From the NCBI RefSeq assembly GCF_022346925.1, contig NZ_JAKRNJ010000003.1:186001-250000 (forward strand): a stretch of 64,000 nt of DNA, given 5' to 3'. Positions 1 to 64,000 of this stretch are shown piece after piece. Below the pieces are notes generated by a model that was given only the letters and a program-made list of their open reading frames with translations, made no database searches and was not told the DNA's origin. This DNA comes from Microvirga sp. ACRRW (GTDB lineage: Bacteria > Pseudomonadota > Alphaproteobacteria > Rhizobiales > Beijerinckiaceae). The translations under genes were made by a program, and so were the position numbers. Position 1 is the first letter of the stretch. Each line of letters begins with the position of its first letter.

Positions 1-156
1 GGCGGCGATTCCATCGGCTACGCTTTCGGCCACGCGCACCTCGTAGCCGCGGCCTTCCATGGCGCGGGCGAGACGGGTCGAGAAGGGCCGGTCGTCATCC
101 ACGATCAAGAGGCTCTTGTCTGCCCGATCCTCGAACGCAACAGGCGCATCGGCCAT
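1..156 (-). CDS. regA: Response regulator RegA/ActR/PrrA, N-terminal part
   Basis: Reading from an ATG at 156 down to the window edge gives the N-terminal receiver domain of a two-component response regulator. It contains LLIVDDDRPFSTRLARAM, which carries the acidic pocket (DDD) of receiver domains and is typical of the RegA/ActR/PrrA global redox regulator. The rest of the receiver domain, with the phosphorylated aspartate, and the Fis-type DNA-binding domain lie outside the window. It is transcribed in the same direction as the regB-like kinase just upstream (59 bp gap), the usual RegBA pairing. The family controls respiration, nitrogen and carbon fixation genes in response to redox state. 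Confidence 0.85.
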   Translation of the reverse strand, partial: MADAPVAFEDRADKSLLIVDDDRPFSTRLARAMEGRGYEVRVAESVADGIAA

Positions 157-215
157 CAGAACATCTCCTTGCATTGGGAAAAATTCCTTCCTGAAAGCAG
201 GCCGAACGGCCTGTT

Positions 216-1595
216 CTAGATATGGGAATTCTTCCTCTGTTCTTTGAGAGTCCCCTTGGAATCTCCCTGCGGCGAAATTGCCGCACCCTGTTCAAACGCG
301 CGACGAGGCCAAACGATCCGAGCAATGGCTCCGGTTGCAGGCGGAGCGGCGTTCGTAAGGGTCAATTCCGCCCCGGACCGTTCGATCAAAGTCTTGGCTA
401 TGAAGAGTCCCAGGCCCAATCCTCCACCTTCGTCTAAATTGGCTTCCGTGCGTTCCGCCGCGCTGCGTGTCGTGACATACGGCTCGCCCACATGCAGAAG
501 AATATCGGGCGCATATCCCGGCCCGTCATCACGGATCTCGATGAAAACCTCGTGAGGCGACCAGCCGGCCTCGATGGTGACCTGGCTCTCGGCAAAATCT
601 GTCGCGTTGTCGACGATGTTGGTCAGGCCGTAGACCACGCCGGGATTGCGGCGACCCATGGGTTCTGGCCCTTCACCGTGAGCATTCACCCGCACGTCGT
701 ATCCGACAGCCCTCTGAAGCTCGACGATTTCCTCCACCAGATGGCTGAGAGAGACGGTCTCCAGAAACCCTTCTTCGTCTTCCTCGCCCATGGAGGTGAG
801 CTTGGTGAGGATCGAGCGGCAGCGATCCACCTGTTCCTGGAGAAGCCGCAGGTCGTCTCCCACGGGCCCGTCCTTCGGCATGCTATGGCCAAGCTCCTTG
901 GACACGAGCGCGATGGTGGCGAGCGGCGTTCCGAGTTCATGGGCTGCGGCTGCGGCGAGGCCATCAAGCTGCGAGAGATGCTGCTCACGCGCCAGAACGA
1001 GTTCGGTCGCGGCGAGCGCTTGCGCGAGCTGGCGCGCTTCCTCCGCCACGCGCCAGGCATAGATGCCGGTGAACACCGTTCCGAGAAGGATCGCCGTCCA
1101 GATCCCCGATACATAGAGGAAGGGGAGACTGAAAGACTGTCCCGGAAACCAGGGCAGGGGCCTGTGCGTGAGCACGAGGCATGTGGCGCAGCCCACTGCC
1201 AGGAGGCCGAGAGCGAGCGTTCGCTCAGGCGTCAGTGCCGTCGCCGAAATCAGCACCGGTGCGAGAAACAGCATGGCGAACGGATTTTCCAATCCACCGG
1301 TCAGATACAGAAGGGCCGCAAGCTGCAGGATGTCGAAGGCGAGTAGGGCGGTCGCGGCATTGTCGCTAAGTCGGTGGCTTGCCGGGTATTGGATGCGCAG
1401 CAGAAGGTTGGTCCAGACCGATGCGGCGATGACGAGAAAGCACAGCTCGAAGGGCAGCGGGAAACCCAACCCGAAACGTACGCTCGCCACGGCCGCCGAT
1501 TGTCCGGCAACGGCCAGCCAGCGAAGCCGGACCAGGGTGTCGAGACGCAGCTGGCGGGGAGACGGTTTCAGATGATGGGCAGGAATGGCGACCAT
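216..1595 (-). CDS. regB: Redox sensor histidine kinase RegB/ActS/PrrB
   Basis: This is a 459-residue membrane histidine kinase from the ATG at 1595; an in-frame TTG at 1631 is a possible earlier start. The first half carries about six hydrophobic segments and GGLENPF near residue 100, the quinone-sensing loop of RegB. The dimerisation box AAAHELGTPLAT places the phospho-accepting His near residue 219. A Cys near residue 259 (VDRCRSIL) matches the redox-active cysteine of RegB. The ATP-binding G boxes (DDGPGYAP, GGGLGLGLF) are intact. It presumably phosphorylates the adjacent RegA. The family senses the ubiquinone pool and cysteine redox state; that this copy does so is inferred from these motifs. 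Confidence 0.9.
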   Translation of the reverse strand: MVAIPAHHLKPSPRQLRLDTLVRLRWLAVAGQSAAVASVRFGLGFPLPFELCFLVIAASVWTNLLLRIQYPASHRLSDNAATALLAFDILQLAALLYLTGGLENPFAMLFLAPVLISATALTPERTLALGLLAVGCATCLVLTHRPLPWFPGQSFSLPFLYVSGIWTAILLGTVFTGIYAWRVAEEARQLAQALAATELVLAREQHLSQLDGLAAAAAHELGTPLATIALVSKELGHSMPKDGPVGDDLRLLQEQVDRCRSILTKLTSMGEEDEEGFLETVSLSHLVEEIVELQRAVGYDVRVNAHGEGPEPMGRRNPGVVYGLTNIVDNATDFAESQVTIEAGWSPHEVFIEIRDDGPGYAPDILLHVGEPYVTTRSAAERTEANLDEGGGLGLGLFIAKTLIERSGAELTLTNAAPPATGAIARIVWPRRAFEQGAAISPQGDSKGTLKEQRKNSHI

Positions 1596-1852
1596 GCACG
1601 AACAGAATAGGGCCTTCCTGCCGTTCGCCAAGCAATGTGCAGTTCAGTCCATTCGACAGTTGGGCAAAGGTTAAGAATCCTAAATCGTCATCGAAAGGAT
1701 GTTCCGGACGGGGTAGAGCGCAAGGAAAGGCGGTTATACCGATAAGCTTGTTGCAATATTCAGGGGGAACTTTAATCTTAAAATTACGGTTGAGGATAAA
1801 GCCTACTCCACAGCATGGGAGAAATCAGGCACCCAGCCCTTGGGGACGTGTA

Positions 1853-3082
1853 ATGAATTTTTCTTATTACTGGTACGATACCGCGCATTGGCTTTTGAGT
1901 CCCGCCCGCGCAGCTTCCGATTTCACAAAACTTGTCTTCGACAATCCCGATAATCCGCTGACCAATACGCCCTACGGGCGCACTGTTTCCGCCGCCTGCG
2001 AGCTCTTCGAGCGCACCACCCGCCGCTACACAAAACCCGCCTTCGGCCTCGGCACAACCACCATCGGCAACGAGGAGGTCGCTGTTACCGAAGAGATCGT
2101 GTGGGAGCGGCCTTTCTGCCGGGTCGTCTCCTTCGAGCGCGATCATGCACTGGCGGCGAATCAGCCCAAGCTTCTCATCGTCGCGCCCATGTCCGGCCAC
2201 TACGCCACGCTCCTGCGCGGCACAGTGGAAACTTTCCTGTCGACCCATCAGGTGATGATCACTGATTGGGCCGATGCGAGCATGGTGCCCCTCGCTGAGG
2301 GTCGCTTCGATCTCGACGACTACATCGATTACCTCAAGGCCATGTTCCGGGAGTTCGGTCCCGATCTCCACGTAATGGCCGTGTGCCAGCCGGCGGTGCC
2401 GGTAGCGGCCGCGATCGCCCGTCTGGAGGCCGAGAACGATCCCGCGATTCCGCGCTCGATGATTCTCATGGGCGGTCCCATCGACACCCGCCGCTCGCCC
2501 ACCGCCGTGAACCGGCTGGCGGAGGAGCGCGGCATCGAATGGTTCAAGCAGCATTGCATCATGAAGGTGCCCCCATCCCATCCGGGCTTCTGGCGCGATG
2601 TCTATCCGGGCTTCCTGCAGCTCTCCGGCTTCATGGCTATGAACATCGACCGGCATCTTTCCGCCCATTGGGAGATGTTCAACCATCTCGTCGAGGGCGA
2701 CGGTGATTCGGCCGAGAAGCATCGTGATTTCTACGACGAATATCTCGCCGTCATGGACCTGACCGCCGATTTCTACCTGCAGACGGTCGAGAAGGTGTTC
2801 GTGAAGCACGAGCTGCCGAAGGGCGAGATGATGCACCGGGACGAGCCGGTGGACCTCATGGACATTCGCCGCTGCGCCATCATGGCCATCGAGGGCGAGA
2901 AGGATGACATTTCAGGCGTGGGCCAGACTTTGGCCACGCTCGACTTGACCCCGAACCTTCCCTCGGACAAGAAACTCTATCACCTCCAGGCCGGGGTCGG
3001 GCACTATGGCGTCTTCAACGGTTCTCGTTTCAGGGCTCAGATCGCTCCTCGAATCGTTGAATTCATACAGAAGCACGCCTGA
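1853..3082 (+). CDS. phaZ: Intracellular polyhydroxybutyrate depolymerase PhaZ
   Basis: The 409-residue product matches intracellular PHB depolymerases, which release 3-hydroxybutyrate from storage granules in the cytoplasm. The start MNFSYYWYDTAHWLLSPAR is typical of the family, and the ATG at 1853 follows TTGGGGA. The reading frame stays open further upstream but without family resemblance. The nucleophile is probably Cys 178 in MAVCQPAVP, a Cys variant of the lipase box. A conserved C-terminal AGVGHYGVFNG supplies the likely catalytic His. The length is normal for the family (about 400-430). No phaP, phaR or phaC gene is adjacent. Confidence 0.92.
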   Translation: MNFSYYWYDTAHWLLSPARAASDFTKLVFDNPDNPLTNTPYGRTVSAACELFERTTRRYTKPAFGLGTTTIGNEEVAVTEEIVWERPFCRVVSFERDHALAANQPKLLIVAPMSGHYATLLRGTVETFLSTHQVMITDWADASMVPLAEGRFDLDDYIDYLKAMFREFGPDLHVMAVCQPAVPVAAAIARLEAENDPAIPRSMILMGGPIDTRRSPTAVNRLAEERGIEWFKQHCIMKVPPSHPGFWRDVYPGFLQLSGFMAMNIDRHLSAHWEMFNHLVEGDGDSAEKHRDFYDEYLAVMDLTADFYLQTVEKVFVKHELPKGEMMHRDEPVDLMDIRRCAIMAIEGEKDDISGVGQTLATLDLTPNLPSDKKLYHLQAGVGHYGVFNGSRFRAQIAPRIVEFIQKHA

Positions 3083-3191
3083 GAACGAGCCTTCCGGGGC
3101 GCGTCAAGAGCCCAAGTCTGTTCTTGATGCGTTCTGGGGAGCGGCAAACGGCTGCGCTGACAGAATCGACGTAAACGGGCAGATTGCGGAC

Positions 3192-3935
3192 ATGAAATCC
3201 GCTCTGTTTCGCCGCGTTCCCGCGGACCCACCACATTTGAAAGTTTCCTTTGAGGGTCAAGCATTTAAGGTGGCCCTCAAGCGTCGTCCGACCGCCAAAC
3301 GGATCACGCTGCGCGTCTCCCACGCGACCGGCGAGGTCGTGCTCACGATTCCTGAGCGCACCGATGTCGGCTTGGCCCAGAAATTTGCCGACGGCCACAG
3401 TCAATGGATCGCCAGCCGCCTCGCTAAGGTACCCGACCGGGTGCCCTTCGAGTCGGGCGAGCTGGTGCCTCTGCGCGGCGTGCCGCACCGCATCGTCCAT
3501 TGGTCATCGATTCGGGGCGTCACGCAGGCGACCCACGACAATTCGGGCCATCCGATCATCGCCGTGACGGGCGAGGCCGCCCATGTGGCCCGCCGCGTGC
3601 GCGATTTCCTCGAGGCCGAGGCCAAGCGCGATTTCGCGGCAGCCGTGAAGAAACATACGGCTCAGCTCGGCATCCCCGCCAAGCGGATCACCGTGCGCGA
3701 CACCAAGAGCCGCTGGGGCTCCTGCTCCGCCAATGGGGCTCTCAATTTCTCCTGGCGGCTCATCATGGCTCCGCCCTTCGTGCTGGACTATCTGGCCGCC
3801 CACGAGGTCGCGCATTTGCGCGAGCTCAACCATTCCCAGCGATTCTGGAAAATCACCTACCAGCTCTGCTCCCGCACGGACGATGCGGAGGCGTGGCTGA
3901 AAACCTATGGCAGCGCGCTGCATCGGATCGGTTGA
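3192..3935 (+). CDS. YgjP-like (DUF45) zinc metallopeptidase
   Basis: The 247-residue protein belongs to the YgjP/DUF45 group of minimal zinc metalloproteases. It shows the conserved SRWGSCS segment followed by the zinc site HEVAHLRELNH (HExxH) and a downstream Phe/Trp-rich stretch. The ATG at 3192 begins the conserved part. The frame extends upstream to 3006 but overlaps the end of phaZ, so the short form is preferred. The physiological substrate of this family is not established. There is no signal peptide, so it should be cytoplasmic. It lies downstream of phaZ and upstream of an MFS exporter, all on the plus strand. Confidence 0.88.
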   Translation: MKSALFRRVPADPPHLKVSFEGQAFKVALKRRPTAKRITLRVSHATGEVVLTIPERTDVGLAQKFADGHSQWIASRLAKVPDRVPFESGELVPLRGVPHRIVHWSSIRGVTQATHDNSGHPIIAVTGEAAHVARRVRDFLEAEAKRDFAAAVKKHTAQLGIPAKRITVRDTKSRWGSCSANGALNFSWRLIMAPPFVLDYLAAHEVAHLRELNHSQRFWKITYQLCSRTDDAEAWLKTYGSALHRIG

Positions 3936-4016
3936 CCGATCCAGAGATCGGCAGATGACAGGCTGGGCTTTTGCGCTTAGTCCCAACCTGTCCTTTGCCA
4001 TTGGCCGATCTCAATC

Positions 4017-5210
4017 ATGCTCAAGCCCGATACCCTGGCTCTCACCATCGTCCTCGCCCTGCTGACGGCGCTCGGTCCGCTGTCGACCGACATGTATCTG
4101 CCGTCGCTTCCGGCGATTGCGACAGGCTTGCAGGCCAGCACGGGGCAGGTGCAGCTCACGCTCTCGGTTTTCCTCTTCGGTTTCGCGGCAGGTCAGTTCT
4201 TCTACGGGCCGGTCTCCGACCGGATCGGGCGAAAGCCCGTGCTGCTCTTCGGGCTCGGGCTGTTCACGCTGGCAAGCCTCGTCTGCGCGCTTGCGCCCAA
4301 TATAGAGATACTGATCGCGGCGCGCTTCCTGCAGGCGCTCGGCGCTTCCGGTCCCATCGTTCTCGGGCGCGCCATCGTGCGCGACTTCTATGAAGGGCCG
4401 CGCGCCGGCAAGGAATTGTCGCGCATGGGTTCGATCATGGGAGTCGTGCCCGCCATCGCGCCGGTCTTTGGCGGATTGATCGCACAATTCTATGAGTGGC
4501 GCGCAACCTTCGTCGTGATGGTGTTCTGCAGCATCGCGCTCGCGGCAACCGTTCTGCTGCGATTGCCCGAGAGCATCCGCGTCAAATCCCCCAACCGGAT
4601 TTCCTTCGGTTCAATCCTGCGCGGTTTTGGTGTGCTGCTGCGGCATCCGGGCTACCGCACCTATGTAAGCTTCTCCTTGCTCGCTTATGGCGGATTGTTC
4701 GCCTTCATATCCGGCTCATCCTTCGTCTTGCAGGGCGTCTACCGTCTCGACGAATTGGCTTTTGCGTTTTCCTTCGCCTTCATGGTTATCGGCTATATCG
4801 GCGGCACGTTCCTGGCGCAGTTTCTTGTCGGCAAGCGTGGGCTCGATGGCACGATCCGCTTCGGCGTGATGAGCCTGGCCTTCGGCGGCGTGCTGATGCT
4901 CGCGCTCGTGGCCATCGGCGTTCCGTCCTCTTTCGCGATCACGGGGCCGATGGCGATCTATGCGATGGGCGTCGGCCTCACCATGCCGCAATCCATGGCG
5001 TCCGCGTTGATGCCGTTTCCCGATCGCGCAGGTGCCGCCTCGTCGCTGCTCGGCATCTGCCAGATGACCTTTGCCGCCATTCTCGGCATCGTGCTCGGTC
5101 AGAACCTCGGCGCCTCCGCGCTGCCGTTGCCGACAGCCATCGCAGGCACGGGCGTACTGGCGCTTCTGGTGTTTATGGCAACGGGCAAAGCGCGGACAAA
5201 ATCGGCTTGA
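4017..5210 (+). CDS. Bcr/CflA-family MFS drug efflux transporter
   Basis: The 397-residue, 12-TM protein has the Bcr/CflA signature near its N-terminus: PLSTDMYLPSLP in TM1 and the MFS motif A loop GPVSDRIGRKPV between TM2 and TM3. Members are inner-membrane proton antiporters exporting bicyclomycin, sulfonamides or chloramphenicol; the real substrate here is unknown. The ATG at 4017 begins the conserved TM1. The gene stops just before the convergent DUF1330 gene (4 bp apart at 5210/5214). Confidence 0.9.
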   Translation: MLKPDTLALTIVLALLTALGPLSTDMYLPSLPAIATGLQASTGQVQLTLSVFLFGFAAGQFFYGPVSDRIGRKPVLLFGLGLFTLASLVCALAPNIEILIAARFLQALGASGPIVLGRAIVRDFYEGPRAGKELSRMGSIMGVVPAIAPVFGGLIAQFYEWRATFVVMVFCSIALAATVLLRLPESIRVKSPNRISFGSILRGFGVLLRHPGYRTYVSFSLLAYGGLFAFISGSSFVLQGVYRLDELAFAFSFAFMVIGYIGGTFLAQFLVGKRGLDGTIRFGVMSLAFGGVLMLALVAIGVPSSFAITGPMAIYAMGVGLTMPQSMASALMPFPDRAGAASSLLGICQMTFAAILGIVLGQNLGASALPLPTAIAGTGVLALLVFMATGKARTKSA

Positions 5211-5213
5211 GGC

Positions 5214-5546
5214 TTATGCCGTCACGGCTTCCAGGATGTCTGAAGCCCGATGGTCGGGCGAGACGCCTTCGATGAGGATGACATCGCCTTTGGAATTCAT
5301 GGTGCGGAGAGGCAGGATCTCCCGATAGGCGGGCGACTCATACCAGGCACGGGCGCTCTCCATCGTGGGAAACCCGATCATGATCAGGTCGCCCGACCAC
5401 GCGCCTTCGAGCCGATTAATCGGGCCGCCGTGAATGAGAAAATGGCCGTTGAACGGCTCCAGGGTCGCGTCGATCCTTTTCAGATACTCGACGATCCCAG
5501 GACCCATGACGGCATCGGTGAGACGGGCAACGGCGTAAGCGGACAT
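5214..5546 (-). CDS. DUF1330 domain protein
   Basis: A small 110-residue cytoplasmic protein with a dimeric ferredoxin-like alpha/beta pattern, recognisable as DUF1330: the segment GHFLIHGGPINRLEG and the ending of the type ESPAYREILPLR are characteristic. The ATG at 5546 is preceded by AAGGAG at good spacing, so this start is preferred over an upstream in-frame one at 5591. The biochemical role of DUF1330 is not known. It is convergent with the MFS gene and followed by the PBP1A gene on the same strand. Confidence 0.85.
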   Translation of the reverse strand: MSAYAVARLTDAVMGPGIVEYLKRIDATLEPFNGHFLIHGGPINRLEGAWSGDLIMIGFPTMESARAWYESPAYREILPLRTMNSKGDVILIEGVSPDHRASDILEAVTA

Positions 5547-5630
5547 GGCATGCTCCTTCGTTTGATGATGAAGCGAGCATGCCGTGTTCAAGGAGGCGTG
5601 GCGATTACATCTCAGGTAAAGTGTTCGGGC

Positions 5631-7766
5631 TCAAAGCCCGAACAGCTTCTCGAAGAAGTTCTTCTCGCGTGAATTGGCGCGGCGCTGCGGCTGGGGCGGG
5701 ATCCAGGCATTCTCGCCGTTGCCGGCATTGGCATAGCGCGGATCGCCACCGCCACCGGCCACGGGCACGTCATTGCGGAACCGCTCGCCTCCGGGCAGTC
5801 CGACGGGCTGCTTGTCCTTCAGGGCGAGCTTCATGAAGTTGTGCCAGACCTCCGTTGGCAGATTGCCGCCGGTCACGCGCTTGGTGAGCGTGCCGTCGTC
5901 GTTGCCGAGCCACACTCCCGCCACGAGATTGCCCGTGAAGCCCATGAACCAGGCATCCTTGTAATCGTCGGTCGTGCCGGTCTTGCCGGCCATGGGCCAG
6001 CCCGGAATCTGCGCCTTCTGCGCAGTGCCGATGACGAAGGTGTTGTGCATCATCTCGTTCATCATCGCGACCGCTGAAGGATCTATGACGCGGCCGAGAC
6101 TGCCCGCGGATGACGGACGCTTGTAGACGATCTTGCCGTCGAGCGTCTTCACCTCAGAGATCACATAAGGCGTCACGCCGATGCCGCCATTGGCGAAAGC
6201 CGCATAAGCCGAGACGAGCTCGAGTGGCGTCACCTCCGAGGTGCCGAGCGCGAGCGAGCCGTTTGCCTGGATCGGCGAGGTGATGCCGAGCCGCTGCGCG
6301 GTCTGCGCCACGTTTTTCGGCCCGACTTCCATGTTGAGCTTCACGGCGATGGTGTTGAGCGACAGCGCCAGCGCGTCGCGCAGGGCGATGGGCCCGCGAT
6401 ATTTGCGGTCGTAGTTCTGCGGCGCCCAGCCTTTGTAGTTCACGGGCCCGTCTTCCATCACCATGTCGGGCGTGTAGCCCCGCTCGATTGCGGTGAGATA
6501 GACGAAGGGTTTGAACGACGAGCCCGGCTGACGGCGGGCGGAGGTGGCCCGGTTGAACTGACTCGTCTCGTAATTGCGCCCGCCGACAAGCGCCTGCACG
6601 CCGCCATCCGGCTTCATGGCGACGACGGCACCCTGGCTCACGTTGAACTTCTGGCCCTTGGCGTTGAGCTCGTCCACGAGCACGCGCTCGGCGGCGCCCT
6701 GCAGCGTCGGGTCGATGGTGGTGAAAACGGCGATGTCCGTATCGATGGTACCGACGAAATCGTCGAGCACGTCCATGACGTAATCGGCCGCGTAATTGGC
6801 CGAGCCCGCACCGTTCGGCTTCACCGACTCGGCCGGCTGCCCGAGGGCAGTCTTCGTCATGTCCGGCGTGATGAAGCCCAGTTCCTTCATCGCCGACATC
6901 ACCAGTTCCGCGCGGGCCTGTGCCGCCTTCGGATTGCGGTTGGGCGCAAGGCGCGAGGGCGATTGCACGAGGCCCGCGAGCACGGCGGCTTCGGAGAGCG
7001 ACACATGGCGCGCGGACTTGCCGTAATAGCGCTGGGCGGCGGCTTCGACGCCGTAAGCGCCGGCACCGAAATAGACGCGGTTGAGATAGAGCTCGAGGAT
7101 CTGGTCCTTCGAGTAATTGCGCTCCAGCCAGAGCGCCAGGATCGCCTCCTGGATCTTACGGGAGGCGGTGCGCTCCTGCGTGAGGAACAGGTTCTTGGCG
7201 AGCTGCTGTGTCAGCGATGAGCCGCCCTGCAGCCCGCCCGAGCTGGTGATATTGCGATAGACCGCGCGGGCAATGCCCTGCGGGTCGATGCCGAAATGGC
7301 TGTAGAAACGCCTATCCTCGATGGCGACGAAGGCCTTGGGCAGATAGGGCGGCAGCTCCTTCAGGGTCACCGTGCGTCCGCCCGTCTCGCCGCGATTGGT
7401 GATCAGCGAGCCGTCATTGGCCATGATGGCGATGTTCGGCGGGCGCTTCGGCACGCTAAGCTGGTCGATGGGAGGCAGCTGCGAGGCGTAATAGGCGACG
7501 ATACCGCCGACGGCGATGATGCCCCAGAGGCCGAGCACGACGCCCGCATAGATCAGCTTGCCGAGGAGAGAGCGGCCCTTGCGCTTGGCCTTCTTGGGAC
7601 GTGATCCGCGACGCGGCCGCCTGTCCTCGTCATCCTGCCTGGAAGCGCGCCGCCTTGTCATGGATCCTCCCGCCCGGTCTTCGGCCGAGAGGTGAAAATC
7701 CAGCTCCCCCGCCTCCGCAGCGGGCGCATCGAAAACCGGCTCCCGCCGGCCACGTCCGTTCGCCAC
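5631..7766 (-). CDS. mrcA: Class A penicillin-binding protein 1A (glycosyltransferase/transpeptidase)
   Basis: The 711-residue bifunctional peptidoglycan synthase has a basic cytoplasmic N-tail, one TM at about 69-93, and a GT51 domain with the catalytic EDRRFYSHFGID near residue 150 and the GSSLTQQLAKN motif. The transpeptidase domain has the SxxK nucleophile in GSSFKPF, SLN and KTGTT boxes. It polymerises and cross-links glycan strands at the outer face of the inner membrane. The GTG at 7766 gives an N-terminus resembling Hyphomicrobiales relatives. An ATG at 7661 behind GGGAGG is an alternative that removes 35 residues. Confidence 0.93.
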   Translation of the reverse strand: MANGRGRREPVFDAPAAEAGELDFHLSAEDRAGGSMTRRRASRQDDEDRRPRRGSRPKKAKRKGRSLLGKLIYAGVVLGLWGIIAVGGIVAYYASQLPPIDQLSVPKRPPNIAIMANDGSLITNRGETGGRTVTLKELPPYLPKAFVAIEDRRFYSHFGIDPQGIARAVYRNITSSGGLQGGSSLTQQLAKNLFLTQERTASRKIQEAILALWLERNYSKDQILELYLNRVYFGAGAYGVEAAAQRYYGKSARHVSLSEAAVLAGLVQSPSRLAPNRNPKAAQARAELVMSAMKELGFITPDMTKTALGQPAESVKPNGAGSANYAADYVMDVLDDFVGTIDTDIAVFTTIDPTLQGAAERVLVDELNAKGQKFNVSQGAVVAMKPDGGVQALVGGRNYETSQFNRATSARRQPGSSFKPFVYLTAIERGYTPDMVMEDGPVNYKGWAPQNYDRKYRGPIALRDALALSLNTIAVKLNMEVGPKNVAQTAQRLGITSPIQANGSLALGTSEVTPLELVSAYAAFANGGIGVTPYVISEVKTLDGKIVYKRPSSAGSLGRVIDPSAVAMMNEMMHNTFVIGTAQKAQIPGWPMAGKTGTTDDYKDAWFMGFTGNLVAGVWLGNDDGTLTKRVTGGNLPTEVWHNFMKLALKDKQPVGLPGGERFRNDVPVAGGGGDPRYANAGNGENAWIPPQPQRRANSREKNFFEKLFGL

Positions 7767-7948
7767 GATCCTAGAAACCCCGCATTGCCTGCCGGTGATT
7801 CCGGCCTTTTACGTTCTGGAGCACCTTAATTGTGGCGGTTTAAGGGGCGGTTAAGCGGTAGAAGCCTCGGAATTCCCAGGAAAAAGCCAAGCTTACACAG
7901 CATCCGCAAATCTAAGAACACGAGACCTTGAGTGGTCGGGCCGAAAAA
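7767..7948. other. Intergenic region upstream of PBP1A, downstream of the UdgX fusion
   Basis: About 180 bp without a gene. It should hold the PBP1A promoter on the minus strand. No convincing hairpin, operator or small frame was seen. Confidence 0.4.
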
Positions 7949-9388
7949 CTATTCGGCGGCCAGGGGCAGCTCTCCCGTATCGGGGTCGGCCTCGGCCAGA
8001 TCGTGGATGCGGCGCAAATCGTTGAGGAAAGCCTCGTAGGCCTCACGCTTCGTCGCCTCGTCGGGCAGGCGCAGCAGATAGCTCGGATGCACGGTGATAT
8101 AGCCGCGATAGGGGCCGAACTGCGCGAGACCACGCGAGCGCGAGATCGGCGTCGACTTTCCAGTGAGCGCCAGAAGAGCCGTTCCACCGAGCGCCACCAC
8201 GAGCTTCGGACGCACCAGCTCAAGCTCTTTCATCAGCCAGGGCCGGTAGTGCTTCACTTCGCCCGCCGTGGGCTTCGAGTGGATCCGGCGATGGCCGCGC
8301 TGCTCGAATTTGAAATGCTTTACCGCATTGGTGAGATAGACTTGGCTTCGGTCGATGCCGATCTCGTTCATGGCCTTGGTGAAGAGCTTGCCGGCAGGCC
8401 CCACGAAGGGCCGGCCCTGCAGATCCTCCTGATCGCCGGGCTGCTCGCCCACGAAAACGATATCCGCGTGCTTCGGCCCTTCGCCGAACACGGCCTGCGT
8501 TGCGCCGGGCACCAGCGGTCCAGCCTTTGCGATGATGGCGTTGAGCTCTTCGAGTGTTTTCGGCTCCTGATCCCACATCGCCTCGATGGCGCGTTCAGGC
8601 GTGCGTTTGGTGGGCATGGTCGCCTCCTGTTCGATCATCGCGTCAACGCGCTGAGAGGCGGTTTGGATCAGCCCGGGAATGGAAGCGGTCTCAGGCAGGT
8701 TGCGCCAATATTTCTTCGGCATCTCAGCGCGCATGGCAGTGGGGTTCACGCGTGCCGGATTGAACACGCTCTCGTAATAGCCGCGCCAGCCTTCCTCGAA
8801 GCTGTCCTCGTCCGGTGCATCCTCGCGCTGCGCGGACGGGCCGAAGGTAAGGGCATGCCGGTCCCAGCGCATGGAACCGATGGGGGTGAGGATCGTCCAG
8901 TCGAGGGAGCGGAAACGGTCGATGAAAAACGTGGCTGAGGCTTCGAGAATGAAATGGTCAGGCTCGAACCAGGCGGCGAAGCGCTCAAGCTCACCGTGCA
9001 TGCGCCGGAAGCGCACGAAGGCATACATCTTGTGAAGATCGCGTCTGACCGCGCGTGCCATCATGTCGATGCGATGCACCAGCGGATCGCTCGCGATTTC
9101 CAGAAGGTCGCGCTCGCCGTTCAAAACGCGCCAGGCGAGCTGATAGAGCAGGGCGAAACGTTCCGGGTCGCTGTGGCACACGCACAGCTCGATGAGCCGC
9201 GCCACGCTTTTCGGCAGCGAGACCGGCGGCGCATCGTGCAAATCATCGTCACCGAACAGGCTGGGTGCTTCATCGAGGGACCAGAGGATGTGCTGCGGAG
9301 CGAGCTCCTCCGCCATCAGCCAGCGCACGGCCCGACGAAAGCCGTCGAGATCAGCGCCGTTCTTCAAGGTGATGCGGTGCAGGCTCAT
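7949..9388 (-). CDS. UdgX-type uracil-DNA glycosylase fused to a radical-SAM-partner domain
   Basis: The 479-residue protein has two parts. The N-terminal ~250 residues resemble the DUF4130/TIGR03915 partner domain of a DNA-repair radical SAM protein. The C-terminal part is a family-4-like uracil-DNA glycosylase of UdgX type. It has GEQPGDQEDLQGRPFVGPAG with the Fe-S/uracil pocket and the diagnostic loop RGHRRIHSKP, whose His forms a covalent bond to the abasic deoxyribose in characterised UdgX. It is transcribed downstream of the radical SAM gene (127 bp gap containing a palindromic repeat). The pairing is the expected context, and an SOS-type promoter upstream of the partner fits a damage response. 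Confidence 0.88.
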   Translation of the reverse strand: MSLHRITLKNGADLDGFRRAVRWLMAEELAPQHILWSLDEAPSLFGDDDLHDAPPVSLPKSVARLIELCVCHSDPERFALLYQLAWRVLNGERDLLEIASDPLVHRIDMMARAVRRDLHKMYAFVRFRRMHGELERFAAWFEPDHFILEASATFFIDRFRSLDWTILTPIGSMRWDRHALTFGPSAQREDAPDEDSFEEGWRGYYESVFNPARVNPTAMRAEMPKKYWRNLPETASIPGLIQTASQRVDAMIEQEATMPTKRTPERAIEAMWDQEPKTLEELNAIIAKAGPLVPGATQAVFGEGPKHADIVFVGEQPGDQEDLQGRPFVGPAGKLFTKAMNEIGIDRSQVYLTNAVKHFKFEQRGHRRIHSKPTAGEVKHYRPWLMKELELVRPKLVVALGGTALLALTGKSTPISRSRGLAQFGPYRGYITVHPSYLLRLPDEATKREAYEAFLNDLRRIHDLAEADPDTGELPLAAE

Positions 9389-9401
9389 GCTTGATCTCTT
9401 C

Positions 9402-9501
9402 TGTCATTCCCGGCCGGAGCGCAGCGGAGGGGAAGGGAATCCATAGCTCGGTGCTTGATCGTGGATCCCCTTCCCGGCCCTATGGGCCGCCGGGGATGAC
9501 A
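9402..9501. repeat. REP-like palindromic intergenic repeat
   Basis: A ~100-bp element between the UdgX and radical SAM genes starts with TGTCATTCCCGGCC and ends with GCCGGGGATGACA, so its ends are inverted copies. Inner segments (GGAAGGGAATCC and ATCCCCTTCCC) also pair. This is the layout of dispersed palindromic repeats common in Hyphomicrobiales intergenic DNA. Only one copy is visible in this window, so dispersal is inferred. Confidence 0.6.
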
Positions 9502-9515
9502 CGGAATGTCCGAGC

Positions 9516-10583
9516 TCATGCGAACAAGCTCAGCTGCTGCGGCTTTTCGATCAGGCGCTCACGCAAATCCTGCCGGTCGAGCCTGGCCTTCGGGTGATAA
9601 TCGGTGGTGACCAGAAAGGGCTTGGCGCGCTTGAGGCCGGAGGTGAGGCGCGCCACATCCTCCAGCCGCAAGGTCGTATGCCGGCGCGCGGCCACGAGCT
9701 TGTCGACTGCACGCGCGCCGAGGCCCGGCACGCGCAGCAGCATCTCGCGTTCGGCATGGTTCACATCGACCGGGAACAGGTGGCGGTTCTTGAGCGCCCA
9801 GGCGAGTTTGGGATCCACATCGAGATCGAGCATGCCCTGCTCGGAACTCTCCGCGATCTCCTCGACCTGGAAGCCGTAATAGCGCAGCAGCCAATCGGCT
9901 TGATAAAGTCTGCTTTCGCGCATGAGCGGTGGCGATTTCAGCGGTAGGATGGCGCTCGAATCCGGGATCGGGCTGAAGGCTGAATAATACACGCGCTTCA
10001 TGGCGTAATTCCCATAGAGCTTGGCGGATGTACGCAACACATCGGCATCCGTCGTGTCGTCCGCGCCCACGATCATCTGCGTGGTCTGGCCCGCGGGCGA
10101 GAAATGGCGGCGCTCTTCTCGTGCTTCCTCGATACGCTCGAACATCTGCGCCATGGCGCCCTCGATGGACGCGCCGTCCTTCTCCGGCGCGAGGCGCTCC
10201 AGGCTGTGCTCCGTCGGCAGTTCCAAATTGATGGACAGGCGGTCCGCCCAAAGCCCCGCTTCCTCGATGAGCCAAGGACTCGCCTCAGGGATCGTCTTCA
10301 GATGGATATAGCCGCGAAAGCCGTGATCGCGGCGAAGCTTCTTCGCGACCAGCAGCATCTGTTCCATGGTGTAGTCGGGCGAGCGGATGATGCCCGAGGA
10401 GAGAAACAGGCCTTCGATATAGTTGCGCTTGTAGAACTCGATGGTGAGCGTCACCACCTCGTCGACCGTGAACTTAGCCCGCTTCACATTCGATGAGCGC
10501 CGGTTCACGCAATAGGCGCAGTAAGCCATTACATGAAATGGAAGTGTCCAATCGGACGTGGGGCGGGAACGCTTTCCAGGCAT
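9516..10583 (-). CDS. Putative DNA modification/repair radical SAM protein, N-terminally truncated
   Basis: From the YCAYCVNRRSSNV segment onward, the 355-residue product matches the radical SAM protein that partners UdgX/TIGR03915 proteins. It carries the GLFLSSGIIRSPDYTMEQ segment and a helix-hairpin-helix-like C-terminus (RVPGLGARAVDKL). Family members normally have about 60 more residues upstream, including GICHSYTPDGRC-type sequence and a full CxxxCxxC cluster motif. Here only CxxC remains: the position of the first Cys is Val. The upstream residues (MPGKRSRPTSDWTLPFHV) show no similarity to the family. The product may therefore lack a functional 4Fe-4S site. It starts about 25 nt after a LexA-type box. 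Confidence 0.75.
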   Translation of the reverse strand: MPGKRSRPTSDWTLPFHVMAYCAYCVNRRSSNVKRAKFTVDEVVTLTIEFYKRNYIEGLFLSSGIIRSPDYTMEQMLLVAKKLRRDHGFRGYIHLKTIPEASPWLIEEAGLWADRLSINLELPTEHSLERLAPEKDGASIEGAMAQMFERIEEAREERRHFSPAGQTTQMIVGADDTTDADVLRTSAKLYGNYAMKRVYYSAFSPIPDSSAILPLKSPPLMRESRLYQADWLLRYYGFQVEEIAESSEQGMLDLDVDPKLAWALKNRHLFPVDVNHAEREMLLRVPGLGARAVDKLVAARRHTTLRLEDVARLTSGLKRAKPFLVTTDYHPKARLDRQDLRERLIEKPQQLSLFA

Positions 10584-10607
10584 CCTGAATCGTTGCCCGC
10601 AAATGAT

Positions 10608-10622
10608 GTTCCTTTTATGTTC
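10608..10622. promoter_or_regulatory. LexA (SOS) box of alphaproteobacterial type
   Basis: GTTCCTTTTATGTTC is an exact GTTC-N7-GTTC direct repeat, the operator form bound by alphaproteobacterial LexA. It lies just downstream of a minus-strand promoter and about 25 nt before the radical SAM start codon, as expected for a repressed SOS promoter. LexA binding is inferred from the match. Confidence 0.75.
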
Positions 10623-10649
10623 TCATAAGATCGTACACCTGAGAGTCAA
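10622..10649 (-). promoter_or_regulatory. Sigma-70-like promoter of the radical SAM-UdgX unit
   Basis: On the minus strand TTGACT (10644-10649) and TATGAG (10622-10627) are separated by 16 bp. The SOS box abuts the -10 element. The combination explains transcription of the repair pair and its likely LexA repression. Confidence 0.5.
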
Positions 10650-10663
10650 TAGACTGTCCGGTA

Positions 10664-10933
10664 TCAGGAATCTGACTGGTACCACCCTGCGGGAAGTCTG
10701 AACCCTGGCCCTCGATCACCGTCCTGGCTCAGGAATTCCACTCCGATCGCTTCAAGGGCCCGCTGTACAGCTATTTGAGTGCGGACGGTCTGATCGGACG
10801 GTTCCGCCTCCATCCGGGATAGCGAGCGCTCCCCAATTCCTGCTGCCTCAGCCAAGTCCTTTTGGCTGAGTCTAAGCGCAATTCGCGCCGCTTTCAGGAG
10901 ATCCGGGGCTGGGTTCATGGCCCGAATGTGCAT
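10664..10933 (-). CDS. XRE-family HTH transcriptional regulator
   Basis: An 89-residue protein with a single helix-turn-helix: LRLSQKDLAEAAGIGERSLSRME is a textbook Cro/C1-type motif (residues about 22-45). The C-terminus (GPGFRLPAGW) follows the common short XRE layout. An ATG at 10918 would remove five residues. It is divergent from the ParA-like gene, and the 160-bp intergenic region has two tandem 19-bp palindromes. It is therefore likely an autoregulator and repressor of the divergent cassette; this is inferred from position. Confidence 0.82.
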   Translation of the reverse strand: MHIRAMNPAPDLLKAARIALRLSQKDLAEAAGIGERSLSRMEAEPSDQTVRTQIAVQRALEAIGVEFLSQDGDRGPGFRLPAGWYQSDS

Positions 10934-10964
10934 GCACCATCGGAGAAAGCTAGCTTGTCAACAT

Positions 10965-11004
10965 TTGGCGTATCATACGCCAATATTGGCGTTCTATACG
11001 CCAA
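10965..11004. promoter_or_regulatory. Two tandem 19-bp palindromes, probable XRE operators
   Basis: The first, at 10965-10983, is a perfect palindrome of half-site TTGGCGTAT. The second, at 10986-11004, has the same right half and a left half with two mismatches. Their centres are 21 bp apart, two helical turns, so two dimers could bind on one DNA face. They sit between the divergent XRE and ParA-like genes. Confidence 0.7.
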
Positions 11005-11081
11005 ATTGCTGGCATCGAATCCTTGGATGCGGTAACTCTGGTGCGAATCAGCGGCCCGCCGCGCACGCATCCTGGAACGTC

Positions 11082-11804
11082 ATGAGTGTCTTTATCTTCG
11101 CTGGATCCAAGGGTGGAAGCGCCCGTACGGTCTCAAGCATCCTCCTCGCTGCTGGACTTCGCGAGCTCGGCTTCTCCCCGGTTCACGCACAGCTCGTCGC
11201 GGAGGGTATGCCGCCATCTCTCGGCAGGATCGATGAGCTTCCGTTCGCGGTCTCCTATACGCGCAGCGGAGATTTGAAGCTGGTCGAGGCCGTCTTGGAG
11301 GCGAGTTCGCATTGTGGTGCCTCGCATTCTCACATCATTCTCGACAACCCTGCGCTGCCCATCCGGAAGGTCCTTGCCTACGCTACGGACACCCGAATGC
11401 GAATCCTTCTTCCGATGCGCGACGGACTACAGGAGATTGGGCGAGTCCTTCACGACGTACATGAAATTCAGGAAGAGGCGAGTGTATCCGACGGTCTCCT
11501 GCCGAAGGTCTGGCTCCTTCCCGTCGGTTGGCCGTCAAGCCTGAAGCCCAAGGACTACTTCGATATCCTGTCGCGCCGAGGCCTTAAGCGAGAACCTCTA
11601 TTGGCTCTGTCCATCATCCATCCGGGAGTTCCCTATCTCGACCCGCTCGACCTTGAATTCCGGGACGATGAGAACCGCTTCACTCTGACCGAGCAGCAGC
11701 AGGATGCCGCCATTAGACTCGCGGAAGCGGTTCTGCGTGCCAACGGCGAAGCGGCATCGATACGGACGCCTGATAGTTGGTTCACCGGACTGAAATCGGA
11801 GTGA
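11082..11804 (+). CDS. ParA/MinD-like P-loop NTPase, divergent
   Basis: The 240-residue product starts with a deviant Walker A of ParA type, FAGSKGGSARTVSS, in which the usual GKT lysine is replaced by Arg (SART). A likely second acidic strand is HIILDNPAL near residue 85. It lacks other clear ParA motifs, so it may bind nucleotide weakly. It heads a plus-strand run of four genes (ParA-like, DUF6634-like, AAA+, HTH-like) and is divergent from the XRE regulator. No parB or replication gene is nearby, which argues against a simple plasmid-partition locus. The function is not known. Confidence 0.6.
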   Translation: MSVFIFAGSKGGSARTVSSILLAAGLRELGFSPVHAQLVAEGMPPSLGRIDELPFAVSYTRSGDLKLVEAVLEASSHCGASHSHIILDNPALPIRKVLAYATDTRMRILLPMRDGLQEIGRVLHDVHEIQEEASVSDGLLPKVWLLPVGWPSSLKPKDYFDILSRRGLKREPLLALSIIHPGVPYLDPLDLEFRDDENRFTLTEQQQDAAIRLAEAVLRANGEAASIRTPDSWFTGLKSE

Positions 11805-11935
11805 AACGGAGACCATCCTTCACCCCTCCTGAATTTTCACATGCATTCCGGAAGGCGCCTCCCTGCCTGACGCTTCATTTGCATCAATTTGCTCAACGCC
11901 TTCGACCACAGCTCACCATAACCTCCGAGAAGCCC

Positions 11936-12277
11936 ATGTTCACGATCACCGCAGCACGACCCTTAAACCTGGCGGATGCCACGCTCGAAATCGAACGGCT
12001 CCAACGCCTGGCCGTCGATCTAACGAAACTCCGGGATGGATGCGGGCCAACTGAGGCGGACCTTGCAGAGGCGCCGTTCCTCGCAAGCTGGAGCCGCGAG
12101 CTGCGGCCGGCATTTTGCCTCGCGGGCCACGTCGTCGGACACCCACGCCTGACAAAAGCGGGTCAGCTGATCGTAACCTCTGACCTATGGGTGCTGAATG
12201 AAGAAGAGGGATGGGCTCGGACAATCTCCCGCTGGTACCGCCTCGGACAGCGAGCGTCCGACACGCCTGCATCCTGA
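11936..12277 (+). CDS. Small protein resembling DUF6634
   Basis: The 113-residue product begins at ATG 11936 after CGAGAAG. The pattern ALA-type N-terminal helix, GPTEADLAEAP, then VVGHPRL, TSDLWVLNEEEGWARTISRWYRLG resembles the alphaproteobacterial DUF6634 family; the assignment is from memory of the pattern. There is no signal peptide or TM. It lies between the ParA-like gene (131 bp gap) and the AAA+ gene (17 bp gap), consistent with one operon. The function is unknown. Confidence 0.6.
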   Translation: MFTITAARPLNLADATLEIERLQRLAVDLTKLRDGCGPTEADLAEAPFLASWSRELRPAFCLAGHVVGHPRLTKAGQLIVTSDLWVLNEEEGWARTISRWYRLGQRASDTPAS

Positions 12278-12294
12278 TTGCTGGATGACACCCA

Positions 12295-13827
12295 ATGTCA
12301 TCTCAGGGGGAAAAATCGCCGCGGACTGGAGCACGCCGCCGCCATTTCGAACGGCGGTCCTGCGCCGTTGTGGAGGCGCGTTGTTTGCCAACCGCGGACG
12401 AGCTCCTCCAAGGAATGCCGTTCTTTGCCGATAGCATCCAGCAGGACATGCAATGCTTTGCCGAACATTTGCTGCCGCGAATGCGGGAGAAGCCGGGCTA
12501 TCGGGCCAAGGCGCGCGTCGTCCGAGCTCTGGAGCGTCTTGTGGGCAATGCCGACATTGAGGATATCCAGGAACTAGCGAGCGCGTTTGCAGCAGCCTCG
12601 GACAATCTGCCATCCGAGGCCAAGTCCTGGCAGCTTCGATGCCGGATCTATCTGGCACACATGCTTGATCACCATGCCGCTCTGGCGTTGGCTCAGGATG
12701 CGATCACGATGGCAACGGCATCTGAGATCATCGATAGGTCGCCAGAAGAAGCCGTAGAACTCATCGGCGCAGCACTTGGCTGGTTATCGTTCGCCGCTGC
12801 AAATCCGGCATTCAACTACCTTGCCGCTGTTCCGCGTGGCGTTTTCTGGGCTTCCATTCTCAATGGAACTTTGAGCAGGGGCCACATCCTGCTGGGTATG
12901 GTGGAGCGTAATCCACTGTCGGCTCCAAAAGAGCAAGGAATGCCGCCAGTCCTGACGGCACCGTCGGCGAGCCGCCCTGGGGTTGTCGTATTTGAGCAGA
13001 CCGGAAATCGAAACACTGAAGCAGGCACGAGAGTTGCCGAGCACTACAAGGACCTTCTCGGCAAGTCGCTTCCGCTTGTGCCGATGCCGGACCTCGTCGG
13101 CGTACGGACGGCTTTAAAGTCTGAGTTTCCATATGCGAAAGCCACGATTGATCGCATTCTCGGAGATGTTGCGATTCAGCCCTATGTTCAACTTCGCCCA
13201 ACGATCCTCGTGGGCTCGCCTGGATGTGGAAAGTCGCGCTTCGCTCGTAGACTGCTGACATTGATTGGCATGCCGCACGACGTCATTTCTTGCGGCGGTC
13301 TGTCAGATGGCACATTTGCTGGAACGCCTCGACGCTGGAGCACAGGCGAGCCATCGCTACCCGTTGCACTGATTGGCCTATACAAGAATGCCGGGCCGGG
13401 CATTGTGCTGGATGAGATCGAGAAAGTCGGAAACTCCCGGTATAATGGAAACGTCCATGACGCTTTGCTTTCCTTCCTCGAGCGCGAGACGTCGTGCCGC
13501 TATCACGATCCTTACGTGCAGGCGGCCTGCGATATCTCGTACGTGTCCTGGCTGATGACGGCCAATTCGCTCGATGGCGTCTCGGGTCCGCTACGCGACC
13601 GTTGCCGGGTCATTGAGTTTCCCGCGCCACGCCCGGAGGATCTGTCGACACTGAGCCGACAGATCATGAGCGAGATGCTTGCCGAGCAGGGCCTCGATGA
13701 GCGTTGGCTGGTGCCCCTCGATGGAACGGAGATGGAGGCCATTCTGGACGTTTGGACAGGCGGGTCGCTCCGAACGCTGAGACGCATGATCGAGATTGCA
13801 TTGGCAAGCCGTCACGTGAAGCAGTGA
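12295..13827 (+). CDS. Lon-type AAA+ ATPase without protease domain
   Basis: The 510-residue protein has a helical, unassigned N-terminal half and a C-terminal AAA+ module. Walker A is LVGSPGCGKSRFA (near residue 300), Walker B GIVLDEIEKV, sensor 1 WLMTANSLDG, with a likely arginine finger in PLRDRCRVIEF. The spacing and the ISCGGLSDGTFAGTPRRW segment follow the AAA+ module of Lon (ISLGG...GHRRTY). There is no Lon substrate-binding N-domain or Ser-Lys protease domain. It could be a remodelling ATPase acting with its neighbours. Such stand-alone Lon-like ATPases recur in alphaproteobacterial accessory regions; the function here is unassigned. Confidence 0.75.
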   Translation: MSSQGEKSPRTGARRRHFERRSCAVVEARCLPTADELLQGMPFFADSIQQDMQCFAEHLLPRMREKPGYRAKARVVRALERLVGNADIEDIQELASAFAAASDNLPSEAKSWQLRCRIYLAHMLDHHAALALAQDAITMATASEIIDRSPEEAVELIGAALGWLSFAAANPAFNYLAAVPRGVFWASILNGTLSRGHILLGMVERNPLSAPKEQGMPPVLTAPSASRPGVVVFEQTGNRNTEAGTRVAEHYKDLLGKSLPLVPMPDLVGVRTALKSEFPYAKATIDRILGDVAIQPYVQLRPTILVGSPGCGKSRFARRLLTLIGMPHDVISCGGLSDGTFAGTPRRWSTGEPSLPVALIGLYKNAGPGIVLDEIEKVGNSRYNGNVHDALLSFLERETSCRYHDPYVQAACDISYVSWLMTANSLDGVSGPLRDRCRVIEFPAPRPEDLSTLSRQIMSEMLAEQGLDERWLVPLDGTEMEAILDVWTGGSLRTLRRMIEIALASRHVKQ

Positions 13828-13847
13828 ACCATAAAAGGGCTAAAGCC

Positions 13848-14327
13848 ATGGTTTCAGGCGAAGACTACGTTCCGTCCATGCTGGCGCATATCAGAAGACT
13901 GATGGCCTGGAATTGGGACCAAGTTGCCTACCATCTCGGCAGACCACGCTCGGTGCTGCACGGCTGGACCCTTGGACAAGAGCCGGACCCAACAAGCCTT
14001 CAGCGTCTCCGTGGGCTGCTTGAGACGCTCCGCTACACTGACCGGGGCGACGCTGAAGCGAACCAGTCACTTCTGACCCAGGTCCCGCCTGGAGGTCGGA
14101 CGATCGCCCAACTTCTTCAGGATGGTCAGTTCCATTTAGTCCAGGAGTTCCTTGGTCCAGGCCAAGGACGCCGCGACACCAGGAAATGGTTCACGCAGTT
14201 TGCTGAGCGCACCCTTTTGGGCGATGAGCACTGGTACGACAGGCTTCTTCGAACAGAAGGTCGTGAAGTCGTACTCGAACCTTCTGAGAAGCCGAGTACC
14301 AGGCGGGTAACCGTGAAGCGTCGATGA
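13848..14327 (+). CDS. HTH-like protein of the AAA+ cassette, unknown function
   Basis: The 159-residue product starts at ATG 13848, 20 bp after the AAA+ stop. The N-terminal 50 residues contain an HTH-like pattern (WDQVAYHLGRPRSVLHGW) reminiscent of XRE or phage Cox-like folds. The rest is unrecognised, with a basic C-terminus (STRRVTVKRR). It is the last gene of the cassette. It might act as a DNA-binding adaptor for the AAA+ protein; this is inference only. Confidence 0.55.
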   Translation: MVSGEDYVPSMLAHIRRLMAWNWDQVAYHLGRPRSVLHGWTLGQEPDPTSLQRLRGLLETLRYTDRGDAEANQSLLTQVPPGGRTIAQLLQDGQFHLVQEFLGPGQGRRDTRKWFTQFAERTLLGDEHWYDRLLRTEGREVVLEPSEKPSTRRVTVKRR

Positions 14328-14611
14328 AGTGTTGCGAGTTTCGTGACCTCGCCCCCCCCACACCATCCGTGAACTCTTGTCTCCGAAGAGACAAATGATC
14401 CTACCGTTCTTATCCGGCGAGAAGCACCGCTCGTTAAGAGGTCGAATTCAGCCTCTTAATTGAAATCATGGGCTACAAAAGGACAGTTCTTGCCTCTTAT
14501 CGCCTGAACACTTCGATCGAGGGCCATGACCGCCCGACACGACCGTCGCTAGCTGGGCATCGCTTGTTTTGTCTACCGTAGGCGGTGCGGCCGACGTGGC
14601 TTCAAGCAGGC
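14328..14611. terminator. Convergent intergenic region with two hairpins
   Basis: The gap between the cassette (plus strand) and hipA (minus strand) holds two stem-loops. At 14377-14394 a 7-bp stem TTGTCTC/GAGACAA closes on CGAA. At 14434-14459 an 8-bp stem TTAAGAGG/CCTCTTAA closes a 10-nt loop. Both are placed where bidirectional terminators are expected, but neither has a strong T tract. The remaining ~150 bp shows nothing recognisable. Confidence 0.4.
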
Positions 14612-15892
14612 TCAAATGGCAGGCCGGCGCATTGCCTGAGTAGGTTTCCTGGCATTCAGAATTCGATCAAGCTCGGTTGTGCGGGATTTAGCAAGCCCCG
14701 CCTCCTCGGCAAACTCCGGCCAGCGGTCAATCGCCGTTCGCACCTGATCGATGACATCCTTCGCATCCTGCTCCGGGATCGATGCTTTCTTGGAGATGGT
14801 CAGCAAGTGTTGCATGTCCGGATTTTTTCCTTCACCCGCGACATCCGCGCTGTGTTCTCCTCCCGGCCCCGAAGAGAATGTTAGGTCGTAAGCAGGAGAA
14901 AGAGTCCATCGCCCGTCCCCTTTCATGAGAAAGGCGTGGTTCTTGGCGTGGTCGTCTCGGTTCCGCGCATATACGTTGAAAACCATATGCCGGAACATCC
15001 GAAGGACTTCGGAACTGTCGCGGGTCATCAGAAACGTCAGCTTATGAAGCTGTTCGTAGTTCAACGACGCCTCGCGATGGCTGGCATTCAGAATGCCACT
15101 GGCAGTATGCATATGGAGTCGGCCGTCGAGCGTTCGGTCGAACCGCTTCGTGGCGAAGAGACGATTGCCCTTCTTTGTATTGAGGACTCGCGTCTCCGCC
15201 ATTTCCACTCCCGCAGCGCGCGCCATCAAAGCATACGCCGCTTCCTCGACGCCGATTTCAGCGGGGTCATCAGCGCTACGGGCCTTGACCATCCATCGTT
15301 CGAAACCGGGCTCCATGCTCTGCCCGTAATCGAGAACAAATGTATTTTGGACCTGATTGAAGCCGATCATTATTTTTGGACGCGCGCCCGCGGATCCGCC
15401 CTGTGCGCCCTGAAGAGTGTCGATATCGGCAACGTCCAACTCAGCTTGGATCAGGTCGACCTGCTCAATGAACCAATCCAAATCGATGTCATCATCGAGT
15501 TTCTTATCGCCATCAGGTAATTCTGGAATATACGCCAGCGCACCCATTCCCGTCGTTCCGACCGCAGAGAGGCGATCCAGCGGAGTGAGCTGGTGATAAT
15601 CGATCCCGAGCCTTTGAAGCCGTCGATCAAGAAGGAGACGACCCCATCCGTCAGGGAGACTGTCGTTAAACAAGCCATGGAGCCCGTCGAACGGAACACG
15701 CGGCGCTTCGATCAAGCCTGGATTTGTTTTCACATAGAAGGGAGAGACCAGTAACGGCGCAGCGAGGAATTCCGCCGAGTACTCAAAATAGGCCCTACGT
15801 TCGCTGTTGCTCCATGCGAGGGTCCCTAAATTGGTCTGTTTCCCCTCGAGATCGAGGACGACGCTCATTTTCCGGATTGGATTGAACTTCAT
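14612..15892 (-). CDS. hipA: HipA-type serine/threonine kinase toxin
   Basis: The 426-residue product is a HipA kinase. The N-terminal subdomain has GLFNDSLPDGWGRLLLDRR, typical of HipA N1. The kinase core has the catalytic loop NRDDHAKNHAFL and the metal-binding YDLTFS (Asp of the DFG equivalent). HipA toxins phosphorylate aminoacyl-tRNA synthetases (GltX in E. coli HipA) and halt translation; the target of this copy is unknown. It overlaps the upstream XRE antitoxin gene by 4 nt (15889-15892), giving translational coupling in a hipBA operon. The length is normal and the catalytic residues are intact. Confidence 0.9.
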   Translation of the reverse strand: MKFNPIRKMSVVLDLEGKQTNLGTLAWSNSERRAYFEYSAEFLAAPLLVSPFYVKTNPGLIEAPRVPFDGLHGLFNDSLPDGWGRLLLDRRLQRLGIDYHQLTPLDRLSAVGTTGMGALAYIPELPDGDKKLDDDIDLDWFIEQVDLIQAELDVADIDTLQGAQGGSAGARPKIMIGFNQVQNTFVLDYGQSMEPGFERWMVKARSADDPAEIGVEEAAYALMARAAGVEMAETRVLNTKKGNRLFATKRFDRTLDGRLHMHTASGILNASHREASLNYEQLHKLTFLMTRDSSEVLRMFRHMVFNVYARNRDDHAKNHAFLMKGDGRWTLSPAYDLTFSSGPGGEHSADVAGEGKNPDMQHLLTISKKASIPEQDAKDVIDQVRTAIDRWPEFAEEAGLAKSRTTELDRILNARKPTQAMRRPAI

Positions 15893-16173
15893 TTCCTTCG
15901 CCCCCTCTGCCTGACCGGACGGTCGACGACATCGTCGATTGTCTTAGGCGGCCGAGGTGGAAACAAGTGCTCGAACTCAGCTTCTCCTTCGAGAACAAAC
16001 GCGAGCTTCACGAGGGCTTCGAGCGAAATCTTCCCCGTCTCCTCGAACAGCCTTAAAGATCCATAGGAGACACCCGCCCTGGCAGCCAGTTCTCTCTGAG
16101 TCAGTTCGAGATCAAGCCGTCGACGTCGTATCCTTTCCGAAATGCCCTTGATCACATCAGCGGGGCTTGTCAT
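15889..16173 (-). CDS. hipB: HipB-type XRE antitoxin
   Basis: The 94-residue DNA-binding protein carries the HTH LDLELTQRELAARAGVSYGSLRLFE, followed by a short dimerisation tail and a basic end (VRQRGRRK). The ATG at 16173 is chosen because upstream in-frame starts would read through a palindrome that looks like its operator. It is expected to bind HipA and repress the operon. It overlaps hipA by 4 nt. Confidence 0.85.
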   Translation of the reverse strand: MTSPADVIKGISERIRRRRLDLELTQRELAARAGVSYGSLRLFEETGKISLEALVKLAFVLEGEAEFEHLFPPRPPKTIDDVVDRPVRQRGRRK

Positions 16174-16240
16174 GCTAAATGTTAGCATATTGGCACTTAC
16201 TCGGATATTTAATGATAAATGCCAATATAATGGCATTTAT
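16172..16240. promoter_or_regulatory. Inverted-repeat operators of the hipBA operon
   Basis: A 17-bp perfect palindrome (ATGCTAAATGTTAGCAT, 16172-16188) overlaps the hipB start codon. A second inverted repeat at 16215-16240 has 10-bp perfect arms (ATAAATGCCA) around a 6-nt AT spacer. The sites suit binding of HipB dimers at an AT-rich promoter. They differ in sequence, so only one may be the true operator. Confidence 0.6.
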
Positions 16241-16612
16241 AACAGATTTCAATAGCACGAAGCCGATCACGGGGAATTCCTGATCAGCTCTTCTTTAAGA
16301 CCCGGTATGGCCCCGTCAGATGATGGCCCGATACGCCATGGGATGATGTCCCCGACCAGTGCGGCAAACCTCACATTTGAGTTTACGGAAACAGTCATAT
16401 TCCGATGACGCCTGTCGGGTTGGCCGACGGTGGGTTTTCGTCGCCGGGTCCGGGATCCTGCTTCAGATTGCCGAGCATGTCTCGGCAGTAGCCGGCAGCG
16501 CATCACTGCATGGTTTCGGGCGGTCGATAAACAGGTGGACGCAAGATCCTATGGGAAAGTCCCGGCAGTATCGCAGTTTTTCGTTGCATTGGCAGTGAGT
16601 TGCAATGCTAGG
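16241..16612. other. Intergenic region between hipBA and the Beta-family gene
   Basis: About 370 bp between divergent genes. It must contain the promoter of the plus-strand gene. Short open frames cross it on both strands, but none has family resemblance or a good ribosome site. No further repeat was seen. Confidence 0.35.
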
Positions 16613-17797
16613 ATGAAAAAGGAAACAATTCTGCCCAGCCGAGTCCCCATGAACTCCCAGAGCCGATCCTATTTTCCCTGCTTCAGCACGAGCCCGTTCG
16701 AACTGCGCGCCTATCTGGAATGCAGCGATCAGGTCAAGGATTCGATGACCCCGATAGTGACACTCACCCGTCAGCGCGGAGCCGCGACGATCGAGGATTC
16801 GTTTGAGGTACTTGGTAATGCCGCGGGTGGGCGCCGCATGATCGTGGACTTCGATGCCGCTCCGAAGACGGTCGCAACCGCTGCCGAGGCGGCGGAACGA
16901 CGCCGTCAGCGGGCTAGGGCCCGAGAGGAACTCGGGCTCAAGCCGACCCGCCCTCGAAGCGAACGCGAGCTGGCACGCGACGAGGAGGGGCGACGCGCGA
17001 CGGAGGCTTTCAACGCTCACATCGGGGGACTGGAAGGATCTGCGTCGTGGATCAGCTTGGCTCTGAAATGGCAGGGCATGATCCCGATCGTCCGGCTTGG
17101 GTCGCAGGAATCCGTAGCAGTCCAGATCCGTGCGGCGGCCCGCTCATCCTCTCCCTTGGCCTTCCGAGTCGCGGCCGATGACGAGCGCACGCTCCAGCTC
17201 GCAGCAAGGGGTATCGCGCAAATGACCGACCCGTCAGGATCGGTGCTCATCGTCGATGGAGGATACGTCCGGAGTTCCATTCGCGACGCCGCGAACCGGA
17301 TCGATCAGGCGCTGCGTTCCATGCAGGCCCAGTTAGGTGAAGCGTTCCACACGATCGATAAAGTCGTGGTATCAGGAAGCTTTCCGACGACATCATTGCG
17401 CGACTTTCCACGCATGCTCGCGATGGACGAACATGATGTGTTCGCATCCGTGAATGGGACGTGGGATGTCCGCTACGGAGATCATGCATCTCTCCCCCGC
17501 CGTGAGCCGCGGGCAGGTGGGAACGGATGGTTCCCTCATGTAGATCTCGTACTGGGAACGAGCTGGCGGATCGAACTTGAAGAGAGCAATTCAGACCCTG
17601 GCGCCTACATTCGCTGCGCGGCCACGACCTTTAAATCTCCTGAGTGGAGTCGGAGAACGGATTGCTGGGGAACGTCGGTCATCGAACAGGTGGCGCAGGG
17701 AGACCTACGCGTGAACGGCGCGAAATTCGGCGCGCCGGCTCCATGGATTTCAGTTCGCGTCAATCAGCATATCACACGGATGGCGGGCGGCAGATGA
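16613..17797 (+). CDS. Beta-family (sce7725-like) protein
   Basis: The 394-residue product begins near SRSYFPCFSTSPFELRAYL, resembling the start of Beta-family and sce7725-family proteins (YFP...ELxAL). It continues with a TIM-barrel-like alternation (MIPIVRLG, VLIVDGGYV, KVVVSGSFP) and a conserved-looking end (CWGTSVIEQVAQG). The ATG at 16613 or 16649 may be the start; neither has a strong ribosome site. In other genomes sce7725-type proteins are found beside sce7726 proteins, and the convergent downstream gene here is of that type. The function is unknown; the partnership suggests a shared accessory, perhaps defensive, role. Confidence 0.55.
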   Translation: MKKETILPSRVPMNSQSRSYFPCFSTSPFELRAYLECSDQVKDSMTPIVTLTRQRGAATIEDSFEVLGNAAGGRRMIVDFDAAPKTVATAAEAAERRRQRARAREELGLKPTRPRSERELARDEEGRRATEAFNAHIGGLEGSASWISLALKWQGMIPIVRLGSQESVAVQIRAAARSSSPLAFRVAADDERTLQLAARGIAQMTDPSGSVLIVDGGYVRSSIRDAANRIDQALRSMQAQLGEAFHTIDKVVVSGSFPTTSLRDFPRMLAMDEHDVFASVNGTWDVRYGDHASLPRREPRAGGNGWFPHVDLVLGTSWRIELEESNSDPGAYIRCAATTFKSPEWSRRTDCWGTSVIEQVAQGDLRVNGAKFGAPAPWISVRVNQHITRMAGGR

Positions 17798-18416
17798 TTG
17801 CGGACTTTCCAAACGCAGTTAGATTTTGAGCCTTCTCAATTCGAGCGCGGGCTTTGATAAGCCTGCGAACCCCGTCGGAGATCGTTGGGCGCGAGAGGGA
17901 AGAAACGAGCTTCTCGACTAGGTGAGCATATGGAGCGGTTCGGAATCCTCGATCCAATCCATGCCATTCCAACAAAGCCACCAACTCCTCCCTTTCGAGC
18001 AGCCTGACCAAGGCACCGGAATCCGTGGCTCGATTGAGCCGCCCCGGCCTAACGGTTTTGAGCCGGACATTGCCGTTCTCTCCGGCCGTGGCGAGCATGA
18101 TTCCCCACCAATCCGGAACCATCGCGACAGCCGCAGCATGATGGACACGACCGACGACAAGAGTCATTCGGTCGGCAGCAAGGCTGAAGAGGTCTGCCTG
18201 CCTCTTCAAGCGTCCCAGACGGTCTCGATCGCTCTTGATCTCCACGCCCGACAGTCGTCCGTTCACGACGGCAAGATCCATACGGGCGGACCCTCGCGCT
18301 GCACGAAGTTCCTCGACGACGACAGCATCATCATCAGCGTGCCTTTCGGCCAGGAGCTGTCTGACGGCTCTTCGAACCATTCCGTCATCAGTGTGGATGG
18401 TGGAGCTCTTCGACAT
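17772..18416 (-). CDS. sce7726-family protein with PD-(D/E)XK nuclease-like core
   Basis: The 214-residue product has the sce7726 pattern. An N-terminal winged-helix-like segment (MVRRAVRQLLAERH) is followed by RMDLAVVNGRLSGVEIKSD, which supplies the D-(x)n-ExK arrangement of PD-(D/E)XK nucleases. RLKRQADLFSLAADRMTLVVG and VPDWWGIM, typical of the family, come next. Its 3' end overlaps the convergent Beta-family gene by 26 bp. The nuclease assignment rests on motif spacing; the substrate is unknown. Confidence 0.72.
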   Translation of the reverse strand: MSKSSTIHTDDGMVRRAVRQLLAERHADDDAVVVEELRAARGSARMDLAVVNGRLSGVEIKSDRDRLGRLKRQADLFSLAADRMTLVVGRVHHAAAVAMVPDWWGIMLATAGENGNVRLKTVRPGRLNRATDSGALVRLLEREELVALLEWHGLDRGFRTAPYAHLVEKLVSSLSRPTISDGVRRLIKARARIEKAQNLTAFGKSAIICRPPSV

Positions 18417-18707
18417 TCCCGGTCTCCCGTGTTCACCCTCGGTGGCGCATCTCCCTGCAAGGATAACGCCCCGAACAACCCCTTTAAGAGAGTTTCGTCA
18501 CCAAAGGATTGATTTCAAGCTCTATCACGCTCTTGCCGCCAATGCGATCACTCCGCCTCGCGCCGGCCGCCCATCACCTCAATGGGGAGGCCTGCGCCGA
18601 AGGAGCGAATGATCGCAGCGTTCGTGCGAACTGCGACCACCATGTTGAACTTATGGAGCAAGCCTGAACTTCGCGCGCGACCTAAGCAACGCCCATGGAT
18701 CCGTTCA
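18417..18707. other. Intergenic region upstream of the sce7726 gene
   Basis: About 290 bp. A minus-strand frame around 18547-18645 encodes about 30 residues that look protein-like (VVAVRTNAAIIRSFGAGL) but has no upstream continuation and may be a gene remnant. No operator was recognised. Confidence 0.25.
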
Positions 18708-20720
18708 TCAGATCACGAAGAAGTCCTTGTGGGTCATCTTGTGCCCTTTGCCGACCTTGGCGATCAGCACGGCGGCGCCCTTCCCGGAGCCGTCGGCGTC
18801 GTAGTACAGATAGCCCTTCTTGTTGTCGTAGACGACGTAGTCGTTCTTGTCCTTGGCCTTCGGGCCGATGGTGAAGAAGTCCTTCTTGAGCGTCCCTGCC
18901 TTCGAACCGACTTTCTTGAAAATCGCATTCTCGAGGTGGAACGTGTCGTCCTTCACCGAGAAGTCGGTGACGGTGTCGACGTTGGTGGACTTGTTCAACT
19001 TCGTATTGAACACGAAGGCGTCCTTGCCCTTGCCGCCCGTCAGGGTGTCGTTGCCCAGTCCCCCGAAGAACTTGTCGGCTCCGGCACCGCCCACGAGCTT
19101 GTCGTTCCCGGTTGTGCCGTACACGACCTCATTATAGACATCCGCCACCGTGATATTGAAGGTATTGACGGACGAGGCGCCGAACTCGTCGGTGGCCTTG
19201 ACCTTGATCTGGTGGATCTTCACCTGCTCGAAATCGAGCTTAGCGCCATTGCGGACCATGATCTTGTCGCCCACGATCTCGAAGATGCCGGCCGCGTCAT
19301 CCAGGAGGCTGAAGGTCGGCCGGCCATCCACGTCATAGGCGCTCAGAGTGCCTACGACCGTGCCGTTCGCGGAGTTCTCGGCCACCTGGGTCGAGGTGAT
19401 CGAAATCGCTCCGGGGGCGTCGTTCACGTCACGGACCCAAAGCGTGAAGGTTACTGAGGACGGGGCCGAGCCATCGAGAGTGACGACCTTCAGGTCAATG
19501 GTGCCGCTGAAATTGAGCGGAGGAGTACCCGAGAAGGTCTTGGTCGCCGCGTCGAAGCGGATCCAGGCCGGCAGCGCCGAGCCATTCGCCAGAGCTGCCT
19601 GAAGGCGGGTGGCGGTAGGATCGAGGACGCCGGACGGCAGGGTCATCGTCCACGGGCTATCTTCGTCGGCGATCTGTTCGGGAAGGGTATTGGTCGCCAT
19701 GAGCGCATCGTCGAGCGACATGGTCGTGCCGTTGAACGAAATCCTCTCGATGCCGGACAGCAGGTCGTATCGGCCGGAAGACTTCTCCGTCACTTTGACT
19801 GAACCGTCGGCGAGGCGGACGAGGGTGAAGTCATTGCGGAGGCCGAAGAGCATGAAGGTATCGGCGCCGACGCCGCCGTCGACCACGTTGTTGCCCGGCC
19901 CTTCGCTGCCCCAGCTTCCATTGGTAGAGCCGCCGAAGATGGTGTCGTCGCCTTCCCCGCCGAAAAGCAGGTCATCGCCGTCGCCGCCGACGATGATGTC
20001 ATTGCCCTTACCGCCGTCGATGACGTCCTTGCCGCCATATCCGCCGTCGAGGATGTCATTGCCGTCCATGCCGTAGAGATGGTCGTCGACGTCGCTGCCC
20101 TCGACGGAGTCCGCAAGGGAGGAGCCGACGACTTTCTCGACTTCCGTGATGAGGAAGAATTCGCCCCACTGGTTGGACCCGGTGTTGCTTGCCAGGGATA
20201 CGGTGACACCCTGCGTCGGTGCCGGGGCCCCTGCCGGCAAGACTTCGAATGAGGCGGTGTCGAAGCCGTCGCCGCCCCAAATTGCATCCGGTCCGACGCC
20301 CATGCTGAAGTGATCGTTCCCGTCGCCGCCTCGGAGATCGTCGAAACCGAAGCCGCCGGATAGGGTGTCGTTACCGGACATGAGGGAGGCCATCAGATCG
20401 GCGACATTCCCGCTCTCGAGAAAGCTGCCGAACTCACTGAGGCTGGAGGAGAGACCTGACATCTCCACGAGGCCGACGGCGCCGGCTGCGTCGAGCAGGC
20501 GAATTCCGGTGACGGTGCCGGCAATCCATGGCGCGGTAGCTGCGGCGTCGATCATGAAGCCGATTCCGATGAGTTCGAGCCTGAACCCATCCCCGGTCGT
20601 GAGTACGATCTTGGTCCCGCTGTTCGAGACGAGGGTTGAGATGCCGGCCCCATAGAAGAGGGCGTCGGCGTAGAACTCGAAGTTGGAGGCTGCGGGGGCG
20701 GTGACGTTGAGAATGGCCAT
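18708..20720 (-). CDS. RTX (hemolysin-type calcium-binding) protein with cadherin-like domains
   Basis: The 670-residue protein has three zones. Residues ~110-290 and the C-terminal ~110 residues carry RTX nonapeptides of the form GGxGxDxL (for example GGDGDDLLFGGEGDDTIFGG). The middle has a putative Ig-fold (PEQIADEDSPWTMTLPSGV) and a cadherin-like repeat (VNDAPGAISITSTQVAENS). There is no Sec signal peptide, and the C-terminal hydrophobic/aspartate tail fits type I secretion. No T1SS genes are adjacent. The N-terminal 100 residues resemble other alphaproteobacterial RTX N-domains but lack a catalytic signature. It is probably a secreted calcium-folded surface or adhesin-like protein. Confidence 0.85.
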   Translation of the reverse strand: MAILNVTAPAASNFEFYADALFYGAGISTLVSNSGTKIVLTTGDGFRLELIGIGFMIDAAATAPWIAGTVTGIRLLDAAGAVGLVEMSGLSSSLSEFGSFLESGNVADLMASLMSGNDTLSGGFGFDDLRGGDGNDHFSMGVGPDAIWGGDGFDTASFEVLPAGAPAPTQGVTVSLASNTGSNQWGEFFLITEVEKVVGSSLADSVEGSDVDDHLYGMDGNDILDGGYGGKDVIDGGKGNDIIVGGDGDDLLFGGEGDDTIFGGSTNGSWGSEGPGNNVVDGGVGADTFMLFGLRNDFTLVRLADGSVKVTEKSSGRYDLLSGIERISFNGTTMSLDDALMATNTLPEQIADEDSPWTMTLPSGVLDPTATRLQAALANGSALPAWIRFDAATKTFSGTPPLNFSGTIDLKVVTLDGSAPSSVTFTLWVRDVNDAPGAISITSTQVAENSANGTVVGTLSAYDVDGRPTFSLLDDAAGIFEIVGDKIMVRNGAKLDFEQVKIHQIKVKATDEFGASSVNTFNITVADVYNEVVYGTTGNDKLVGGAGADKFFGGLGNDTLTGGKGKDAFVFNTKLNKSTNVDTVTDFSVKDDTFHLENAIFKKVGSKAGTLKKDFFTIGPKAKDKNDYVVYDNKKGYLYYDADGSGKGAAVLIAKVGKGHKMTHKDFFVI

Positions 20721-20864
20721 GACCGGGTCCTATGAGAGCGTCGGAGAAGGAGCGCTCCGGGTCTCATTGGGATTGAGTCCTTGCCGCGCCTTTGTTGCAT
20801 GCAGGCGATGCAGTGGGGTCTCAGCCGGAGGGGGAGACGACTCAATGTAACGTTGCATGTACGA

Positions 20865-20884
20865 ATATGGATTATTATCCATAT
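20865..20884. promoter_or_regulatory. 20-bp palindrome upstream of the XRE gene
   Basis: ATATGGAT and ATCCATAT flank TATT, a perfect inverted repeat 34 bp before the XRE start codon and between the divergent RTX and XRE genes. It is a probable binding site for that regulator. Confidence 0.55.
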
Positions 20885-20917
20885 GTGCGGTTGGCAAGAT
20901 CCGGTTCGAGTGGCCGG

Positions 20918-21157
20918 ATGGATATCCAGCGAATCCTTGCCCAGAATGTGCGCCGCCACCGCCTCGCCGCAGACCTGTCGCAATGGCAGCTTGTGGAGAG
21001 ACTGGAGGCGCTGGATGCTGACCTAGGGGTAGATCAGGCCTATCTTTCGCATCTCGAAAACGGCCGAAAGAACCCGACGCTGATCACGGTGGCGTGTATC
21101 GCGAAGGCGCTTGGGGTGACGGTGGCGCAGTTGGTCCAAGAACCGGACGCTGGCTGA
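20918..21157 (+). CDS. XRE-family HTH regulator
   Basis: The 79-residue product is a single Cro/C1-type HTH. It has the pattern LAADLSQWQLVERL, then VDQAYLSHLENGRKNPTL with the recognition helix, and the C-terminal VACIAKALGVTVAQL. The ATG at 20918 begins the domain. It is divergent from the RTX gene, with a palindrome in between, so it may control that gene or itself. It is not paired with a toxin. Confidence 0.8.
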   Translation: MDIQRILAQNVRRHRLAADLSQWQLVERLEALDADLGVDQAYLSHLENGRKNPTLITVACIAKALGVTVAQLVQEPDAG

Positions 21158-21480
21158 GTCACGCGCTGCAAAAGGACCGAGCGTAATCTTGAGATTGCTC
21201 CTCATCAGGGAGCTTCCCCATATGTTATGACCAGCTTGCGAAAATGGTAATAACACCCTTACACGACCTCATGAGGGCTTCGAGAGAGGCGAGGTCGGTT
21301 GATCCGCTAGATGTGGAAATCAGAGGTGATCCCGATACACTCCCGAGATAAAGAGGTAAACGGACCTTCATCGGGTGCAGGGAAATTCTGCTCATGACCC
21401 GACGCGGACCTCAATACTGTTATCTTCAAGTGTCCGCAATGCGGGTGGGCTAAGGCCCCCGAATTCGACATGTGCGGATC
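21158..21480. other. Intergenic region between XRE and the arsenic flavoprotein gene
   Basis: About 320 bp without a supported gene. A plus-strand stretch near 21400-21470 reads VIFKCPQCGWAKAPEF, a possible remnant of a small zinc-ribbon protein without a start or stable end. No hairpin terminator was clear. Confidence 0.3.
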
Positions 21481-22923
21481 TCAGCAGCAGCCCGCAGGTT
21501 CCGCAACTTTCCCAGCGGGCTGGATCAGCTCGACGTCGGAGGGGCTGCATCCGCAGCCGGACTTGCCCTCAGCCTTGGCCTCGGCATCCGCGACGCAGCA
21601 GGCGTCGCTCTGTGAGGGAGCAGGTCCTCCGCAGCACTCCAATGATGGCCCTGCATTCGGGACAATGTTGGTCGAACACACACCTGTCTCCGGCAGGACG
21701 AGGTGAACGTCGTCGGCCCCTGCGAGGTCGCCGGCGATGGCCGCAACGACGGAGCGGACTTGCTCGTAGCCCGTCAGCATCAGGAATGTCGGAGCGCGGC
21801 CATAGCTTTTGATGCCGACCGTGTAGAAGCCTGGTTCCGGATGGGCAAGCTCACGATGACCGTGCGGTGGCACGGATCCGCAGGAATGCAGATTGGGATC
21901 GATCAGCGGGCCAAGCGCCTTCGCGCTTTCCAGCCAAGGGTCGAGATCGAGCCGCAGCTCCCGGGTCAAGTTGAGATCGGGACGCTGTCCGGTCGACACA
22001 ACGATCCTGTCGATCGGACCGAGTTCGCGGATGCCGCCGGCGGTCTCGCCCTCGAGCATGACCTGATTGCCGATAGCCGTCACGCGGGTTGCGGAGAAGC
22101 CGGAAACCAGAGCGATACGCCCGCTGTCGACGAGTGCTTTGAGGCTGGAGCCGAGTTCGCCGCGCGCCGGCAACTGGTCAGCGCGCCCGCCGCCATAGAC
22201 CCGCATGAGATTCTCGCCACGGGTTGTCCAGATAATGGACGTTTCGGGGCTTCTCTCAGCCAAGCGGGCCAGATCGAGCAACACGTTCGCCGCCGAATGC
22301 CCGGCGCCGACGACGAGGATTGTCTTGCCCTCGTAAGCCGGGCGGTCGCGCCCGAGCACATCCGGAATTCCGTATGCGATACTCCCGGCATTCTCGGCCT
22401 CGCCCTCAGCAAGGATGCCGCCTGCGCCGAGCGGGTTCGGAGCTGTCCATGTGCCGGAGGCATCGATCACCGCTCGCGCAAGGTCGCGCCGGATCATGCC
22501 GCTACCGTTGGAAACCGCAAGGACAAATGGCTTGGTCTCGCGACCCTTGCTGAGCACCTTGTCGGCGCCGAGGCGAGTGATCGCTTTGACTTGAACGCCC
22601 GTCTCGATCACGGCTGCCATCTCAGGTGTGGCGGCTAGCGGCTTTAGATAGGCGTCGTACAGATCCGATCCCGTTGGCATCGCCTTGCCGGAGGGCTCCT
22701 GCCAGCCATGGGATTGGAGAAGCGCGCGGGCCGCCGTGTCGGTGTTGTACTCCCAGGGCGAGAACAGGCGCACATGACCCCAGTCTCGGACATTGGCGCC
22801 GACCGTTGCTCCCGCTTCGTAGACCTTCACGGACATCCCGCGTTGGATCAGATGGGCGGCGGCGGCAAGGCCGACGGGACCGGCGCCGACGACGGCGACG
22901 GGGAGGCTCTCAAGCGAGGTCAT
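21481..22923 (-). CDS. arsO: Arsenic-cluster FAD/NAD(P)-dependent oxidoreductase (ArsO-like) with Cys-rich tail
   Basis: The 480-residue flavoprotein has an N-terminal FAD-binding GxGxxG (VVGAGPVGLAAAAHL), a second Rossmann NADPH motif (ILVVGAGHSAANVLL) and a late FAD contact (RIVVSTGQRPDL), as in flavin monooxygenases. The last ~60 residues carry nine cysteines in CC, CC, GCGC and CC clusters, reminiscent of metalloid-binding ends. The ATG at 22923 follows a TCCTGGG-rich region on its strand. It lies 98 bp downstream of arsR2 with an inverted repeat between, so it is probably arsenic-regulated. Substrate and reaction are not established. Confidence 0.72.
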   Translation of the reverse strand: MTSLESLPVAVVGAGPVGLAAAAHLIQRGMSVKVYEAGATVGANVRDWGHVRLFSPWEYNTDTAARALLQSHGWQEPSGKAMPTGSDLYDAYLKPLAATPEMAAVIETGVQVKAITRLGADKVLSKGRETKPFVLAVSNGSGMIRRDLARAVIDASGTWTAPNPLGAGGILAEGEAENAGSIAYGIPDVLGRDRPAYEGKTILVVGAGHSAANVLLDLARLAERSPETSIIWTTRGENLMRVYGGGRADQLPARGELGSSLKALVDSGRIALVSGFSATRVTAIGNQVMLEGETAGGIRELGPIDRIVVSTGQRPDLNLTRELRLDLDPWLESAKALGPLIDPNLHSCGSVPPHGHRELAHPEPGFYTVGIKSYGRAPTFLMLTGYEQVRSVVAAIAGDLAGADDVHLVLPETGVCSTNIVPNAGPSLECCGGPAPSQSDACCVADAEAKAEGKSGCGCSPSDVELIQPAGKVAEPAGCC

Positions 22924-22981
22924 GGGACAGTTCTCCTGGGGTCGATCGGCGGCACGGAATGGCATCGGCCTCTCTCTTCGT

Positions 22982-23009
22982 CGCTACTTCTAGAATTATC
23001 GAAGTAGCG
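22982..23009. promoter_or_regulatory. Inverted repeat upstream of arsO, probable second ArsR2 site or hairpin
   Basis: CGCTACTTC and GAAGTAGCG pair across a 10-nt AT-rich spacer between arsR2 and arsO. Its core (TTCGATAATTCTAGAA on the minus strand) resembles the ArsR-like site upstream of arsR2 in 11 of 16 positions. It could equally be a transcriptional hairpin. Confidence 0.5.
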
Positions 23010-23021
23010 CACAAAAAATAA

Positions 23022-23339
23022 TCAGGCGGCATTGTCCGTCTGAGTTGCGCATCCTGCGTCGGCGCAGCACTCGTCGGCGAGATAGCCGATGAGGCCATTC
23101 ATTGCCGGGTAACTCGCTCGGCAGATCAGGGTCGTGGATTGCCGCTCCTGTGTGACCAGCCCGGTCAGCAGAAGCCGCTGGATATGGTGCGACAGCGTCG
23201 AAGGCGGAATCCCAAGGCGCTCTTGGATTTGCCCGACAGGCAGGCCGGCTTCCCCGGCACGCACCAGCAAGCGGTAGATTTGGAGACGGGTGACATTCCC
23301 GAGCGCTTCGAGCTGCTTGGCTGCTTGTTCGACTTTCAT
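23022..23339 (-). CDS. arsR: ArsR-family metalloregulator (second copy)
   Basis: The 105-residue winged-helix repressor has the recognition region GIPPSTLSHHIQRLLLTGLV and the beta wing QERQSTTLICRAS. The C-terminal cysteines (DECCADAGC) resemble the C-terminal arsenite-binding Cys triad of Acidithiobacillus-type ArsR. The ATG at 23339 starts the conserved MKVEQAAKQLEALGNVTRL; an upstream TTG at 23375 is less likely. It is upstream of arsO and divergent from the RuvC-like/kinase unit. Confidence 0.85.
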   Translation of the reverse strand: MKVEQAAKQLEALGNVTRLQIYRLLVRAGEAGLPVGQIQERLGIPPSTLSHHIQRLLLTGLVTQERQSTTLICRASYPAMNGLIGYLADECCADAGCATQTDNAA

Positions 23340-23379
23340 GGAAATAAGGTAGAGCCGATCCCAGGCGCTGGTCAACAGC

Positions 23380-23401
23380 TATTTCGATGTTTGTCGAAAT
23401 A
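23380..23401. promoter_or_regulatory. ArsR-type operator in the divergent arsR2 / RuvC-like intergenic region
   Basis: A perfect inverted repeat with 8-bp arms (TATTTCGA and TCGAAATA) and a 6-nt spacer lies 41 bp before arsR2 and 73 bp before the RuvC-like gene on the other strand. It is a good candidate ArsR2 operator and could influence both directions. Confidence 0.6.
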
Positions 23402-23473
23402 ATGCTCTGCAATGCTAAAGGAGGAATCCGCACCTATTCAGAATATGCTAAATGGAGCCAACTGGGGGCATGA

Positions 23474-23929
23474 ATGATAACCATCGGCATACGCGCGGCG
23501 CCACGGGTGGTCACCTTTGCAGTCTATGACTCGGAGGCTGAGCGGATCATCAATGTCGAAGAAATCAAAATCCCTGCTGCCTTCTCTATGCCGGACGGTT
23601 TGAAGTATCTTCGCAGCAATCTTCTGGATGTCTTGCGCGAGTACGAGGTCGGGCAGGCTGGCGTGCGAGTAACCGAGCCGAGCGCGCAGTCTCCCAGTGT
23701 CGAGCGGATCCAGATCGAAGGGGTGATCCAAGAGGCCTTCGCCAGTAGCAATTTGGCGAAGTATTACGTCGGGCAAATCTCGTCGATTTCGTCCCGCCTC
23801 GGCATTGATCGCGCCCGCTTTAAGCCGCTAGTCGATGGCGAGAATGCATACGACATCGAGAACTGGGACAAAATGACGAAAGAGCAACGCGAAGCCGTGC
23901 TCTGCGCCGTAGGGGCGACGAATGCTTAA
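23474..23929 (+). CDS. RNase H/RuvC-fold-like protein of unknown function
   Basis: The 151-residue product fits an RNase H-like fold: strands MITIGIRAAP, VVTFAVYDS and VEEIKIP, a long helix (LKYLRSNLLDVLREYEV), a strand AGVRVTEPS, then IQIEGVIQEAFASS and a C-terminal helix KMTKEQREAVLCAVG. The acidic residue on the fourth strand (VTEP) is kept, but the first-strand Asp of active RuvC enzymes is replaced by Arg (GIRA), so catalysis is doubtful. It is the first gene of a three-gene unit. Its last 8 nt overlap the kinase start, implying translational coupling. The fold call is by pattern only; no function is recognised. Confidence 0.55.
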   Translation: MITIGIRAAPRVVTFAVYDSEAERIINVEEIKIPAAFSMPDGLKYLRSNLLDVLREYEVGQAGVRVTEPSAQSPSVERIQIEGVIQEAFASSNLAKYYVGQISSISSRLGIDRARFKPLVDGENAYDIENWDKMTKEQREAVLCAVGATNA

Positions 23930-24965
23930 ACCGTACCAGACAGGTCAGGTCACTTTCGACCTGATCAAGGAGATCGGCGCCGATGGCCGCAACTCCAAGA
24001 CCTTCGTGTCCCGGGATCATCAGCTCGATGCCGAGATCGTAATCAAGAAGATCGACAAGAAGACGCTAGCCTCACCCGGAAATTTCTTTGACGAGTCGAA
24101 GGCGCTGTATGCAAGCGCTCATCCCAACGTCGTGCCGATCCATTATGCATGCGAGGATGTCGACGCGATCTATCTGGCAATGCCGTACTATCGAAAGGGC
24201 TCAGTCAAGGGATTGATCACCGATCGCCATCTCAGTGTGCGCAGGATCGTGACGCTGGGCTGCCAAGTTCTGACGGGCCTTCACAACATCCATTCGAAGA
24301 AGTTGATCCACTTCGATGTCAAGCCGGACAACATTCTGCTGTCGGAGCGTGAAGAGGCGCTCCTGTCAGACTTCGGGCAGGCGAAGCAAATGAACTTCGT
24401 CGGTAAAGCGGCTCAAGATCGTCACTACACCCCGATGATTCCGCCGGAAGCAACGAAGACCGACCATTTCGACGTCACCTTCGACATCTACCAATTCGGG
24501 CTGACGCTCTACCGCATGTGCAATGGAAACAACGCCTTCTACCGACAACTGGCGAAATACGGTCCTTACAACACCTTCGATCGCGATAGCTTCCGGTTCG
24601 ACTTGCATAACGGTCGCTTCCCGGATCGGAAAATCTTCCCGCCGCACATTCCAGCCAAGCTAAAGAACATCATCAAGACCTGCCTGGAGCCGAACCCAAA
24701 GGATCGCTACGGATCGGCCCTTGAGGTGTCCAATGCCCTGGCCGACATCAGCGGCCAGATCCTGGACTGGCACTTTGTCGAAACCCCTGATACAAGCACA
24801 TGGGTGAAGAACGAAAACGGAACAAAATACGAGCTAACCCTTAAGCTCGATGGAACTTCCGAGTTCTATAGAAGCGTTAACGGTGGTCAGCGGCGGCGTA
24901 TCATGGAAGGATGCAAGCAGTCGCTGTCGCATAAGGATGTGCAGAAGCTCTTAGGTTCTTACTGA
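23922..24965 (+). CDS. Serine/threonine protein kinase (non-RD, variant HFD loop)
   Basis: The 347-residue product has an N-terminal eukaryotic-like kinase domain (about 10-275). It has a degenerate glycine loop (EIGADGRNSKTF), the ATP-binding Lys in EIVIKKID, a helix C Glu in DESKAL, the catalytic loop LIHFDVKPDNILL, DFG in LLSDFGQAK and a PPE motif in place of APE. The HRD arginine is Phe (HFD), making it a non-RD kinase. The last ~70 residues (from ILDWHFVETP) form a small unassigned domain. There is no TM segment or PASTA repeat, so it is cytoplasmic. It overlaps the RuvC-like gene by 8 nt and the next small gene by 1 nt. Confidence 0.85.
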   Translation: MLKPYQTGQVTFDLIKEIGADGRNSKTFVSRDHQLDAEIVIKKIDKKTLASPGNFFDESKALYASAHPNVVPIHYACEDVDAIYLAMPYYRKGSVKGLITDRHLSVRRIVTLGCQVLTGLHNIHSKKLIHFDVKPDNILLSEREEALLSDFGQAKQMNFVGKAAQDRHYTPMIPPEATKTDHFDVTFDIYQFGLTLYRMCNGNNAFYRQLAKYGPYNTFDRDSFRFDLHNGRFPDRKIFPPHIPAKLKNIIKTCLEPNPKDRYGSALEVSNALADISGQILDWHFVETPDTSTWVKNENGTKYELTLKLDGTSEFYRSVNGGQRRRIMEGCKQSLSHKDVQKLLGSY

Positions 24966-25153
24966 TGGTCAAGATCAAGAACGATCCGAGCAGGTATGTA
25001 AGACGTTCCACTCTTGCGGGACGGCGGAGCAGTGCCGTGGGCGAGAAGAGCGACCAATCCTCCCGAAAGCGGGAGCGAGAATTCCTGGTCGCGCCAATCG
25101 ACGACAATTTCTACATCGACTTCAGGGTGAAGCCCTCGCGGAAGCAAACCTAG
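24965..25153 (+). CDS. Small basic Ser/Arg-rich protein of the kinase unit
   Basis: The 62-residue product starts within the stop of the kinase (TGATG), a strong sign of coupled translation and of a real gene. The N-terminal two thirds are rich in Arg, Lys and Ser (STLAGRRSSAVGEKSDQSSR). A short ordered end (FLVAPIDDNFYIDFRVKP) follows. It overlaps the convergent acr3 gene by 4 bp. Its composition would suit a kinase substrate or nucleic-acid-binding partner; that is inference. Confidence 0.6.
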   Translation: MVKIKNDPSRYVRRSTLAGRRSSAVGEKSDQSSRKREREFLVAPIDDNFYIDFRVKPSRKQT

Positions 25154-26226
25154 AAATTCCCTTTGATGGTTCCGCGACCCGCTGTTGCGACCTTCGGCAA
25201 CTGTTCACTTCGCTCGTACCAGCCCTGGCTGCGATTCACGATCCACACGACCGAGAGCATCACGGGCACCTCGATCAGGACGCCGACGACCGTCGCCAAT
25301 GCCGCCCCCGAGTTGAATCCGAACAGGCTGATGGCTGCTGCGACCGCGAGTTCGAAGAAGTTGCTGGCGCCGATCAGGGCGGAAGGACCAGCCACACAAT
25401 GCTGCTCGCCTGCAATCCGGTTCAGGAGGTAAGCGAGCCCCGAATTGAAATAGACCTGGATCAGGATCGGTACAGCCAGCATGGCGATGACGAGGGGCTG
25501 CGCGAGGATCTGCTCACCCTGGAAGCCGAACAGCAGTACGAGTGTTGCGAGCAGAGACACCAACGACAGTGGCTGAAGAATTCGCAGCAAGCGCAAAAGA
25601 GCCGCTTCGCTACCCTGTGCGAGCAGGCGCCCGCGCAGAACCTGGGCGAGGATCACCGGGATGACGATGTAGAGCACGACCGAAAGCAGGAGCGTGTCCC
25701 ATGGTACCGTGATCGCGGACAGTCCGAGCAGCAAGCCGACGATGGGCGCGAAGGCCACGACCATGATGATATCGTTGAGCGCCACCTGTGACAGCGTGAA
25801 ATGTGGCTCTCCCTTCGTCAGATGACTCCACACGAACACCATCGCCGTACAGGGCGCCGCCGCGAGAATGATGAGGCCTGCGATGTAGGAGTTGATCTGG
25901 TCGGCGGGCAGATAGGGCTTGAACACGTAGCCGATGAAGAACCAACCGAGCGCCGCCATCGAGAACGGCTTGACGGCCCAGTTGATGAACAGCGTCACGC
26001 CGATGCCGCGCCAATGTTCGCGTACCCGTCCGAGCGATGCGAAGTCGATCTTGATCAGCATCGGAATGATCATGAGCCAGATCAGGGCGGCGACAGGCAG
26101 ATTGACCTTCGCGATCTCCAGCGCACCGATAGCATGGAATAGCCCCGGGAAGGCATGGCCGAGAGCAATGCCGGCCACGATGCACAGGGCAACCCAAACG
26201 GTCAGGTAGCGTTCGAAGACGGACAT
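25150..26226 (-). CDS. acr3: ACR3-family arsenite efflux transporter
   Basis: The 358-residue, ten-TM protein is an ACR3 arsenite permease: the ATP-independent inner-membrane exporter that uses the proton gradient. The conserved TM4 cysteine is in LAAAPCTAMVFVWSHL, and the TM9 region (AGPSALIGASNFFELAVA) is typical. It is the last gene of arsR-arsC-acr3, 8 bp after arsC. Its 3' end meets the small basic protein gene of the kinase unit head on. Confidence 0.92.
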   Translation of the reverse strand: MSVFERYLTVWVALCIVAGIALGHAFPGLFHAIGALEIAKVNLPVAALIWLMIIPMLIKIDFASLGRVREHWRGIGVTLFINWAVKPFSMAALGWFFIGYVFKPYLPADQINSYIAGLIILAAAPCTAMVFVWSHLTKGEPHFTLSQVALNDIIMVVAFAPIVGLLLGLSAITVPWDTLLLSVVLYIVIPVILAQVLRGRLLAQGSEAALLRLLRILQPLSLVSLLATLVLLFGFQGEQILAQPLVIAMLAVPILIQVYFNSGLAYLLNRIAGEQHCVAGPSALIGASNFFELAVAAAISLFGFNSGAALATVVGVLIEVPVMLSVVWIVNRSQGWYERSEQLPKVATAGRGTIKGNF

Positions 26227-26234
26227 ATTGAGCC

Positions 26235-26777
26235 TCAGGCGGAGCGGCGGTCAAAAGGGAGCACGGCGCTGGAGGTTGCGCCCTCGAGGCGGCCGATCTC
26301 CCGCAGCTGATGGGTCAGGGCGATCCCGTCGAGGCTTGCCATCGGCAGAGCGAGGAGGGCGGAGATCCGGTTCTTGAGAAACTTGAAGGCTTGGACAAAG
26401 GCCCGCTCCCGTTCGATGTCGGTGCCGACGACGGCTGCGGGATCCTCGATACCCCAATGCGCGGAAGCAGGGTGGCCGGGCCATATAGGGCAAGCCTCGC
26501 CGGCGGCGCTGTCGCAGACGGTGAAGATGAAATCCATTACGGGCGCGTTGGGCCCGGTGAATTCGTCCCAGCTTTTCGAACGGTAGCCATCGGTCGGGTA
26601 GTCGAAGCTGCCGAGGACCTTCAGCGCTAGCGGATTGACCGTGCCCTTCGGCTGGCTGCCGGCCGAGAACGCGTTGAAGCGGCCGGCGCCGTCCTTGCGC
26701 AGGATCCCCTCGGCCAGGATCGAGCGAGCGGTGTTGCCCGTGCAGAGGAACAGGACGTTGTAGGGACGGTCAGCCAT
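26235..26777 (-). CDS. arsC: Arsenate reductase, thioredoxin-coupled type
   Basis: The 180-residue protein has the low-molecular-weight phosphatase fold. The P-loop FLCTGNTARS (CX5R) holds the nucleophilic Cys. TVCDSAAGEACP holds two cysteines seven residues apart, as in the C82/C89 relay of the thioredoxin-linked arsenate reductase. It reduces arsenate to arsenite for export by Acr3. It overlaps arsR by 8 nt. The C-terminal ~45 residues extend beyond the minimal ~130-residue enzyme. Confidence 0.92.
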   Translation of the reverse strand: MADRPYNVLFLCTGNTARSILAEGILRKDGAGRFNAFSAGSQPKGTVNPLALKVLGSFDYPTDGYRSKSWDEFTGPNAPVMDFIFTVCDSAAGEACPIWPGHPASAHWGIEDPAAVVGTDIERERAFVQAFKFLKNRISALLALPMASLDGIALTHQLREIGRLEGATSSAVLPFDRRSA

Positions 26778-27129
26778 GGGCAGCTTCCTTCTTAGGCGTA
26801 CAGCAGGGCATGAGGGCTTCGACCAGCGGTGCGCACACTTCGGCGCGCCCGCCGCAGCAATCCTGAAGCAGGAAGGTCACAACCTTCCGGACCTGATCGA
26901 GATTGGCACGATAGATGATCGAGCGGCTCCGGCGCTCCGATTGGACCAATTCCGCACGCGAAAGGATGCCCAAGTGCGAGGACATGGTGTTTTGCGGCAC
27001 GGCCAGCTCCCGGGCGATGTCGCCGGCAGGAAGACCGTCGGGCTCATGCTTCACCAGGAGGCGGAACACGTCCAGGCGGGTCGCCTGGGCCAGGGCTGCG
27101 AGAGCAAGGATGACGTTCTCTGATTCCAT
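26770..27129 (-). CDS. arsR: ArsR arsenite-responsive repressor
   Basis: The 119-residue winged-helix repressor has AVPQNTMSSHLGILSRAELV as its recognition region and SERRSRSIIYRA as its wing. The C-terminal LLQDCCGGRAEVCAPL matches the CC...C arsenite site of Acidithiobacillus ferrooxidans-type ArsR, distinct from the ELCVCDL site of plasmid R773. A further CC pair lies near the end. It heads the arsR-arsC-acr3 operon, and a putative operator covers its start codon. Confidence 0.92.
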   Translation of the reverse strand: MESENVILALAALAQATRLDVFRLLVKHEPDGLPAGDIARELAVPQNTMSSHLGILSRAELVQSERRSRSIIYRANLDQVRKVVTFLLQDCCGGRAEVCAPLVEALMPCCTPKKEAAHG

Positions 27130-27147
27130 ATATCGAGACTTATGGAA
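27124..27147. promoter_or_regulatory. Inverted repeat at the arsR start, probable ArsR operator
   Basis: TTCCATA and TATGGAA flank a 10-bp spacer and include the arsR start codon (27127-27129). Position and symmetry suggest autoregulation. Confidence 0.5.
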
Positions 27148-27236
27148 TTATTGGGTTGAGGTCAAGAATGGATTGCTGGTGGCGTTTAGAATGGGTAGCG
27201 GTGACCGAGCGGTGGTTCTCCAAGTCATTGCGTGAT

Positions 27237-27257
27237 CTGGGGTAAAAAATACCCTAG
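27237..27257. promoter_or_regulatory. AbiE operator copy 1
   Basis: CTGGGG followed by TAAAAAATACCCTAG is, in inverted orientation, an 18/20 match to the second copy at 27311-27330. AbiEi antitoxins of known systems bind inverted repeats upstream of their operons. Confidence 0.6.
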
Positions 27258-27294
27258 TCAGAACATTCGACGGAATAATTCGAGAGAGATAATC

Positions 27295-27330
27295 TTGACA
27301 TTGCAAAAATTAGGGCATTTTATACCCCAG
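27295..27330 (+). promoter_or_regulatory. abiE promoter with overlapping operator copy 2
   Basis: TTGACA (27295-27300) is followed after 18 bp by TTTATA (27319-27324). The second operator copy (27311-27330, TAGGGCATTTTATACCCCAG) covers the -10, so binding of AbiEi would block the polymerase. The start codon is 20 bp further on. Confidence 0.6.
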
Positions 27331-27343
27331 AAAGGGCAATGAA

Positions 27344-28174
27344 ATGGTTGGCTCCAAGGGAAAGGTAGAACGCTTCGCAGCAGCGCATCCTGTGTTTACG
27401 CGCGAGATGTTTCGATCGGATCTGTTCCCTGAACAGCCCTTATCTTCTGCCGATTCTCTGCTGCGGTATCACACGGCCAGTGGGCGATTCAAACACGTGG
27501 CTCCCGGCGTTTACGCCGTCGTGCCTGCTCATCTGAGACATATGTCTTTCCAGCCTGATAGGTATCTGGTCGCTTCGATGATCAGGGCCGACGGGGTTAT
27601 TGCGTTCCACTCGGCTCTCGATCTTCACGGCCTGGCCTATTCTGACGCGAGCGAGATCCTCGTCCTCAGCCATAGCCGTCCCGGCGCAGTCAAAACGGAA
27701 ATCGGTACCGTTCGCTTCGTCATGTACCCAGCGGCTCTGAGGCGGCAGCACAGCGAAAGGGACGGAGTAACAACGCTTGACCGGCGCGGCCTTGACGTGG
27801 CGATAACGGGTCTTGAACGCACTCTCGTCGATTGTCTGGAATATCCTGATTACGCTGGCGGAATCGAGGAGCTGGCCCATGCCCTCAATGCAGTCGAAGC
27901 CATAGACAGCGAGTTCCTGGTCGAGATGACTCTGAGGCGACGAAGCCGTGTCCTCGCAGGAATGGTGGGCTGGTGGCTTGAAACTCGGTCGCAGGACTTC
28001 CTGGTGGACCCTAGGCTTCTGGACCGCCTCCGCGCAGAGATGCCGAGCAGCATGAGACCCGTCCTAGGCACGTCAGCTGAAAATGGATACGCCGTGCCAT
28101 CATGGCGCATCTTGCTTCCCGAGCTGATCGCCAATCCCAGATTCGAAGACGTTCCACAGGGACCTGCCTTCTGA
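27344..28174 (+). CDS. abiEi: AbiEi antitoxin and repressor (type IV toxin-antitoxin)
   Basis: The 276-residue product has an N-terminal winged-helix region (DSLLRYHTASGRFKHVAPGVYAVV) and the C-terminal antitoxin domain typical of AbiEi (LERTLVDCLEYPDYAGGIEELAHAL). AbiEi opposes the toxin without stable complex formation and represses the operon through upstream inverted repeats, two of which are visible. Its TGA overlaps the toxin ATG (TGATG). The length is normal for full-length AbiEi. Confidence 0.88.
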   Translation: MVGSKGKVERFAAAHPVFTREMFRSDLFPEQPLSSADSLLRYHTASGRFKHVAPGVYAVVPAHLRHMSFQPDRYLVASMIRADGVIAFHSALDLHGLAYSDASEILVLSHSRPGAVKTEIGTVRFVMYPAALRRQHSERDGVTTLDRRGLDVAITGLERTLVDCLEYPDYAGGIEELAHALNAVEAIDSEFLVEMTLRRRSRVLAGMVGWWLETRSQDFLVDPRLLDRLRAEMPSSMRPVLGTSAENGYAVPSWRILLPELIANPRFEDVPQGPAF

Positions 28175-29169
28175 TGATATCCATTGAACGCCTCGAAAAA
28201 ATCGCAGCCGAAACCTCGTTCCAGCCGGCCACGGTCGAGCGGGTGATCCGGTTGATCGATGCATTGGATCGCATCAACCGTGATCCGTTTCTCGGCTCGC
28301 GGTTTGCCCTGAAGGGCGGTACCGCCCTCAATCTTTTCTACCTCGCGCTTGATCGCCTGTCCGTCGACATCGACCTGAACTACGTCGGCTCATTGGATCG
28401 GGAGCAGATGCTTGAAGACAAGAAGAAAGCAGAGCAGGCGATCACGAGCCTGATGCGGCGTCTCGGCTACTCGGAACAGCGGGTTCCGGACCAGGACCAT
28501 GCCGGCGGCAAGTGGATCTTCAGGTACGGATCCGCCTTTGGTCAGCGCGGAACGCTCGAGATTGACACGAACTATCTCTACCGCGCGCCTTTCTTCGGCA
28601 CCCAGCAAATGGCCAGCGCGGAACTTGGAGGATATCGGGCTACGGACATCAAGATCGTGGATCTCAACGAGATCGCCGCCGGTAAGCTTGTCGCCCTCGT
28701 GACCCGACGAGCGTCACGAGACCTATATGATACCTGGCGGCTGCTCGACCGAAATGATCTCGATTGGGATAAGATCAAGGCCGGAACCCTCGCGATCGGC
28801 GCGGCATCCCGCGATTACGATTGGCGTAATGCATCGCTGGATACCTACGAACTCGATTATCAGGAACTGCAAGCGAAGTTGATCAGCGTTATACGGCAAG
28901 ACGCACTTACGGGCTTCGAGGAGCCTCGGCAGTGGGCCCAGACCATTCTTGAAACATGTAAGGATAGGCTCGCTGGCCTGTTTACTTTCTCCGACGGGGA
29001 GCGCGCGTTCCTGGATGCTGTCTACGAGGAGGGGCGGATCGATACATCGACGCTTCCTGTCGACGACAATATCAAACGCCAGATAGAGGCCTTTCCGGCT
29101 CTTCGGTGGAAGGCCCACAATGTGGCCGAGTTTCGGAAATCGACCAGGAACTCAAGCCATTCTCCATAA
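28174..29169 (+). CDS. abiEii: AbiEii nucleotidyltransferase toxin
   Basis: The 331-residue product carries the AbiEii/DUF1814 nucleotidyltransferase signature: FALKGGTALNLFYLAL, then RLSVDIDLNYVG with the DxD metal site. A Lys-containing motif (AAGKLVALVTRRASRDLYD) follows. Related toxins transfer nucleotides to tRNA or otherwise block growth, and AbiE systems can abort phage infection. The start is coupled to abiEi. The catalytic residues look intact. Confidence 0.9.
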   Translation: MISIERLEKIAAETSFQPATVERVIRLIDALDRINRDPFLGSRFALKGGTALNLFYLALDRLSVDIDLNYVGSLDREQMLEDKKKAEQAITSLMRRLGYSEQRVPDQDHAGGKWIFRYGSAFGQRGTLEIDTNYLYRAPFFGTQQMASAELGGYRATDIKIVDLNEIAAGKLVALVTRRASRDLYDTWRLLDRNDLDWDKIKAGTLAIGAASRDYDWRNASLDTYELDYQELQAKLISVIRQDALTGFEEPRQWAQTILETCKDRLAGLFTFSDGERAFLDAVYEEGRIDTSTLPVDDNIKRQIEAFPALRWKAHNVAEFRKSTRNSSHSP

Positions 29170-29268
29170 CACCTGAGAGGCCAAGCAATTTCCGTTAAGG
29201 TTTTTGTGGCGACATAATCGGCCCTTATGTGGCGCATGGCGACAAAAAGAGCAGTTCGGTCCATCGTA

Positions 29269-29304
29269 AGTAGTCCTCAGACCCAGAGTAGTCCTCAGAC
29301 CCAG
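29269..29304. repeat. Tandem duplication of an 18-bp unit
   Basis: AGTAGTCCTCAGACCCAG occurs twice head to tail between abiEii and cadR. It has no spacer and only two copies, so it is a simple slippage duplication rather than an array. Confidence 0.8.
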
Positions 29305-29316
29305 CGCATGGTTTCG

Positions 29317-29733
29317 CTAATGCTGATGATGCTGACATTGACCATGATCGGCCAGGACCTCGATGATTCGGCATTCGGAGATGCGTCGGTGATCACAGGC
29401 CACCATGGCCTCAAGCTCATCGCGCAAGGCCGTCAGACGGGCGATCTTATCGTTGATCTCGGCAAGATGAGTCTTGGTGATGCCATGGACTTCGCCGCAG
29501 GAACGGTCGGGATCGCCCGCGAGGTCCAGGAGTTGCCGGATCGCCTCGACCTCAAAACCCAGCTCGCGGGCATGGCGGATGAAGTTGAGCCTCCGAACGT
29601 CCTCAGGTCTGTACCGTCGTTGCTGGCCTTCGGTCCGGATCGGCTCGGCCAGGAGGCCGATCTGCTCGTAGTACCGGATGGTGGGTATTTTCACCTGGGT
29701 CTGCCGCGACAGCTCGCCAATCGTCAGGGACAT
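29317..29733 (-). CDS. cadR: MerR-family Cd/Zn/Pb-responsive regulator (CadR/ZntR-like)
   Basis: The 138-residue MerR protein starts with the canonical LTIGELSRQTQVKIPTIRYYE HTH. It has the metal-site cysteine in PDRSCGEVHGITKTHL, and a second ACDH...SEC region. The His-rich tail GQCQHHQH is typical of CadR. It is divergent from the P-type ATPase gene, with a MerR-type promoter between. It should activate cadA by untwisting a 19-bp spacer promoter when Cd or Zn binds. Confidence 0.88.
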   Translation of the reverse strand: MSLTIGELSRQTQVKIPTIRYYEQIGLLAEPIRTEGQQRRYRPEDVRRLNFIRHARELGFEVEAIRQLLDLAGDPDRSCGEVHGITKTHLAEINDKIARLTALRDELEAMVACDHRRISECRIIEVLADHGQCQHHQH

Positions 29734-29745
29734 CGAAAAAACCTC

Positions 29746-29776
29746 TTGAACCTCTAGCCGCTAGAGGATGTAGCCT
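29746..29776 (+). promoter_or_regulatory. MerR-type promoter of cadA with CadR operator
   Basis: TTGAAC (-35, 29746-29751) and TAGCCT (-10, 29771-29776) are separated by 19 bp. A palindrome CCTCTAG-CCG-CTAGAGG (29751-29767) lies in the spacer. The over-long spacer with a centred palindrome is the hallmark of MerR-activated promoters. Confidence 0.75.
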
Positions 29777-29806
29777 CCGGACGAATCGATGTGAAGAGGT
29801 TTTGTC

Positions 29807-32110
29807 ATGTGTGAGGCCTGCAATCTGCCCGGCGCCCCGGAAGGCGAGCCGGAATCCGTACCTGCCAAGACGCAGCGCACCCGTTACCGGGTCTCCGGAA
29901 TGGATTGTGCATCGTGCGCGGCCAAGATCGACAATGCCTTGAAGCGTGTGCCCGGCGTGTCGGAGGTCAACGTCTCGGTTCCGGCGGGCACCGTGACCGT
30001 CATTCACGATGACACGGTCATTCTCGATACCCTCGCCAAGCAGATCGGAACTCTCGGCTTCAAGGTGACGGGGCAGGAACCCGCAGGCTCCCAGGCATCT
30101 GCGCCGAAGACCGAACACGCTCATGATCATCAGCACGGACCAGGCTGCGGTCATGAACATCACAAGGATGGCGACAAGCATGACCATGGTGCCGAGGCTT
30201 CCGCCGGCCTGCATGGCCATCTGCATGATCACGGTCCGAGCGAAGGGCCGTGGTGGCGAAGCCAGCGTGGTCTCCTGACCATCGCTTGTGGCGTGGCGCT
30301 CGTGGCGGCCTATGCCATCGGCCAGATGGCGCCCGCGACCGAGCGCTGGGCCTTCCTGCTCGCGATGGCGGTCGGCCTGGTGCCGATTGCCCGGCGCGCG
30401 CTCATCGCAGCCCGCTTCGGCACACCGTTCTCCATCGAGATGCTCATGAGCATCGCCGCCGTCGGCGCCGTCATCATCGGCGCCACCGAGGAAGCGGCTG
30501 CGGTCGTCTTCCTGTTCCTCGTCGGCGAGCTTCTGGAAGGCGTCGCTGCCGGGCGTGCGCGCGCCAGCATCCAGGGATTGATCAAGCTCGTGCCCAAGAC
30601 CGCGCTGCTCGAGCGCGACGGCAAGACCGAGGAGGTTCAAGCCGAAACTCTCGCGATCGGTGCGATCATCCTGATCCGCCCGGGCGACCGGGTGCCCGCC
30701 GACGGCGAAATCGTATCCGGCGAGAGCGCCGTCGACGAAGCGCCTGTGACCGGCGAGAGCACGCCCAAGCGCAAAGGCGTCGACGACACGGTCTTCGCCG
30801 GCACGATCAACGGCGACGGCGCGCTGCGCGTGCGCGTTACCGCAGCTGCGCAGGACAACACCATCGCGCGCATCGTGCGCCTCGTCGAGGAAGCGCAGGA
30901 GAGCAAGGCGCCGACGGAACGCTTCATCGACCGCTTCTCGCGCTACTACACGCCCGCCGTCCTCGTCGTCGGCGCTCTCGTCGCCGTCGTGCCGCCGCTC
31001 GTCGTCGGCGCCTCCTGGGGCGAGTGGGTTTACAAGGGCTTGGCGATCCTGTTGATCGGCTGCCCATGCGCGCTCGTCATCTCGACGCCCGCCGCCATTG
31101 CCGCCGGCCTGTCGGCCGGCGCCCGGCGTGGCCTGTTGATGAAGGGTGGCGCCGTGCTGGAGAGCCTCGGCAAGATCACCATGGCGGCCTTCGACAAGAC
31201 GGGCACGCTCACCGAAGGCAAGCCCAAGGTTACCGACGTGATCCCCGTCGGACGGTCCGAGCGTGAGGTGCTGTCTTTGGCTGCTGCGCTGGAAACGGGA
31301 TCGAGCCATCCGCTGGCCACCGCCATTCTGGCGAAGGCCGCCGAGATCAATGTTCCGGTTCCGCCCGCCGCGAACGGCGCCGCCGTCGGCGGTAAGGGTG
31401 TGACGGGCAACGTCGGCGGCGTGTCGCTGTTCCTCGGCTCGCCTAAGGCGGCAAGCGAGAAGGTTGCGCTCGATCCGGAGCAGACGGCGCGCATCGCCGC
31501 GCTCAACGACGAGGGCAAGACCGTATCGGTGCTTCTCGCCAACGATCAGGTAGCCGGGCTGATCGCCATGCGCGACGAACCGCGCGCCGATGCCAAGGAA
31601 GGGCTTGAGGCCCTGAACAATGCCGGGGTGAAGTCCCTGATGGTCACCGGCGACAACCGCCGCACGGCCGAAGCCATTGCCGCCGGACTCGGCATCGAGC
31701 CACGCGCTGAACTGCTGCCGCAAGACAAGCAGGCCATCGTCCGCGATCTTCAGGCCAAAGGACAGGTGGTCGCCAAGATCGGCGACGGCATCAACGACGC
31801 TCCAGGCCTTGCTGCCGCCGATGTTGGTATCGCCATGGGCGGGGGCACCGACGTGGCGCTCGAGACCGCCGACGCCGCTGTTCTGCATGGGCGCGTGACG
31901 GACGTGGCGCGCATGGTGCGCCTGTCCCGCGACACCATGGCCAACATCCGCCAGAACATCACCATCTCGCTCGGCCTCAAGGCCGTGTTCCTGGTGACCA
32001 CCATTCTCGGCATCACGGGCCTTTGGCCTGCGATCCTGGCGGATACAGGCGCGACGGTGCTGGTGACCGCCAACGCCATGCGCCTGCTCGGCGCCGGAGG
32101 GCGAGTGTGA
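29807..32110 (+). CDS. cadA: P1B-type Cd/Zn/Pb-exporting ATPase (CadA/ZntA)
   Basis: The 767-residue heavy-metal ATPase has an N-terminal HMA domain with SGMDCASC (residues ~31-38). A His-rich linker (~105-145, many H and D) is followed by eight TM segments with the CPC ion site in LIGCPCALVISTP. The phosphorylation motif is [11 protein letters not shown] and the hinge is GDGINDAPGLA. It pumps Cd, Zn or Pb out of the cytoplasm. It is divergent from cadR and its TGA overlaps the lspA ATG, so cadA-lspA-ICMT are coupled. Confidence 0.92.
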   Translation: MCEACNLPGAPEGEPESVPAKTQRTRYRVSGMDCASCAAKIDNALKRVPGVSEVNVSVPAGTVTVIHDDTVILDTLAKQIGTLGFKVTGQEPAGSQASAPKTEHAHDHQHGPGCGHEHHKDGDKHDHGAEASAGLHGHLHDHGPSEGPWWRSQRGLLTIACGVALVAAYAIGQMAPATERWAFLLAMAVGLVPIARRALIAARFGTPFSIEMLMSIAAVGAVIIGATEEAAAVVFLFLVGELLEGVAAGRARASIQGLIKLVPKTALLERDGKTEEVQAETLAIGAIILIRPGDRVPADGEIVSGESAVDEAPVTGESTPKRKGVDDTVFAGTINGDGALRVRVTAAAQDNTIARIVRLVEEAQESKAPTERFIDRFSRYYTPAVLVVGALVAVVPPLVVGASWGEWVYKGLAILLIGCPCALVISTPAAIAAGLSAGARRGLLMKGGAVLESLGKITMAAFDKTGTLTEGKPKVTDVIPVGRSEREVLSLAAALETGSSHPLATAILAKAAEINVPVPPAANGAAVGGKGVTGNVGGVSLFLGSPKAASEKVALDPEQTARIAALNDEGKTVSVLLANDQVAGLIAMRDEPRADAKEGLEALNNAGVKSLMVTGDNRRTAEAIAAGLGIEPRAELLPQDKQAIVRDLQAKGQVVAKIGDGINDAPGLAAADVGIAMGGGTDVALETADAAVLHGRVTDVARMVRLSRDTMANIRQNITISLGLKAVFLVTTILGITGLWPAILADTGATVLVTANAMRLLGAGGRV

Positions 32111-32601
32111 TGACGGTCGCTTCCCGGATCGGTCTCCTGCTGGTCGTCACGCTGCCGATCATGGTGCTCGACCAGGTGACGAAGGCACTCGCCCGTGCCT
32201 TTCTGTCTTCGGGCGACGCCATCGTGGTCCTGCCCTTCATGAACCTGAGGCTCAGCTTCAATCGGGGGATCAGCTTCGGTTTTCTCCCGGCTGACGGAGA
32301 ATGGGGTGTGCGCGCGCTCATCGGCATCACCGCGCTCATTGCCGTCGGATTGGCTATCTGGAGCGTCAGGACACGTAACAGGCATGAGGGCGCGGCCCTC
32401 TCGCTGATCGTCAGCGGTGCCGTCGGCAACCTGATCGACCGCGTGAAGGACAGGATGGTGACCGACTTCATCGATCTCCATGTGGCCGACTATCACTGGC
32501 CGACGTTCAACGTGGCGGACATCGCCATCACGGTCGGGGCAACCTGGCTCGTCGCGGATAGTTTCGGCATTGGAGCCCGGCGCCGCCGGGAGGCCGCTTG
32601 A
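32110..32601 (+). CDS. lspA: Lipoprotein signal peptidase (LspA), metal-cluster copy
   Basis: The 163-residue, four-TM aspartic peptidase has the two catalytic blocks GNLIDRVKDRMVTDFIDLH and FNVADIAI. It cleaves lipoprotein signal peptides ahead of the lipidated cysteine. Its start overlaps the cadA stop, as in pbr/cad clusters where an LspA homologue (PbrC) accompanies the metal ATPase. It is probably an accessory paralogue of the housekeeping enzyme; the housekeeping copy is not in the window. Confidence 0.88.
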   Translation: MTVASRIGLLLVVTLPIMVLDQVTKALARAFLSSGDAIVVLPFMNLRLSFNRGISFGFLPADGEWGVRALIGITALIAVGLAIWSVRTRNRHEGAALSLIVSGAVGNLIDRVKDRMVTDFIDLHVADYHWPTFNVADIAITVGATWLVADSFGIGARRRREAA

Positions 32602-33236
32602 TGCCGCCAGCCATCCTGCCCATCCTGCTCCTCGTGGCACTCGGGATCGCCTTCATGATGCTCACGCGACGTGTTGCGCGACGCATCGGCCGCTCGCCGG
32701 ATCATTTCGGCACCACCGACAGCGCTCACGACTTCGTCGGGCGTGTCTATCGCATCGGCGGAGCGGGCCTGTTCGTGTTCCTGCTCATGCGCAGCATCGT
32801 TCCGAATGTCGATGCCGCGGCCGGATTGATTTCCATCCTGTCGCGCCCCGCCGTTGCCTGGTCCGGTTTCATGGTCATGGTGATGGGCAGCGCTGTCATT
32901 GTCGTTGCCCAGGTCCAGATGGGAGCGTCCTGGCGCATCGGTCTCGATCAGGATCGGACGGGGCTTGTGACGACGGGCCTGTTCGCATGGTCGCGCAATC
33001 CGACATTCCTCGGCATGATGGCTGTCGTGCTCGGCGCATTTTTGATGGTTCCGACAACCGTCACGAGCGCAGTGCTTGCCGCATGTTGGGTCGCGTTCTC
33101 GGTACAGATCCGGATGGAGGAGGAGCATCTGCTGCGCATGCACGGCAGCGATTATGATGCATATCGCGCCGCCGCTCCGCGCTGGATCGGCCGCTCGGTC
33201 AAGGCCTCGTGCGTTGCAGCCGATGCGGATGCATGA
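32601..33236 (+). CDS. Isoprenylcysteine carboxyl methyltransferase-like membrane protein
   Basis: The 211-residue polytopic protein has the ICMT/PEMT-like C-terminal signature. GLVTTGLFAWSRNPTFLGMM is the SAM-site RNP motif, and IRMEEEHLLRMHGSDYDAYRAAAPRW ends the domain. The ATG overlaps the lspA stop (TGATG). The bacterial substrate is unknown; related genes frequently ride in heavy-metal clusters. Confidence 0.82.
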   Translation: MPPAILPILLLVALGIAFMMLTRRVARRIGRSPDHFGTTDSAHDFVGRVYRIGGAGLFVFLLMRSIVPNVDAAAGLISILSRPAVAWSGFMVMVMGSAVIVVAQVQMGASWRIGLDQDRTGLVTTGLFAWSRNPTFLGMMAVVLGAFLMVPTTVTSAVLAACWVAFSVQIRMEEEHLLRMHGSDYDAYRAAAPRWIGRSVKASCVAADADA

Positions 33237-33257
33237 ACCAACAAGGAATGTGTTTCG

Positions 33258-33986
33258 ATGGATCTCTCGCCTCTCGCTCTCGCAACGGCTTTCGCCGCGG
33301 GTGCGGTCTCCTTTCTCTCGCCCTGCGTTCTGCCTCTCGTGCCTGGATACCTGTCCTTCGTGGCCGGCCGCGAGTTCGGTGGGGTGACCCAGGCGAGCAG
33401 CGGATACTCGGTTAGGGAACTCGGCACGCACAGCCTGTTCGTCCTGGGGTTCACCACGGTCTTCGTTGCTCTCGGCCTTGGGGTTTCGGCCTTTGGAGGG
33501 TTGCTTCTGCGTTTCCAGTGGGAAGCTACGATGGTGGCTGGAACTCTGCTGATCCTGCTGGGCATCGTCATGACCGGGCTGGTGCGGCTGCCGTTCCTTG
33601 AGCGCGAGATGCGCTGGCATGGACCGAGCCGGGCAGGAGGACCTGGCACGGCCTATCTCGTCGGCGTTGCGTTCGCCCTCGGTTGGACACCGTGCATCGG
33701 GCCGATCCTGGGGGCGATCCTCGCCCTTGCGGCGGCCAATCCGGGACAGGGAGCGCTCCTGCTGGCCGTCTATTCCTTCGGGCTCGGACTCCCGTTCCTG
33801 GTCGCCGCGCTTCTAATGAGCCGCTTCAGCCGCCGGATGACGACATTGAAGCGCGCGGGTGTCGTCCTTCGGCTCGTTGCCGGCACGACGATGGCGCTCA
33901 TGGGTGTGCTCATGCTTACCGGGCAGATGTCCCTGATTGCGATCTGGTTCATCGAGACCTTCCCGTCTCTTGCGCGACTGGGATAG
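33258..33986 (+). CDS. ccdA: CcdA/DsbD-like thiol-disulfide transmembrane transporter
   Basis: The 242-residue, six-TM protein is of the CcdA type. Two conserved Cys-Pro motifs, FLSPCVLPLVPGY and GWTPCIGPILGA, carry electrons from cytoplasmic thioredoxin to the periplasm. It has no fused thioredoxin domain. It ends the cadA run (21 bp after the ICMT-like gene) and could serve cytochrome c maturation or reduction of metal-binding thiols. Confidence 0.9.
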   Translation: MDLSPLALATAFAAGAVSFLSPCVLPLVPGYLSFVAGREFGGVTQASSGYSVRELGTHSLFVLGFTTVFVALGLGVSAFGGLLLRFQWEATMVAGTLLILLGIVMTGLVRLPFLEREMRWHGPSRAGGPGTAYLVGVAFALGWTPCIGPILGAILALAAANPGQGALLLAVYSFGLGLPFLVAALLMSRFSRRMTTLKRAGVVLRLVAGTTMALMGVLMLTGQMSLIAIWFIETFPSLARLG

Positions 33987-34197
33987 CGGACACTGCTCAT
34001 GAACGTGCACCCGCTTGCGAGAACAAAACTTGGGGAATGCTTCCGGTCCTCTGCGAGGAAGCGCCAATCGCCTCGGATACGCCTTGATTGCGGGTAAAGC
34101 AGAGTCTGGCGGTAAGACGGGGTTAAAGTTGAAGGACTAAGAAATCGGGGAACCATCCGGCAGCAACACGCGGATGGATCAGAACGCGGGAAGTCTC

Positions 34198-35358
34198 ATG
34201 ATGAAGCGTATCGCAATGGCTGCGGGCCTCGTGCTCGCCCTGGCCGCCTGCCAGGGCGGTGGCTCGACAAGTTCCACGAAGCATCTCGCGCCGATCCCGG
34301 CGGCCACCATGTCACTGATGGCGACCAAGGGGATGTCGCAGAACGACCCGATCCTGATGCGGTCCTTCAAGAAGGAATCCGAGATCGAGGTCTGGAAGCG
34401 CGGCCGCGACGGCAAATACGCGCTTCTCAAGACCTACCCGATGTGCCGCTGGTCGGGCCAGCTCGGTCCGAAGGTCCGTGAGGGCGACCGTCAGGCGCCC
34501 GAGGGCTTCTACACGGTCACCCCGGGCCAGATGAACCCGAACTCGCAGCTTTATCTCTCGTTCAACCTCGGCTACCCGAACGAATACGACCGCGCCCATG
34601 GCCGGACCGGATCGCACCTGATGGTGCATGGCTCCTGCTCGTCGCAAGGCTGCTTTGCCATGACGGATGAGGCTATCTCCGAGGTCTACGCGCTCGCCCG
34701 GGAAGCGTTTGCCGCAGGTCAGCGCGGTTTCCAGTTTCAGTCCTATCCGTTCCGGATGACGGCGGAAAACCTGGCCAAGCACCGGTACGATCCGAACATC
34801 GCCTTCTGGAAGAACCTGAAGGACGGCTCGGACTACTTCGAGATCGCGAACGAGGAGCCGCGGATTTCCGTGGTCAACCGTCAATACGCCTTCAGCGGCG
34901 ATGCTTCGATGATCGCGGCGGTGGCTCAAAAACGCCAAGCCGACGAACAGAAAGTCGCCGAGCTCGTGGCCAAGGGCGTGCAGCCGATCAAGCTGGTCTA
35001 CGATGATGGTGGAGGGCACGAGTCCTTCCGGCAGGCCCTGACTGGAGGCGGTGGCAGCGAGGGCGGCTCGCTTGCCGTGAATGCCGGCACACGCAACCGT
35101 CTCGGCGATGTAAGCCGACCCGAGGCGCTGGCTGCGGGACCGCAGGAGGTCATTCTCGCTGCGAACGGAAGGCCGAAGGAAACGCCGCCGCCGCTCGCCT
35201 ATGCGTCGCAGAGATCGGGGGTTCCGGCGCAGGTCGCACAGGCTGCACCGCAGGGCGCCGAGCCAGCCGCGAATGAAAGACCGGAGCAGACTCCTCAAAC
35301 GGCAGGCGGGGCACAGCGCTCGGTGCTTGACCGCGTGCGTTCGCTCTTCGGCGGCTGA
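34198..35358 (+). CDS. YafK-like L,D-transpeptidase lipoprotein
   Basis: The 386-residue product starts with a lipoprotein signal peptide (LVLALAACQGG; the Cys is the lipidated residue). Its L,D-transpeptidase domain is of YafK type, with the catalytic HGSCSSQGCFAM (first nucleophile Cys candidate after the conserved His) near residue 150. The C-terminal third is low-complexity, Pro/Ala/Gly-rich. The start follows GGGAAG. YafK-type enzymes act on peptidoglycan-lipoprotein links; the role of this copy is not established. Confidence 0.85.
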   Translation: MMKRIAMAAGLVLALAACQGGGSTSSTKHLAPIPAATMSLMATKGMSQNDPILMRSFKKESEIEVWKRGRDGKYALLKTYPMCRWSGQLGPKVREGDRQAPEGFYTVTPGQMNPNSQLYLSFNLGYPNEYDRAHGRTGSHLMVHGSCSSQGCFAMTDEAISEVYALAREAFAAGQRGFQFQSYPFRMTAENLAKHRYDPNIAFWKNLKDGSDYFEIANEEPRISVVNRQYAFSGDASMIAAVAQKRQADEQKVAELVAKGVQPIKLVYDDGGGHESFRQALTGGGGSEGGSLAVNAGTRNRLGDVSRPEALAAGPQEVILAANGRPKETPPPLAYASQRSGVPAQVAQAAPQGAEPAANERPEQTPQTAGGAQRSVLDRVRSLFGG

Positions 35359-35405
35359 ACCTTAGGCCCGCACCAAAGGCAATCTGTCATCGAGCGGCGT
35401 GGACC

Positions 35406-35576
35406 TTAGGGCTTCACGCTGTTGGGAGCATGCGCTTGCGGATCCTCTTGATGGCGGAGGGTTTCGAGGTCGCGGGTCTTCACGAACGAGATCGCGTAAA
35501 AGATGGCAACCAGCGTTGTCAGCGTAAGCGCCAGCGCAAGATTCTTGCGGCGTCTTCGTTTCTGCCAATCATCCAT
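35406..35576 (-). CDS. Small CoxF-like membrane protein
   Basis: A 56-residue product with a basic N-terminus (QKRRRRKN), one TM (LALALTLTTLVAIFYAISFV) and a short tail. The layout resembles the small protein found between ctaB and ctaG in alphaproteobacterial cytochrome aa3 loci (CoxF-like). No ctaB or ctaG sits beside it; a Cox11 remnant is found 5 kb away. The assignment is by pattern on a short sequence. Confidence 0.5.
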   Translation of the reverse strand: MDDWQKRRRRKNLALALTLTTLVAIFYAISFVKTRDLETLRHQEDPQAHAPNSVKP

Positions 35577-35783
35577 TTCTACCTCCCGGATTACCGTTGC
35601 CGGGCTACCACCTCAAGCGGCTAGAGGTTCAAGCGAATTTTCCATCGATAGGTCATGCAGTCTTTTCGAAGCTGATCGTCGCTCGCTATGAGAGCGCGAC
35701 GCATAAGTCCGAGCTTTTCATTGCGCGCGCATCACGACCGCGAACGGCTCCAGAAACGCTGAAGTCTGCGTTCCGAATGCGGT

Positions 35784-36446
35784 CTATTGGTTCGCCGTCA
35801 TGGTCGGGGATGTCAAACCGCCGAGCGAGGCCCAGATCGCGCCCTGATCGCCCTCGCGCTTGATGTATGTGTAGCCCGTCTGATGCCAGGGCAGAACAGC
35901 GTTCTTCTTGTTGTCGAGGATGAAGTCGCCGCGGTTGGTGCGGACCATCATGACGGCGTGGCCTGCGCCTTCCTCATCGATCACCACCGTCATGCGCAGC
36001 GCGCGGCGAGGAAAGCCAGCCTCGACAAGGCGCTTGCGCTTGACGAGCTGGTAGTCTTCGCAGTCACCGTATCCGTCCTCGGCGAAGTCCCAGCGATCCT
36101 CGATGCCCCAATGATCCTTGTCGGTCTTGGCTGTGATGTCGGTGTTTACCTGTCGATTGACCCGCAGGATCGTCTGCCAGTTCTGCGCTGTCAGTTCGAT
36201 GGTAGCGGGCTCTGACGGATCGACGGCGCATTCAGCCGGCTTCTGCTCGCAGAACCGGATCCAGGCAGCCATGGGCTTGGCGGCGCCGACTTGCTCAACA
36301 GGCTGTGTGATCTTCGGCAGCGCGGCCACGGGTTGCGCCTGCGCGCTCGTGCCGATCACGGTCAATGTCAGGGCAAATATACCGAGATGAACGACTGCCG
36401 TAGAAAAAGGCCGAACGTTCAGAAGCCCGAAGTAAGGTTGCCGCAT
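35784..36446 (-). CDS. Bacterial transglutaminase-like cysteine peptidase (BTLCP, DUF920)
   Basis: The 220-residue exported protein carries the BTLCP pattern: catalytic Cys in GYGDCEDYQLVKRKRL, His in EGAGHAVMMVRT, and Asp in FILDNKK. An N-terminal hydrophobic segment (VVHLGIFALTLTVIGTSAQA) is a likely signal peptide. Alternative starts at 36461 and 36518 exist. The family is suggested to act in cell-surface protein processing in alphaproteobacteria. Confidence 0.85.
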   Translation of the reverse strand: MRQPYFGLLNVRPFSTAVVHLGIFALTLTVIGTSAQAQPVAALPKITQPVEQVGAAKPMAAWIRFCEQKPAECAVDPSEPATIELTAQNWQTILRVNRQVNTDITAKTDKDHWGIEDRWDFAEDGYGDCEDYQLVKRKRLVEAGFPRRALRMTVVIDEEGAGHAVMMVRTNRGDFILDNKKNAVLPWHQTGYTYIKREGDQGAIWASLGGLTSPTMTANQ

Positions 36447-36569
36447 TGCCCCCACCGCCATGTCGTTAAGGTTTTGTTCATCAAACCTGACACAGCGATC
36501 TGGGCGATCACAAGGCAAAAGTTAAACGAGAGTTAACAGGTCGCACCCTGTTTCGTTCCGGCGCTCATG

Positions 36570-37085
36570 TCAGCTGTGACTTGCGCGTAATGTCGCAGCG
36601 ATGATCTCAAGGCGGCCGCTGACGTCATCGAAGGAAAGAGCGTAGTGCACATTGGCGCTGTCGCGATGGGCCTCGCCGACGGTGAGAGCCGCATCTCCCA
36701 GTTCGAGCAAAAAATCCCTGCGGCGATCAGCTGGCATCGTAGGATCATAGGCGACCATGGTTGCTCCGAGAACGAGCAAGGCATCCCTCATCAACTGCTT
36801 TGCGGCGCTTTCGCCTCCCTGGTGAAACGTGACCGCGAGCGTGATCCGTTCCGTACCGGAGCGTCCTGCCGGACTGATCGCCTCGACTTGGACTCGCCGT
36901 GCGGCGAAGCGGCAACGCGCAGCGTCCGTGCATGAAATGGGCCGAACGCGCAGATCAGTGCCGACCTGTTGCAGTGCCGTGTTGACCGTACCTGCATATT
37001 TCTGCGGAGAGGCGTCGAACGGCTCGGCGACTGCTAGAGGGACACCGACGAGGGTCGAGAGGAAAAAGACGACGGCAAATCGCAT
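36570..37085 (-). CDS. Secreted protein of unknown function
   Basis: The 171-residue product has a clear signal peptide (AVVFFLSTLVGVPLAVAEP). The mature part is an alpha/beta protein without recognised family; two Cys (ISCTDAARC) could form a disulfide. It is downstream of nothing obvious and convergent with no gene. It is likely periplasmic. Confidence 0.6.
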   Translation of the reverse strand: MRFAVVFFLSTLVGVPLAVAEPFDASPQKYAGTVNTALQQVGTDLRVRPISCTDAARCRFAARRVQVEAISPAGRSGTERITLAVTFHQGGESAAKQLMRDALLVLGATMVAYDPTMPADRRRDFLLELGDAALTVGEAHRDSANVHYALSFDDVSGRLEIIAATLRASHS

Positions 37086-37247
37086 GGCTCCTCCGAAAGT
37101 GGCGTAGCATTCTCCGATGCTATCTCATCCGAACCGGGAAGGCTGCCTATGCTATGGAGAGGCGGCTTCCAATTGCCACGCTCTTGTTCACAAGCTCGTG
37201 ATGATGCCGAACTTCCCAACTTAAGAGGCATGTGAGAGGTTCCCGGC

Positions 37248-37631
37248 ATGAAGTCTTGGCCCGCCATCACACGTCTGCTCTCGATCTTCGCGATCGCTAC
37301 ATTCGTGTTTGCGTCATTCGCCGCATCTGCGGAAGCCCGCGGGATGATTGCGTTCGTGGCGGCGACCGATGCCGGACTGGCTCGTACTTCAGCTTCCTAT
37401 GATGGGGCGCCGGCCGAGGTGCCGTGCTGCATGCCGGCGCAGCCGTCGATGCCGGAAAGCCCGAAGGCATGCCCGCTTGCCGCCCTGTGCCATGTCAAAG
37501 TCGTTCAGGACGTTTCGGTGACCAGTGCGGGTTTGCGCTGGTCCAGCCCTGCGCATGCCCCGGTCCCGGGGAACGATGCCGCTCTGGAGACGCTGGCTCA
37601 GGCTCCCCCTTCGCGACCCCCACAAGCTTAA
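37248..37631 (+). CDS. Small exported Cys-rich protein of the copper region (paralogue of the 48.5-kb gene)
   Basis: The 127-residue product has a signal peptide (LLSIFAIATFVFASFAASAEA) and a short Cys region EVPCCMPAQPSMPES then KACPLAALCHVK, ending in PPSRPPQA. The same layout (CC, ACPFAVLC, PPPDHPPKA) is found in the gene at 48513-48857. The function is unknown; the Cys/Met content and copper neighbours suggest metal binding or sensing in the periplasm. It precedes the PCuAC-SCO-Dsb run. Confidence 0.65.
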   Translation: MKSWPAITRLLSIFAIATFVFASFAASAEARGMIAFVAATDAGLARTSASYDGAPAEVPCCMPAQPSMPESPKACPLAALCHVKVVQDVSVTSAGLRWSSPAHAPVPGNDAALETLAQAPPSRPPQA

Positions 37632-37657
37632 GACCACTGTCGGCGCAAACGCCGAAA

Positions 37658-37687
37658 AGCCTCCACCCATCGCTATGCGTGGAGGCT
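37658..37687. terminator. Stem-loop downstream of the Cys-rich gene
   Basis: A perfect 9-bp stem AGCCTCCAC/GTGGAGGCT with a 12-nt loop lies 26 bp after the stop. It lacks a T tract, so it may be a terminator or an mRNA-stabilising hairpin. Confidence 0.4.
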
Positions 37688-37842
37688 GGCCGCTGATGTC
37701 ATGGCCATGGCCGATTTTAGATCGGCCGATCCCGCCGTCTCCCTGTGCATGGCGGCCGACAGCGAACCTTCGCGACAAGGTCAGCTCTGACACCTGACCG
37801 CACATTGACGACTGACCCCACCGAGGGGCGAAAGACACCCGA

Positions 37843-38346
37843 ATGACCAAACCATTTCTTGCGGCCCTGATTTCCACCCTTGCCATCGGCATCATGCCGG
37901 GTGCGATGGCGCAACCTTCCGAATCCTATCGTGCAGGCTCCATCGTGGTGGAGACGCCGTGGGCTCGCGCCACGCCCGGCGGTGCGACCGTCGCCGGCGG
38001 TTATATGCGGATTACGAACACAGGCTCGGAGCCTGACCGCTTGGTCGCCGGATCTTCCGTCATTGCGGAGCGCTTTGAGGTGCATCGGTCCACGGTCGTC
38101 GATGGCGTTGCCCGCATGGAGCCTGTCACAGGAGGGCTGGAGATCCGCCCCGGTCAGACGGTGGAGCTGAAGCCGGGCACCATGCACGCCATGCTCGTCA
38201 ATCTGCGGCAGGGACTGAAGCAGGGTGACACGGTCGCAGGCATGCTCGTGTTCGAGAAAGCAGGCGTGCTCAAGATCAAATACCACGTCGCCGGGATTGG
38301 AGCGCAGGCGTCTCCCGAAGCGCCCTCCGCACACGGAAATCACTGA
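37843..38346 (+). CDS. Periplasmic copper chaperone PCu(A)C
   Basis: The 167-residue exported protein has the PCuAC domain with its four ligands: His in FEVHRST, Met in RMEPV, and His and Met in GTMHAMLVNL. A signal peptide is present at the N-terminus. PCuAC delivers Cu(I) to the CuA site of cytochrome oxidase together with SCO, whose gene follows 8 bp later. Confidence 0.92.
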   Translation: MTKPFLAALISTLAIGIMPGAMAQPSESYRAGSIVVETPWARATPGGATVAGGYMRITNTGSEPDRLVAGSSVIAERFEVHRSTVVDGVARMEPVTGGLEIRPGQTVELKPGTMHAMLVNLRQGLKQGDTVAGMLVFEKAGVLKIKYHVAGIGAQASPEAPSAHGNH

Positions 38347-38354
38347 GGATCAGC

Positions 38355-38984
38355 ATGTCGGCTCTCAAGATCATTCGCTGGGCGGCCTGGGCGCTGGTGG
38401 TCGTCGCACTCTTCGGGTTCGGGGCCATTGCGCTTGGTTGGATTCAGGTGGAAAAGCTCGGACGTGGCAATAGGCAACCCGTGGTCACTACCTCCGGTGT
38501 GCCCGCCATCGGTGGCCCGTTCTCGCTCGTGAATCATCACGGCGAACGCGTGAGCCAGGATACCTTCAAGGGCAAGCCAACGGCTTACTTCTTCGGCTTC
38601 ACGCATTGTCCGGAGGTGTGCCCGACGACCCTGTTCGAGATGACGCAACATCTCAAGACTCTCGGGCCCGATGCGGAGCGTCTCAATGTCGTCTTCGTGA
38701 CCGTCGATCCGGAAAGGGACACGCCTGATCTCCTGAAAACGTATCTTGAGAGCTTCGACCCTCGGATCGTCGCGCTTACAGGCACGCCCGAGGAGGTTGC
38801 GTCGGCAGCAAAAGCCTTCCGCATTTCCTACCGCAAGGTGCCGACCGAGGGCGACAACTACACGATGGATCACTCCTCGTCGGTGATCGTCACCGATGCC
38901 AACGGGGAACTCCTCAGCCTGATCGACTACCACGAGGATGAGGCTTCCGCGCTCGCCAAGTTGCGCCGGGCCATTCAGGGATAG
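38355..38984 (+). CDS. SCO1/SenC-family copper/thiol protein
   Basis: The 209-residue membrane-anchored thioredoxin-fold protein has the copper/redox motif FTHCPEVCPTT and a downstream ligand His in MDHSSSVIV. An N-terminal TM (WAAWALVVVALFGFGAIAL) anchors it to the periplasmic side. It assembles the CuA centre or acts as a thiol reductase for it. It is operonic with PCuAC and dsbB (3 bp gap). Confidence 0.92.
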   Translation: MSALKIIRWAAWALVVVALFGFGAIALGWIQVEKLGRGNRQPVVTTSGVPAIGGPFSLVNHHGERVSQDTFKGKPTAYFFGFTHCPEVCPTTLFEMTQHLKTLGPDAERLNVVFVTVDPERDTPDLLKTYLESFDPRIVALTGTPEEVASAAKAFRISYRKVPTEGDNYTMDHSSSVIVTDANGELLSLIDYHEDEASALAKLRRAIQG

Positions 38985-38987
38985 AAC

Positions 38988-39464
38988 ATGAATCGGACAA
39001 CCATCAGCCATCTCAGGTCCGTACCGACCGCAGAGCCTGCGACACCCGCTCGGTACGGGTGGGCCTACTTGTTTGCCGCTTGGACAATCGCGCTCGTGGC
39101 TACCTTCGGAGCGTTGTTCATCGGCGAGGTCATGGGACAGACACCGTGTCATCTCTGCTGGTATCAGCGCGTCTTCATGTTCCCGCTTGCCATCATCCTG
39201 GGCGTGGCGGCCTTCCGCGAGGACGGTAGCGTCTGGCGCTATGCCTTGCCCGTTGCCGTGATCGGCTGGCTCATCGCCGCATTCCACTCCCTGCTCTATG
39301 GCGGCGTCGTTCCCGAGACGATCAAGCCCTGCGGTCAGGGACCTTCCTGCTCGAGTGCCGACATGACCATCCTTGGCCTGCCGCTTCCCTACCTGTCGCT
39401 CGTCGCCTTCACCGCCATTGCCGTCCTTCTCATTCCCGCCAGCCGGAGGAAATCCAATGTCTAA
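38988..39464 (+). CDS. dsbB: Disulfide bond formation protein DsbB
   Basis: The 158-residue, four-TM quinone-linked oxidase has PCHLCWYQR (first redox Cys pair) in the first periplasmic loop region and the second pair in CGQGPSC. It re-oxidises DsbA using quinone. It overlaps the following DsbA-like gene by 8 nt. Confidence 0.9.
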   Translation: MNRTTISHLRSVPTAEPATPARYGWAYLFAAWTIALVATFGALFIGEVMGQTPCHLCWYQRVFMFPLAIILGVAAFREDGSVWRYALPVAVIGWLIAAFHSLLYGGVVPETIKPCGQGPSCSSADMTILGLPLPYLSLVAFTAIAVLLIPASRRKSNV

Positions 39465-40113
39465 GCGTGTCCTTATTGCCCTGTCGGCTCTGGTCGTCGT
39501 CATTGCCTTCGTGGGCGGAGCATTCCTTTACGATCGCTACAGCAAGGTCACGCCGCCTGCGATCGCCCGCGTGTCCGAAACCCTGGTGCGGCCGCATTCA
39601 CCAATCATCGGTCCAGCACAGGCTCCGGTCACCATCGTGGAGTTCTTCGATCCGTCCTGCGAGGCATGCCGGGCCTTCTATCCCATCGTCAAACAGATCA
39701 TGGGCACCTTTCCGAACGAGGTGCGGCTCGTCCTGCGATATGCCCCTTTCCATGAAGGTTCGGACGTTGCCGTCAGGATCCTTGAGGCGGCACGCATCCA
39801 GGGAAAATACCAGCCTGTTCTCGAAGCCTTGCTGGCCAACCAACCGCAATGGGCCATGCACGGGACACCCGATCTGAATAAGGCGTGGGAGTTCGCGCGG
39901 GCGGCAGGTCTCGACGTGCAGCGCGCGCAGGCCGACGCGACCTCCGACGCCATCGACCGCGTGCTGGAGCTGGACATCGCCGACGTGAAGGTTGCCGATG
40001 TGCGGCAGACGCCGACCTTCTTCGTGAACGGCAAGCCGCTGACCGATTTCGGTCCGCAGCAACTCTATGATCTGGTGGGGCAAGAGGTGAAGCAGGTGCG
40101 CGGGGGATCCTGA
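39457..40113 (+). CDS. DsbA-family thiol-disulfide oxidoreductase
   Basis: The 218-residue product has an N-terminal membrane anchor (VLIALSALVVVIAFVGGAFL), the thioredoxin-fold active site FFDPSCEACRAFYP (CEAC) and a cis-Pro segment (TPTFFVNGKP). With DsbB it should introduce disulfides into periplasmic proteins, perhaps the Cys-rich copper proteins around it; that link is inferred. Confidence 0.9.
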   Translation: MSKRVLIALSALVVVIAFVGGAFLYDRYSKVTPPAIARVSETLVRPHSPIIGPAQAPVTIVEFFDPSCEACRAFYPIVKQIMGTFPNEVRLVLRYAPFHEGSDVAVRILEAARIQGKYQPVLEALLANQPQWAMHGTPDLNKAWEFARAAGLDVQRAQADATSDAIDRVLELDIADVKVADVRQTPTFFVNGKPLTDFGPQQLYDLVGQEVKQVRGGS

Positions 40114-40301
40114 TTGGCCAACATTCGCCCGGGCGCGTGGGAGGGAGGTGCCTACTCCTTCGCGGCCTGCATGTGACAACAACCAAAGTTTATCGGCAAG
40201 CAAAAGTGGGGACGCTCCCGTTGGATCTCGGAGATCTTCCAGGAGCGTCTTCAGGATTCGAACTGTCGGAACTCACTGCCCCTGTTTTCTCGGCATCGTA
40301 A

Positions 40302-40507
40302 GAAACCTTCAACGTCCTGCCCGAGCTGGCCGGCTGCCACTTCATGAAGATGGATGCTTCTGCTTCCAGGAGAACATCCTCAAGGCGTGCGATACCATGG
40401 AGGCGACGGTGATGCTCTTCATTGACCCAGCCATTGCGAACGATCCTGGCATGACAGATGTCCACGGCATCACCCTGTCATACGTACTTCCCGGCGAAGA
40501 ACGGTAG
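40302..40507 (+). pseudogene. Cox11/CtaG C-terminal remnant with a frameshift
   Basis: From 40302 the frame ETFNVLPELAGCHFMKM stops matching after 40352. One base shifted, the frame from 40355 reads CFCFQENILKACDT, then VMLFIDPAIANDP and HGITLSYVLPG up to TAG at 40505. This is the end of Cox11, the CuB-site copper chaperone, including its copper-binding CFCF motif. The missing base falls just before CFCF. No N-terminal membrane part is present. It is a dead fragment located right after the PCuAC-SCO-DsbB-DsbA run, with which Cox11 would have worked. Confidence 0.75.
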
Positions 40508-40550
40508 TTTTCCCAGCGATAGGCGCCGACGGCGTCGTTCGGGCAGATTT

Positions 40551-40654
40551 GTCTTATATATGATACCGGGGACGCTGTTTTGTCTCATATATAAGACATA
40601 AGTGCGCTTCTCTGGACTCTTGCGACAAAATCCTTTATGTCTCATATATGAGAC
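40551..40654. promoter_or_regulatory. Three 16-bp operator repeats upstream of the second hipBA
   Basis: GTCTCATATATGAGAC at 40639-40654 is a perfect palindrome. Variants GTCTCATATATAAGAC (40582-40597) and GTCTTATATATGATAC (40551-40566) lie upstream. The last copy ends 31 bp before the XRE start. The spaced array suggests cooperative binding of the HipB-like protein. Confidence 0.75.
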
Positions 40655-40685
40655 TTATTACCGGATAGCGTCGTGGATGTGAAAC

Positions 40686-41144
40686 ATGAGGCCTGAAAGC
40701 GGAATTCCGACAACAAAGGGTTCGCCGATCTTTCCTGCCGTGGCGCGGGCGATCAAAAAGCTCGGTCACGATATTTCCTTGGCGAGGCGCACACGGCGTA
40801 TCCCGGCCGAGGAATTCGCCGCGCAGATGGGGATCTCGCGGGCTACATTGTACCGCCTTGAGATCGGTGACCCGGGCGTTTCGCTGAATACGCTCGCTAT
40901 GGCTCTGTTCGCGCTCGGACGGCTCGATCTTCTCAGCAATCTCGTCGACCAACCCAAGGACGAGGTTGGCCTCATGCTCATGCGCCAAGACGCGCCGAAG
41001 CGGATCTCCAGGCGACGCGGCGGGCTTACGCGCCAAGGGGCTCCGAAGCAGATTTCCAGACGAGGCGGATCGCAATCCGAGATTCCGGACGATGCCGATG
41101 AATCCGAACCAGTGTCGACCAACGAGGGCTACGTGGGGTGGTGA
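40686..41144 (+). CDS. XRE antitoxin of a HipBA-like module
   Basis: The 152-residue protein carries an HTH domain (about residues 20-80): RRIPAEEFAAQMGISRATLYRLE and NTLAMALFALGRLDLLSNL. The C-terminal ~60 residues are a basic and polar tail with two similar repeats (APKRISRRRGG and APKQISRRGGS). It is coupled to the HipA gene by TGATG and preceded by three palindromic operators. It is longer than classical HipB (~90 residues). Confidence 0.85.
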   Translation: MRPESGIPTTKGSPIFPAVARAIKKLGHDISLARRTRRIPAEEFAAQMGISRATLYRLEIGDPGVSLNTLAMALFALGRLDLLSNLVDQPKDEVGLMLMRQDAPKRISRRRGGLTRQGAPKQISRRGGSQSEIPDDADESEPVSTNEGYVGW

Positions 41145-42451
41145 TGCCGACGCGCAAGATTTATGTCCGCATCGGTGCTGCGGCGGCTCCCGTTGGCGAA
41201 TTGATCGTCGACGTAGCAGGGAACCGAGAAACCTCGGCGTTCTCCTATGATCCAACTTGGCTCAAGTCGAGGAATGCCTTCCCGCTGGCACCGCACATGC
41301 CGCTCACTGAGACCCCTTTCTACATGAACAAGGCTGTCGGCGGCTCATCTTTGCCGTCACCGATAGCCGACGGCTCACCGGACTCTTGGGGGAGAGCCAT
41401 CATCAAAGCCGCCTTGGGCGGACGGGTGACGTCTGATCTCGATTATCTTCTGGAGTCGGACGATTTCCTCCGATCCGGCGCACTGCGCTACTTTGACGGT
41501 CCCGAAGCCGAGGCGATGGCTCTCGCACCTCCACGTGAAGGACTAGGCGGCGTATCGGTTCCAAGACTGCTCGATCTAAATCAGGTGATCGCGGAAGCCC
41601 GAGCGTTCGAGGCCGATCCCGTCCGTTATCGCGAGCGCCGCGCAGAGATGATGGGCGGCGGGCTGTTGAAGAACGCAGTTGGCTCGCTGGGGGGCGCTCG
41701 CCCGAAGGTGAATGCCCTTGCTGACGATGGATCGCTGTGGATCGTCAAGCTCGCCAAGATCGATGACCAGTACGCGATTGCGCGTGCAGAGGTCATGGCA
41801 TTGAGGCTTGCCGAGCGCGTCGGCATCTCAGCCTCCACTGCGGATGTCCTGGAGAGCGGCCAGCTCTTTCCGATCGCGAAGGTCAAGCGCTTCGACCGTT
41901 CCGGCAAGATCCGCATTCCATTTATCTCGGCCCAGACCTTTATGGGCCTGCCGGGAACCGATCCAGGGAACTACGTCGATGTCGCCCACCTGATGCTCGT
42001 GCATTCCGATGATCCAGAGGGAGACAGGCAAGAGCTCTATCGTCGGCTGATGTTCAACGTTCTCATCCAGAACACCGACGACCATCTGCGAAATCTCGGT
42101 TTCCTCTACCGAGGAAATGGCAAATGGGGGCTCTCTCCAGCCTTTGACATCAATCCCGTTCCGGAGGAGGGCACAACCTTGAAGACCGCAATCTCCGAGA
42201 TACATGGAAATGCCCTCGATATCGAGAAGGTAGTCGATGTGGCACCGTATTTCGGACTGAATGAGGACGAAGGACGTACGCTAGCCGCTGCGATGGCAAC
42301 CACGATCCGAGATGAATGGCGTCAAATCGGAGCAAGCGTCGGGATGACCTCCGCCGACTTCCGGGCGATCAGCCCTGCTATGAAAAACAGCCAGATTGAG
42401 CGCGCCATCCAATTCAATGTGGCTGCCGTTCCCGGAGCAACCCTCCCGTAA
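41144..42451 (+). CDS. HipA-like kinase toxin, second copy
   Basis: The 435-residue product is a HipA family kinase. The N-terminal domain has SPIADGSPDSWGRAIIK, and the core has LGGARPKVNAL (Gly-rich loop) and a catalytic loop NTDDHLRNLGFLY. SPAFDINPVP carries the metal-binding Asp. It differs clearly from the first HipA in the window (14612-15892), so it is not a recent duplicate. It is presumably a Ser/Thr kinase toxin neutralised by its XRE partner; the target is unknown. Confidence 0.88.
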   Translation: MPTRKIYVRIGAAAAPVGELIVDVAGNRETSAFSYDPTWLKSRNAFPLAPHMPLTETPFYMNKAVGGSSLPSPIADGSPDSWGRAIIKAALGGRVTSDLDYLLESDDFLRSGALRYFDGPEAEAMALAPPREGLGGVSVPRLLDLNQVIAEARAFEADPVRYRERRAEMMGGGLLKNAVGSLGGARPKVNALADDGSLWIVKLAKIDDQYAIARAEVMALRLAERVGISASTADVLESGQLFPIAKVKRFDRSGKIRIPFISAQTFMGLPGTDPGNYVDVAHLMLVHSDDPEGDRQELYRRLMFNVLIQNTDDHLRNLGFLYRGNGKWGLSPAFDINPVPEEGTTLKTAISEIHGNALDIEKVVDVAPYFGLNEDEGRTLAAAMATTIRDEWRQIGASVGMTSADFRAISPAMKNSQIERAIQFNVAAVPGATLP

Positions 42452-42565
42452 ACAGACGCAACCAAGCCGTTCGCGTCATCGCTGACGTTTTGGCATGCCG
42501 TATCGAACATATGCGAGAAGGGGGTAGGCCGTACCTGATCCGGGGCCGGATCCTTCCCGGTCGCA

Positions 42566-43015
42566 CTATGATCTAGCTGTGCTGCGAGCACGCTGGTATT
42601 CGCGTTCCGTCCGTGGCCAGGTGCTTCTGATGAAGGCGATAATTGCCCGGATCTCCTCGTCCGACAGCGTGCCCTCGAAAGCCGGCATGTCGCTTCGATA
42701 TCCGGGCACAAATGCCCCCAAACCCTTCTTCGTGATCGTAAATAGCTCCGCATCACTGTGGTGCCAGGTGTGCCCACTTGCATCATGCGGCGGTGCGGGC
42801 ATGCGTCCGTCGGACAGTGGCTCCTGCCAATTCGGTTGGCCTTCAAGTTTCGCACCATGACAGGACGCGCAGCGTTCGGCGTAAAGCCGGGTGCCCAACT
42901 TGATTTGGTCCGGGTCAATCTGATCCGAAGATCGTCCGCCACCGAGCCAGCCGAATGCAGCTGCCGCGACAACGCCGGCGATCAAGAGACCTCCCAACAC
43001 CGCCCGCTTTCTCAT
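42566..43015 (-). CDS. Membrane-anchored c-type cytochrome
   Basis: The 149-residue product has an N-terminal anchor (AVLGGLLIAGVVAAAAFGWL), one haem motif ERCASCHGAKLEGQ and a distal Met probably in RSDMPAFEG. SDEEIRAIIAFIRSTWP is the usual C-terminal helix. It is of class I type and may act as an electron carrier near copper enzymes. It lies downstream of cusA on the same strand (147 bp gap). Confidence 0.88.
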   Translation of the reverse strand: MRKRAVLGGLLIAGVVAAAAFGWLGGGRSSDQIDPDQIKLGTRLYAERCASCHGAKLEGQPNWQEPLSDGRMPAPPHDASGHTWHHSDAELFTITKKGLGAFVPGYRSDMPAFEGTLSDEEIRAIIAFIRSTWPRTEREYQRARSTARS

Positions 43016-43162
43016 CTCCAAAATTCCTGGATTCGAGTGGCCCGGTGCCGCCGTGCACTGGCTCCATCATGCTCATCATGGATATGAAGCCACTTTGCTG
43101 CATTCCATGCGGATTGGCTTGGTACTGGATTGGAGACGAAGATCGGCGGCACCGTTTCACCC

Positions 43163-46100
43163 TTATTCCACTGCACGCGACCATGCTGGTGTAGACTTCT
43201 GGCCTTTGACATCCGGGATCCCGTCGACAACGCTGACGGTGTAAGGCAGGCGGTAACCCTTGATCAGCGCGTAAATGGCCGGGATGACCACGAGCGTCAG
43301 CACGGTCGAGGAAATCATGCCGCCGATCATCGGCACGGCGATGCGCTGCATGATCTCGGATCCGGTTCCGCTGCTCCACAGGATCGGAACCAAGCCTGCT
43401 ATGATGGCGATCACCGTCATCATCTTGGGCCGTACACGCTCCACTGCGCCGATCATGATCGACGCGTAAAGGTCAGCCCGAGTGAATGGGCGGCCTTGGT
43501 GCTCCCGCTCCGCCTGAACTTCCTGACGTGCGTGATCGAGGTAGATCAGCATGATGACGCCAGTCTCGGCAGCGACGCCGGCAAGCGCAATGAATCCGAC
43601 GGCGACGGCAACCGACATGTTGAAGCCGAGCCACCACATCAGCCAGATGCCGCCCACCAACGCGAACGGCAATGACAGCATGACGATGAGCGTTTCTGTC
43701 AGCGTCTTGAAGTTGAGGTAGAGCAGCAGGAAGATGATCAGCAACGTGAGTGGTACAACGGTCATGAGGCGGGCCTTGGCGCGTTCAAGGTACTCGAACT
43801 GCCCGCTCCATTGGGCATAGTAGCCCGGTGGGAACGTGACCTCGTTCGCAACCGCCTGCCGCGCCTCGGCGACGTAGCCGCCGAGATCGCGTCCGGTGAT
43901 GTCAACAAAGATGTAGACCGCGAGTTGGCCGTTCTCCGTGCGGATCGAGGTCGCGCCGCGGGTGAGCTTGACGCTCGCGACTTCGCCCAGGGGCACGGCG
44001 CCTCCGTTTGGCATCGGCACCTGCACTTCGGTGGCGATGGCCTGCGGGTTCGAGCGCAGCTCGCGCGGATAGCGCACGTTGACGCTATAGCGCTCGCGGC
44101 CCTCGACCGTGTTGGTCACCATTTCGCCGCCGAGAGCCGTAGCGATCACATCCTGCACGTCGCCGACGGTCAGGCCATAGCGTCCGAGCGCCATCCGGTC
44201 CGGCACGATGTCGAGGAAGTAGCCTCCGATCACCCGTTCGGCATAGGCGCTCGATGTGCCGGGTACCGCCTTGACCACAGCCTCGACCTGGCGCGCGATC
44301 TGCTCCATCTCCGCGAGGTCGGTACCGAACACCTTGATGCCGACAGGCGTGCGGATGCCCGTCGAGAGCATGTCGATGCGCGCCTGGATCGGCATCGTCC
44401 AGGCATTCGACACACCCGGGAACTGTAGCGCCTTGTCCATCTCGGCCTTGAGGCTGTCGATGGTCATGCCAGGCCGCCACTCGCTCTTCGGCTTTAGGGT
44501 GATGATTGTCTCGAACATCTCCGTCGGCGCCGGATCGGTGGCGGTCAGCGCCCGTCCCGCCTTGCCGTAGACGGAAGCGACCTCCGGAAAGGACTTGATG
44601 ATCCGGTCCTGGGTTTGCATGAGTTCGGCCGCCTTGGTGATGGACAGGCCCGGCAAGGTGGTGGGCATGTACATCAACGTGCCCTCGTTCAGGGCCGGCA
44701 TGAACTCGGAGCCGAGCTGGCGGGCCGGCCAGACCGTCACGCCGAGCGCCACGAGAGCGAGCACGATGGTGAGGCCTTTGGCCTTGAGCACGCCCTGGAT
44801 CACGGGCCTGTAGATCCAGATCAGGAACCGATTGATCGGGTTGCGGTGCTCCGGGACGATCCGCCCGCGCACGAAAAGTACCATCAGTGCGGGGACCAGC
44901 GTCACGGACAGGACGGCCGCCGCCGCCATCGCGAAGGTCTTGGTGAAGGCGAGCGGACCAAACAGGCGTCCCTCCTGCGCCTCCAGCGTGAAGATCGGCA
45001 GGAACGAGACCGTGATGATCAACAGGCTGAAGAACAGTGCGGGCCCAACCTCGCTCGCTGCCTTGATCAGGATTTCGACACGTGGCTGGTCCGGCGGCGC
45101 CCGCTCCAGGTGCTTGTGGGCGTTCTCGATCATCACGATGGCGGCATCGATCATCGCGCCGACCGCGATGGCGATGCCGCCCAGGCTCATGATGTTGGAC
45201 CCAAGCCCGAGGAGCTTCATGGCGCCAAACGCCATCAGGATGCCGACGGGGAGCATAAGGATGGCAACCAGGGCGCTGCGCAGGTGAAGCAGGAACACGA
45301 CGCAGACGAGCGCAACGATGACGCTCTCCTCGATGAGCGTGCCCTTGAGCGTCTCGATGGCGGCCTCGATCAGTTGCGAGCGGTCGTAGACGGGAACGAT
45401 CTCTGTACCTTTCGGCAAACTCGAAGCGACCTCGGTCAGCCGCGCCTTCACGCTCTCGATCACATTGAGCGCGTTGGCTCCGAACCGTTGCAGGACGATG
45501 CCGCTTGCGACCTCGCCTTCGCCGTTGAGCTCGGTGATGCCGCGCCGCTCGTCGGGCCCGATTTCGACACGCGCGACGTCACCAAGGCGGAGCGGTGTGC
45601 CGGCGTCCGTCTTCAGGACGATGCTTTCGATGTCCTGGACGCTTTTCAGATAGCCACGGCCACGGACCATGAACTCGAACTCGGAGAGTTCAACCGTGCG
45701 ACCGCCGACATCGGCGTTGCTGGTACGGATCGCCTCCCGCAAGGCCGGGAGCGAGATGCCCTGGGCACGCAGCCGCCGCGGATCGACGATGACATTGTAC
45801 TGCTTGACGAAGCCGCCGACGCTCGCGACCTCCGCGACGCCTTCGCCCTTTGCGGCCGCGAACCGGACCACCCAGTCCTGAAGCGACCGCAACTCGGCCA
45901 AGGTCATGTTCTTGGCCATCACGGCATACTGGTAGACCCAGCCCACGCCCGTGGCGTCCGGGCCCAGGCTGGGGGTGACTCCGACGGGCAAACGCCGTGC
46001 GGCCGCGTTCAGGTACTCCAGCACCCGCGAGCGGGCCCAGTATGCGTCGGTGCCGTCCTCGAAGATGATGTAGACGAACGAGACGCCGAAGAACGAGAAG

Positions 46101-46351
46101 CCCCGCACCACTTTCGATTGCGGCACCGTCAGCATGGCCGTGGTGAGCGGATAGGTGACCTGATCCTCCACGACCTGCGGGGCTTGGCCCGGATACTCCG
46201 TGTAGACGATGACCTGCACGTCCGAGAGGTCGGGAATGGCGTCGAGCGGCAGGCTGCGCAGGGAGTACAGCCCCGCCGCGACGGCGAACACCGTTCCGAT
46301 CAGCACGAGCGTGAGGTTGCGGGATGACCACGCGATGAGGCGGGCGATCAT
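43163..46351 (-). CDS. cusA: CusA-type Cu(I)/Ag(I) RND efflux pump
   Basis: The 1062-residue HME-RND transporter has 12 TM segments and two large periplasmic loops. The three-Met copper site of CusA is kept in LMYMPTT, TEMFET and RIDMLSTG. The proton-relay region of TM4 is VGAMIDAAIVMIEN. It expels Cu(I) or Ag(I) from the periplasm or cytoplasm through an outer-membrane partner. It overlaps cusB by 4 nt (ATGA). No cusC outer-membrane gene is present here. Confidence 0.92.
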   Translation of the reverse strand: MIARLIAWSSRNLTLVLIGTVFAVAAGLYSLRSLPLDAIPDLSDVQVIVYTEYPGQAPQVVEDQVTYPLTTAMLTVPQSKVVRGFSFFGVSFVYIIFEDGTDAYWARSRVLEYLNAAARRLPVGVTPSLGPDATGVGWVYQYAVMAKNMTLAELRSLQDWVVRFAAAKGEGVAEVASVGGFVKQYNVIVDPRRLRAQGISLPALREAIRTSNADVGGRTVELSEFEFMVRGRGYLKSVQDIESIVLKTDAGTPLRLGDVARVEIGPDERRGITELNGEGEVASGIVLQRFGANALNVIESVKARLTEVASSLPKGTEIVPVYDRSQLIEAAIETLKGTLIEESVIVALVCVVFLLHLRSALVAILMLPVGILMAFGAMKLLGLGSNIMSLGGIAIAVGAMIDAAIVMIENAHKHLERAPPDQPRVEILIKAASEVGPALFFSLLIITVSFLPIFTLEAQEGRLFGPLAFTKTFAMAAAAVLSVTLVPALMVLFVRGRIVPEHRNPINRFLIWIYRPVIQGVLKAKGLTIVLALVALGVTVWPARQLGSEFMPALNEGTLMYMPTTLPGLSITKAAELMQTQDRIIKSFPEVASVYGKAGRALTATDPAPTEMFETIITLKPKSEWRPGMTIDSLKAEMDKALQFPGVSNAWTMPIQARIDMLSTGIRTPVGIKVFGTDLAEMEQIARQVEAVVKAVPGTSSAYAERVIGGYFLDIVPDRMALGRYGLTVGDVQDVIATALGGEMVTNTVEGRERYSVNVRYPRELRSNPQAIATEVQVPMPNGGAVPLGEVASVKLTRGATSIRTENGQLAVYIFVDITGRDLGGYVAEARQAVANEVTFPPGYYAQWSGQFEYLERAKARLMTVVPLTLLIIFLLLYLNFKTLTETLIVMLSLPFALVGGIWLMWWLGFNMSVAVAVGFIALAGVAAETGVIMLIYLDHARQEVQAEREHQGRPFTRADLYASIMIGAVERVRPKMMTVIAIIAGLVPILWSSGTGSEIMQRIAVPMIGGMISSTVLTLVVIPAIYALIKGYRLPYTVSVVDGIPDVKGQKSTPAWSRAVE

Positions 46352-47877
46352 TGGACTTTCTCCTCAGTCGGAGCCGTCATGCTGTGGAGTGCGGCCTTCA
46401 GGTTGCTTTCGGCGTCGATGAGGAAATTGGCCGACACGACCACCCGATCGCCCGCCGCCACGCCCTCGCGGATCTCGACATAGCCGTTTCCGCTGGCACC
46501 CACCCTGACTTGGCGGGGCTCGAAGCGGCCCTCGCCCTTGTCGACGATCACGACCTGGCGCGTCCCGGTATCGATCAGCGCGCTGTCGGGCACGGCCACA
46601 ACAGGGTTGGCGGCGCCGGACGCGATCTCGACGTCGGCGTACATGTCGGGGAGCAGGAGACCATCCGGGTTTGGGATTTCGATCCGAACCCGGGCCGTTC
46701 GGGTTTGCAGGTTCACCTGCGGATAGATCAAGCTGATCTTGCCGGAGAAGGTTTGGCCCGGCAGGCTGCGCACCCGGATCGTGACGGCCTGCCCAAGACG
46801 CACAGCCCCCAGATCATGCTCCGGCACGTCCGCGAGCACCCAGAGGATTGAGAGGTCGGCAATCCGGAACAGGACGTCCCCCGGCATGGCCCGCATTCCG
46901 TCCGTCGCATTACGCTCCAGGACGAGGCCGTCCCGTGGAGCCGACCAGGTGATCGTGGTCGGCACCTTGCGCCCACGTTCGATCTCGGTCAGCGCCTCGG
47001 GTGGAACGTCGAGGTTCTCGAGACGTCGGCGGGCTCCTTCGAGAACCGCAGCACGGCCGGCGGCTCCACTTCCGTCGTTGAGGACGCTCAAATACTGGGC
47101 GCTGGCAGCGGAGATCTCCGGCGAGTAGAGCCGCAGGAGAGGCTGACCCGCGCGTACCCGCTCGCCCGTCGTAACGTTCTCGACCTTCTCAATGAAGCCC
47201 TCGGTGCGCAGGGAGATGACGGCCACGCGGCGCTCGTCGAGCTTGAGCGTGCCGGGGGCCCGGACCGGACGGGTGACGACACGGCGCTCTGCCGGCTCTG
47301 ACCGGACCCCGGTGCGCTGGAGCCTGCCGGGCGAGACCGTGACGGTCGAACCATCCTCCGCCTCGCCCTCATAGACGGGCAGGTAATCCATTCCCATCGA
47401 GTCTTTCTTAGGGGTCGGCGAGGTATCCGGCAAACCCATGGGATTGCGGTAGTAGAGAAGCCTCTTCCCACCCTCCTGATTGGCTGCACTGGGAGCGGTT
47501 GGCGTGTCCTTGGGCTTGTCCTCGAAGCTCACGTCCTCGCTGGCCCGCACGGCGACGTAATCCCGGCCATCCTCCGTCCTCGTCGGTTCGGCGGAGTAGA
47601 AGGGCTTGCCGTCGGGGTCCCGGTAATAGGCGATCGAGCCGTTCGCTGCGGGGGAGGAACCGTTATTTCCCGGGACGGAAACAAGCCAGCTCGGGAGCGC
47701 AATGCCGCCCGGCAGGGAGAGGTCGCCCTGGCCCGCACGGAGGCCAAGCCAGATGCCGGCTCCAAGAGCCAGGAGTACCAAGGCAGCGGTCCGAATGCGC
47801 CTGGAGGTCTGCGGGCGGTCCAAGGGCCGGCGCTCGGATGGCTCGACGTTGTGGGATGGGGTCATCCGATCCATCAT
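46348..47877 (-). CDS. cusB: CusB-type periplasmic adaptor with two heavy-metal-binding N-domains
   Basis: The 509-residue adaptor has an N-terminal anchor (TAALVLLALGAGIWLGL). Two consecutive YHS-like heavy-metal domains follow: a degenerate one (IAYYRDPDGKPFYSAEP) and an intact one (LLYYRNPMGLPD, then DSMGMDYLPVYEG). The barrel-sandwich/hairpin regions of membrane fusion proteins come after. The start ATG at 47877 overlaps the FixH-like stop (ATGA). The doubled N-domain is more than the single copy usual in CusB proteins. It works with CusA, next in the operon. Confidence 0.9.
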   Translation of the reverse strand: MMDRMTPSHNVEPSERRPLDRPQTSRRIRTAALVLLALGAGIWLGLRAGQGDLSLPGGIALPSWLVSVPGNNGSSPAANGSIAYYRDPDGKPFYSAEPTRTEDGRDYVAVRASEDVSFEDKPKDTPTAPSAANQEGGKRLLYYRNPMGLPDTSPTPKKDSMGMDYLPVYEGEAEDGSTVTVSPGRLQRTGVRSEPAERRVVTRPVRAPGTLKLDERRVAVISLRTEGFIEKVENVTTGERVRAGQPLLRLYSPEISAASAQYLSVLNDGSGAAGRAAVLEGARRRLENLDVPPEALTEIERGRKVPTTITWSAPRDGLVLERNATDGMRAMPGDVLFRIADLSILWVLADVPEHDLGAVRLGQAVTIRVRSLPGQTFSGKISLIYPQVNLQTRTARVRIEIPNPDGLLLPDMYADVEIASGAANPVVAVPDSALIDTGTRQVVIVDKGEGRFEPRQVRVGASGNGYVEIREGVAAGDRVVVSANFLIDAESNLKAALHSMTAPTEEKVQ

Positions 47878-48386
47878 GGCACCGCCTTGAGCACAAGCCG
47901 GCTCTGAACCGTGCCGCTTTTGCCCTGCATCTTCGCGGCCAATGAAAGTTGCCAACCGCCCTCCATCGTCAGGTTGGTCTTGAACCGATAAATCCCGGGC
48001 TCGGGCGAGGGCATCAAATCGATGGGTGCTGTCATCGTGGGCATGCCGTCCGGCGTCATGTCGATCCGTCGCGCGAAAATCACCGCTCCCGGGACAGGCT
48101 TTCCGGAGCGCTTGTCGGTGAGGCGCACGTCCACCATTGCCTCACCCTGCTTGATCTCACTTTGGACGAGCTCGAAGGCATGGTCTTTGAGAGCAGCGGT
48201 CGAAACCGGGGGTAGCGTGGCGGGGCTTGCCAGTCCCCATCCTGCCGCTGCCTTCGCCCATGAGGCTGGGCTCCAACCTGATTGGACCGCCCAGTCTGTT
48301 GTCGTGAGGCCGACCACGGCTGCGCCGATCAGGACAAGTCCCGCGAAGGCCGCCGCGCGGGCACGGCCTTTGGTGAAGGTAAACAT
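47874..48386 (-). CDS. FixH/YtkA-like membrane-anchored protein
   Basis: The 170-residue product has an N-terminal TM (AAAFAGLVLIGAAVVGLTT) and a C-terminal Ig-like FixH/YtkA domain (VDVRLTDKRSGKPVPGAVIFARRIDM; MEGGWQLSLAAKM). FixH proteins are linked with copper supply to cbb3 oxidases. It is the first gene of fixH-cusB-cusA. A role as periplasmic copper-binding helper is inferred. Confidence 0.75.
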   Translation of the reverse strand: MFTFTKGRARAAAFAGLVLIGAAVVGLTTTDWAVQSGWSPASWAKAAAGWGLASPATLPPVSTAALKDHAFELVQSEIKQGEAMVDVRLTDKRSGKPVPGAVIFARRIDMTPDGMPTMTAPIDLMPSPEPGIYRFKTNLTMEGGWQLSLAAKMQGKSGTVQSRLVLKAVP

Positions 48387-48512
48387 CTGTCTGCAACCTA
48401 GTCATGTGCATTGAGAACATCGCGGGTTCGGCAGGCCGACACCGTACGATGCAAGATCCGCCGCGCGACGCGCGGTCACGTGGATGTGGCGCTGGTCCGG
48501 ACCAGCGCAGGA
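48387..48512. other. Intergenic region upstream of fixH-cusBA
   Basis: About 125 bp presumably carrying the promoter of the minus-strand fixH-cusB-cusA operon. No MerR-type palindrome like those of copZ and copA was found here. Confidence 0.35.
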
Positions 48513-48857
48513 CTAGGCTTTGGGAGGATGGTCCGGAGGCGGCGCCGGCAGGCCGTCGACAAGTCGCGCCAAGTAGGGAACGTGCTGCGCTACGTGCGCG
48601 GCACGGACCAGCACCGAGCCGGCCATCGGTACGCTCTGGGAGCACTTGGCAACGCAGAGCACGGCGAAGGGGCAGGCTTTGATGTCGTTGCAGTCAGGCG
48701 GCTGCTGGTCACAACAGGACATGTCGTCAGCCATTGTGACCATCGGTGCGGAATCCTTGAGCCCAGCGCCTGCCGACGCGGCGGATGCACCGCTGACGAC
48801 AAGGCTCACGACCGCAAGGATCGCGAGAAACCGGGAAAGGGCTGACCAGAGTGACAT
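48513..48857 (-). CDS. Small exported Cys-rich protein (paralogue of the 37.2-kb gene)
   Basis: The 114-residue product has a signal peptide (FLAILAVVSLVVSGASAASA) and a Cys region DDMSCCDQQPPDCND, KACPFAVLCVAKCSQSVPM. It ends PAPPPDHPPKA. It shares layout and the ACPxAxLC core with the gene at 37248-37631. It lies upstream of fixH-cusBA on the same strand and may be the first gene of that unit. The function is unknown; copper binding is likely from composition. Confidence 0.65.
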   Translation of the reverse strand: MSLWSALSRFLAILAVVSLVVSGASAASAGAGLKDSAPMVTMADDMSCCDQQPPDCNDIKACPFAVLCVAKCSQSVPMAGSVLVRAAHVAQHVPYLARLVDGLPAPPPDHPPKA

Positions 48858-48974
48858 GCCTTAAAGTTTCACAAGTTGGCGAATTTTAATAGGCGTTTCA
48901 GATCACGTGCTCGTCACATGGGCTGACCTTCCCCGAAGACGGCCATCCAGAGCTGCCCTCGCGGCTAGGCTTCA

Positions 48975-49181
48975 TCAATGGGCCCGCTTCAGGCTTTTGG
49001 TGCAGGGTACCAGTCTGGGAGGTCCCGAGCGGTCTTCCCCTAGGGGAGTACTGCCCCCTTGTTTCCCGTCCAGCTTTTCGAGCGCGCGGAGGAGATCGTC
49101 GGCCACATCCATGTGACCTTCCGCGCAGGCCTGCTTCAGAGCGGCCAGGATTGTCTCACTGAGGGGGCGGTAGGCCGACAT
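48975..49181 (-). CDS. Small conserved-looking protein downstream of a CueR-type promoter
   Basis: The 68-residue product has a helical N-terminus (RPLSETILAALKQACAEGHMDVADDLLRALEKL) resembling short alphaproteobacterial helical proteins, and a polar tail. A CueR-type promoter lies 115-145 bp upstream. A second minus-strand frame (49136-49261) starts MCGCSTS like copZ but ends after 41 residues, so the copZ beginning appears duplicated and lost here. Confidence 0.45.
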   Translation of the reverse strand: MSAYRPLSETILAALKQACAEGHMDVADDLLRALEKLDGKQGGSTPLGEDRSGPPRLVPCTKSLKRAH

Positions 49182-49295
49182 GTCTCATCCTCATCGCGGG
49201 AGCCGTACGGCGGGGCGAGCACGAGGTTCTCCTGCGCTTGGGAAGTGCTGCATCCGCACATGATGTGAACTCCAATTGGCCTTGACGATGCCGGA

Positions 49296-49326
49296 ACTCT
49301 GCGCCTTGCCACGATGGCAAGGTCAA
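49296..49326 (-). promoter_or_regulatory. CueR-type copper promoter A
   Basis: On the minus strand TTGACC (49321-49326) and CAGAGT (49296-49301) are 19 bp apart. CCTTGCC/GGCAAGG arms form a palindrome at 49304-49322. The layout is that of CueR/CopR-activated copper promoters and matches sites B (51333) and C (60274). Confidence 0.75.
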
Positions 49327-49418
49327 GAGGCGTTTCCCGAATCCGGTGTCATCATCGGGGCATGCCGGGGAACCGAACGATCAGTGCACCGTTGGCGCGT
49401 TGACCTCTTTGGGATGCA

Positions 49419-49901
49419 GTGACCTCTCTGCTTCGCGTGGTGATCGGCCGCTTGATGGTCGCCTTCGGCCTCGGGAGTGCCCCGCTTTCCGCGTCCGCTC
49501 AAATGATGGCGTGTGGCCCTGGGATCTCTACCCAGGAGGCGCATGCCATGCATGCGAGCAGCAGCCAACCTGACCATCGGCACGGTGCCTCATCCAAGCC
49601 CCACGCTATGGGTAAAGTCTGCTGCCATCCCGGGTGCAACATGGCGATGACCCATTGCCTGGAGCAGGGCGGCAAGCATGTGGAGCCCGGCCATTTCCGC
49701 CTCATGATGGCCTGTGCCGAGATCTGCCGGACCTCCGCCCACTTCATGCTGATCGGCACGCCTCACCACAAGCACACCTGCCGCGAATGCGCGGAAATCT
49801 GCGAGGAATGTGCCCAGTCCTGTGAACAGGTCGGCGACATGCAGGATTGCGTCGACACCTGCCGTCGTTGCGCCGAAAGCTGCCGCAGGATGGCAGCCTA
49901 A
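49419..49901 (+). CDS. Fusion of a Cys/His-rich exported leader protein with a four-helix copper-storage domain (Csp-like)
   Basis: The 160-residue product starts at GTG 49419 with a signal-peptide-like region (LMVAFGLGSAPLSASAQ) and a His/Cys stretch ending KVCCHPGCNMAM. It continues directly as the Csp/DUF326 domain (HCLEQGGKHVEPGHFRLMMA to CAESCRRMAA), which has CxxxC pairs on four helices for Cu(I). In the second locus the same two parts are separate genes (52877-53236 and 53363-53695). A deletion joining CCHPGC to the middle of the first Csp helix would explain it. It lacks the first ~25 Csp residues with their cysteines. Confidence 0.75.
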   Translation: MTSLLRVVIGRLMVAFGLGSAPLSASAQMMACGPGISTQEAHAMHASSSQPDHRHGASSKPHAMGKVCCHPGCNMAMTHCLEQGGKHVEPGHFRLMMACAEICRTSAHFMLIGTPHHKHTCRECAEICEECAQSCEQVGDMQDCVDTCRRCAESCRRMAA

Positions 49902-49927
49902 CTCCTTACCCAAAATGGAGAACTGTC

Positions 49928-50468
49928 ATGAAGATCCGTGTCCTACTCCTCGCGAGCACCGTTGCTACCATCGCCGCATCAAGCGCCATCGCCCAGCAGA
50001 GCCAGGGAAGCTCCATGGCAGGGCAGCAGCAGAACGCGATGAATTTACCCGAGGTGTGCCGCACAGCAGCTCAGGCCGGCAGCGGGGGCCAGATGATGCA
50101 GCAGATGCAAAGCATGCAGGGCAACATGTCTCAAACCATGCAGAGCGGCATGGAAGGGATGATGGCTCAAATGAATGAGACTCAGAAGGGTCTGCATGAG
50201 GCCATGATGAAGATGAATGGCCCGATGGTGACGGGCATGATGGCCAAGGACGCCGACGTCGCCTAGGTCATGCTCCATGATCCCGCACCATCAAGGTGCT
50301 ATCGACATGGCTCGGGCCGGCCTGAAAGGGGCCGATAACGCAGCGTCGAAGCAGCTCGCCGAGAAGACCATCATTGAGAACGAGAAGAGCATGAAGGAGC
50401 TGGTCGCTGTCGTTGAGAAACATGCCCAAAGCGAGAGCAAGAACGAGCCGACAGGCTCCACGAAGTAA
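49928..50468 (+). pseudogene. DUF305 copper-binding protein gene, frameshifted copy
   Basis: The 5' part (49928-50266, 112 residues) has a signal peptide and a Met-rich region and ends at TAG in DADVA. The 3' part (50277-50468) resumes at MIPHHQGAIDMARAGL with the DUF305 HHxGAIDMA motif. Compared with the intact gene at 53734-54252 there is a TTC to TAG change and one extra base before ATGATC. DUF305 proteins are ferritin-like helical copper or metal binders. A short reinitiated product cannot be excluded. Confidence 0.85.
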
Positions 50469-50556
50469 CGCAAAACGGGATGGGCGGAGTGTGAGTCAAG
50501 CTCCGCCCATGTTGGTGCTACCTTAAGGATATCTACGTCCGGTTAGACAAACACCG

Positions 50557-51030
50557 TCAGACCTGCTGTACCCCGCGATACCGGGCAAAGGTCTTCTGGC
50601 CCGCAGGCCCGAACAGGACGACATCATAGGTGTCGTTCTCGACGCCTTCGACCTCCATTCCCGGCGAGCCGACGGGCATGCCCGGAACCGCGAGGCCCTT
50701 GGCCTGCGGCTTCTCCATCAGAAGTCGCTTGATGGCATCCGCGGGGACATGGCCCTCGAGGACGTAACCGCCGACTTCCGCCGTGTGGCAGGAGGCAAGG
50801 TCCTGCGGGACGCCCAATCGCACCTTGATGCGGTTGATCTCGGAAGTCTCGATTACGTCCGCGGAGAAGCCAGCCTGGCGCAGGTGGTCGACCCAGCCGG
50901 AGCAACATCCGCAGGATGGATCCTTGGTCACGACAACTTTCGGCAGGGGCTCCTGCGCAATGGCCGCCCGGGCGACAAGGCCGACGCTTGCGGCTCCGAG
51001 GAAGGTCAGGAAACGACGGCGGTGTAGCAT
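50557..51030 (-). CDS. DUF411 metal-binding protein (CopG-like)
   Basis: The 157-residue protein has a twin-arginine-like start (HRRRFLTFLGAASVGLVARAAIA) and the DUF411 core. VTKDPSCGCCSGWVDHLRQAG holds a CxCC motif, and ASCHTAEVGGYVLEGHVP provides further Cys and His. It is periplasmic and copper-linked by context (11 bp downstream of copZ). The family includes CopG of copper clusters. Confidence 0.88.
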   Translation of the reverse strand: MLHRRRFLTFLGAASVGLVARAAIAQEPLPKVVVTKDPSCGCCSGWVDHLRQAGFSADVIETSEINRIKVRLGVPQDLASCHTAEVGGYVLEGHVPADAIKRLLMEKPQAKGLAVPGMPVGSPGMEVEGVENDTYDVVLFGPAGQKTFARYRGVQQV

Positions 51031-51041
51031 GGGAACCTCCT

Positions 51042-51299
51042 TCAGGCTTCGGTCGGGGTGTAGCCGGCCGCAGTCACGAGGGCCTTGATGGATGTCAAAT
51101 CGGTGCTGCCGCGGACCGAGACAAGTTTGGAGGCTGGGTCCGCCTCAACCTGGGTGCCCGGCAGGCCCGTCTCGATGGCCTTCCTGATCGTGCCGGCACA
51201 GTGGCCGCAGGTCATGTCCTCGACCCGCAGGGTCAGGGCATCCGAATGGCGCTCCAAGGGCTGGCTCGATTGGGACTGGTGGGTGCTGCATCCGCACAT
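51042..51299 (-). CDS. copZ: Copper chaperone with HMA domain (CopZ-like)
   Basis: The 85-residue product starts MCGCSTHQSQ, then has an HMA domain with the metal site DMTCGHCAGTIRKAIE and the usual ASKLVSVRG strand. It carries Cu(I) in the cytoplasm, or may have an extra site in the MCGC tip. It is followed by DUF411 and preceded by CueR-type promoter B. The ATG at 51299 is favoured over an upstream in-frame codon. Confidence 0.9.
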   Translation of the reverse strand: MCGCSTHQSQSSQPLERHSDALTLRVEDMTCGHCAGTIRKAIETGLPGTQVEADPASKLVSVRGSTDLTSIKALVTAAGYTPTEA

Positions 51300-51332
51300 G
51301 ATATGGTCTCCGATTCGAGTATCGATACATGC

Positions 51333-51363
51333 ATCCTGCACCTTTCCATGATGGCAAGGTCAA
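51333..51363 (-). promoter_or_regulatory. CueR-type copper promoter B of copZ-DUF411
   Basis: TTGACC (51358-51363) and CAGGAT (51333-51338) are 19 bp apart on the minus strand, with a CCTTTCC/GGCAAGG near-palindrome in the spacer region. The copZ ATG is about 35 bp downstream. Confidence 0.75.
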
Positions 51364-51382
51364 GCGGCGTCGCCACGTCCCC

Positions 51383-52378
51383 TCAGACCGTCTGATGTGA
51401 CCTATGATCCTCGGCGTTCACTTCAATCGTGACATGCGACAGGCCCTCGATCCCGGCGAGCTGCGCCTTGTACTCCCTCGGAGAGCGGGGATCGCTCGAA
51501 ACCAGCGCCGCGATCAGTCCGCTATGCCCGGGGCCGAGGCGCCACAAATGGAGATCGGTCACGCGGTCCCCATCGGTCTCAAGGCGCTCGCGGATCGTAG
51601 CCGCGAGCTTCTGGTTGGGCACGGTGTCGAGCAGCACGGCCCCGGCCGACCGGATCAGGCCCCAGGACCACTGGGCGATCACCAGAGCACCGACGATCCC
51701 CATGACCGGGTCGAGCCAGGTCCAGCCATAGAACCAGCCCGCCAGCAGCGCCACGATGGCCAGCACGGAGGTCAATGCGTCGGCCAGGACGTGCATGTAA
51801 GCCGCTCGGATGTTCGTATCGTGGCCATGGTGGTCATCATGATCATCTTGAGCGTGGTGATGATCTGCTTCGTGTCCATGACCATGGTCATGGTGATGAT
51901 GGTGACCGTGATGATGGTGATCCTCGTCGAAGAGCAGCCAGGCACTGCCCAGGTTCACCAGCAGACCGACGACGGCCACGGCCGTTGCCTCGCCGAAGTC
52001 GATCGCCACCGGGGACAGCAGTCGCATGATGCTCTCATAGCCGATGAACAGCGCGATCAGCGCCAGGATGACGGCGCTGGAGAACCCGGCAAGCTCGCCC
52101 ATCTTGCCAGTGCCGAAGGTGAAGCGAGGGTTGTGAGCGTGTCTGCGGGCAAAGCGGTAGGCCAGGGCCGCGATGGCAAGGGCGGCGGCATGGGTCGACA
52201 TGTGCCAGCCATCGGCCACCAGAGCCATCGAGCCGAAGATCGTGCCAGCAATGATCTCCGCAACCATCATGACTGCGGTCAAGGCGACCACGAACCACGT
52301 CCGGCGCTCGTGGCGATCATGCTTCTTGCCCAGGAAGACGTGGTCATGCTGCCAGGGGACAACGGAATGGGTGTGCAT
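51383..52378 (-). CDS. dmeF: DmeF-type cation diffusion facilitator (Co/Ni efflux)
   Basis: The 331-residue CDF transporter has six TM segments with metal sites VADGWHMSTHAAAL (HxxxD-like) and YMHVLADALTSV. A long His/Asp loop (about residues 155-190) lies between TM4 and TM5, typical of DmeF. It starts with MHTHS. It exports Co(II) or Ni(II) by proton exchange. It follows dmeR on the same strand (68 bp). Confidence 0.88.
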   Translation of the reverse strand: MHTHSVVPWQHDHVFLGKKHDRHERRTWFVVALTAVMMVAEIIAGTIFGSMALVADGWHMSTHAAALAIAALAYRFARRHAHNPRFTFGTGKMGELAGFSSAVILALIALFIGYESIMRLLSPVAIDFGEATAVAVVGLLVNLGSAWLLFDEDHHHHGHHHHHDHGHGHEADHHHAQDDHDDHHGHDTNIRAAYMHVLADALTSVLAIVALLAGWFYGWTWLDPVMGIVGALVIAQWSWGLIRSAGAVLLDTVPNQKLAATIRERLETDGDRVTDLHLWRLGPGHSGLIAALVSSDPRSPREYKAQLAGIEGLSHVTIEVNAEDHRSHQTV

Positions 52379-52446
52379 CGAATGGTCTCGCAATGAATGA
52401 ATGAACGGAAGCGCGCGGCCTCAAGGGTTCAGCGATGGGGCAATGG

Positions 52447-52719
52447 CTACTTTAGGTAGGTTCGCACCACCTCAATGAGTTCGCCCGCCCCGCGGGCCCG
52501 TTCGGCGCCGTCGGCGGCCTCCAGGACGTGGTTGTGAATGTGATCTTCGATCAGCTCAGCGGTCAGGCCGTTCATGGCCCCACGCACGGAGGCGACGAGC
52601 TGCAGCACGTCAGCGCAGCCGATCTCCTCCTCCACAGCCCGCTCGATGGCCTCGACCTGTCCTTTGATGCGGCGGACGCGGGCAAGAAGCTTGGCTTTCT
52701 CTTTGACTGTGTGGGACAT
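52447..52719 (-). CDS. dmeR: DmeR, CsoR/RcnR-family metal-sensing repressor
   Basis: The 90-residue all-helical repressor has the family signature LLARVRRIKGQVEAIERAVEEE. Metal ligands are GCADVLQLVASVRGAMNGL (Cys) and EDHIHNHVLEA (His pair), the Co/Ni type. It starts at ATG 52719. A G-rich inverted repeat upstream is its likely operator. It controls dmeRF. Confidence 0.88.
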   Translation of the reverse strand: MSHTVKEKAKLLARVRRIKGQVEAIERAVEEEIGCADVLQLVASVRGAMNGLTAELIEDHIHNHVLEAADGAERARGAGELIEVVRTYLK

Positions 52720-52744
52720 GGCACCTCTTCTCCTGCGGCAGGTA

Positions 52745-52765
52745 ATATAGGGGGGTATCCTATAT
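52745..52765. promoter_or_regulatory. DmeR/RcnR-type operator
   Basis: ATATAGG and CCTATAT flank a G-rich centre (GGGGTAT) 26 bp upstream of dmeR. The central G tract within an AT-rich inverted repeat is typical for RcnR/CsoR operators. Confidence 0.6.
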
Positions 52766-52876
52766 GTCGAGAGACAGATGGTCCCAGGTCCGCTGCCCAT
52801 CACCCATGTGATGACTGGATATGTCCGGAACTAAGCGGGGGTGCGACCGTTGGCGAGATGTCCCTAGGATGATGCC

Positions 52877-53236
52877 GTGGCGCACTTTCGCTTCATGCTC
52901 CGTCTCTTGACGGTCGCGATGCTGGCAGTAGGCCTCGCAAGCGCACCGCTATATGCGGCCGCCCAAGCTGCGAGCGGGCCGATGGTCGTCCAGCCCCATC
53001 ATGGACACAAGACCCAGGTCGGCCAGGCTTCCTCGGATCATGACCATATGACTGCCGGCAAGATCCACACGTTGGGGCAGTCCTGCTGTCATCCCGGTTG
53101 CGTCATGGCCGTCGTGCCTGGCTTTGCCAGCCTGGCGACTGCTCCGATGCCATGGACCACTCTAGCGATCCCGCGGGACCGGGGAACAGTTCCCATCACG
53201 CCCTCAGGTCTCGACCGCCCTCCGAAATCCATTTGA
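52877..53236 (+). CDS. Small exported Cys/His-rich protein
   Basis: The 119-residue product (GTG 52877, or ATG 52895) has a signal peptide (LLTVAMLAVGLASAPLYAAAQ). A His-rich stretch and GQSCCHPGCVMAVVPG follow. It is the separate counterpart of the N-terminal part of the fused gene at 49419. The function is unknown; copper binding is inferred. Confidence 0.65.
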   Translation: MAHFRFMLRLLTVAMLAVGLASAPLYAAAQAASGPMVVQPHHGHKTQVGQASSDHDHMTAGKIHTLGQSCCHPGCVMAVVPGFASLATAPMPWTTLAIPRDRGTVPITPSGLDRPPKSI

Positions 53237-53362
53237 GCCAGAGACGGGGCCGCACGCCTCGACGTGGCTCCCCGTTCGCCATGAAACCTGGCCCGCCGGC
53301 GCGACAGGCGCCGTGCTTTTGCGGGCCGTGAACTCACTGCGCCTGGAATTCAGGAGACCACC

Positions 53363-53695
53363 ATGCACCACATGTCGAAAGAGATGCAGTCCTGCATCGA
53401 CGAATGCCTGCGCTGCTACCAGACCTGCCTCGGCATGGCGATGAGCCATTGCCTGGAGCAAGGCGGCAAGCACGTGGAGCCCGGTCACTTCCGCCTCATG
53501 ATGGCCTGTGCCGAGATCTGCCGGACCTCGGCCCATTTCATGCTGATCGGCACGCCCCATCACAAGCACACCTGCCGCGAGTGCGCGGAAATCTGCGAGG
53601 AATGCGCGAAGTCCTGCGAGCAGGTCGGCGGCATGCAGGAATGCGTCGACCAATGCCGCCGTTGCGCGGAAAGCTGCCGCAAGATGGCGGCCTGA
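53363..53695 (+). CDS. Four-helix-bundle copper-storage protein (Csp-like, DUF326)
   Basis: The 110-residue product has 13 or more cysteines in CxxxC and CxxC spacings on four helices. It begins MQSCIDECLRCYQTCLGMAM and ends CVDQCRRCAESCRKMAA, the pattern of Csp proteins that store many Cu(I) ions. There is no signal peptide, so the cytosolic type is likely. The start follows CAGGAG. It is intact, in contrast with the copy fused at 49419. Confidence 0.88.
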   Translation: MHHMSKEMQSCIDECLRCYQTCLGMAMSHCLEQGGKHVEPGHFRLMMACAEICRTSAHFMLIGTPHHKHTCRECAEICEECAKSCEQVGGMQECVDQCRRCAESCRKMAA

Positions 53696-53733
53696 ACCTA
53701 CTGCCCATCAAACACTGTCGAAAGGATCCCAAC

Positions 53734-54252
53734 ATGACCATCCGAATGATCGCCCTTGCGGCCACCTTCGTTTCCGCCGGCGCTATTGGGGCGCTGGCCC
53801 AACAGAACCAGCCGCAGCAACAGATGCAGCACCCTGCGGGAGGCCAGATGGCGATGTCGGCTGACAGCCTGCCGGAGGAATGCCGCACGGCCGTGCAGGC
53901 CAGCGGGCAGATGCAGAACATGCAGGGCATGGACATGTCAGGCATGATGCAAGGCATGCAGGGCATGATGGCCAACATGAACGAGGCCCAGAAGGGCTAC
54001 ATGGAAACCATGATGAAGATGCACGGCCCGATGATGGCGGCTCACATGATCAAGGACTCCGACGTCGCCTTCATCTGCGGGATGATCCCCCACCATCAGG
54101 GTGCCATCGACATGGCCCGCGTCGTCCTGAAGACGGGCGACAATGCCGAGGCCAAGAAGATGGCGGAGAAGGTGATCAAGGCGCAGGAGCAGGAAATCGC
54201 CGAGATGAAGGACTGGCTGAAGAAAAACGCAAAGAAAGAAGGTTCTCAATAA
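53734..54252 (+). CDS. DUF305 copper-binding protein, intact copy
   Basis: The 172-residue exported protein has a signal peptide (MIALAATFVSAGAIGALAQ) and a Met/Gln-rich linker (MQNMQGMDMSGMMQGMQGMM). The DUF305 domain has CGMIPHHQGAIDMARVVL and a C-terminal helix. The Met and His content suits periplasmic Cu(I) binding. It is followed by a hairpin. Confidence 0.88.
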   Translation: MTIRMIALAATFVSAGAIGALAQQNQPQQQMQHPAGGQMAMSADSLPEECRTAVQASGQMQNMQGMDMSGMMQGMQGMMANMNEAQKGYMETMMKMHGPMMAAHMIKDSDVAFICGMIPHHQGAIDMARVVLKTGDNAEAKKMAEKVIKAQEQEIAEMKDWLKKNAKKEGSQ

Positions 54253-54261
54253 AGCCCTCTA

Positions 54262-54290
54262 AAGCCCTCGCCGTAATCCGGCGGGGGCTT
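54262..54290 (+). terminator. Putative terminator after DUF305 gene
   Basis: A 12-bp stem AAGCCCTCGCCG/CGGCGGGGGCTT with one G-T pair and a 5-nt loop lies 10 bp after the stop. The T tract is short. Confidence 0.5.
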
Positions 54291-54392
54291 GCCACGCTGC
54301 CTCGTCGGCAAACCGGGTTGATCCTGATCAATGACCCGGGACCCCATTGAGCGTTCGATGAACGGTGGGGGTGGAATATCGCGGAGGCGATC

Positions 54393-54692
54393 ATGCCAGT
54401 TTCAACAATCGAGACAATGCCGTCCTCGTCCCAGACGCGTGGGACATCGATGAATCTCGTGGCTACCGGATGGGCGTTGACAAGCGCCCTCGTGGGTCTG
54501 TTCGTGATCTGCTACCTGCTGTCGTTCGTATGGCCGACCTCGGGCCTGGCTCACGGTTGGGTCAGTCTGTTAGCGACACAGCCCGACAACTTCGTCCGGA
54601 CCTTCGTTGAGGGCGTTGTGGGCAGCACCGCGGCCGCATGGCTCGCGGCGGTTCTCTTCGTGCCTGTCTACAACCGAATGATCGGGCGCTGA
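54393..54692 (+). CDS. Small two-TM membrane protein (DUF5676-like)
   Basis: The 99-residue product has TM1 (ALTSALVGLFVICYLLSFVW) and TM2 (VVGSTAAAWLAAVLFVPVYN). The N-terminal NLVATGWALTSAL resembles the DUF5676 group found in metal clusters; the match is weak. An ATG at 54450 would keep only the core. Confidence 0.45.
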   Translation: MPVSTIETMPSSSQTRGTSMNLVATGWALTSALVGLFVICYLLSFVWPTSGLAHGWVSLLATQPDNFVRTFVEGVVGSTAAAWLAAVLFVPVYNRMIGR

Positions 54693-54877
54693 CACGCCGA
54701 CCATGTGATGCCGAACAGGCATGCCATGAGACGGGCTGCGAGCAGGGTCAGGAGTCCCCAGCACACGCAGTAAATCACAGCCTCCAGACAATGCTTATCG
54801 TATGTACTCAAGACATGAGCCGCCACAACGATGAGCAGGAGCTGAAGGGTCGCTAGAATGTGGGTGACAGCCGGCAC
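54668..54877 (-). CDS. Possible small membrane protein
   Basis: A 69-residue frame with two hydrophobic segments (LATLQLLLIVVAAHVL and VCWGLLTLLAARLMACLF). It overlaps the previous gene by 25 bp. There is no family match or clear ribosome site, so it is tentative. Confidence 0.25.
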   Translation of the reverse strand: MPAVTHILATLQLLLIVVAAHVLSTYDKHCLEAVIYCVCWGLLTLLAARLMACLFGITWSACQRPIIRL

Positions 54878-54926
54878 CCCAAGTCCAATGCTGAGGACAA
54901 CCGCAGGCGGTCAGGCTTGAGCGTGG

Positions 54927-55169
54927 TTACTCGCGCTTTCCGTGATGGCCATGGCCCCCATGCATGAACACGTGCATCAGTGGGCAGGCCATCAGGAGGA
55001 GGTAAGGTAAAGCGCTCAGCATATGGCCCGTGTGGGTCGCGAACAGGTAGAGCCCGAGGACGGCCAGGACGAGCGTGACAGCCCAGCCCAAGGGGGTGCC
55101 GACCAAAGAGGTCCGCCAGTTCTTTGTCGGTGGCAACGAATTGTTCGGCGTGGTGTTGGGGGTATTCAT
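54927..55169 (-). CDS. DUF2933 family small membrane protein
   Basis: The 80-residue product has one or two TM segments (WAVTLVLAVLGLYLFATHTGH) and the DUF2933 ending LLLMACPLMHVFMHGGHGHHG, with His and Met residues facing the membrane surface. DUF2933 genes are frequent in copper islands. The ATG at 55169 starts the polar N-tail. Confidence 0.8.
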   Translation of the reverse strand: MNTPNTTPNNSLPPTKNWRTSLVGTPLGWAVTLVLAVLGLYLFATHTGHMLSALPYLLLMACPLMHVFMHGGHGHHGKRE

Positions 55170-55287
55170 GCGCGGCCTCCCAATCAGGACAGGGATAACT
55201 CTGAACCCTTTGCGGATCACCAGCTTTGATCTTGCTCAAACCTCGATCACACCGATCAGGGCATGGGCATCCCGGTGACGGGCATGC

Positions 55288-55791
55288 TCAGAGTCTTTCA
55301 GCGCGGATGTCGCCATCGACAGGGCCATGTTCGTTCGTCTCCGCGGTCTCGGTGGATCGCTCTCTGTCACGGCTTGGCGGGGCAGCGGACCGAGGCACGA
55401 AAATCGGCTCCAGTGCTCCTGGCCGCTTTCCGTCCACGTCACCTGCCACCCTTCGTCGGCGATCAGCGGCAATTTTATCGAGCGCACCGGAAATGCGACG
55501 CAACGGAGTGCCGAAATCCGGTATGTCGATCAGCGCCAGCAACAGTCCCGCGATCCAAAAGGCATGGATGTGGGTGAACATGGCAAGCAAGCCCAACACG
55601 GCCACGATCTCGTACTGAATCTTCTGGGACTTATGAGCAATGTGATCGGGAAGGTGGTGCAGCCTCATGTAGAGGAGCCCGATCGCGAGCACGAACGCGA
55701 TCAGAAAAATCGCCATCGCGACCAGGAGAAAGTCGGTGCCGCCAGGAGACGGGATGAAGACTGGCAGCGCGTGCGGTGCCAACGGGTGCAT
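55288..55791 (-). CDS. Membrane protein of unknown function
   Basis: The 167-residue product has TM segments at about 20-42 (FLLVAMAIFLIAFVLAIGLLY) and about 60-90 (EIVAVLGLLAMFTHIHAFWIAGLLLALIDI), then a polar tail rich in Arg and Pro. It is on the same strand as the DUF2933 gene, 118 bp upstream of it. No family was recognised. Confidence 0.5.
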   Translation of the reverse strand: MHPLAPHALPVFIPSPGGTDFLLVAMAIFLIAFVLAIGLLYMRLHHLPDHIAHKSQKIQYEIVAVLGLLAMFTHIHAFWIAGLLLALIDIPDFGTPLRRISGALDKIAADRRRRVAGDVDGKRPGALEPIFVPRSAAPPSRDRERSTETAETNEHGPVDGDIRAERL

Positions 55792-56160
55792 CGAGGGTGT
55801 CACGGCTTTCCCTCCGAAGCAAGGCGTGCGTCCCACCCTGCAAAGCTACTACATTTTGGAACGCGTCGCCATGCGGGCATGGCCTGTTTCTCACTGAGTG
55901 CCGATCAGGACGGTTCGCCAGGTCTTCGGCGTGGGGGGAGATTGAGTGTGACGTCCATGGTGGGCGTCCATGTCAGGATGCTTCAACTCTGGACCCGTTC
56001 GCTGTCGGTCGAGGGAACCCCCGATCCGGCCTGTCGCTACATCGTTTGATAAATTCAGAAAAACACTATTTAATAAAAATCATGAAGCGCCATTCAATAA
56101 GATTGATGCAGCGTCGGATAATAATCCCTATCCCGCCCCAGGTTAAGCCGCCGAGGTCCC
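55792..56160. other. Divergent intergenic region before the Fic gene
   Basis: About 370 bp. The half near the Fic gene is AT-rich, unlike its surroundings, and holds a 24-bp imperfect tandem repeat at 56066-56113. The remainder shows nothing recognisable. Confidence 0.4.
56066..56113. promoter_or_regulatory. 24-bp imperfect tandem repeat upstream of the Fic fusion gene
   Basis: Two adjacent 24-bp units match in 18 positions, with the shared core ATT-AATAA and an AGCG end. They lie 48 bp before the start codon. They may be operator half-sites for the protein's own winged-helix domain. Confidence 0.45.
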
Positions 56161-57747
56161 ATGCCAACCCTGAACGAGAAGATTGCCGCATCGCTGGAGC
56201 GCCTCCGGGAGCTTGGTACAGGCCAGGCGGGCGTCCTCCGGTCTAAGGATCTGTCCCGTACCCATCTCGAGCGCCTTCTCCAGCATGGCTACCTGCGCCA
56301 GATCATGCCCGGCTGGGTCATGGTCGTCGATCCCTCCGCCCGGATGGGCGACAGCACGCCGTTCTTCGCCAACTTCTGGCGCTTTCTTTCCCTCTATTGC
56401 GAGGACCGCTTCGGACCGGAGTGGGCCGCCGATGCCCAGACCTCTCTCCGGCTCCATGCCGGGGAGAACACGGTGCCGCGCCAGGTGATCGTGGTCAGCC
56501 CCAAGGGGAACAACCTTAATCAGGCATTTCCCTTCAACACCTCCCTGTTCAGCTCCCGAGGCGAGGTTCCGCCGAGCGAAGTGAAGGACGGCATGCGGGT
56601 GATGCCCTTGGGCGAGGCGCTGGTGAAGGCCTCGCCGTCCTTCTTCGCGCAGGAGAGACCTGCCGCCCTTGCGGCGCTGGCGTCGCTTGGTTCATCCGCG
56701 GAGGTTCTAGACCCGCTGATCCGCGGCGGCCACTCGGTGATCGCCGGGCGGCTCGCCACGGCGTTCCGCTCGATCGGCAGGATCGGGGTCGCGGACGAGA
56801 TCGTCGCCGCCATGACGGCGGCGGGCCATCGGGTAACCGAGGGCGAAAACCCGCTTCAGGACGTGCCTCCTGGGCTCTCGTTCCGCCGTCGCGTTTCCCC
56901 TGTCGCCGCCAGGATCACCGCGCTCTGGGCGCAGATGCGCACGGGCGTCCTGGAGACCTTCGAGGACGAGCCGACCGAGGTCGACGACACTGCCTCCTAC
57001 CTGAGTGCTCTCGACGAGCGCTACGTTTCGGATGCCTACCACTCGCTGTCTATCGAGGGCTATCAGGTCACGCCCGAGCTCATCGACAAGATCCGGCGCG
57101 GCGAATGGAGTCCCGAACGGTCCCAGAGCGACCGCGATCAGCGCAATGCGCTGGCTGCCAAGGGCTATGCCGACTGCTTCAAGCTGGTGCGGGGCGCCGT
57201 CGCCGACATTCTGGGCGGTGCGAACCCGGCTGCCGTCGTGTCCGAGCGTCATATGCAGTGGTTCCGGGCCATGTTCCAGCCTTCGGTCGCCGCCGGCCTG
57301 TTCCTTCCGGAGCGTCTCGCCGGCTATCGCCAGCACTTCATCTATCTCGACGGCTCGCGCTATGTCCCTGTTGCCCATGCTTCCGTCCAGGATGCCATGG
57401 ACGCGTTCTTCGACAGCTTCGAGGCGGAGGAGGATCCGCGGGTCCGGGCCGTCCTGGGGCACTTCGTGTTCACCTACATCCACCCGCTGCCGGACGGCAA
57501 CGGGCGCATCGGCCGCTTCATCATGAACTCGCAGCTGGCCTCCGGGGGCTATCCGTGGACGGTCATCCCGATCGACGAGCGTCAGCGCTACATGCAGTCT
57601 CTCGACGCGGCGAGCCTTCAACACGACATCAGGCCATTCGCGGGTCTCGCTGCCGATCTGGTCCGCCGCGAGCCCCCGCCGCCGCGCCGCCGCGCCGCCG
57701 GCGAGGAGCCGGCCTACCTGCCGCAGGGATCTGCCCACCAGCCCTGA
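56161..57747 (+). CDS. Fic-domain protein fused to an AbiEi-like N-terminal domain
   Basis: The 528-residue product has an N-terminal wHTH of AbiEi type (LRSKDLSRTHLERLLQHGYLRQIMPGWVMV, about 25-55) and an AbiEi-like middle. From about residue 290 a Fic domain follows, with the catalytic motif HPLPDGNGRIGR (Phe replaced by Leu in the family HPFxxGNGRxxR) near 441-452. An inhibitory-type SLSIEG (S/TxxxEG) precedes it at about 301-306. Fic enzymes usually transfer AMP to protein targets. The fusion suggests an autoregulated, self-inhibited toxin-like protein. The C-terminal tail is Pro/Arg-rich. Confidence 0.82.
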   Translation: MPTLNEKIAASLERLRELGTGQAGVLRSKDLSRTHLERLLQHGYLRQIMPGWVMVVDPSARMGDSTPFFANFWRFLSLYCEDRFGPEWAADAQTSLRLHAGENTVPRQVIVVSPKGNNLNQAFPFNTSLFSSRGEVPPSEVKDGMRVMPLGEALVKASPSFFAQERPAALAALASLGSSAEVLDPLIRGGHSVIAGRLATAFRSIGRIGVADEIVAAMTAAGHRVTEGENPLQDVPPGLSFRRRVSPVAARITALWAQMRTGVLETFEDEPTEVDDTASYLSALDERYVSDAYHSLSIEGYQVTPELIDKIRRGEWSPERSQSDRDQRNALAAKGYADCFKLVRGAVADILGGANPAAVVSERHMQWFRAMFQPSVAAGLFLPERLAGYRQHFIYLDGSRYVPVAHASVQDAMDAFFDSFEAEEDPRVRAVLGHFVFTYIHPLPDGNGRIGRFIMNSQLASGGYPWTVIPIDERQRYMQSLDAASLQHDIRPFAGLAADLVRREPPPPRRRAAGEEPAYLPQGSAHQP

Positions 57748-57871
57748 TCGGCCTCCGCCGCCCCGAATTCCTTCTGCCGACACCTTTGGGTACCGACACA
57801 GGCCCCAATGTGCTTCCAAGCGCGAGGGTTCGGCCGGACCCTTGCCGTTTCCCCTCGCCTGAACGAACGCG

Positions 57872-60238
<2,367 letters not shown>

Positions 60239-60273
60239 GGCAGCTCTCGCTTATGCTTCATTGCGATACGGGA

Positions 60274-60304
60274 AGACTGGGGCTTCCCACGATGGGAAGG
60301 TCAA
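60274..60304 (-). promoter_or_regulatory. CueR-type copper promoter C of copA
   Basis: TTGACC (60299-60304) and CAGTCT (60274-60279) are 19 bp apart on the minus strand, with CTTCCC/GGGAAG arms in the spacer. The copA ATG at 60238 is about 36 bp downstream. Confidence 0.75.
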
Positions 60305-60325
60305 GCATCTCAATCGGTGTCGTCT

Positions 60326-60763
60326 TCAGAACCATCCAAACGTCAGGGCCACCACGGCGAAGTACCGGGCTGTCTTCGCTACCGCGACGATGGCGAAAAA
60401 GACTGGAAATGGCTCCCGCAGCACGCCGGCGACAATCGTGAGCGGATCGCCGATGAAGGGCAGCCAGCTCAATAGCAGCGACCAGCGGCCGTAGCGGCGA
60501 TACCAAGCCTCGGCGCGCTTGATCGCCTCGCGCTTGACCGGGAACCAGGGACGGTCCTCGAAGCGAGCCAGCAGGCGGCCCAGCAGCCAGTTCGCGGCCG
60601 AACCGAGGGTGTTGCCGATGCTCGCCACGAGCACGAGCAGCCACCTCGTGTAGTGCTCCGAGACCAGGAGCCCGAACAGCACGACCTCGGACTGGAACGG
60701 CAGAACCGTCGCGGACAGGAACGCCGCCGCGAACAGTCCGGCATATTCGAGGATGTGGTTCAA
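60326..60763 (-). CDS. YqaA/DedA-like small membrane protein
   Basis: The 145-residue, four-TM protein has the SNARE-associated/DedA pattern (FLSATVLPFQSEVVLFGLLV; SIGNTLGSAANWLLGRL; WLPFIGDPLTIVAGVLREP) of the YqaA type. Related DedA proteins act in lipid transport or membrane homeostasis. It overlaps the cyclase gene by 4 nt and precedes the copA promoter. Confidence 0.88.
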   Translation of the reverse strand: MNHILEYAGLFAAAFLSATVLPFQSEVVLFGLLVSEHYTRWLLVLVASIGNTLGSAANWLLGRLLARFEDRPWFPVKREAIKRAEAWYRRYGRWSLLLSWLPFIGDPLTIVAGVLREPFPVFFAIVAVAKTARYFAVVALTFGWF

Positions 60764-62085
60764 CGGGTGGATCCTTCATGGCAGGCTGCCTTGCTCCCAA
60801 CGAAACGGACCGACAACAGGTCCGGCAGGTCCTCATCCCCAAGCCGCCGTGGGACCGGGCGAGCGTCGAGCCGCTCGCGTCTGAAGGGTGCGAGTAGGTG
60901 AAGGAATTTCTTTGACGCGACGACCCCTAGATTGGCTTCCTTGGACCGCCGCTCCATTCGTGGCAGTGCGTTCATCGCAGGGCCGAGCACCGTGAACTCG
61001 GCGCGCCGCCCGTCATCGAAGACGCCGGCCAGGACCAAGCCGCAATGGAGCGTGGCGATGACATGGGTGCCCGAGGGCATTTCGTCGTGGCTTTGCCATG
61101 TGTTCAGGGGGCGCAGGATTTCCTCGGCCGCGTCGAATGCCTGGGCCGCTTGCTCCTCGGGCGTTCCGCTGAGGAAAACCGCAAGCACTCCATCTCCTAG
61201 ATATTTGTCGACGATGCCGCCTTGACGCGAGACGGCGTCGTGCACAAAGCGCCGGAACGCCATGAGATCGTCGATGATATCGCGCGCCGATCGATCCCGG
61301 GTGAGCGCGGAGAAGCCGCGGATGTCGACGGCCAGCAGGCATGCATGACGCTCGGTGATTTCGGTCATGTCCTCGCTCGACACAACCTCCGCGGCGATCC
61401 CCTCCGGCAGAAACCGCGACAAGAGCATCCGGTCCCATCGCGCCTTCAGAACCGCCGCCCAGGCCAGCCGCGTTCGATGCACGGCATAGAGAACGAATCC
61501 CGCGGTGACCGCGAATGAAATGAGCCCCATCGTCTGCCGGAACGTGAAGGCGGGCGTGATGCCGTTTGCAGGCAGTGTTGCGGAGTACTGGAGCAGCGCA
61601 AGCGAGGCGAGCCAGCCGCCAGTGACAATTCCGGCAAAGGTGGCCACAAGATCGCGCCTTAATCTCATTCCGGTTTGAACCAGCAGGAGAATGGCCGGCA
61701 GGAGACTGACCGCATCCGTCGCGAGGAAGAGATCGTGCGCATCGCGTGGCAGATGGTCGGCGATGACGTAGACTGCCAGGGCGGCGTCGGTCACCGTGGC
61801 GGCCCATGGCAACCATGCCCATCCTGCGCCAGGGCGCGATGCCAACGCCAGAACGATTGTTGTCAGCCCATAGACCATCAGGACGATCCAGTGGCCCTCC
61901 CGGTGGCCATGGCCGTATTCGAGGAAAGCGCCGACGCCAAGCATGGTCAGAACCAGAAGCCGCGGCACTAAAGCCCGACGGTCGAAGTCTTGCTCCAGAT
62001 GCTCCGGAAGTCCGACAGTTCTAGTTCTCCCCCGGACGGCGGTTGCGCGCGTGTGCGGATCCGGAGGGTTGGCAAGCATCAGCAT
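60760..62085 (-). CDS. Membrane-bound class III adenylate/guanylate cyclase-like protein
   Basis: The 441-residue product has about six TM segments in the first ~220 residues. A C-terminal class III cyclase catalytic domain follows: AVDIRGFSALTRD holds the first metal Asp, and DKYLGDGVLAVF the second. A late LGPAMNALPRME matches the transition-state region (VNLAARLE in the family). It overlaps the following yqaA-like gene by 4 nt and the preceding PCuAC-like gene by 7 nt. The product nucleotide is not predictable from this. Confidence 0.85.
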   Translation of the reverse strand: MLMLANPPDPHTRATAVRGRTRTVGLPEHLEQDFDRRALVPRLLVLTMLGVGAFLEYGHGHREGHWIVLMVYGLTTIVLALASRPGAGWAWLPWAATVTDAALAVYVIADHLPRDAHDLFLATDAVSLLPAILLLVQTGMRLRRDLVATFAGIVTGGWLASLALLQYSATLPANGITPAFTFRQTMGLISFAVTAGFVLYAVHRTRLAWAAVLKARWDRMLLSRFLPEGIAAEVVSSEDMTEITERHACLLAVDIRGFSALTRDRSARDIIDDLMAFRRFVHDAVSRQGGIVDKYLGDGVLAVFLSGTPEEQAAQAFDAAEEILRPLNTWQSHDEMPSGTHVIATLHCGLVLAGVFDDGRRAEFTVLGPAMNALPRMERRSKEANLGVVASKKFLHLLAPFRRERLDARPVPRRLGDEDLPDLLSVRFVGSKAACHEGSTR

Positions 62086-62633
62086 CTGGAGCGTGAGCCG
62101 TGTGGCGCCGGAGCGTGGTCGGCGATCTTCGTGGGGCCGAGGCCTGTGCTCCGGATCGATCCTGTGGCGACTGGTCCCACGTGGAGCGTCAGCGGGCTCT
62201 CATAGGAGCCAAGCACAAGGAGCGCGGGCGCAGTTGTGTCGGGATGGAGATCCTGGGCAAGGGGACCGACCTCGATCCAAACCTTTGTGCCATCGAGATG
62301 CTCGGTGGCGCCAGCTTGGACGGGCAGAGTGCCGATCTCGCCTCTCTGCCCTTGTCCGAAGGCTCCCATGACTTTTGAAGGCTCTCCACCCGGCAGCTGC
62401 AATCCGGTGATGAGAATGCCGTCGCTCCCTGTGTTCTCGATCGAGAAAGTAATGATCGTCGTCTCACCGACGCGGGCTGGCGTGGCCGCAATGTTCGAAA
62501 CGGTGACCTCTCCGAAAACGGCTCCTTCGTCATCGGCAATGGCGGAGCAAGGCAGAAAAAATGAAAAGACGGAGACGGCGGCAGTGGCCGCAACACCAAC
62601 AATGAGATTTCGCAATGTAAACACTAAACACAT
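62079..62633 (-). CDS. Exported PCu(A)C-like protein lacking the copper ligands
   Basis: The 184-residue product (ATG 62633) has a signal peptide (IVGVAATAAVSVFSFFLPCSAIA). Its fold pattern is like PCuAC (ARVGETTIITFSIENTG, then HLDGTKVWIEVGPL), but the H...M...HxM ligands are replaced. It is therefore unlikely to bind copper in the canonical way. It is translationally coupled to the cyclase gene. A longer open frame upstream to 63128 is only the antisense-phase reading through the next gene. Confidence 0.55.
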   Translation of the reverse strand: MCLVFTLRNLIVGVAATAAVSVFSFFLPCSAIADDEGAVFGEVTVSNIAATPARVGETTIITFSIENTGSDGILITGLQLPGGEPSKVMGAFGQGQRGEIGTLPVQAGATEHLDGTKVWIEVGPLAQDLHPDTTAPALLVLGSYESPLTLHVGPVATGSIRSTGLGPTKIADHAPAPHGSRSRC

Positions 62634-62652
62634 CCTGTTTTTGCTGTCATTT

Positions 62653-62700
62653 GTCGCCGGCCGCTGCTGTGGACCTGGAAGAACAGCAGCAGCCGGCGAC
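62653..62700 (-). terminator. Strong hairpin between the DUF305-CusF and PCuAC-like genes
   Basis: Two 18-bp arms (GTCGCCGG...GCTGCTGT and its complement) match in 17 positions around a 12-nt loop. It follows the DUF305-CusF stop by 35 bp. No T tract follows, so it may attenuate rather than fully stop transcription. Confidence 0.5.
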
Positions 62701-62734
62701 GCTCCGCCCATTGTGGGCAGGCGGAACAACGGGG

Positions 62735-63442
62735 CTAGCGTGCCTTTCGGATGCTGACGACGGAGATCTGGCCGTTCACCCGGTCGGCCTGAAACTGAAC
62801 CTTGTCGCCGGCTTTCACACCTTTCAGGAGCGCCGGATCCTGGACGCGAAACACCATGGTCATCGCATCCATGTTCAGGTTCGGGATCGCACCATGATCG
62901 AGCGTGATCTTGTTCTGGGCCGTGTCGACTTTCTCGACGGTTCCCGAAACCATCGGGGCCTGGCTTGCAGGTGACGCGGGCTGCGCGGGTGTGGCTGCGG
63001 GAGCCGGCGCAGTCGGAGCCGGAGCGGCTTGCGCCGTTTGCGTCCCGCGCTGATCCAGTGGCCCGGATCCGTGAGGAGGCTGGTCCAGGCGGGCGCGATA
63101 ATCTGCCTGCCGATTGCGGACCTGCCATTCCTTCAGTTCGGAAATCTGCTTCTGCTGCTCGTCGAGGATCTTCTGTGCGACCCGGCGAAGCTGCTCGTCG
63201 GCACCGTGCTCCAACTGGGTCCGCGCAAGGAAGATCAGGTCTTCATGATGGGCGATGAGCAGCGCGGCGAAATCCTTGTCGGGGGCGCCTGCGAGCTTCA
63301 TGTCCTTGAAGCGGTCGTTCATGACCTCGCGAACGCGTTCATAGGCAGCGGGCGCTCCCTTGGAGGGCTGAGCCTGTGCAGAAACGACAGCGCCAACAAG
63401 CGTCAACGCAGCAGCCGTGAGAGTGGCAGTCAAGAGTTTCAT
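62735..63442 (-). CDS. DUF305-like / CusF fusion, exported copper-binding protein
   Basis: The 235-residue product has a signal peptide (LTATLTAAALTLVGAVVSAQA) and a DUF305-type helical domain (LIAHHEDLIFLARTQLEHG, then AQKILDEQQKQISELKEW). A Pro/Ala-rich linker (~135-165) leads to a C-terminal CusF domain (GTVEKVDTAQNKITLDHGAI and MDAMTMVFRVQDP). CusF binds Cu(I) with Met and Trp/His residues. The domain is nearly the same as the separate CusF gene next to it (63509). Confidence 0.85.
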   Translation of the reverse strand: MKLLTATLTAAALTLVGAVVSAQAQPSKGAPAAYERVREVMNDRFKDMKLAGAPDKDFAALLIAHHEDLIFLARTQLEHGADEQLRRVAQKILDEQQKQISELKEWQVRNRQADYRARLDQPPHGSGPLDQRGTQTAQAAPAPTAPAPAATPAQPASPASQAPMVSGTVEKVDTAQNKITLDHGAIPNLNMDAMTMVFRVQDPALLKGVKAGDKVQFQADRVNGQISVVSIRKAR

Positions 63443-63466
63443 GGGGTCTCTCCAAAGACAGAGGGA

Positions 63467-63500
63467 CCGCCCCGCGCGGACAATATCTCGCACGGGGCGG
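63467..63500 (-). terminator. Hairpin after cusF
   Basis: CCGCCCCG and CGGGGCGG arms are separated by 18 nt, just downstream of the cusF stop on the minus strand. It is a plausible terminator or processing hairpin. Confidence 0.4.
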
Positions 63501-63508
63501 CTTCAATC

Positions 63509-63808
63509 TTACTTGCTCTTCTTGATGGAGGTGACGGAGATCTGGCCGTTCACGCGATCGGCCGTGAACTGAACCTTGTCGCCGGCTTTCACGTCCTTGA
63601 TCAGGGCGGGATCCTGAGCACGGAACACCATCGTCATGGCATCCATGTTGAGGTTCGGAATCGCGCCATGGTCGATGGTGATCTTGCTCTGTGCAGTGTC
63701 GACCTTCTCGACGGTGCCGGAGACGGTCGGAAGGCCCTGCGCGAGAGCGGCGCCTGAGAGTGTCAGCGCGGCAGTCAGGACAGCAGCGGCGAAGTTGATG
63801 CGTTTCAT
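63509..63808 (-). CDS. cusF: CusF-like periplasmic copper-binding protein
   Basis: The 99-residue product has a signal peptide (INFAAAVLTAALTLSGAALA) and the CusF domain. GTVEKVDTAQSKITIDHGAI and LNMDAMTMVFRAQDP carry the Met and His ligands, and FTADRVNGQISVTSIKK ends the barrel. It carries Cu(I)/Ag(I) to the efflux pump. It is upstream of the DUF305-CusF gene (66 bp) and the two CusF domains look like recent duplicates. Confidence 0.9.
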   Translation of the reverse strand: MKRINFAAAVLTAALTLSGAALAQGLPTVSGTVEKVDTAQSKITIDHGAIPNLNMDAMTMVFRAQDPALIKDVKAGDKVQFTADRVNGQISVTSIKKSK

Positions 63809-63850
63809 GGAAAGCTCCTTTGGATTTTCAGGAATGGAGGAATTGCGCCG

Positions 63851-64000
63851 TCACTTGACGATGACGGTGCCGTGCATGCCGGATTCATAGTGGCCCGGGA
63901 TCAGGCAAGCGAACTCGAAGGTGCCCGGATTGGTGAACTGCCAAACCATTTCACCACCCTTGCTGACGGCCAGCCGACGGGCATTCGGATCATCGTGCTC
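63851..64000 (-). CDS. Cupredoxin-family copper protein, C-terminal part
   Basis: The window edge cuts this gene. The last 49 residues end FTNPGTFEFACLIPGHYESG then MHGTVIVK, with the type-1 copper ligands Cys, His and Met in the C-x4-H-x4-M spacing. It resembles blue-copper proteins of plastocyanin/azurin-like type in copper clusters. It lies 42 bp upstream of cusF on the same strand. Confidence 0.85.
   Translation of the reverse strand, partial: EHDDPNARRLAVSKGGEMVWQFTNPGTFEFACLIPGHYESGMHGTVIVK

What the first reader, a model, noticed from the sequence alone, without database searches (positions are those of the whole stretch)
23474..25153. Coupled RuvC-like / Ser-Thr kinase / small basic protein unit nested in an arsenic cluster
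Seen: three plus-strand genes overlap by 8 nt and 1 nt and sit between two opposite-strand ars units (arsR2-arsO and acr3-arsC-arsR). The first product looks RNase H/RuvC-like but lacks the first-strand Asp. The second is a soluble kinase with HFD instead of HRD and an extra C-terminal domain. The third is Arg/Ser-rich and could be the kinase substrate. No known system with this exact composition was recognised. Inference: a phosphorylation-controlled defence or stress module that inserted into the ars locus.
Basis: partly seen in the sequence, partly recalled or inferred. Interest (0 to 1): 0.8.

Follow-up and report, generated by a model that had tools for sequence, protein, structure and literature searches.

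The report
Stk-type anti-phage kinase with dead RuvC
Three overlapping bacterial genes, sitting in an arsenic-resistance cluster, are a chromosomal relative of a phage-borne kinase reported to make infected cells abort phage infection, and it comes with two neglected partner genes, one of which looks like a DNA-junction-cutting enzyme that has lost its active site.

Summary
In detail: three coupled plus-strand genes (23474-23929, 23922-24965, 24965-25153) lie between acr3-arsC-arsR and arsR-arsO-like genes. They are not unrecognisable. Gene 2 is a full-length relative (37% identity) of Stk, the prophage 933W kinase reported to abort phage HK97 infection. Gene 1 is the neglected gene next to stk, called 'RuvC-like Holliday junction resolvase'. 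Its predicted structure is a whole RuvC fold, but Arg (49 of 49) replaces the first catalytic Asp. The kinase follows gene 1 in 52 of 53 genome loci; gene 1 precedes the kinase in 58 of 59 viral loci found by kinase alone; both exceptions are contig ends. A small, mostly basic third gene closes the operon. In three of five comparable Microvirga stretches the slot holds arsH instead. Neighbours of relatives are rich in defence and prophage genes. Best reading: an Stk-type abortive-infection operon in which a dead RuvC-fold subunit senses phage DNA metabolism and releases the kinase. The defence role rests on homology; the sensor role is inference. New: the obligatory three-gene make-up and its chromosomal, non-prophage spread. 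Gene 3 as kinase substrate is not supported (5 of 71 lack Tyr).

The parts
23474..23929 (+). Gene 1: 151-aa RuvC-fold protein with Arg7 and Arg65 where weak profile alignment places catalytic Asp and Glu of RuvC; proposed sensor/regulatory subunit
   Evidence: phrog_3875 E 1.3e-37; AF2 pLDDT 95.3; RuvC Z 18.6 over 147 residues; R7 49/49, R65 47/49, E140 49/49; hhalign column mapping
23922..24965 (+). Gene 2: 347-aa Stk-type protein kinase, proposed effector; HFD catalytic loop, single invariant activation-segment Tyr169, C-terminal beta domain
   Evidence: Pkinase E 4e-36; phrog_2361 E 2.4e-66; 37% to phage phi24B Stk over 95%; model pLDDT 89.4; residue counts
24965..25153 (+). Gene 3: 62-aa basic small protein with an N-terminal Arg motif and a C-terminal aromatic motif; role unknown, proposed adaptor or inhibitor
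   Evidence: third ORF at the same place in 105 loci (own copy included), 71 distinct proteins; dN/dS 0.11-0.50; motifs above shuffles
23022..23375 (-). Flank: ArsR-type regulator (with an ArsO-like gene 21481-22965) of the host ars cluster, not part of the module
   Evidence: HTH_20 E 9.6e-13; NCBIfam metalloregulator above cut-off; same order in relatives
25150..26226 (-). Flank: acr3 arsenite efflux gene; next to arsH in three of five relatives; here its end overlaps gene 3 by 4 nt
   Evidence: TIGR00832 acr3 E 2.2e-111

Best explanation
This is a chromosomal Stk-type abortive-infection operon. Shown: gene 2 is a complete protein kinase of the 933W Stk clade. Gene 1 is its obligatory partner, with a RuvC fold and a ruined active site. 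Gene 3 is a small protein under purifying selection. The three are inherited as a unit. Inferred from the published Stk work: the kinase is silent in healthy cells, is switched on by an infecting phage, phosphorylates tyrosines and stops the cell before phage progeny are made. Inferred here: the dead RuvC subunit binds the kinase and senses phage recombination or replication (branched DNA, or a phage recombinase bound to it), which releases the kinase. Gene 3 binds as an adaptor or inhibitor through its short end motifs. Most likely autophosphorylation or specificity residue: Tyr169, the only invariant hydroxyl residue between DFG and PPE.
For: Homology to Stk and the adjacent RuvC-like gene in phages: 14 of 14 phage records with gene 1 also carry the kinase, and 5 of 5 plasmids, one with the kinase match in two pieces over 56%. 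Stk as a tyrosine kinase activated by HK97 and excluding it: passages in PMC3681748, PMC3564112, PMC6356687. Obligate linkage: 52 of 53 genome loci and 58 of 59 viral kinase loci; each exception is a contig end. Co-inheritance: mirror-tree r 0.905, 0 of 2000 permutations as high. RuvC fold: Z 18.6 over 147 of 151 residues. Dead site: R7 in 49 of 49. Kinase intact: K42, E58, D132, N137 and D150 invariant in 45 of 45; Y169 in 45 of 45. Neighbour ORFs match 48 and 113 PADLOC families, against 5 in the control. Stk expressed from pRM in stable lysogeny (passage in PMC3430580).
Against: No functional data exist for this member. It is only about 37% identical to phage Stk and is not in a prophage, so trigger and outcome may differ. 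The primary Stk papers were not readable, so whether genes 1 and 3 are needed there is unknown to me. The sensor role of gene 1 is inferred from fold only; no complex could be predicted. The neighbour test counts families, not proteins, and its control ORFs passed a different length filter. Module-carrying phages do encode RecT-family annealing proteins (12 of 29), so an annealing protein as such cannot be the trigger. In PMC6989128 (passages) a 933W lysogen excludes lambda about a million-fold and swapping lambda's immunity region restores plating; the passage does not tie this to Stk, but if Stk is the cause, lambda's trigger lies in or near that region and not in its Red recombination genes.
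Confidence: 0.65

Rival explanations
1. A toxin-antitoxin unit: the kinase is a toxin held in check by gene 3 (a basic pseudosubstrate or docking peptide) or by gene 1; phage defence is only one of several triggers.
For: Tight coupling and a small partner gene closing the operon. Gene 3 carries a near-invariant Arg followed by a varying residue (S, A, D, E), as in pseudosubstrates (the comparison with pseudosubstrates is recalled). KKP is described as a prophage TA-based kinase system in PMC11341870 (passage).
Against: Gene 1, not gene 3, is the well conserved partner and is missing only at contig ends. Gene 3 is the least conserved part: a profile of the 49 other rows gives at most 0.5 bits to the Bacillota, Balneolota and Rhodothermota versions.
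Confidence: 0.17
2. The module mainly controls lysogeny or prophage competition, in the manner of the Pseudomonas KKP module, and chromosomal copies are prophage leftovers.
For: Phage-type copies lie just behind a cI- or LexA-like repressor, and stk is expressed in lysogeny. Neighbour ORFs include phage genes.
Against: I saw no phage genes near the window copy, but ars, heavy-metal pump and AbiE genes. Gene 1 and kinase frames are intact in many chromosomal loci. 933W Stk is reported to act on another phage, HK97.
Confidence: 0.09
3. Gene 1 is a working nuclease or junction resolvase and is the effector; the kinase only regulates it.
For: Full RuvC fold, Glu68 in 47 of 49 and Glu140 in 49 of 49, and databases name it a resolvase.
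Against: Arg replaces the first Asp in 49 of 49 sequences, and Arg or Lys sits at the aligned Glu in 49 of 49. A two-metal site can hardly be built this way (general knowledge of RNase H-fold nucleases). The genome has its own RuvC elsewhere.
Confidence: 0.05
4. The unit belongs to the arsenic response (a stress kinase serving the ars genes).
For: It sits inside the ars cluster here, and ars genes were found in the held flanks (up to 7 kb a side) of 4 of 53 genome loci (L008, L010, L011, L012).
Against: 49 of 53 genome loci show no match to the window's ars proteins in the held flanks, though 18 of the 53 loci are cut short by contig ends. It is read on the opposite strand to the ars genes. 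The phage-type copies read have no ars genes beside them. 46 of 48 genomes of the same genus have no gene 1 match.
Confidence: 0.02

Closest known systems
Stk exclusion kinase of Stx phage 933W (and phi24B), with ST933Wp23
   Same: Kinase homology over nearly the whole length (37% over 95%), same order gene 1 - kinase - small gene, similar overlaps
   Different: In phi24B the operon lies in the immunity region behind cI; here it is a chromosomal cassette in a metal-resistance island. The papers I saw speak of the kinase; ST933Wp23 is only a table row.
RuvC Holliday junction resolvase (PF02075)
   Same: Whole-length fold match, Z 18.6, rmsd 2.6 over 147 residues
   Different: No Pfam or PDB sequence match. 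Aligned catalytic Asp and Glu positions carry Arg. A canonical RuvC exists elsewhere in the genome.
Staphylococcus Stk2 and PADLOC PD-T4-6 kinases
   Same: Eukaryote-like protein kinases in phage defence; PD-T4-6 models match the kinase domain (E 9.5e-35)
   Different: Stk2 is described as a single-locus system (passage). The window kinase is a separate clade: 541 and 525 bits for the two members among 385 genomes, 164 for the next kinase.
KKP kinase-kinase-phosphatase module of Pf prophages
   Same: Multi-gene, phage-borne, kinase-based defence
   Different: Ser/Thr kinases and a phosphatase by name; no RuvC-fold partner mentioned in the abstract start and passages seen

Membership tests
Stk (933W) exclusion module | Kinase homologous over its whole length to Stk | tested here: met
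   36.8-37.1% identity over residues 1-331 of 347
Stk (933W) exclusion module | RuvC-like gene directly upstream and small gene directly downstream | tested here: met
Stk (933W) exclusion module | Tyrosine (auto)phosphorylation on phage infection | not testable with these tools
   Only indirect: Tyr169 invariant in 45 of 45
Stk (933W) exclusion module | Excludes a superinfecting phage (HK97) | not testable with these tools
   Reported for 933W in passages of PMC3681748 and PMC3564112
Stk (933W) exclusion module | Located in a prophage immunity region behind cI | tested here: not met
   Window copy lies in an ars cluster; this is placement, not a molecular feature
RuvC Holliday junction resolvase | RuvC fold over the whole chain | tested here: met
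   Predicted model: Z 18.6, 147 aligned
RuvC Holliday junction resolvase | Acidic catalytic residues | tested here: not met
   Position 7 is Arg in 49 of 49; position 65 is Arg in 47 and Lys in 2 of 49; column mapping by a weak hhalign alignment
RuvC Holliday junction resolvase | Pfam RuvC profile match | tested here: not met
   No RuvC match up to E 1
PADLOC PD-T4-6 / MADS mad6 | Kinase profile match over the kinase domain | tested here: met
   mad6 E 4.6e-43, PD-T4-6 E 9.5e-35
PADLOC PD-T4-6 / MADS mad6 | mad6 by NCBIfam's curated cut-off (460 bits) | tested here: not met
   98.9 bits
KKP kinase-kinase-phosphatase | Second kinase and phosphatase gene in the operon | tested here: not met
   The operon holds one kinase. 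The nearby arsC matches the LMWPc family but stands in the ars cluster of relatives without the module.

The most novel reading that the evidence does not exclude
A Holliday-junction resolvase was stripped of its catalytic acids and turned into the sensor of a bacterial tyrosine-kinase immune switch. The dead RuvC subunit reads phage recombination (branched DNA or an Erf-type annealing protein) and licenses the kinase, with a small third protein as a further control part. The three-gene system occurs in records labelled with five phyla (one of them a single cyanobacterial MAG contig), on phages, plasmids and chromosomes. Hints: HK97, the phage excluded by Stk, has erf between genes 40 and 43 in its record, so by order at gene 41, and I recall orf41 as the published trigger. 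ERF has no match in 29 of 29 module-carrying viral contigs, against a match in 13 of 29 contigs of an HK97-like control set (biased control, related and possibly partial contigs). Against: lambda exclusion by a 933W lysogen maps to the immunity region, if that exclusion is due to Stk at all.
Probability: 0.25. Interest if true: 0.83.

Novelty: new variant of a known kind. Interest (0 to 1): 0.62.

Why it matters
Stk of 933W is cited as an exclusion kinase, and a 2024 paper on kinase-based defence names only Stk2 as the other known case (passage). If the kinase does not occur without a dead RuvC-fold partner and a small third protein, the published system has two overlooked parts, and the question of what switches the kinase on becomes directly testable. 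It would also be a rare case of a recombination enzyme turned into an immune sensor, and of bacterial tyrosine phosphorylation used as an infection response far outside enterobacteria.

Tried and rejected
Arsenic-response module: rejected, because 49 of 53 genome loci show no match to the window's ars proteins in the held flanks and 46 of 48 genomes of the same genus have no gene 1 match.

Active resolvase: rejected on the conserved Arg residues.

Chance co-occurrence or an unrelated kinase: rejected.

Gene 3 as a universal tyrosine substrate: not supported, because 5 of 71 distinct proteins lack Tyr. Ser/Thr phosphorylation of gene 3 is not excluded.

arsH displaced in every relative: not so. 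Of five same-genus stretches with the ArsO-like gene and arsR near acr3, three have arsH beside acr3 (L224, L227, L230) and two do not (L219, L223).

Non-AUG start of the kinase in five gammaproteobacterial loci (suggested): rejected on reading the DNA. An ATG lies one codon further on, in a TAATG junction.

Sequence route from gene 1 to solved RuvC structures: nothing (three chance hits). Profile-profile comparison with 19 relatives' RuvC proteins is weak (E 0.0035, probability 9%; reversed control E 0.4).

Gene 3 motifs: the patterns were written after looking at the sequences. The N-terminal one is permissive (67 of 71; shuffles mean 37, highest 48); the C-terminal one is clearer (61 of 71; shuffles mean 10, highest 21).

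Promoter and terminator scans around the operon gave no more than shuffles.

Literature: searches for the three-gene composition or for RuvC together with Stk listed no paper describing it as a system. Only open-licence papers are held, and I saw listings and passages, not whole texts. PMC10789677 lists ST933Wp22 and ST933Wp23 in a table. The two primary Stk papers (2004, 2011) were not held. HK97 orf41 as trigger is recalled, not seen; a search for it found nothing relevant in the listing and in the one paper looked into.

Dropped rows: L020 (kinase frame ends early) and L031 (kinase end altered) were left out of the gene 3 counts. Of 429 neighbour ORFs found in 39 loci, 302 were picked and 296 printed; 187 from 38 loci were given to the family scans. 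I left out L026, a near copy of L025, and mostly short ORFs judged likely to be spurious. Many of the 48 and 59 viral loci are near-identical Stx-phage copies. For the ERF test, 29 long viral records were chosen from the module loci, and 29 of 80 long control records, leaving out HK97 itself.
Full report
What is there. Three plus-strand genes at 23474-23929 (151 aa), 23922-24965 (347 aa) and 24965-25153 (62 aa) overlap by 8 and 1 nt. On the minus strand they are flanked by an ArsO-like gene and arsR on one side and by acr3, arsC and arsR on the other (the ArsO and ArsC models match below their cut-offs). G+C drops to 52-57% over the operon, against about 60-66% in most of the neighbouring ars genes. 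The genus is inferred to be Microvirga: a same-genus genome, G387, has a contig of 67188 bases carrying the operon, the length of NZ_JALJRK010000030.1 of Microvirga sp. Mcv34.

How it sits in the ars cluster. Of 13 same-genus stretches taken around acr3, five (L219, L223, L224, L227, L230) have the ArsO-like gene and arsR near acr3 without the operon. In three of these (L224, L227, L230) arsH lies next to acr3, in the slot that the operon occupies here. The other two have no arsH in the stretch. The window holds no arsH. So the slot is variable, and the operon, or an event that brought it, may have displaced arsH; this is inference. Only 2 of 48 genomes of the genus and 2 of 385 of the class carry gene 1, the own genome included in both. 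The module is rare and patchy.

What the proteins are. Gene 2 is a protein kinase (Pkinase E 4e-36) and matches the phage family phrog_2361 at E 2.4e-66. Its best phage matches are the stk genes of Stx phages, 37% identical over 95% of its length. Lys42, Glu58, Asp132, Asn137 and Asp150 are invariant in 45 of 45 aligned kinases. HFD replaces HRD in 44 of 45. The activation segment has one invariant Tyr (169, 45 of 45). The model has a further small beta domain at 284-319 and an end helix. PDB kinase matches are many and top out at Z 28.4; the C-terminal domain was not tested alone.

Gene 1 has no Pfam match apart from one chance-level hit (DUF1289, E 0.23) but matches phrog_3875, named RuvC-like resolvase, at E 1.3e-37. 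AlphaFold2 gives pLDDT 95.3. The best fold matches are RuvC chains: Z 18.6, rmsd 2.6, 147 aligned residues (Pseudomonas RuvC), with the other seven top RuvC chains at 17.0-18.4 and the next family at 13.6. Foldseek agrees. Residue 7, where RuvC has its first catalytic Asp, is Arg in 49 of 49. Residue 65 is Arg in 47 and Lys in 2; residue 140 is Glu in 49 of 49. A weak profile alignment with 19 RuvC proteins of relatives puts Arg7 on the Asp, Arg65 on the Glu and Glu140 on the last-helix Asp; the naming of those RuvC residues as catalytic is recalled. The genome has a normal RuvC elsewhere.

Gene 3 has no family match. An ORF of 50-72 aa follows the kinase in 105 loci (71 distinct proteins, own copy included), mostly with a spacing of -4, -1 or +2 nt. 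Net charge is positive in 70 of 71. A permissive N-terminal Arg pattern is seen in 67 of 71 (shuffles mean 37, highest 48) and a C-terminal aromatic pattern in 61 of 71 (shuffles mean 10, highest 21). dN/dS is 0.11-0.50 in ten pairs, some with few changes. The Bacillota, Balneolota and Rhodothermota versions are alike only in place and size: a profile of the other 49 rows gives them 0.5 bits or less.

One unit. A genome scan with gene 1 gave 53 loci. Kinase coding sequence follows at once in 52, and the last contig ends 3 nt after gene 1. In two of the 52 the kinase frame ends early or is altered at its end (L020, L031); the third ORF is present in the other 50. A viral scan with gene 1 gave 48 loci, all with kinase coding sequence beside it (interrupted in L069, L078 and L086) and all with the third ORF. 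The converse test, a viral scan with the kinase alone, gave 59 loci: gene 1 is upstream in 58, and the last contig begins at the kinase. Many viral loci are near copies. In 385 genomes of the class, the two strong kinase matches (541 and 525 bits) both have gene 1; the third (164 bits, a genome 87% complete) has no gene 1 match. Gene 1 and kinase distances correlate at r 0.905 in 45 loci, never reached in 2000 permutations. The tree holds Alpha-, Beta- and Gammaproteobacteria, a cyanobacterial MAG contig lying beside Betaproteobacteria (mis-binning not excluded), Bacillota, Balneolota and Rhodothermota (quick method, long branches warned of). In complete E. coli genomes, 223 of 5426 carry DNA like the phage version.

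What is known of relatives. [quoted passage not shown] It is cotranscribed with cI and aborts HK97 infection (PMC3564112) and is expressed from pRM only in stable lysogeny (PMC3430580). The neighbour ST933Wp23 appears as a table row named RuvC-like resolvase (PMC10789677). The primary papers could not be read.

Surroundings. The window has an AbiEi/AbiEii pair 0.2 kb beyond the ars genes (27344-29169; PADLOC E 1.2e-83 and 2.3e-98). The Mesorhizobium copy has DarT and macro-domain genes directly upstream. Among 187 neighbour ORFs of 38 loci, PADLOC families matched at E 1e-10 or better numbered 48 (93 ORFs) and 113 (94 ORFs), including CBASS cyclase and effector, SduA, IetA, OLD, DarG and FRG-domain candidates. 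A control of 94 ORFs from 19 evenly placed stretches of five genomes of the same class matched 5. These are counts of families, not of proteins, and the ORF filters differed. Phage genes (NinG, S24 repressor, capsid, tail) are also among the neighbours.

Mechanism. Shown: the parts, their linkage, the predicted fold, the lost active site and the intact kinase. From published work on the relative: an infection-triggered kinase with abortive outcome. Inferred: gene 1 is the sensor or activator. The argument is that a fold made for branched DNA, kept whole but made unable to cut, and not separated from the kinase, is best explained as a recogniser. HK97 gives a lead: in its record erf, an annealing recombinase gene, lies between gene 40 and gene 43, and I recall that HK97 orf41 is needed to activate Stk. 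Of 29 module-carrying viral contigs 0 have an ERF match, against 13 of 29 lambdoid control contigs chosen by an HK97-like ninB gene. The control is biased to HK97 relatives and the contigs are neither independent nor known to be complete, so this is a hint only. Against it: RecT-family proteins are found in 12 of the 29 module carriers, so a trigger would have to be narrower than any annealing protein; and a 933W lysogen's exclusion of lambda is relieved by swapping lambda's immunity region (PMC6989128 passages), which does not point to the Red genes if Stk is the cause.

Verdict. The finding is real, and its defence reading is well supported. It is a chromosomal member of the Stk kind whose three-gene make-up seems not to have been described as a system in the papers that the searches listed. 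I rate it a new variant of a known kind.

Noticed in passing
27344-29169: AbiEi/AbiEii toxin-antitoxin/defence pair on the plus strand between the arsR and a MerR-family regulator next to a heavy-metal P-type ATPase, so two defence units sit in one metal-resistance island.
   Followed up: partly
41138-42451: HipA-like kinase gene (HipA_C E 1.2e-40, Couple_hipA E 9.1e-08) near heavy-metal genes including an RND-type pump at 43163-46351.
   Followed up: no
L002:3779-5499: DarT and macro-domain genes lie directly upstream of the module on a Mesorhizobium megaplasmid.
   Followed up: no
L008, L010, L011, L012: In Aureimonas and Methylobacteriaceae the module is again within 7 kb of ars genes, in another arrangement; metal islands may be a repeated carrier.
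   Followed up: partly
L020:7449-7715, L031:7449-8660, L069, L078, L086: Interrupted or altered kinase frames with gene 1 still readable in a few loci, as expected if the kinase is costly.
   Followed up: no
L003:4110-4451, L004:1637-1978: A DUF3024 ORF lies between the repressor and gene 1 in phage-type copies (ST933Wp24 in 933W). I noticed none in the window but did not search for it there.
   Followed up: no
control genomes: The phage family of gene 1 (phrog_3875) also matched one of 14 control genomes, Bacteroides ihuae, which would be a further phylum; the place was not read.
   Followed up: no

Follow-up and report, generated by a model that had tools for sequence, protein, structure and literature searches.

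A fused secreted-protein and Csp gene, probably formed by deletion, in a decaying copper cassette of Microvirga sp. ACRRW

The closest described relatives of the gene analysed here are the cytosolic copper-storage proteins of the RkCsp3/NmCsp3 subgroup of Csp3 (PDB entries 6ZIF and 3LMF). Members of the RkCsp3 subgroup bind about 17–20 Cu(I) per monomer and are tetrameric (PMC10155185). They form a complete four-helix bundle with cysteines at positions 11, 15, 18 and 22 of helix 1 and have no signal peptide. MtCsp1 and MtCsp2 are exported through the Tat route, and exported Csp-type proteins also occur in Microvirga sp. Mcv34 (L031) and Variovorax sp. WDL1 (L006). The Mcv34 protein (G003:C5) is a separate and distant Csp (44% identity) and represents a Csp1-like exported protein in the genus. 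Nothing directly relevant was found in the literature on exported or fused Csps. Within Microvirga, a Csp gene belongs to a conserved cassette in which genes for a DUF411 protein and an HMA-domain protein lie on one strand and face, on the other, a gene for a genus-specific secreted Cys/His-rich protein (here the N gene) followed by Csp and DUF305 genes. The N-gene family shows a distant and weak relationship to DUF2946 (best E value 0.0016, six of 13 members matching); an NCBIfam match of the N gene to cytochrome c7 scored far below the cut-off and was taken as a chance match of a Cys/His-rich sequence.

From the comparisons described below, we conclude that the window (the whole 64,000-nucleotide stretch of Microvirga sp. 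ACRRW DNA that was analysed) holds one complete cassette and the remains of a second. The complete cassette consists of DUF411 (50557–51030) and HMA (51042–51341) genes on the − strand and, on the + strand, separate and intact N (52877–53236, 119 residues), Csp (53363–53695, 110 residues, RkCsp3 subgroup) and DUF305 (53734–54252) genes. Between its HMA and N genes lie a cation-efflux transporter gene and csoR, an arrangement unlike that in most relatives. The CsoR-type repressor (Trns_repr_metal; 52447–52803, − strand) is divergent from the intact N gene, and a GGGGGG-centred inverted repeat near 52752 (region 52700–52860) resembles a CsoR site.

About 3.5 kb from the intact N–Csp pair, an open reading frame of 160 codons (49419–49901, + strand) starts with GTG and has no internal stop codons. 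Residues 1–73 (49419–49637, + strand), which end in CCHPGC, derive from an N gene (37–53% identity to Microvirga N genes), and residues 75–160 (49641–49898, + strand) correspond to residues 25–110 of Csp. The fused protein scores 22.2 bits against DUF326 (gathering cut-off 20.4), and the best solved relatives of its Csp part are RkCsp3 (6zif, E value 6e-31) and 3lmf. The initial annotation had already recognized this frame as a gene and had equated its two halves with the proteins encoded at 52877 and 53363. For the C-terminal half the match to the local Csp is clear, with 92% amino-acid identity over residues 74–160. For the N-terminal half the homology holds (alignment score 118; the highest score among 1000 shuffles was 27), but the equality does not, as identity to the 52877 protein is 42% over 71 residues.

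The fused protein resembles each of the described systems in part. As in the RkCsp3/NmCsp3 subgroup, what remains of its Csp aligns fully and has the same cysteine pattern from Cys30; unlike these proteins, it has lost the first 24 residues and the four helix-1 cysteines and has an N-terminus of exported type, as judged by N-gene homology and hydropathy only. The intact local Csp is a plain member of the subgroup. Like MtCsp1 and MtCsp2, the fusion places a Csp domain behind a predicted export signal, but it has neither a twin-arginine signal (there is no RR in the n-region) nor a full helix 1, and its TIGR04401 score is 15 bits against a cut-off of 100. The exported Csps of Mcv34, from the same genus, and of Variovorax (signal RRRL) differ from it in their twin-arginine-like signals and complete helix 1, and neither derives from an N gene. 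With the secreted Microvirga N-gene family it shares the signal, a His-rich stretch, the CCHPGC motif and the promoter, but it falls outside that family in lacking the conserved second half that ends in DRPPK.

The joint lies where the initial annotation placed it, between CCHPGC and N-MAM. The DNA at this point reads TGC-AAC-ATGGC-G-ATG in the fusion, CTC-GGC-ATGGC-G-ATG in Csp genes and TGC-ATC-ATGGC in most N genes of the genus, and the hexamer CATGGC (49640–49645, + strand) is common to both parent genes. The two CATGGC sites are 313–382 bp apart in 14 other Microvirga cassettes and 330 bp apart in the local intact pair. Both genes read the hexamer in one and the same phase, and a deletion between the copies therefore preserves the frame. 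Comparison with the relatives indicates that such a deletion took out the N-gene end, the intervening spacer and 24 codons from the start of Csp, while the frame stayed open. A single event of about 313–382 bp explains the fusion; this explanation comes from comparison, but it is simple, and we regard an origin by deletion as very probable.

The fused form is absent from the 47 other Microvirga genomes (48 including its own) and from 60 relatives, in all of which the genes are separate. Searches of 397 genomes from the family, 398 from the order, the best 80 loci of a scan of GTDB contigs and a plasmid collection did not find it either. As no other genome searched carries a fused copy, the separate genes are ancestral and the fusion is derived, which agrees with the initial annotation; the converse, an ancestral fused form from which the separate genes arose, is rejected. 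Long matches in Rhizobium (L089 and L091), M. arabica (L061) and Paracoccus (L069 and L120) were considered as independent fusions and proved to be ordinary Csps. When 144 loci were screened for upstream signals, two came up, the fusion itself and the Mcv34 exported Csp, which is a separate protein; the screen was not exhaustive, its rule having missed the exported Csp of Variovorax.

A perfect copy of the EcfG-type motif GGAAC-N16-CGTT lies upstream of the fusion (49369–49393, + strand) and is a predicted promoter by motif; another lies upstream of the intact N gene (52827–52851, + strand). In Alphaproteobacteria, the sigma factor of the general stress response, EcfG, uses sites of the form GGAAC-N16/17-CGTT (PMC6599016). 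Exact matches number three in the window, compared with a chance expectation of about one, and two of the three are at the two N-gene starts. A site of this form is found at a similar distance from the N-gene start in nearly every Microvirga cassette (M. sesbaniae has no exact match and one contig ends before the site), which suggests that the N gene–Csp–DUF305 operon is part of the general stress response. Given this conservation, the promoter of the N gene probably continues to drive transcription of the fusion. A CueR-like dyad, CCTTGCCACGATGGCAAGG, at 49304–49322 was also considered as the promoter of the fusion. Its −35 box, TTGACC, is oriented towards the lost HMA gene on the − strand, which lowers its weight relative to the EcfG-type site, the better candidate of the two. 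Similar dyads lie upstream of the intact HMA gene (51341–51359) and of a copper P-type ATPase gene (60282–60300), where 0.06 matches are expected by chance, and the genome encodes a CueR that scores above the cut-off. The three dyads, the first of which precedes the HMA remnant, are likely to constitute a small copper regulon. Elsewhere in the window, a gene for a MerR-family regulator that scores below the CueR cut-off (29353–29724, − strand) adjoins that of a heavy-metal P-type ATPase (29807–32110).

The product of the fused gene would begin with a predicted Sec-type signal peptide, VTSLLRVVIGRLMVAFGLGSAPLSASA (49419–49499, + strand), which is hydrophobic (hydropathy 2.01 over 11 residues), has an ASA-Q site and contains no twin arginine. 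The exported-type product of the initial annotation is thus borne out as a prediction, and the conserved sequence points to probable export by the Sec route. Beyond the signal, the protein is predicted to consist of a His/Met-rich disordered stretch with CCHPGC and then a Csp bundle in which the first helix is shortened from 28 to 14 residues. The first-helix cysteines had been described as lost, and this applies to Cys 11, 15, 18 and 22 but not to Cys 30, which stays; beyond the joint, none of the 12 Csp cysteines is lost. The joint introduces Cys 68, 69 and 73, which come to lie close to where the lost Cys 18 and 22 would have been. With Cys 32, four cysteines have been gained and four lost, so that the total is still 16. 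The AlphaFold2 model of the intact Csp (mean pLDDT 95.7) has helix 1 at residues 6–33 and a TM-score, normalized by target, of 0.96 to 6zif. The model of the fusion is of low confidence over residues 22–67; its first Csp helix spans 14 residues (70–83), pLDDT values in the Csp part are 64–92 by block, and the TM-score to 6zif (RkCsp3) is 0.63 with an r.m.s.d. of 3.5 Å. On these models, the Csp fold of the fusion appears degraded relative to that of the intact Csp. With the 12 Csp cysteines that it retains, the product may bind some extracytosolic Cu(I).

The cassette in which the fusion lies is decaying. Its HMA-domain gene is cut off, leaving the 5′ end and the upstream region (49245–49333, − strand; 77.5% identity to 51283–51370). 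Its DUF305 gene (49928–50471, + strand) is a pseudogene in which a TGG tryptophan codon has become TAG at 50264–50266 and an A has been inserted shortly afterwards; both the stop and the inserted base are missing from four relatives. Damage to Csp itself is seen elsewhere in the genus: the gene is frameshifted in M. lupini (L152) and in genome G383 (L149, G383:C6), and no Csp lies between the N and DUF305 genes in G010, G011, G014:C12 and G305. The storage protein has been lost repeatedly in Microvirga, and the deletion of part of it is thus unsurprising.

Selection on the Csp part was assessed with a codon model over 86 shared codons, leaving out the joint codon. The value of ω was 0.11 on the fusion branch and 0.018 elsewhere (p = 0.04); with the fusion and the local Csp placed as sisters, it was 0.14 on the fusion branch (p = 0.005). 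Neutrality (ω = 1) was only just not rejected on this branch (p = 0.053 under both trees). As the branch extends back beyond the fusion event and carries few changes, these values suggest rather than prove that constraint has been relaxed. A young fusion would look conserved with or without selection, so the conservation data are compatible with a functional and with a non-functional product.

We read the gene as a deletion chimera in a second, decaying Microvirga copper cassette, more likely a tolerated by-product than a selected storage protein (probability about 0.6). An intact Csp gene is present 3.5 kb away, which is why toleration seems the likelier fate, and an expressed, probably unselected by-product is favoured over a working exported Csp. 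Counting against the by-product are the intact reading frame, the 12 downstream Csp cysteines, the perfect promoter and the fact that only two of the 86 residues in the Csp part are unique to the fusion. The intact frame would also suit a new functional protein, a Sec-exported Csp that buffers periplasmic Cu(I) under general stress, with CCHPGC replacing the lost helix-1 cysteines. The total of 16 cysteines, the location of Cys 68/69 and 73 near the lost Cys 18 and 22, the retained EcfG-type promoter and the precedents in Mcv34 and Variovorax all fit, and from the sequence a working exported Csp is possible. Those precedents, however, keep the whole first helix and Tat-like signals, neither of which the fusion has, and the decaying cassette, relaxed constraint and degraded fold model also speak against this explanation, which we consider unlikely. 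More doubtful still is the full sequence of events, in which one deletion would have converted a cytosolic Csp to a periplasmic copper binder that is exported by Sec and induced in general stress, its partner's CCHPGC taking the place of the lost helix-1 cysteines. The new protein foreseen by the initial annotation is not supported as a functioning one, and the surrounding cassette is degenerating. The fusion is a clean example in that relatives reveal its parents, its joint and its likely mechanism. It also makes a simple question testable, namely whether a Sec-exported Csp bundle that has lost half of helix 1 can function beyond the cytosol. An inactive product would make the fusion a case of ordinary cassette decay, of which Microvirga offers several other examples.

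A local origin had been implied as well, by duplication of the present pair at 52877 and 53363 followed by deletion. The 92% identity of the two Csp parts is compatible with this, and a joint clade of the fusion and the local genes is not formally rejected by the AU test (p = 0.128 for N and 0.141 for Csp). Against it, the Csp half of the fusion is 94–95% identical to the Csps of other Microvirga species. The N halves share just 42% identity, while over the same stretch the 52877 protein is 56–64% identical to those of three other Microvirga species and the N half of the fusion reaches 53% with others. In the N tree the local gene groups with those of M. guangxiensis, M. calopogonii, M. tunisiensis, M. 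vignae and M. sesbaniae (support 98/98) and the N half of the fusion falls outside this clade; a tree constrained to unite the two is 14.7 log units worse. The trees favour separation from the local pair, but not significantly with 81 (N) and 261 (Csp) alignment columns. The neighbouring DUF305 belongs to a different paralog type, being 72% identical to copies in other Microvirga species and 56% identical to the local copy at 53734, and the upstream regions of the fusion and of the intact pair differ. In a cassette of genome G383, a DUF305 of the type found beside the fusion (62%) lies next to N and Csp genes that are not joined; the Csp there is frameshifted. Judged by these sequence relationships, the source of the fusion was probably a cassette other than the pair 3.5 kb away, and we consider a local duplication improbable.

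An assembly or sequencing artefact at the joint is the least probable explanation: the fused form is seen in one genome only, but the joint is within a 605 kb contig, and the flanks differ from the intact pair along their full length, so that it cannot have arisen by misassembly of the two local copies into a chimera. Two repeats were noted in other parts of the window. One is a 44-bp inverted repeat at 10963–11006 that is 86% self-complementary, and the other is a 198-bp direct repeat (62759–62956 and 63533–63730), the copies of which are 83% identical and 0.6 kb apart.
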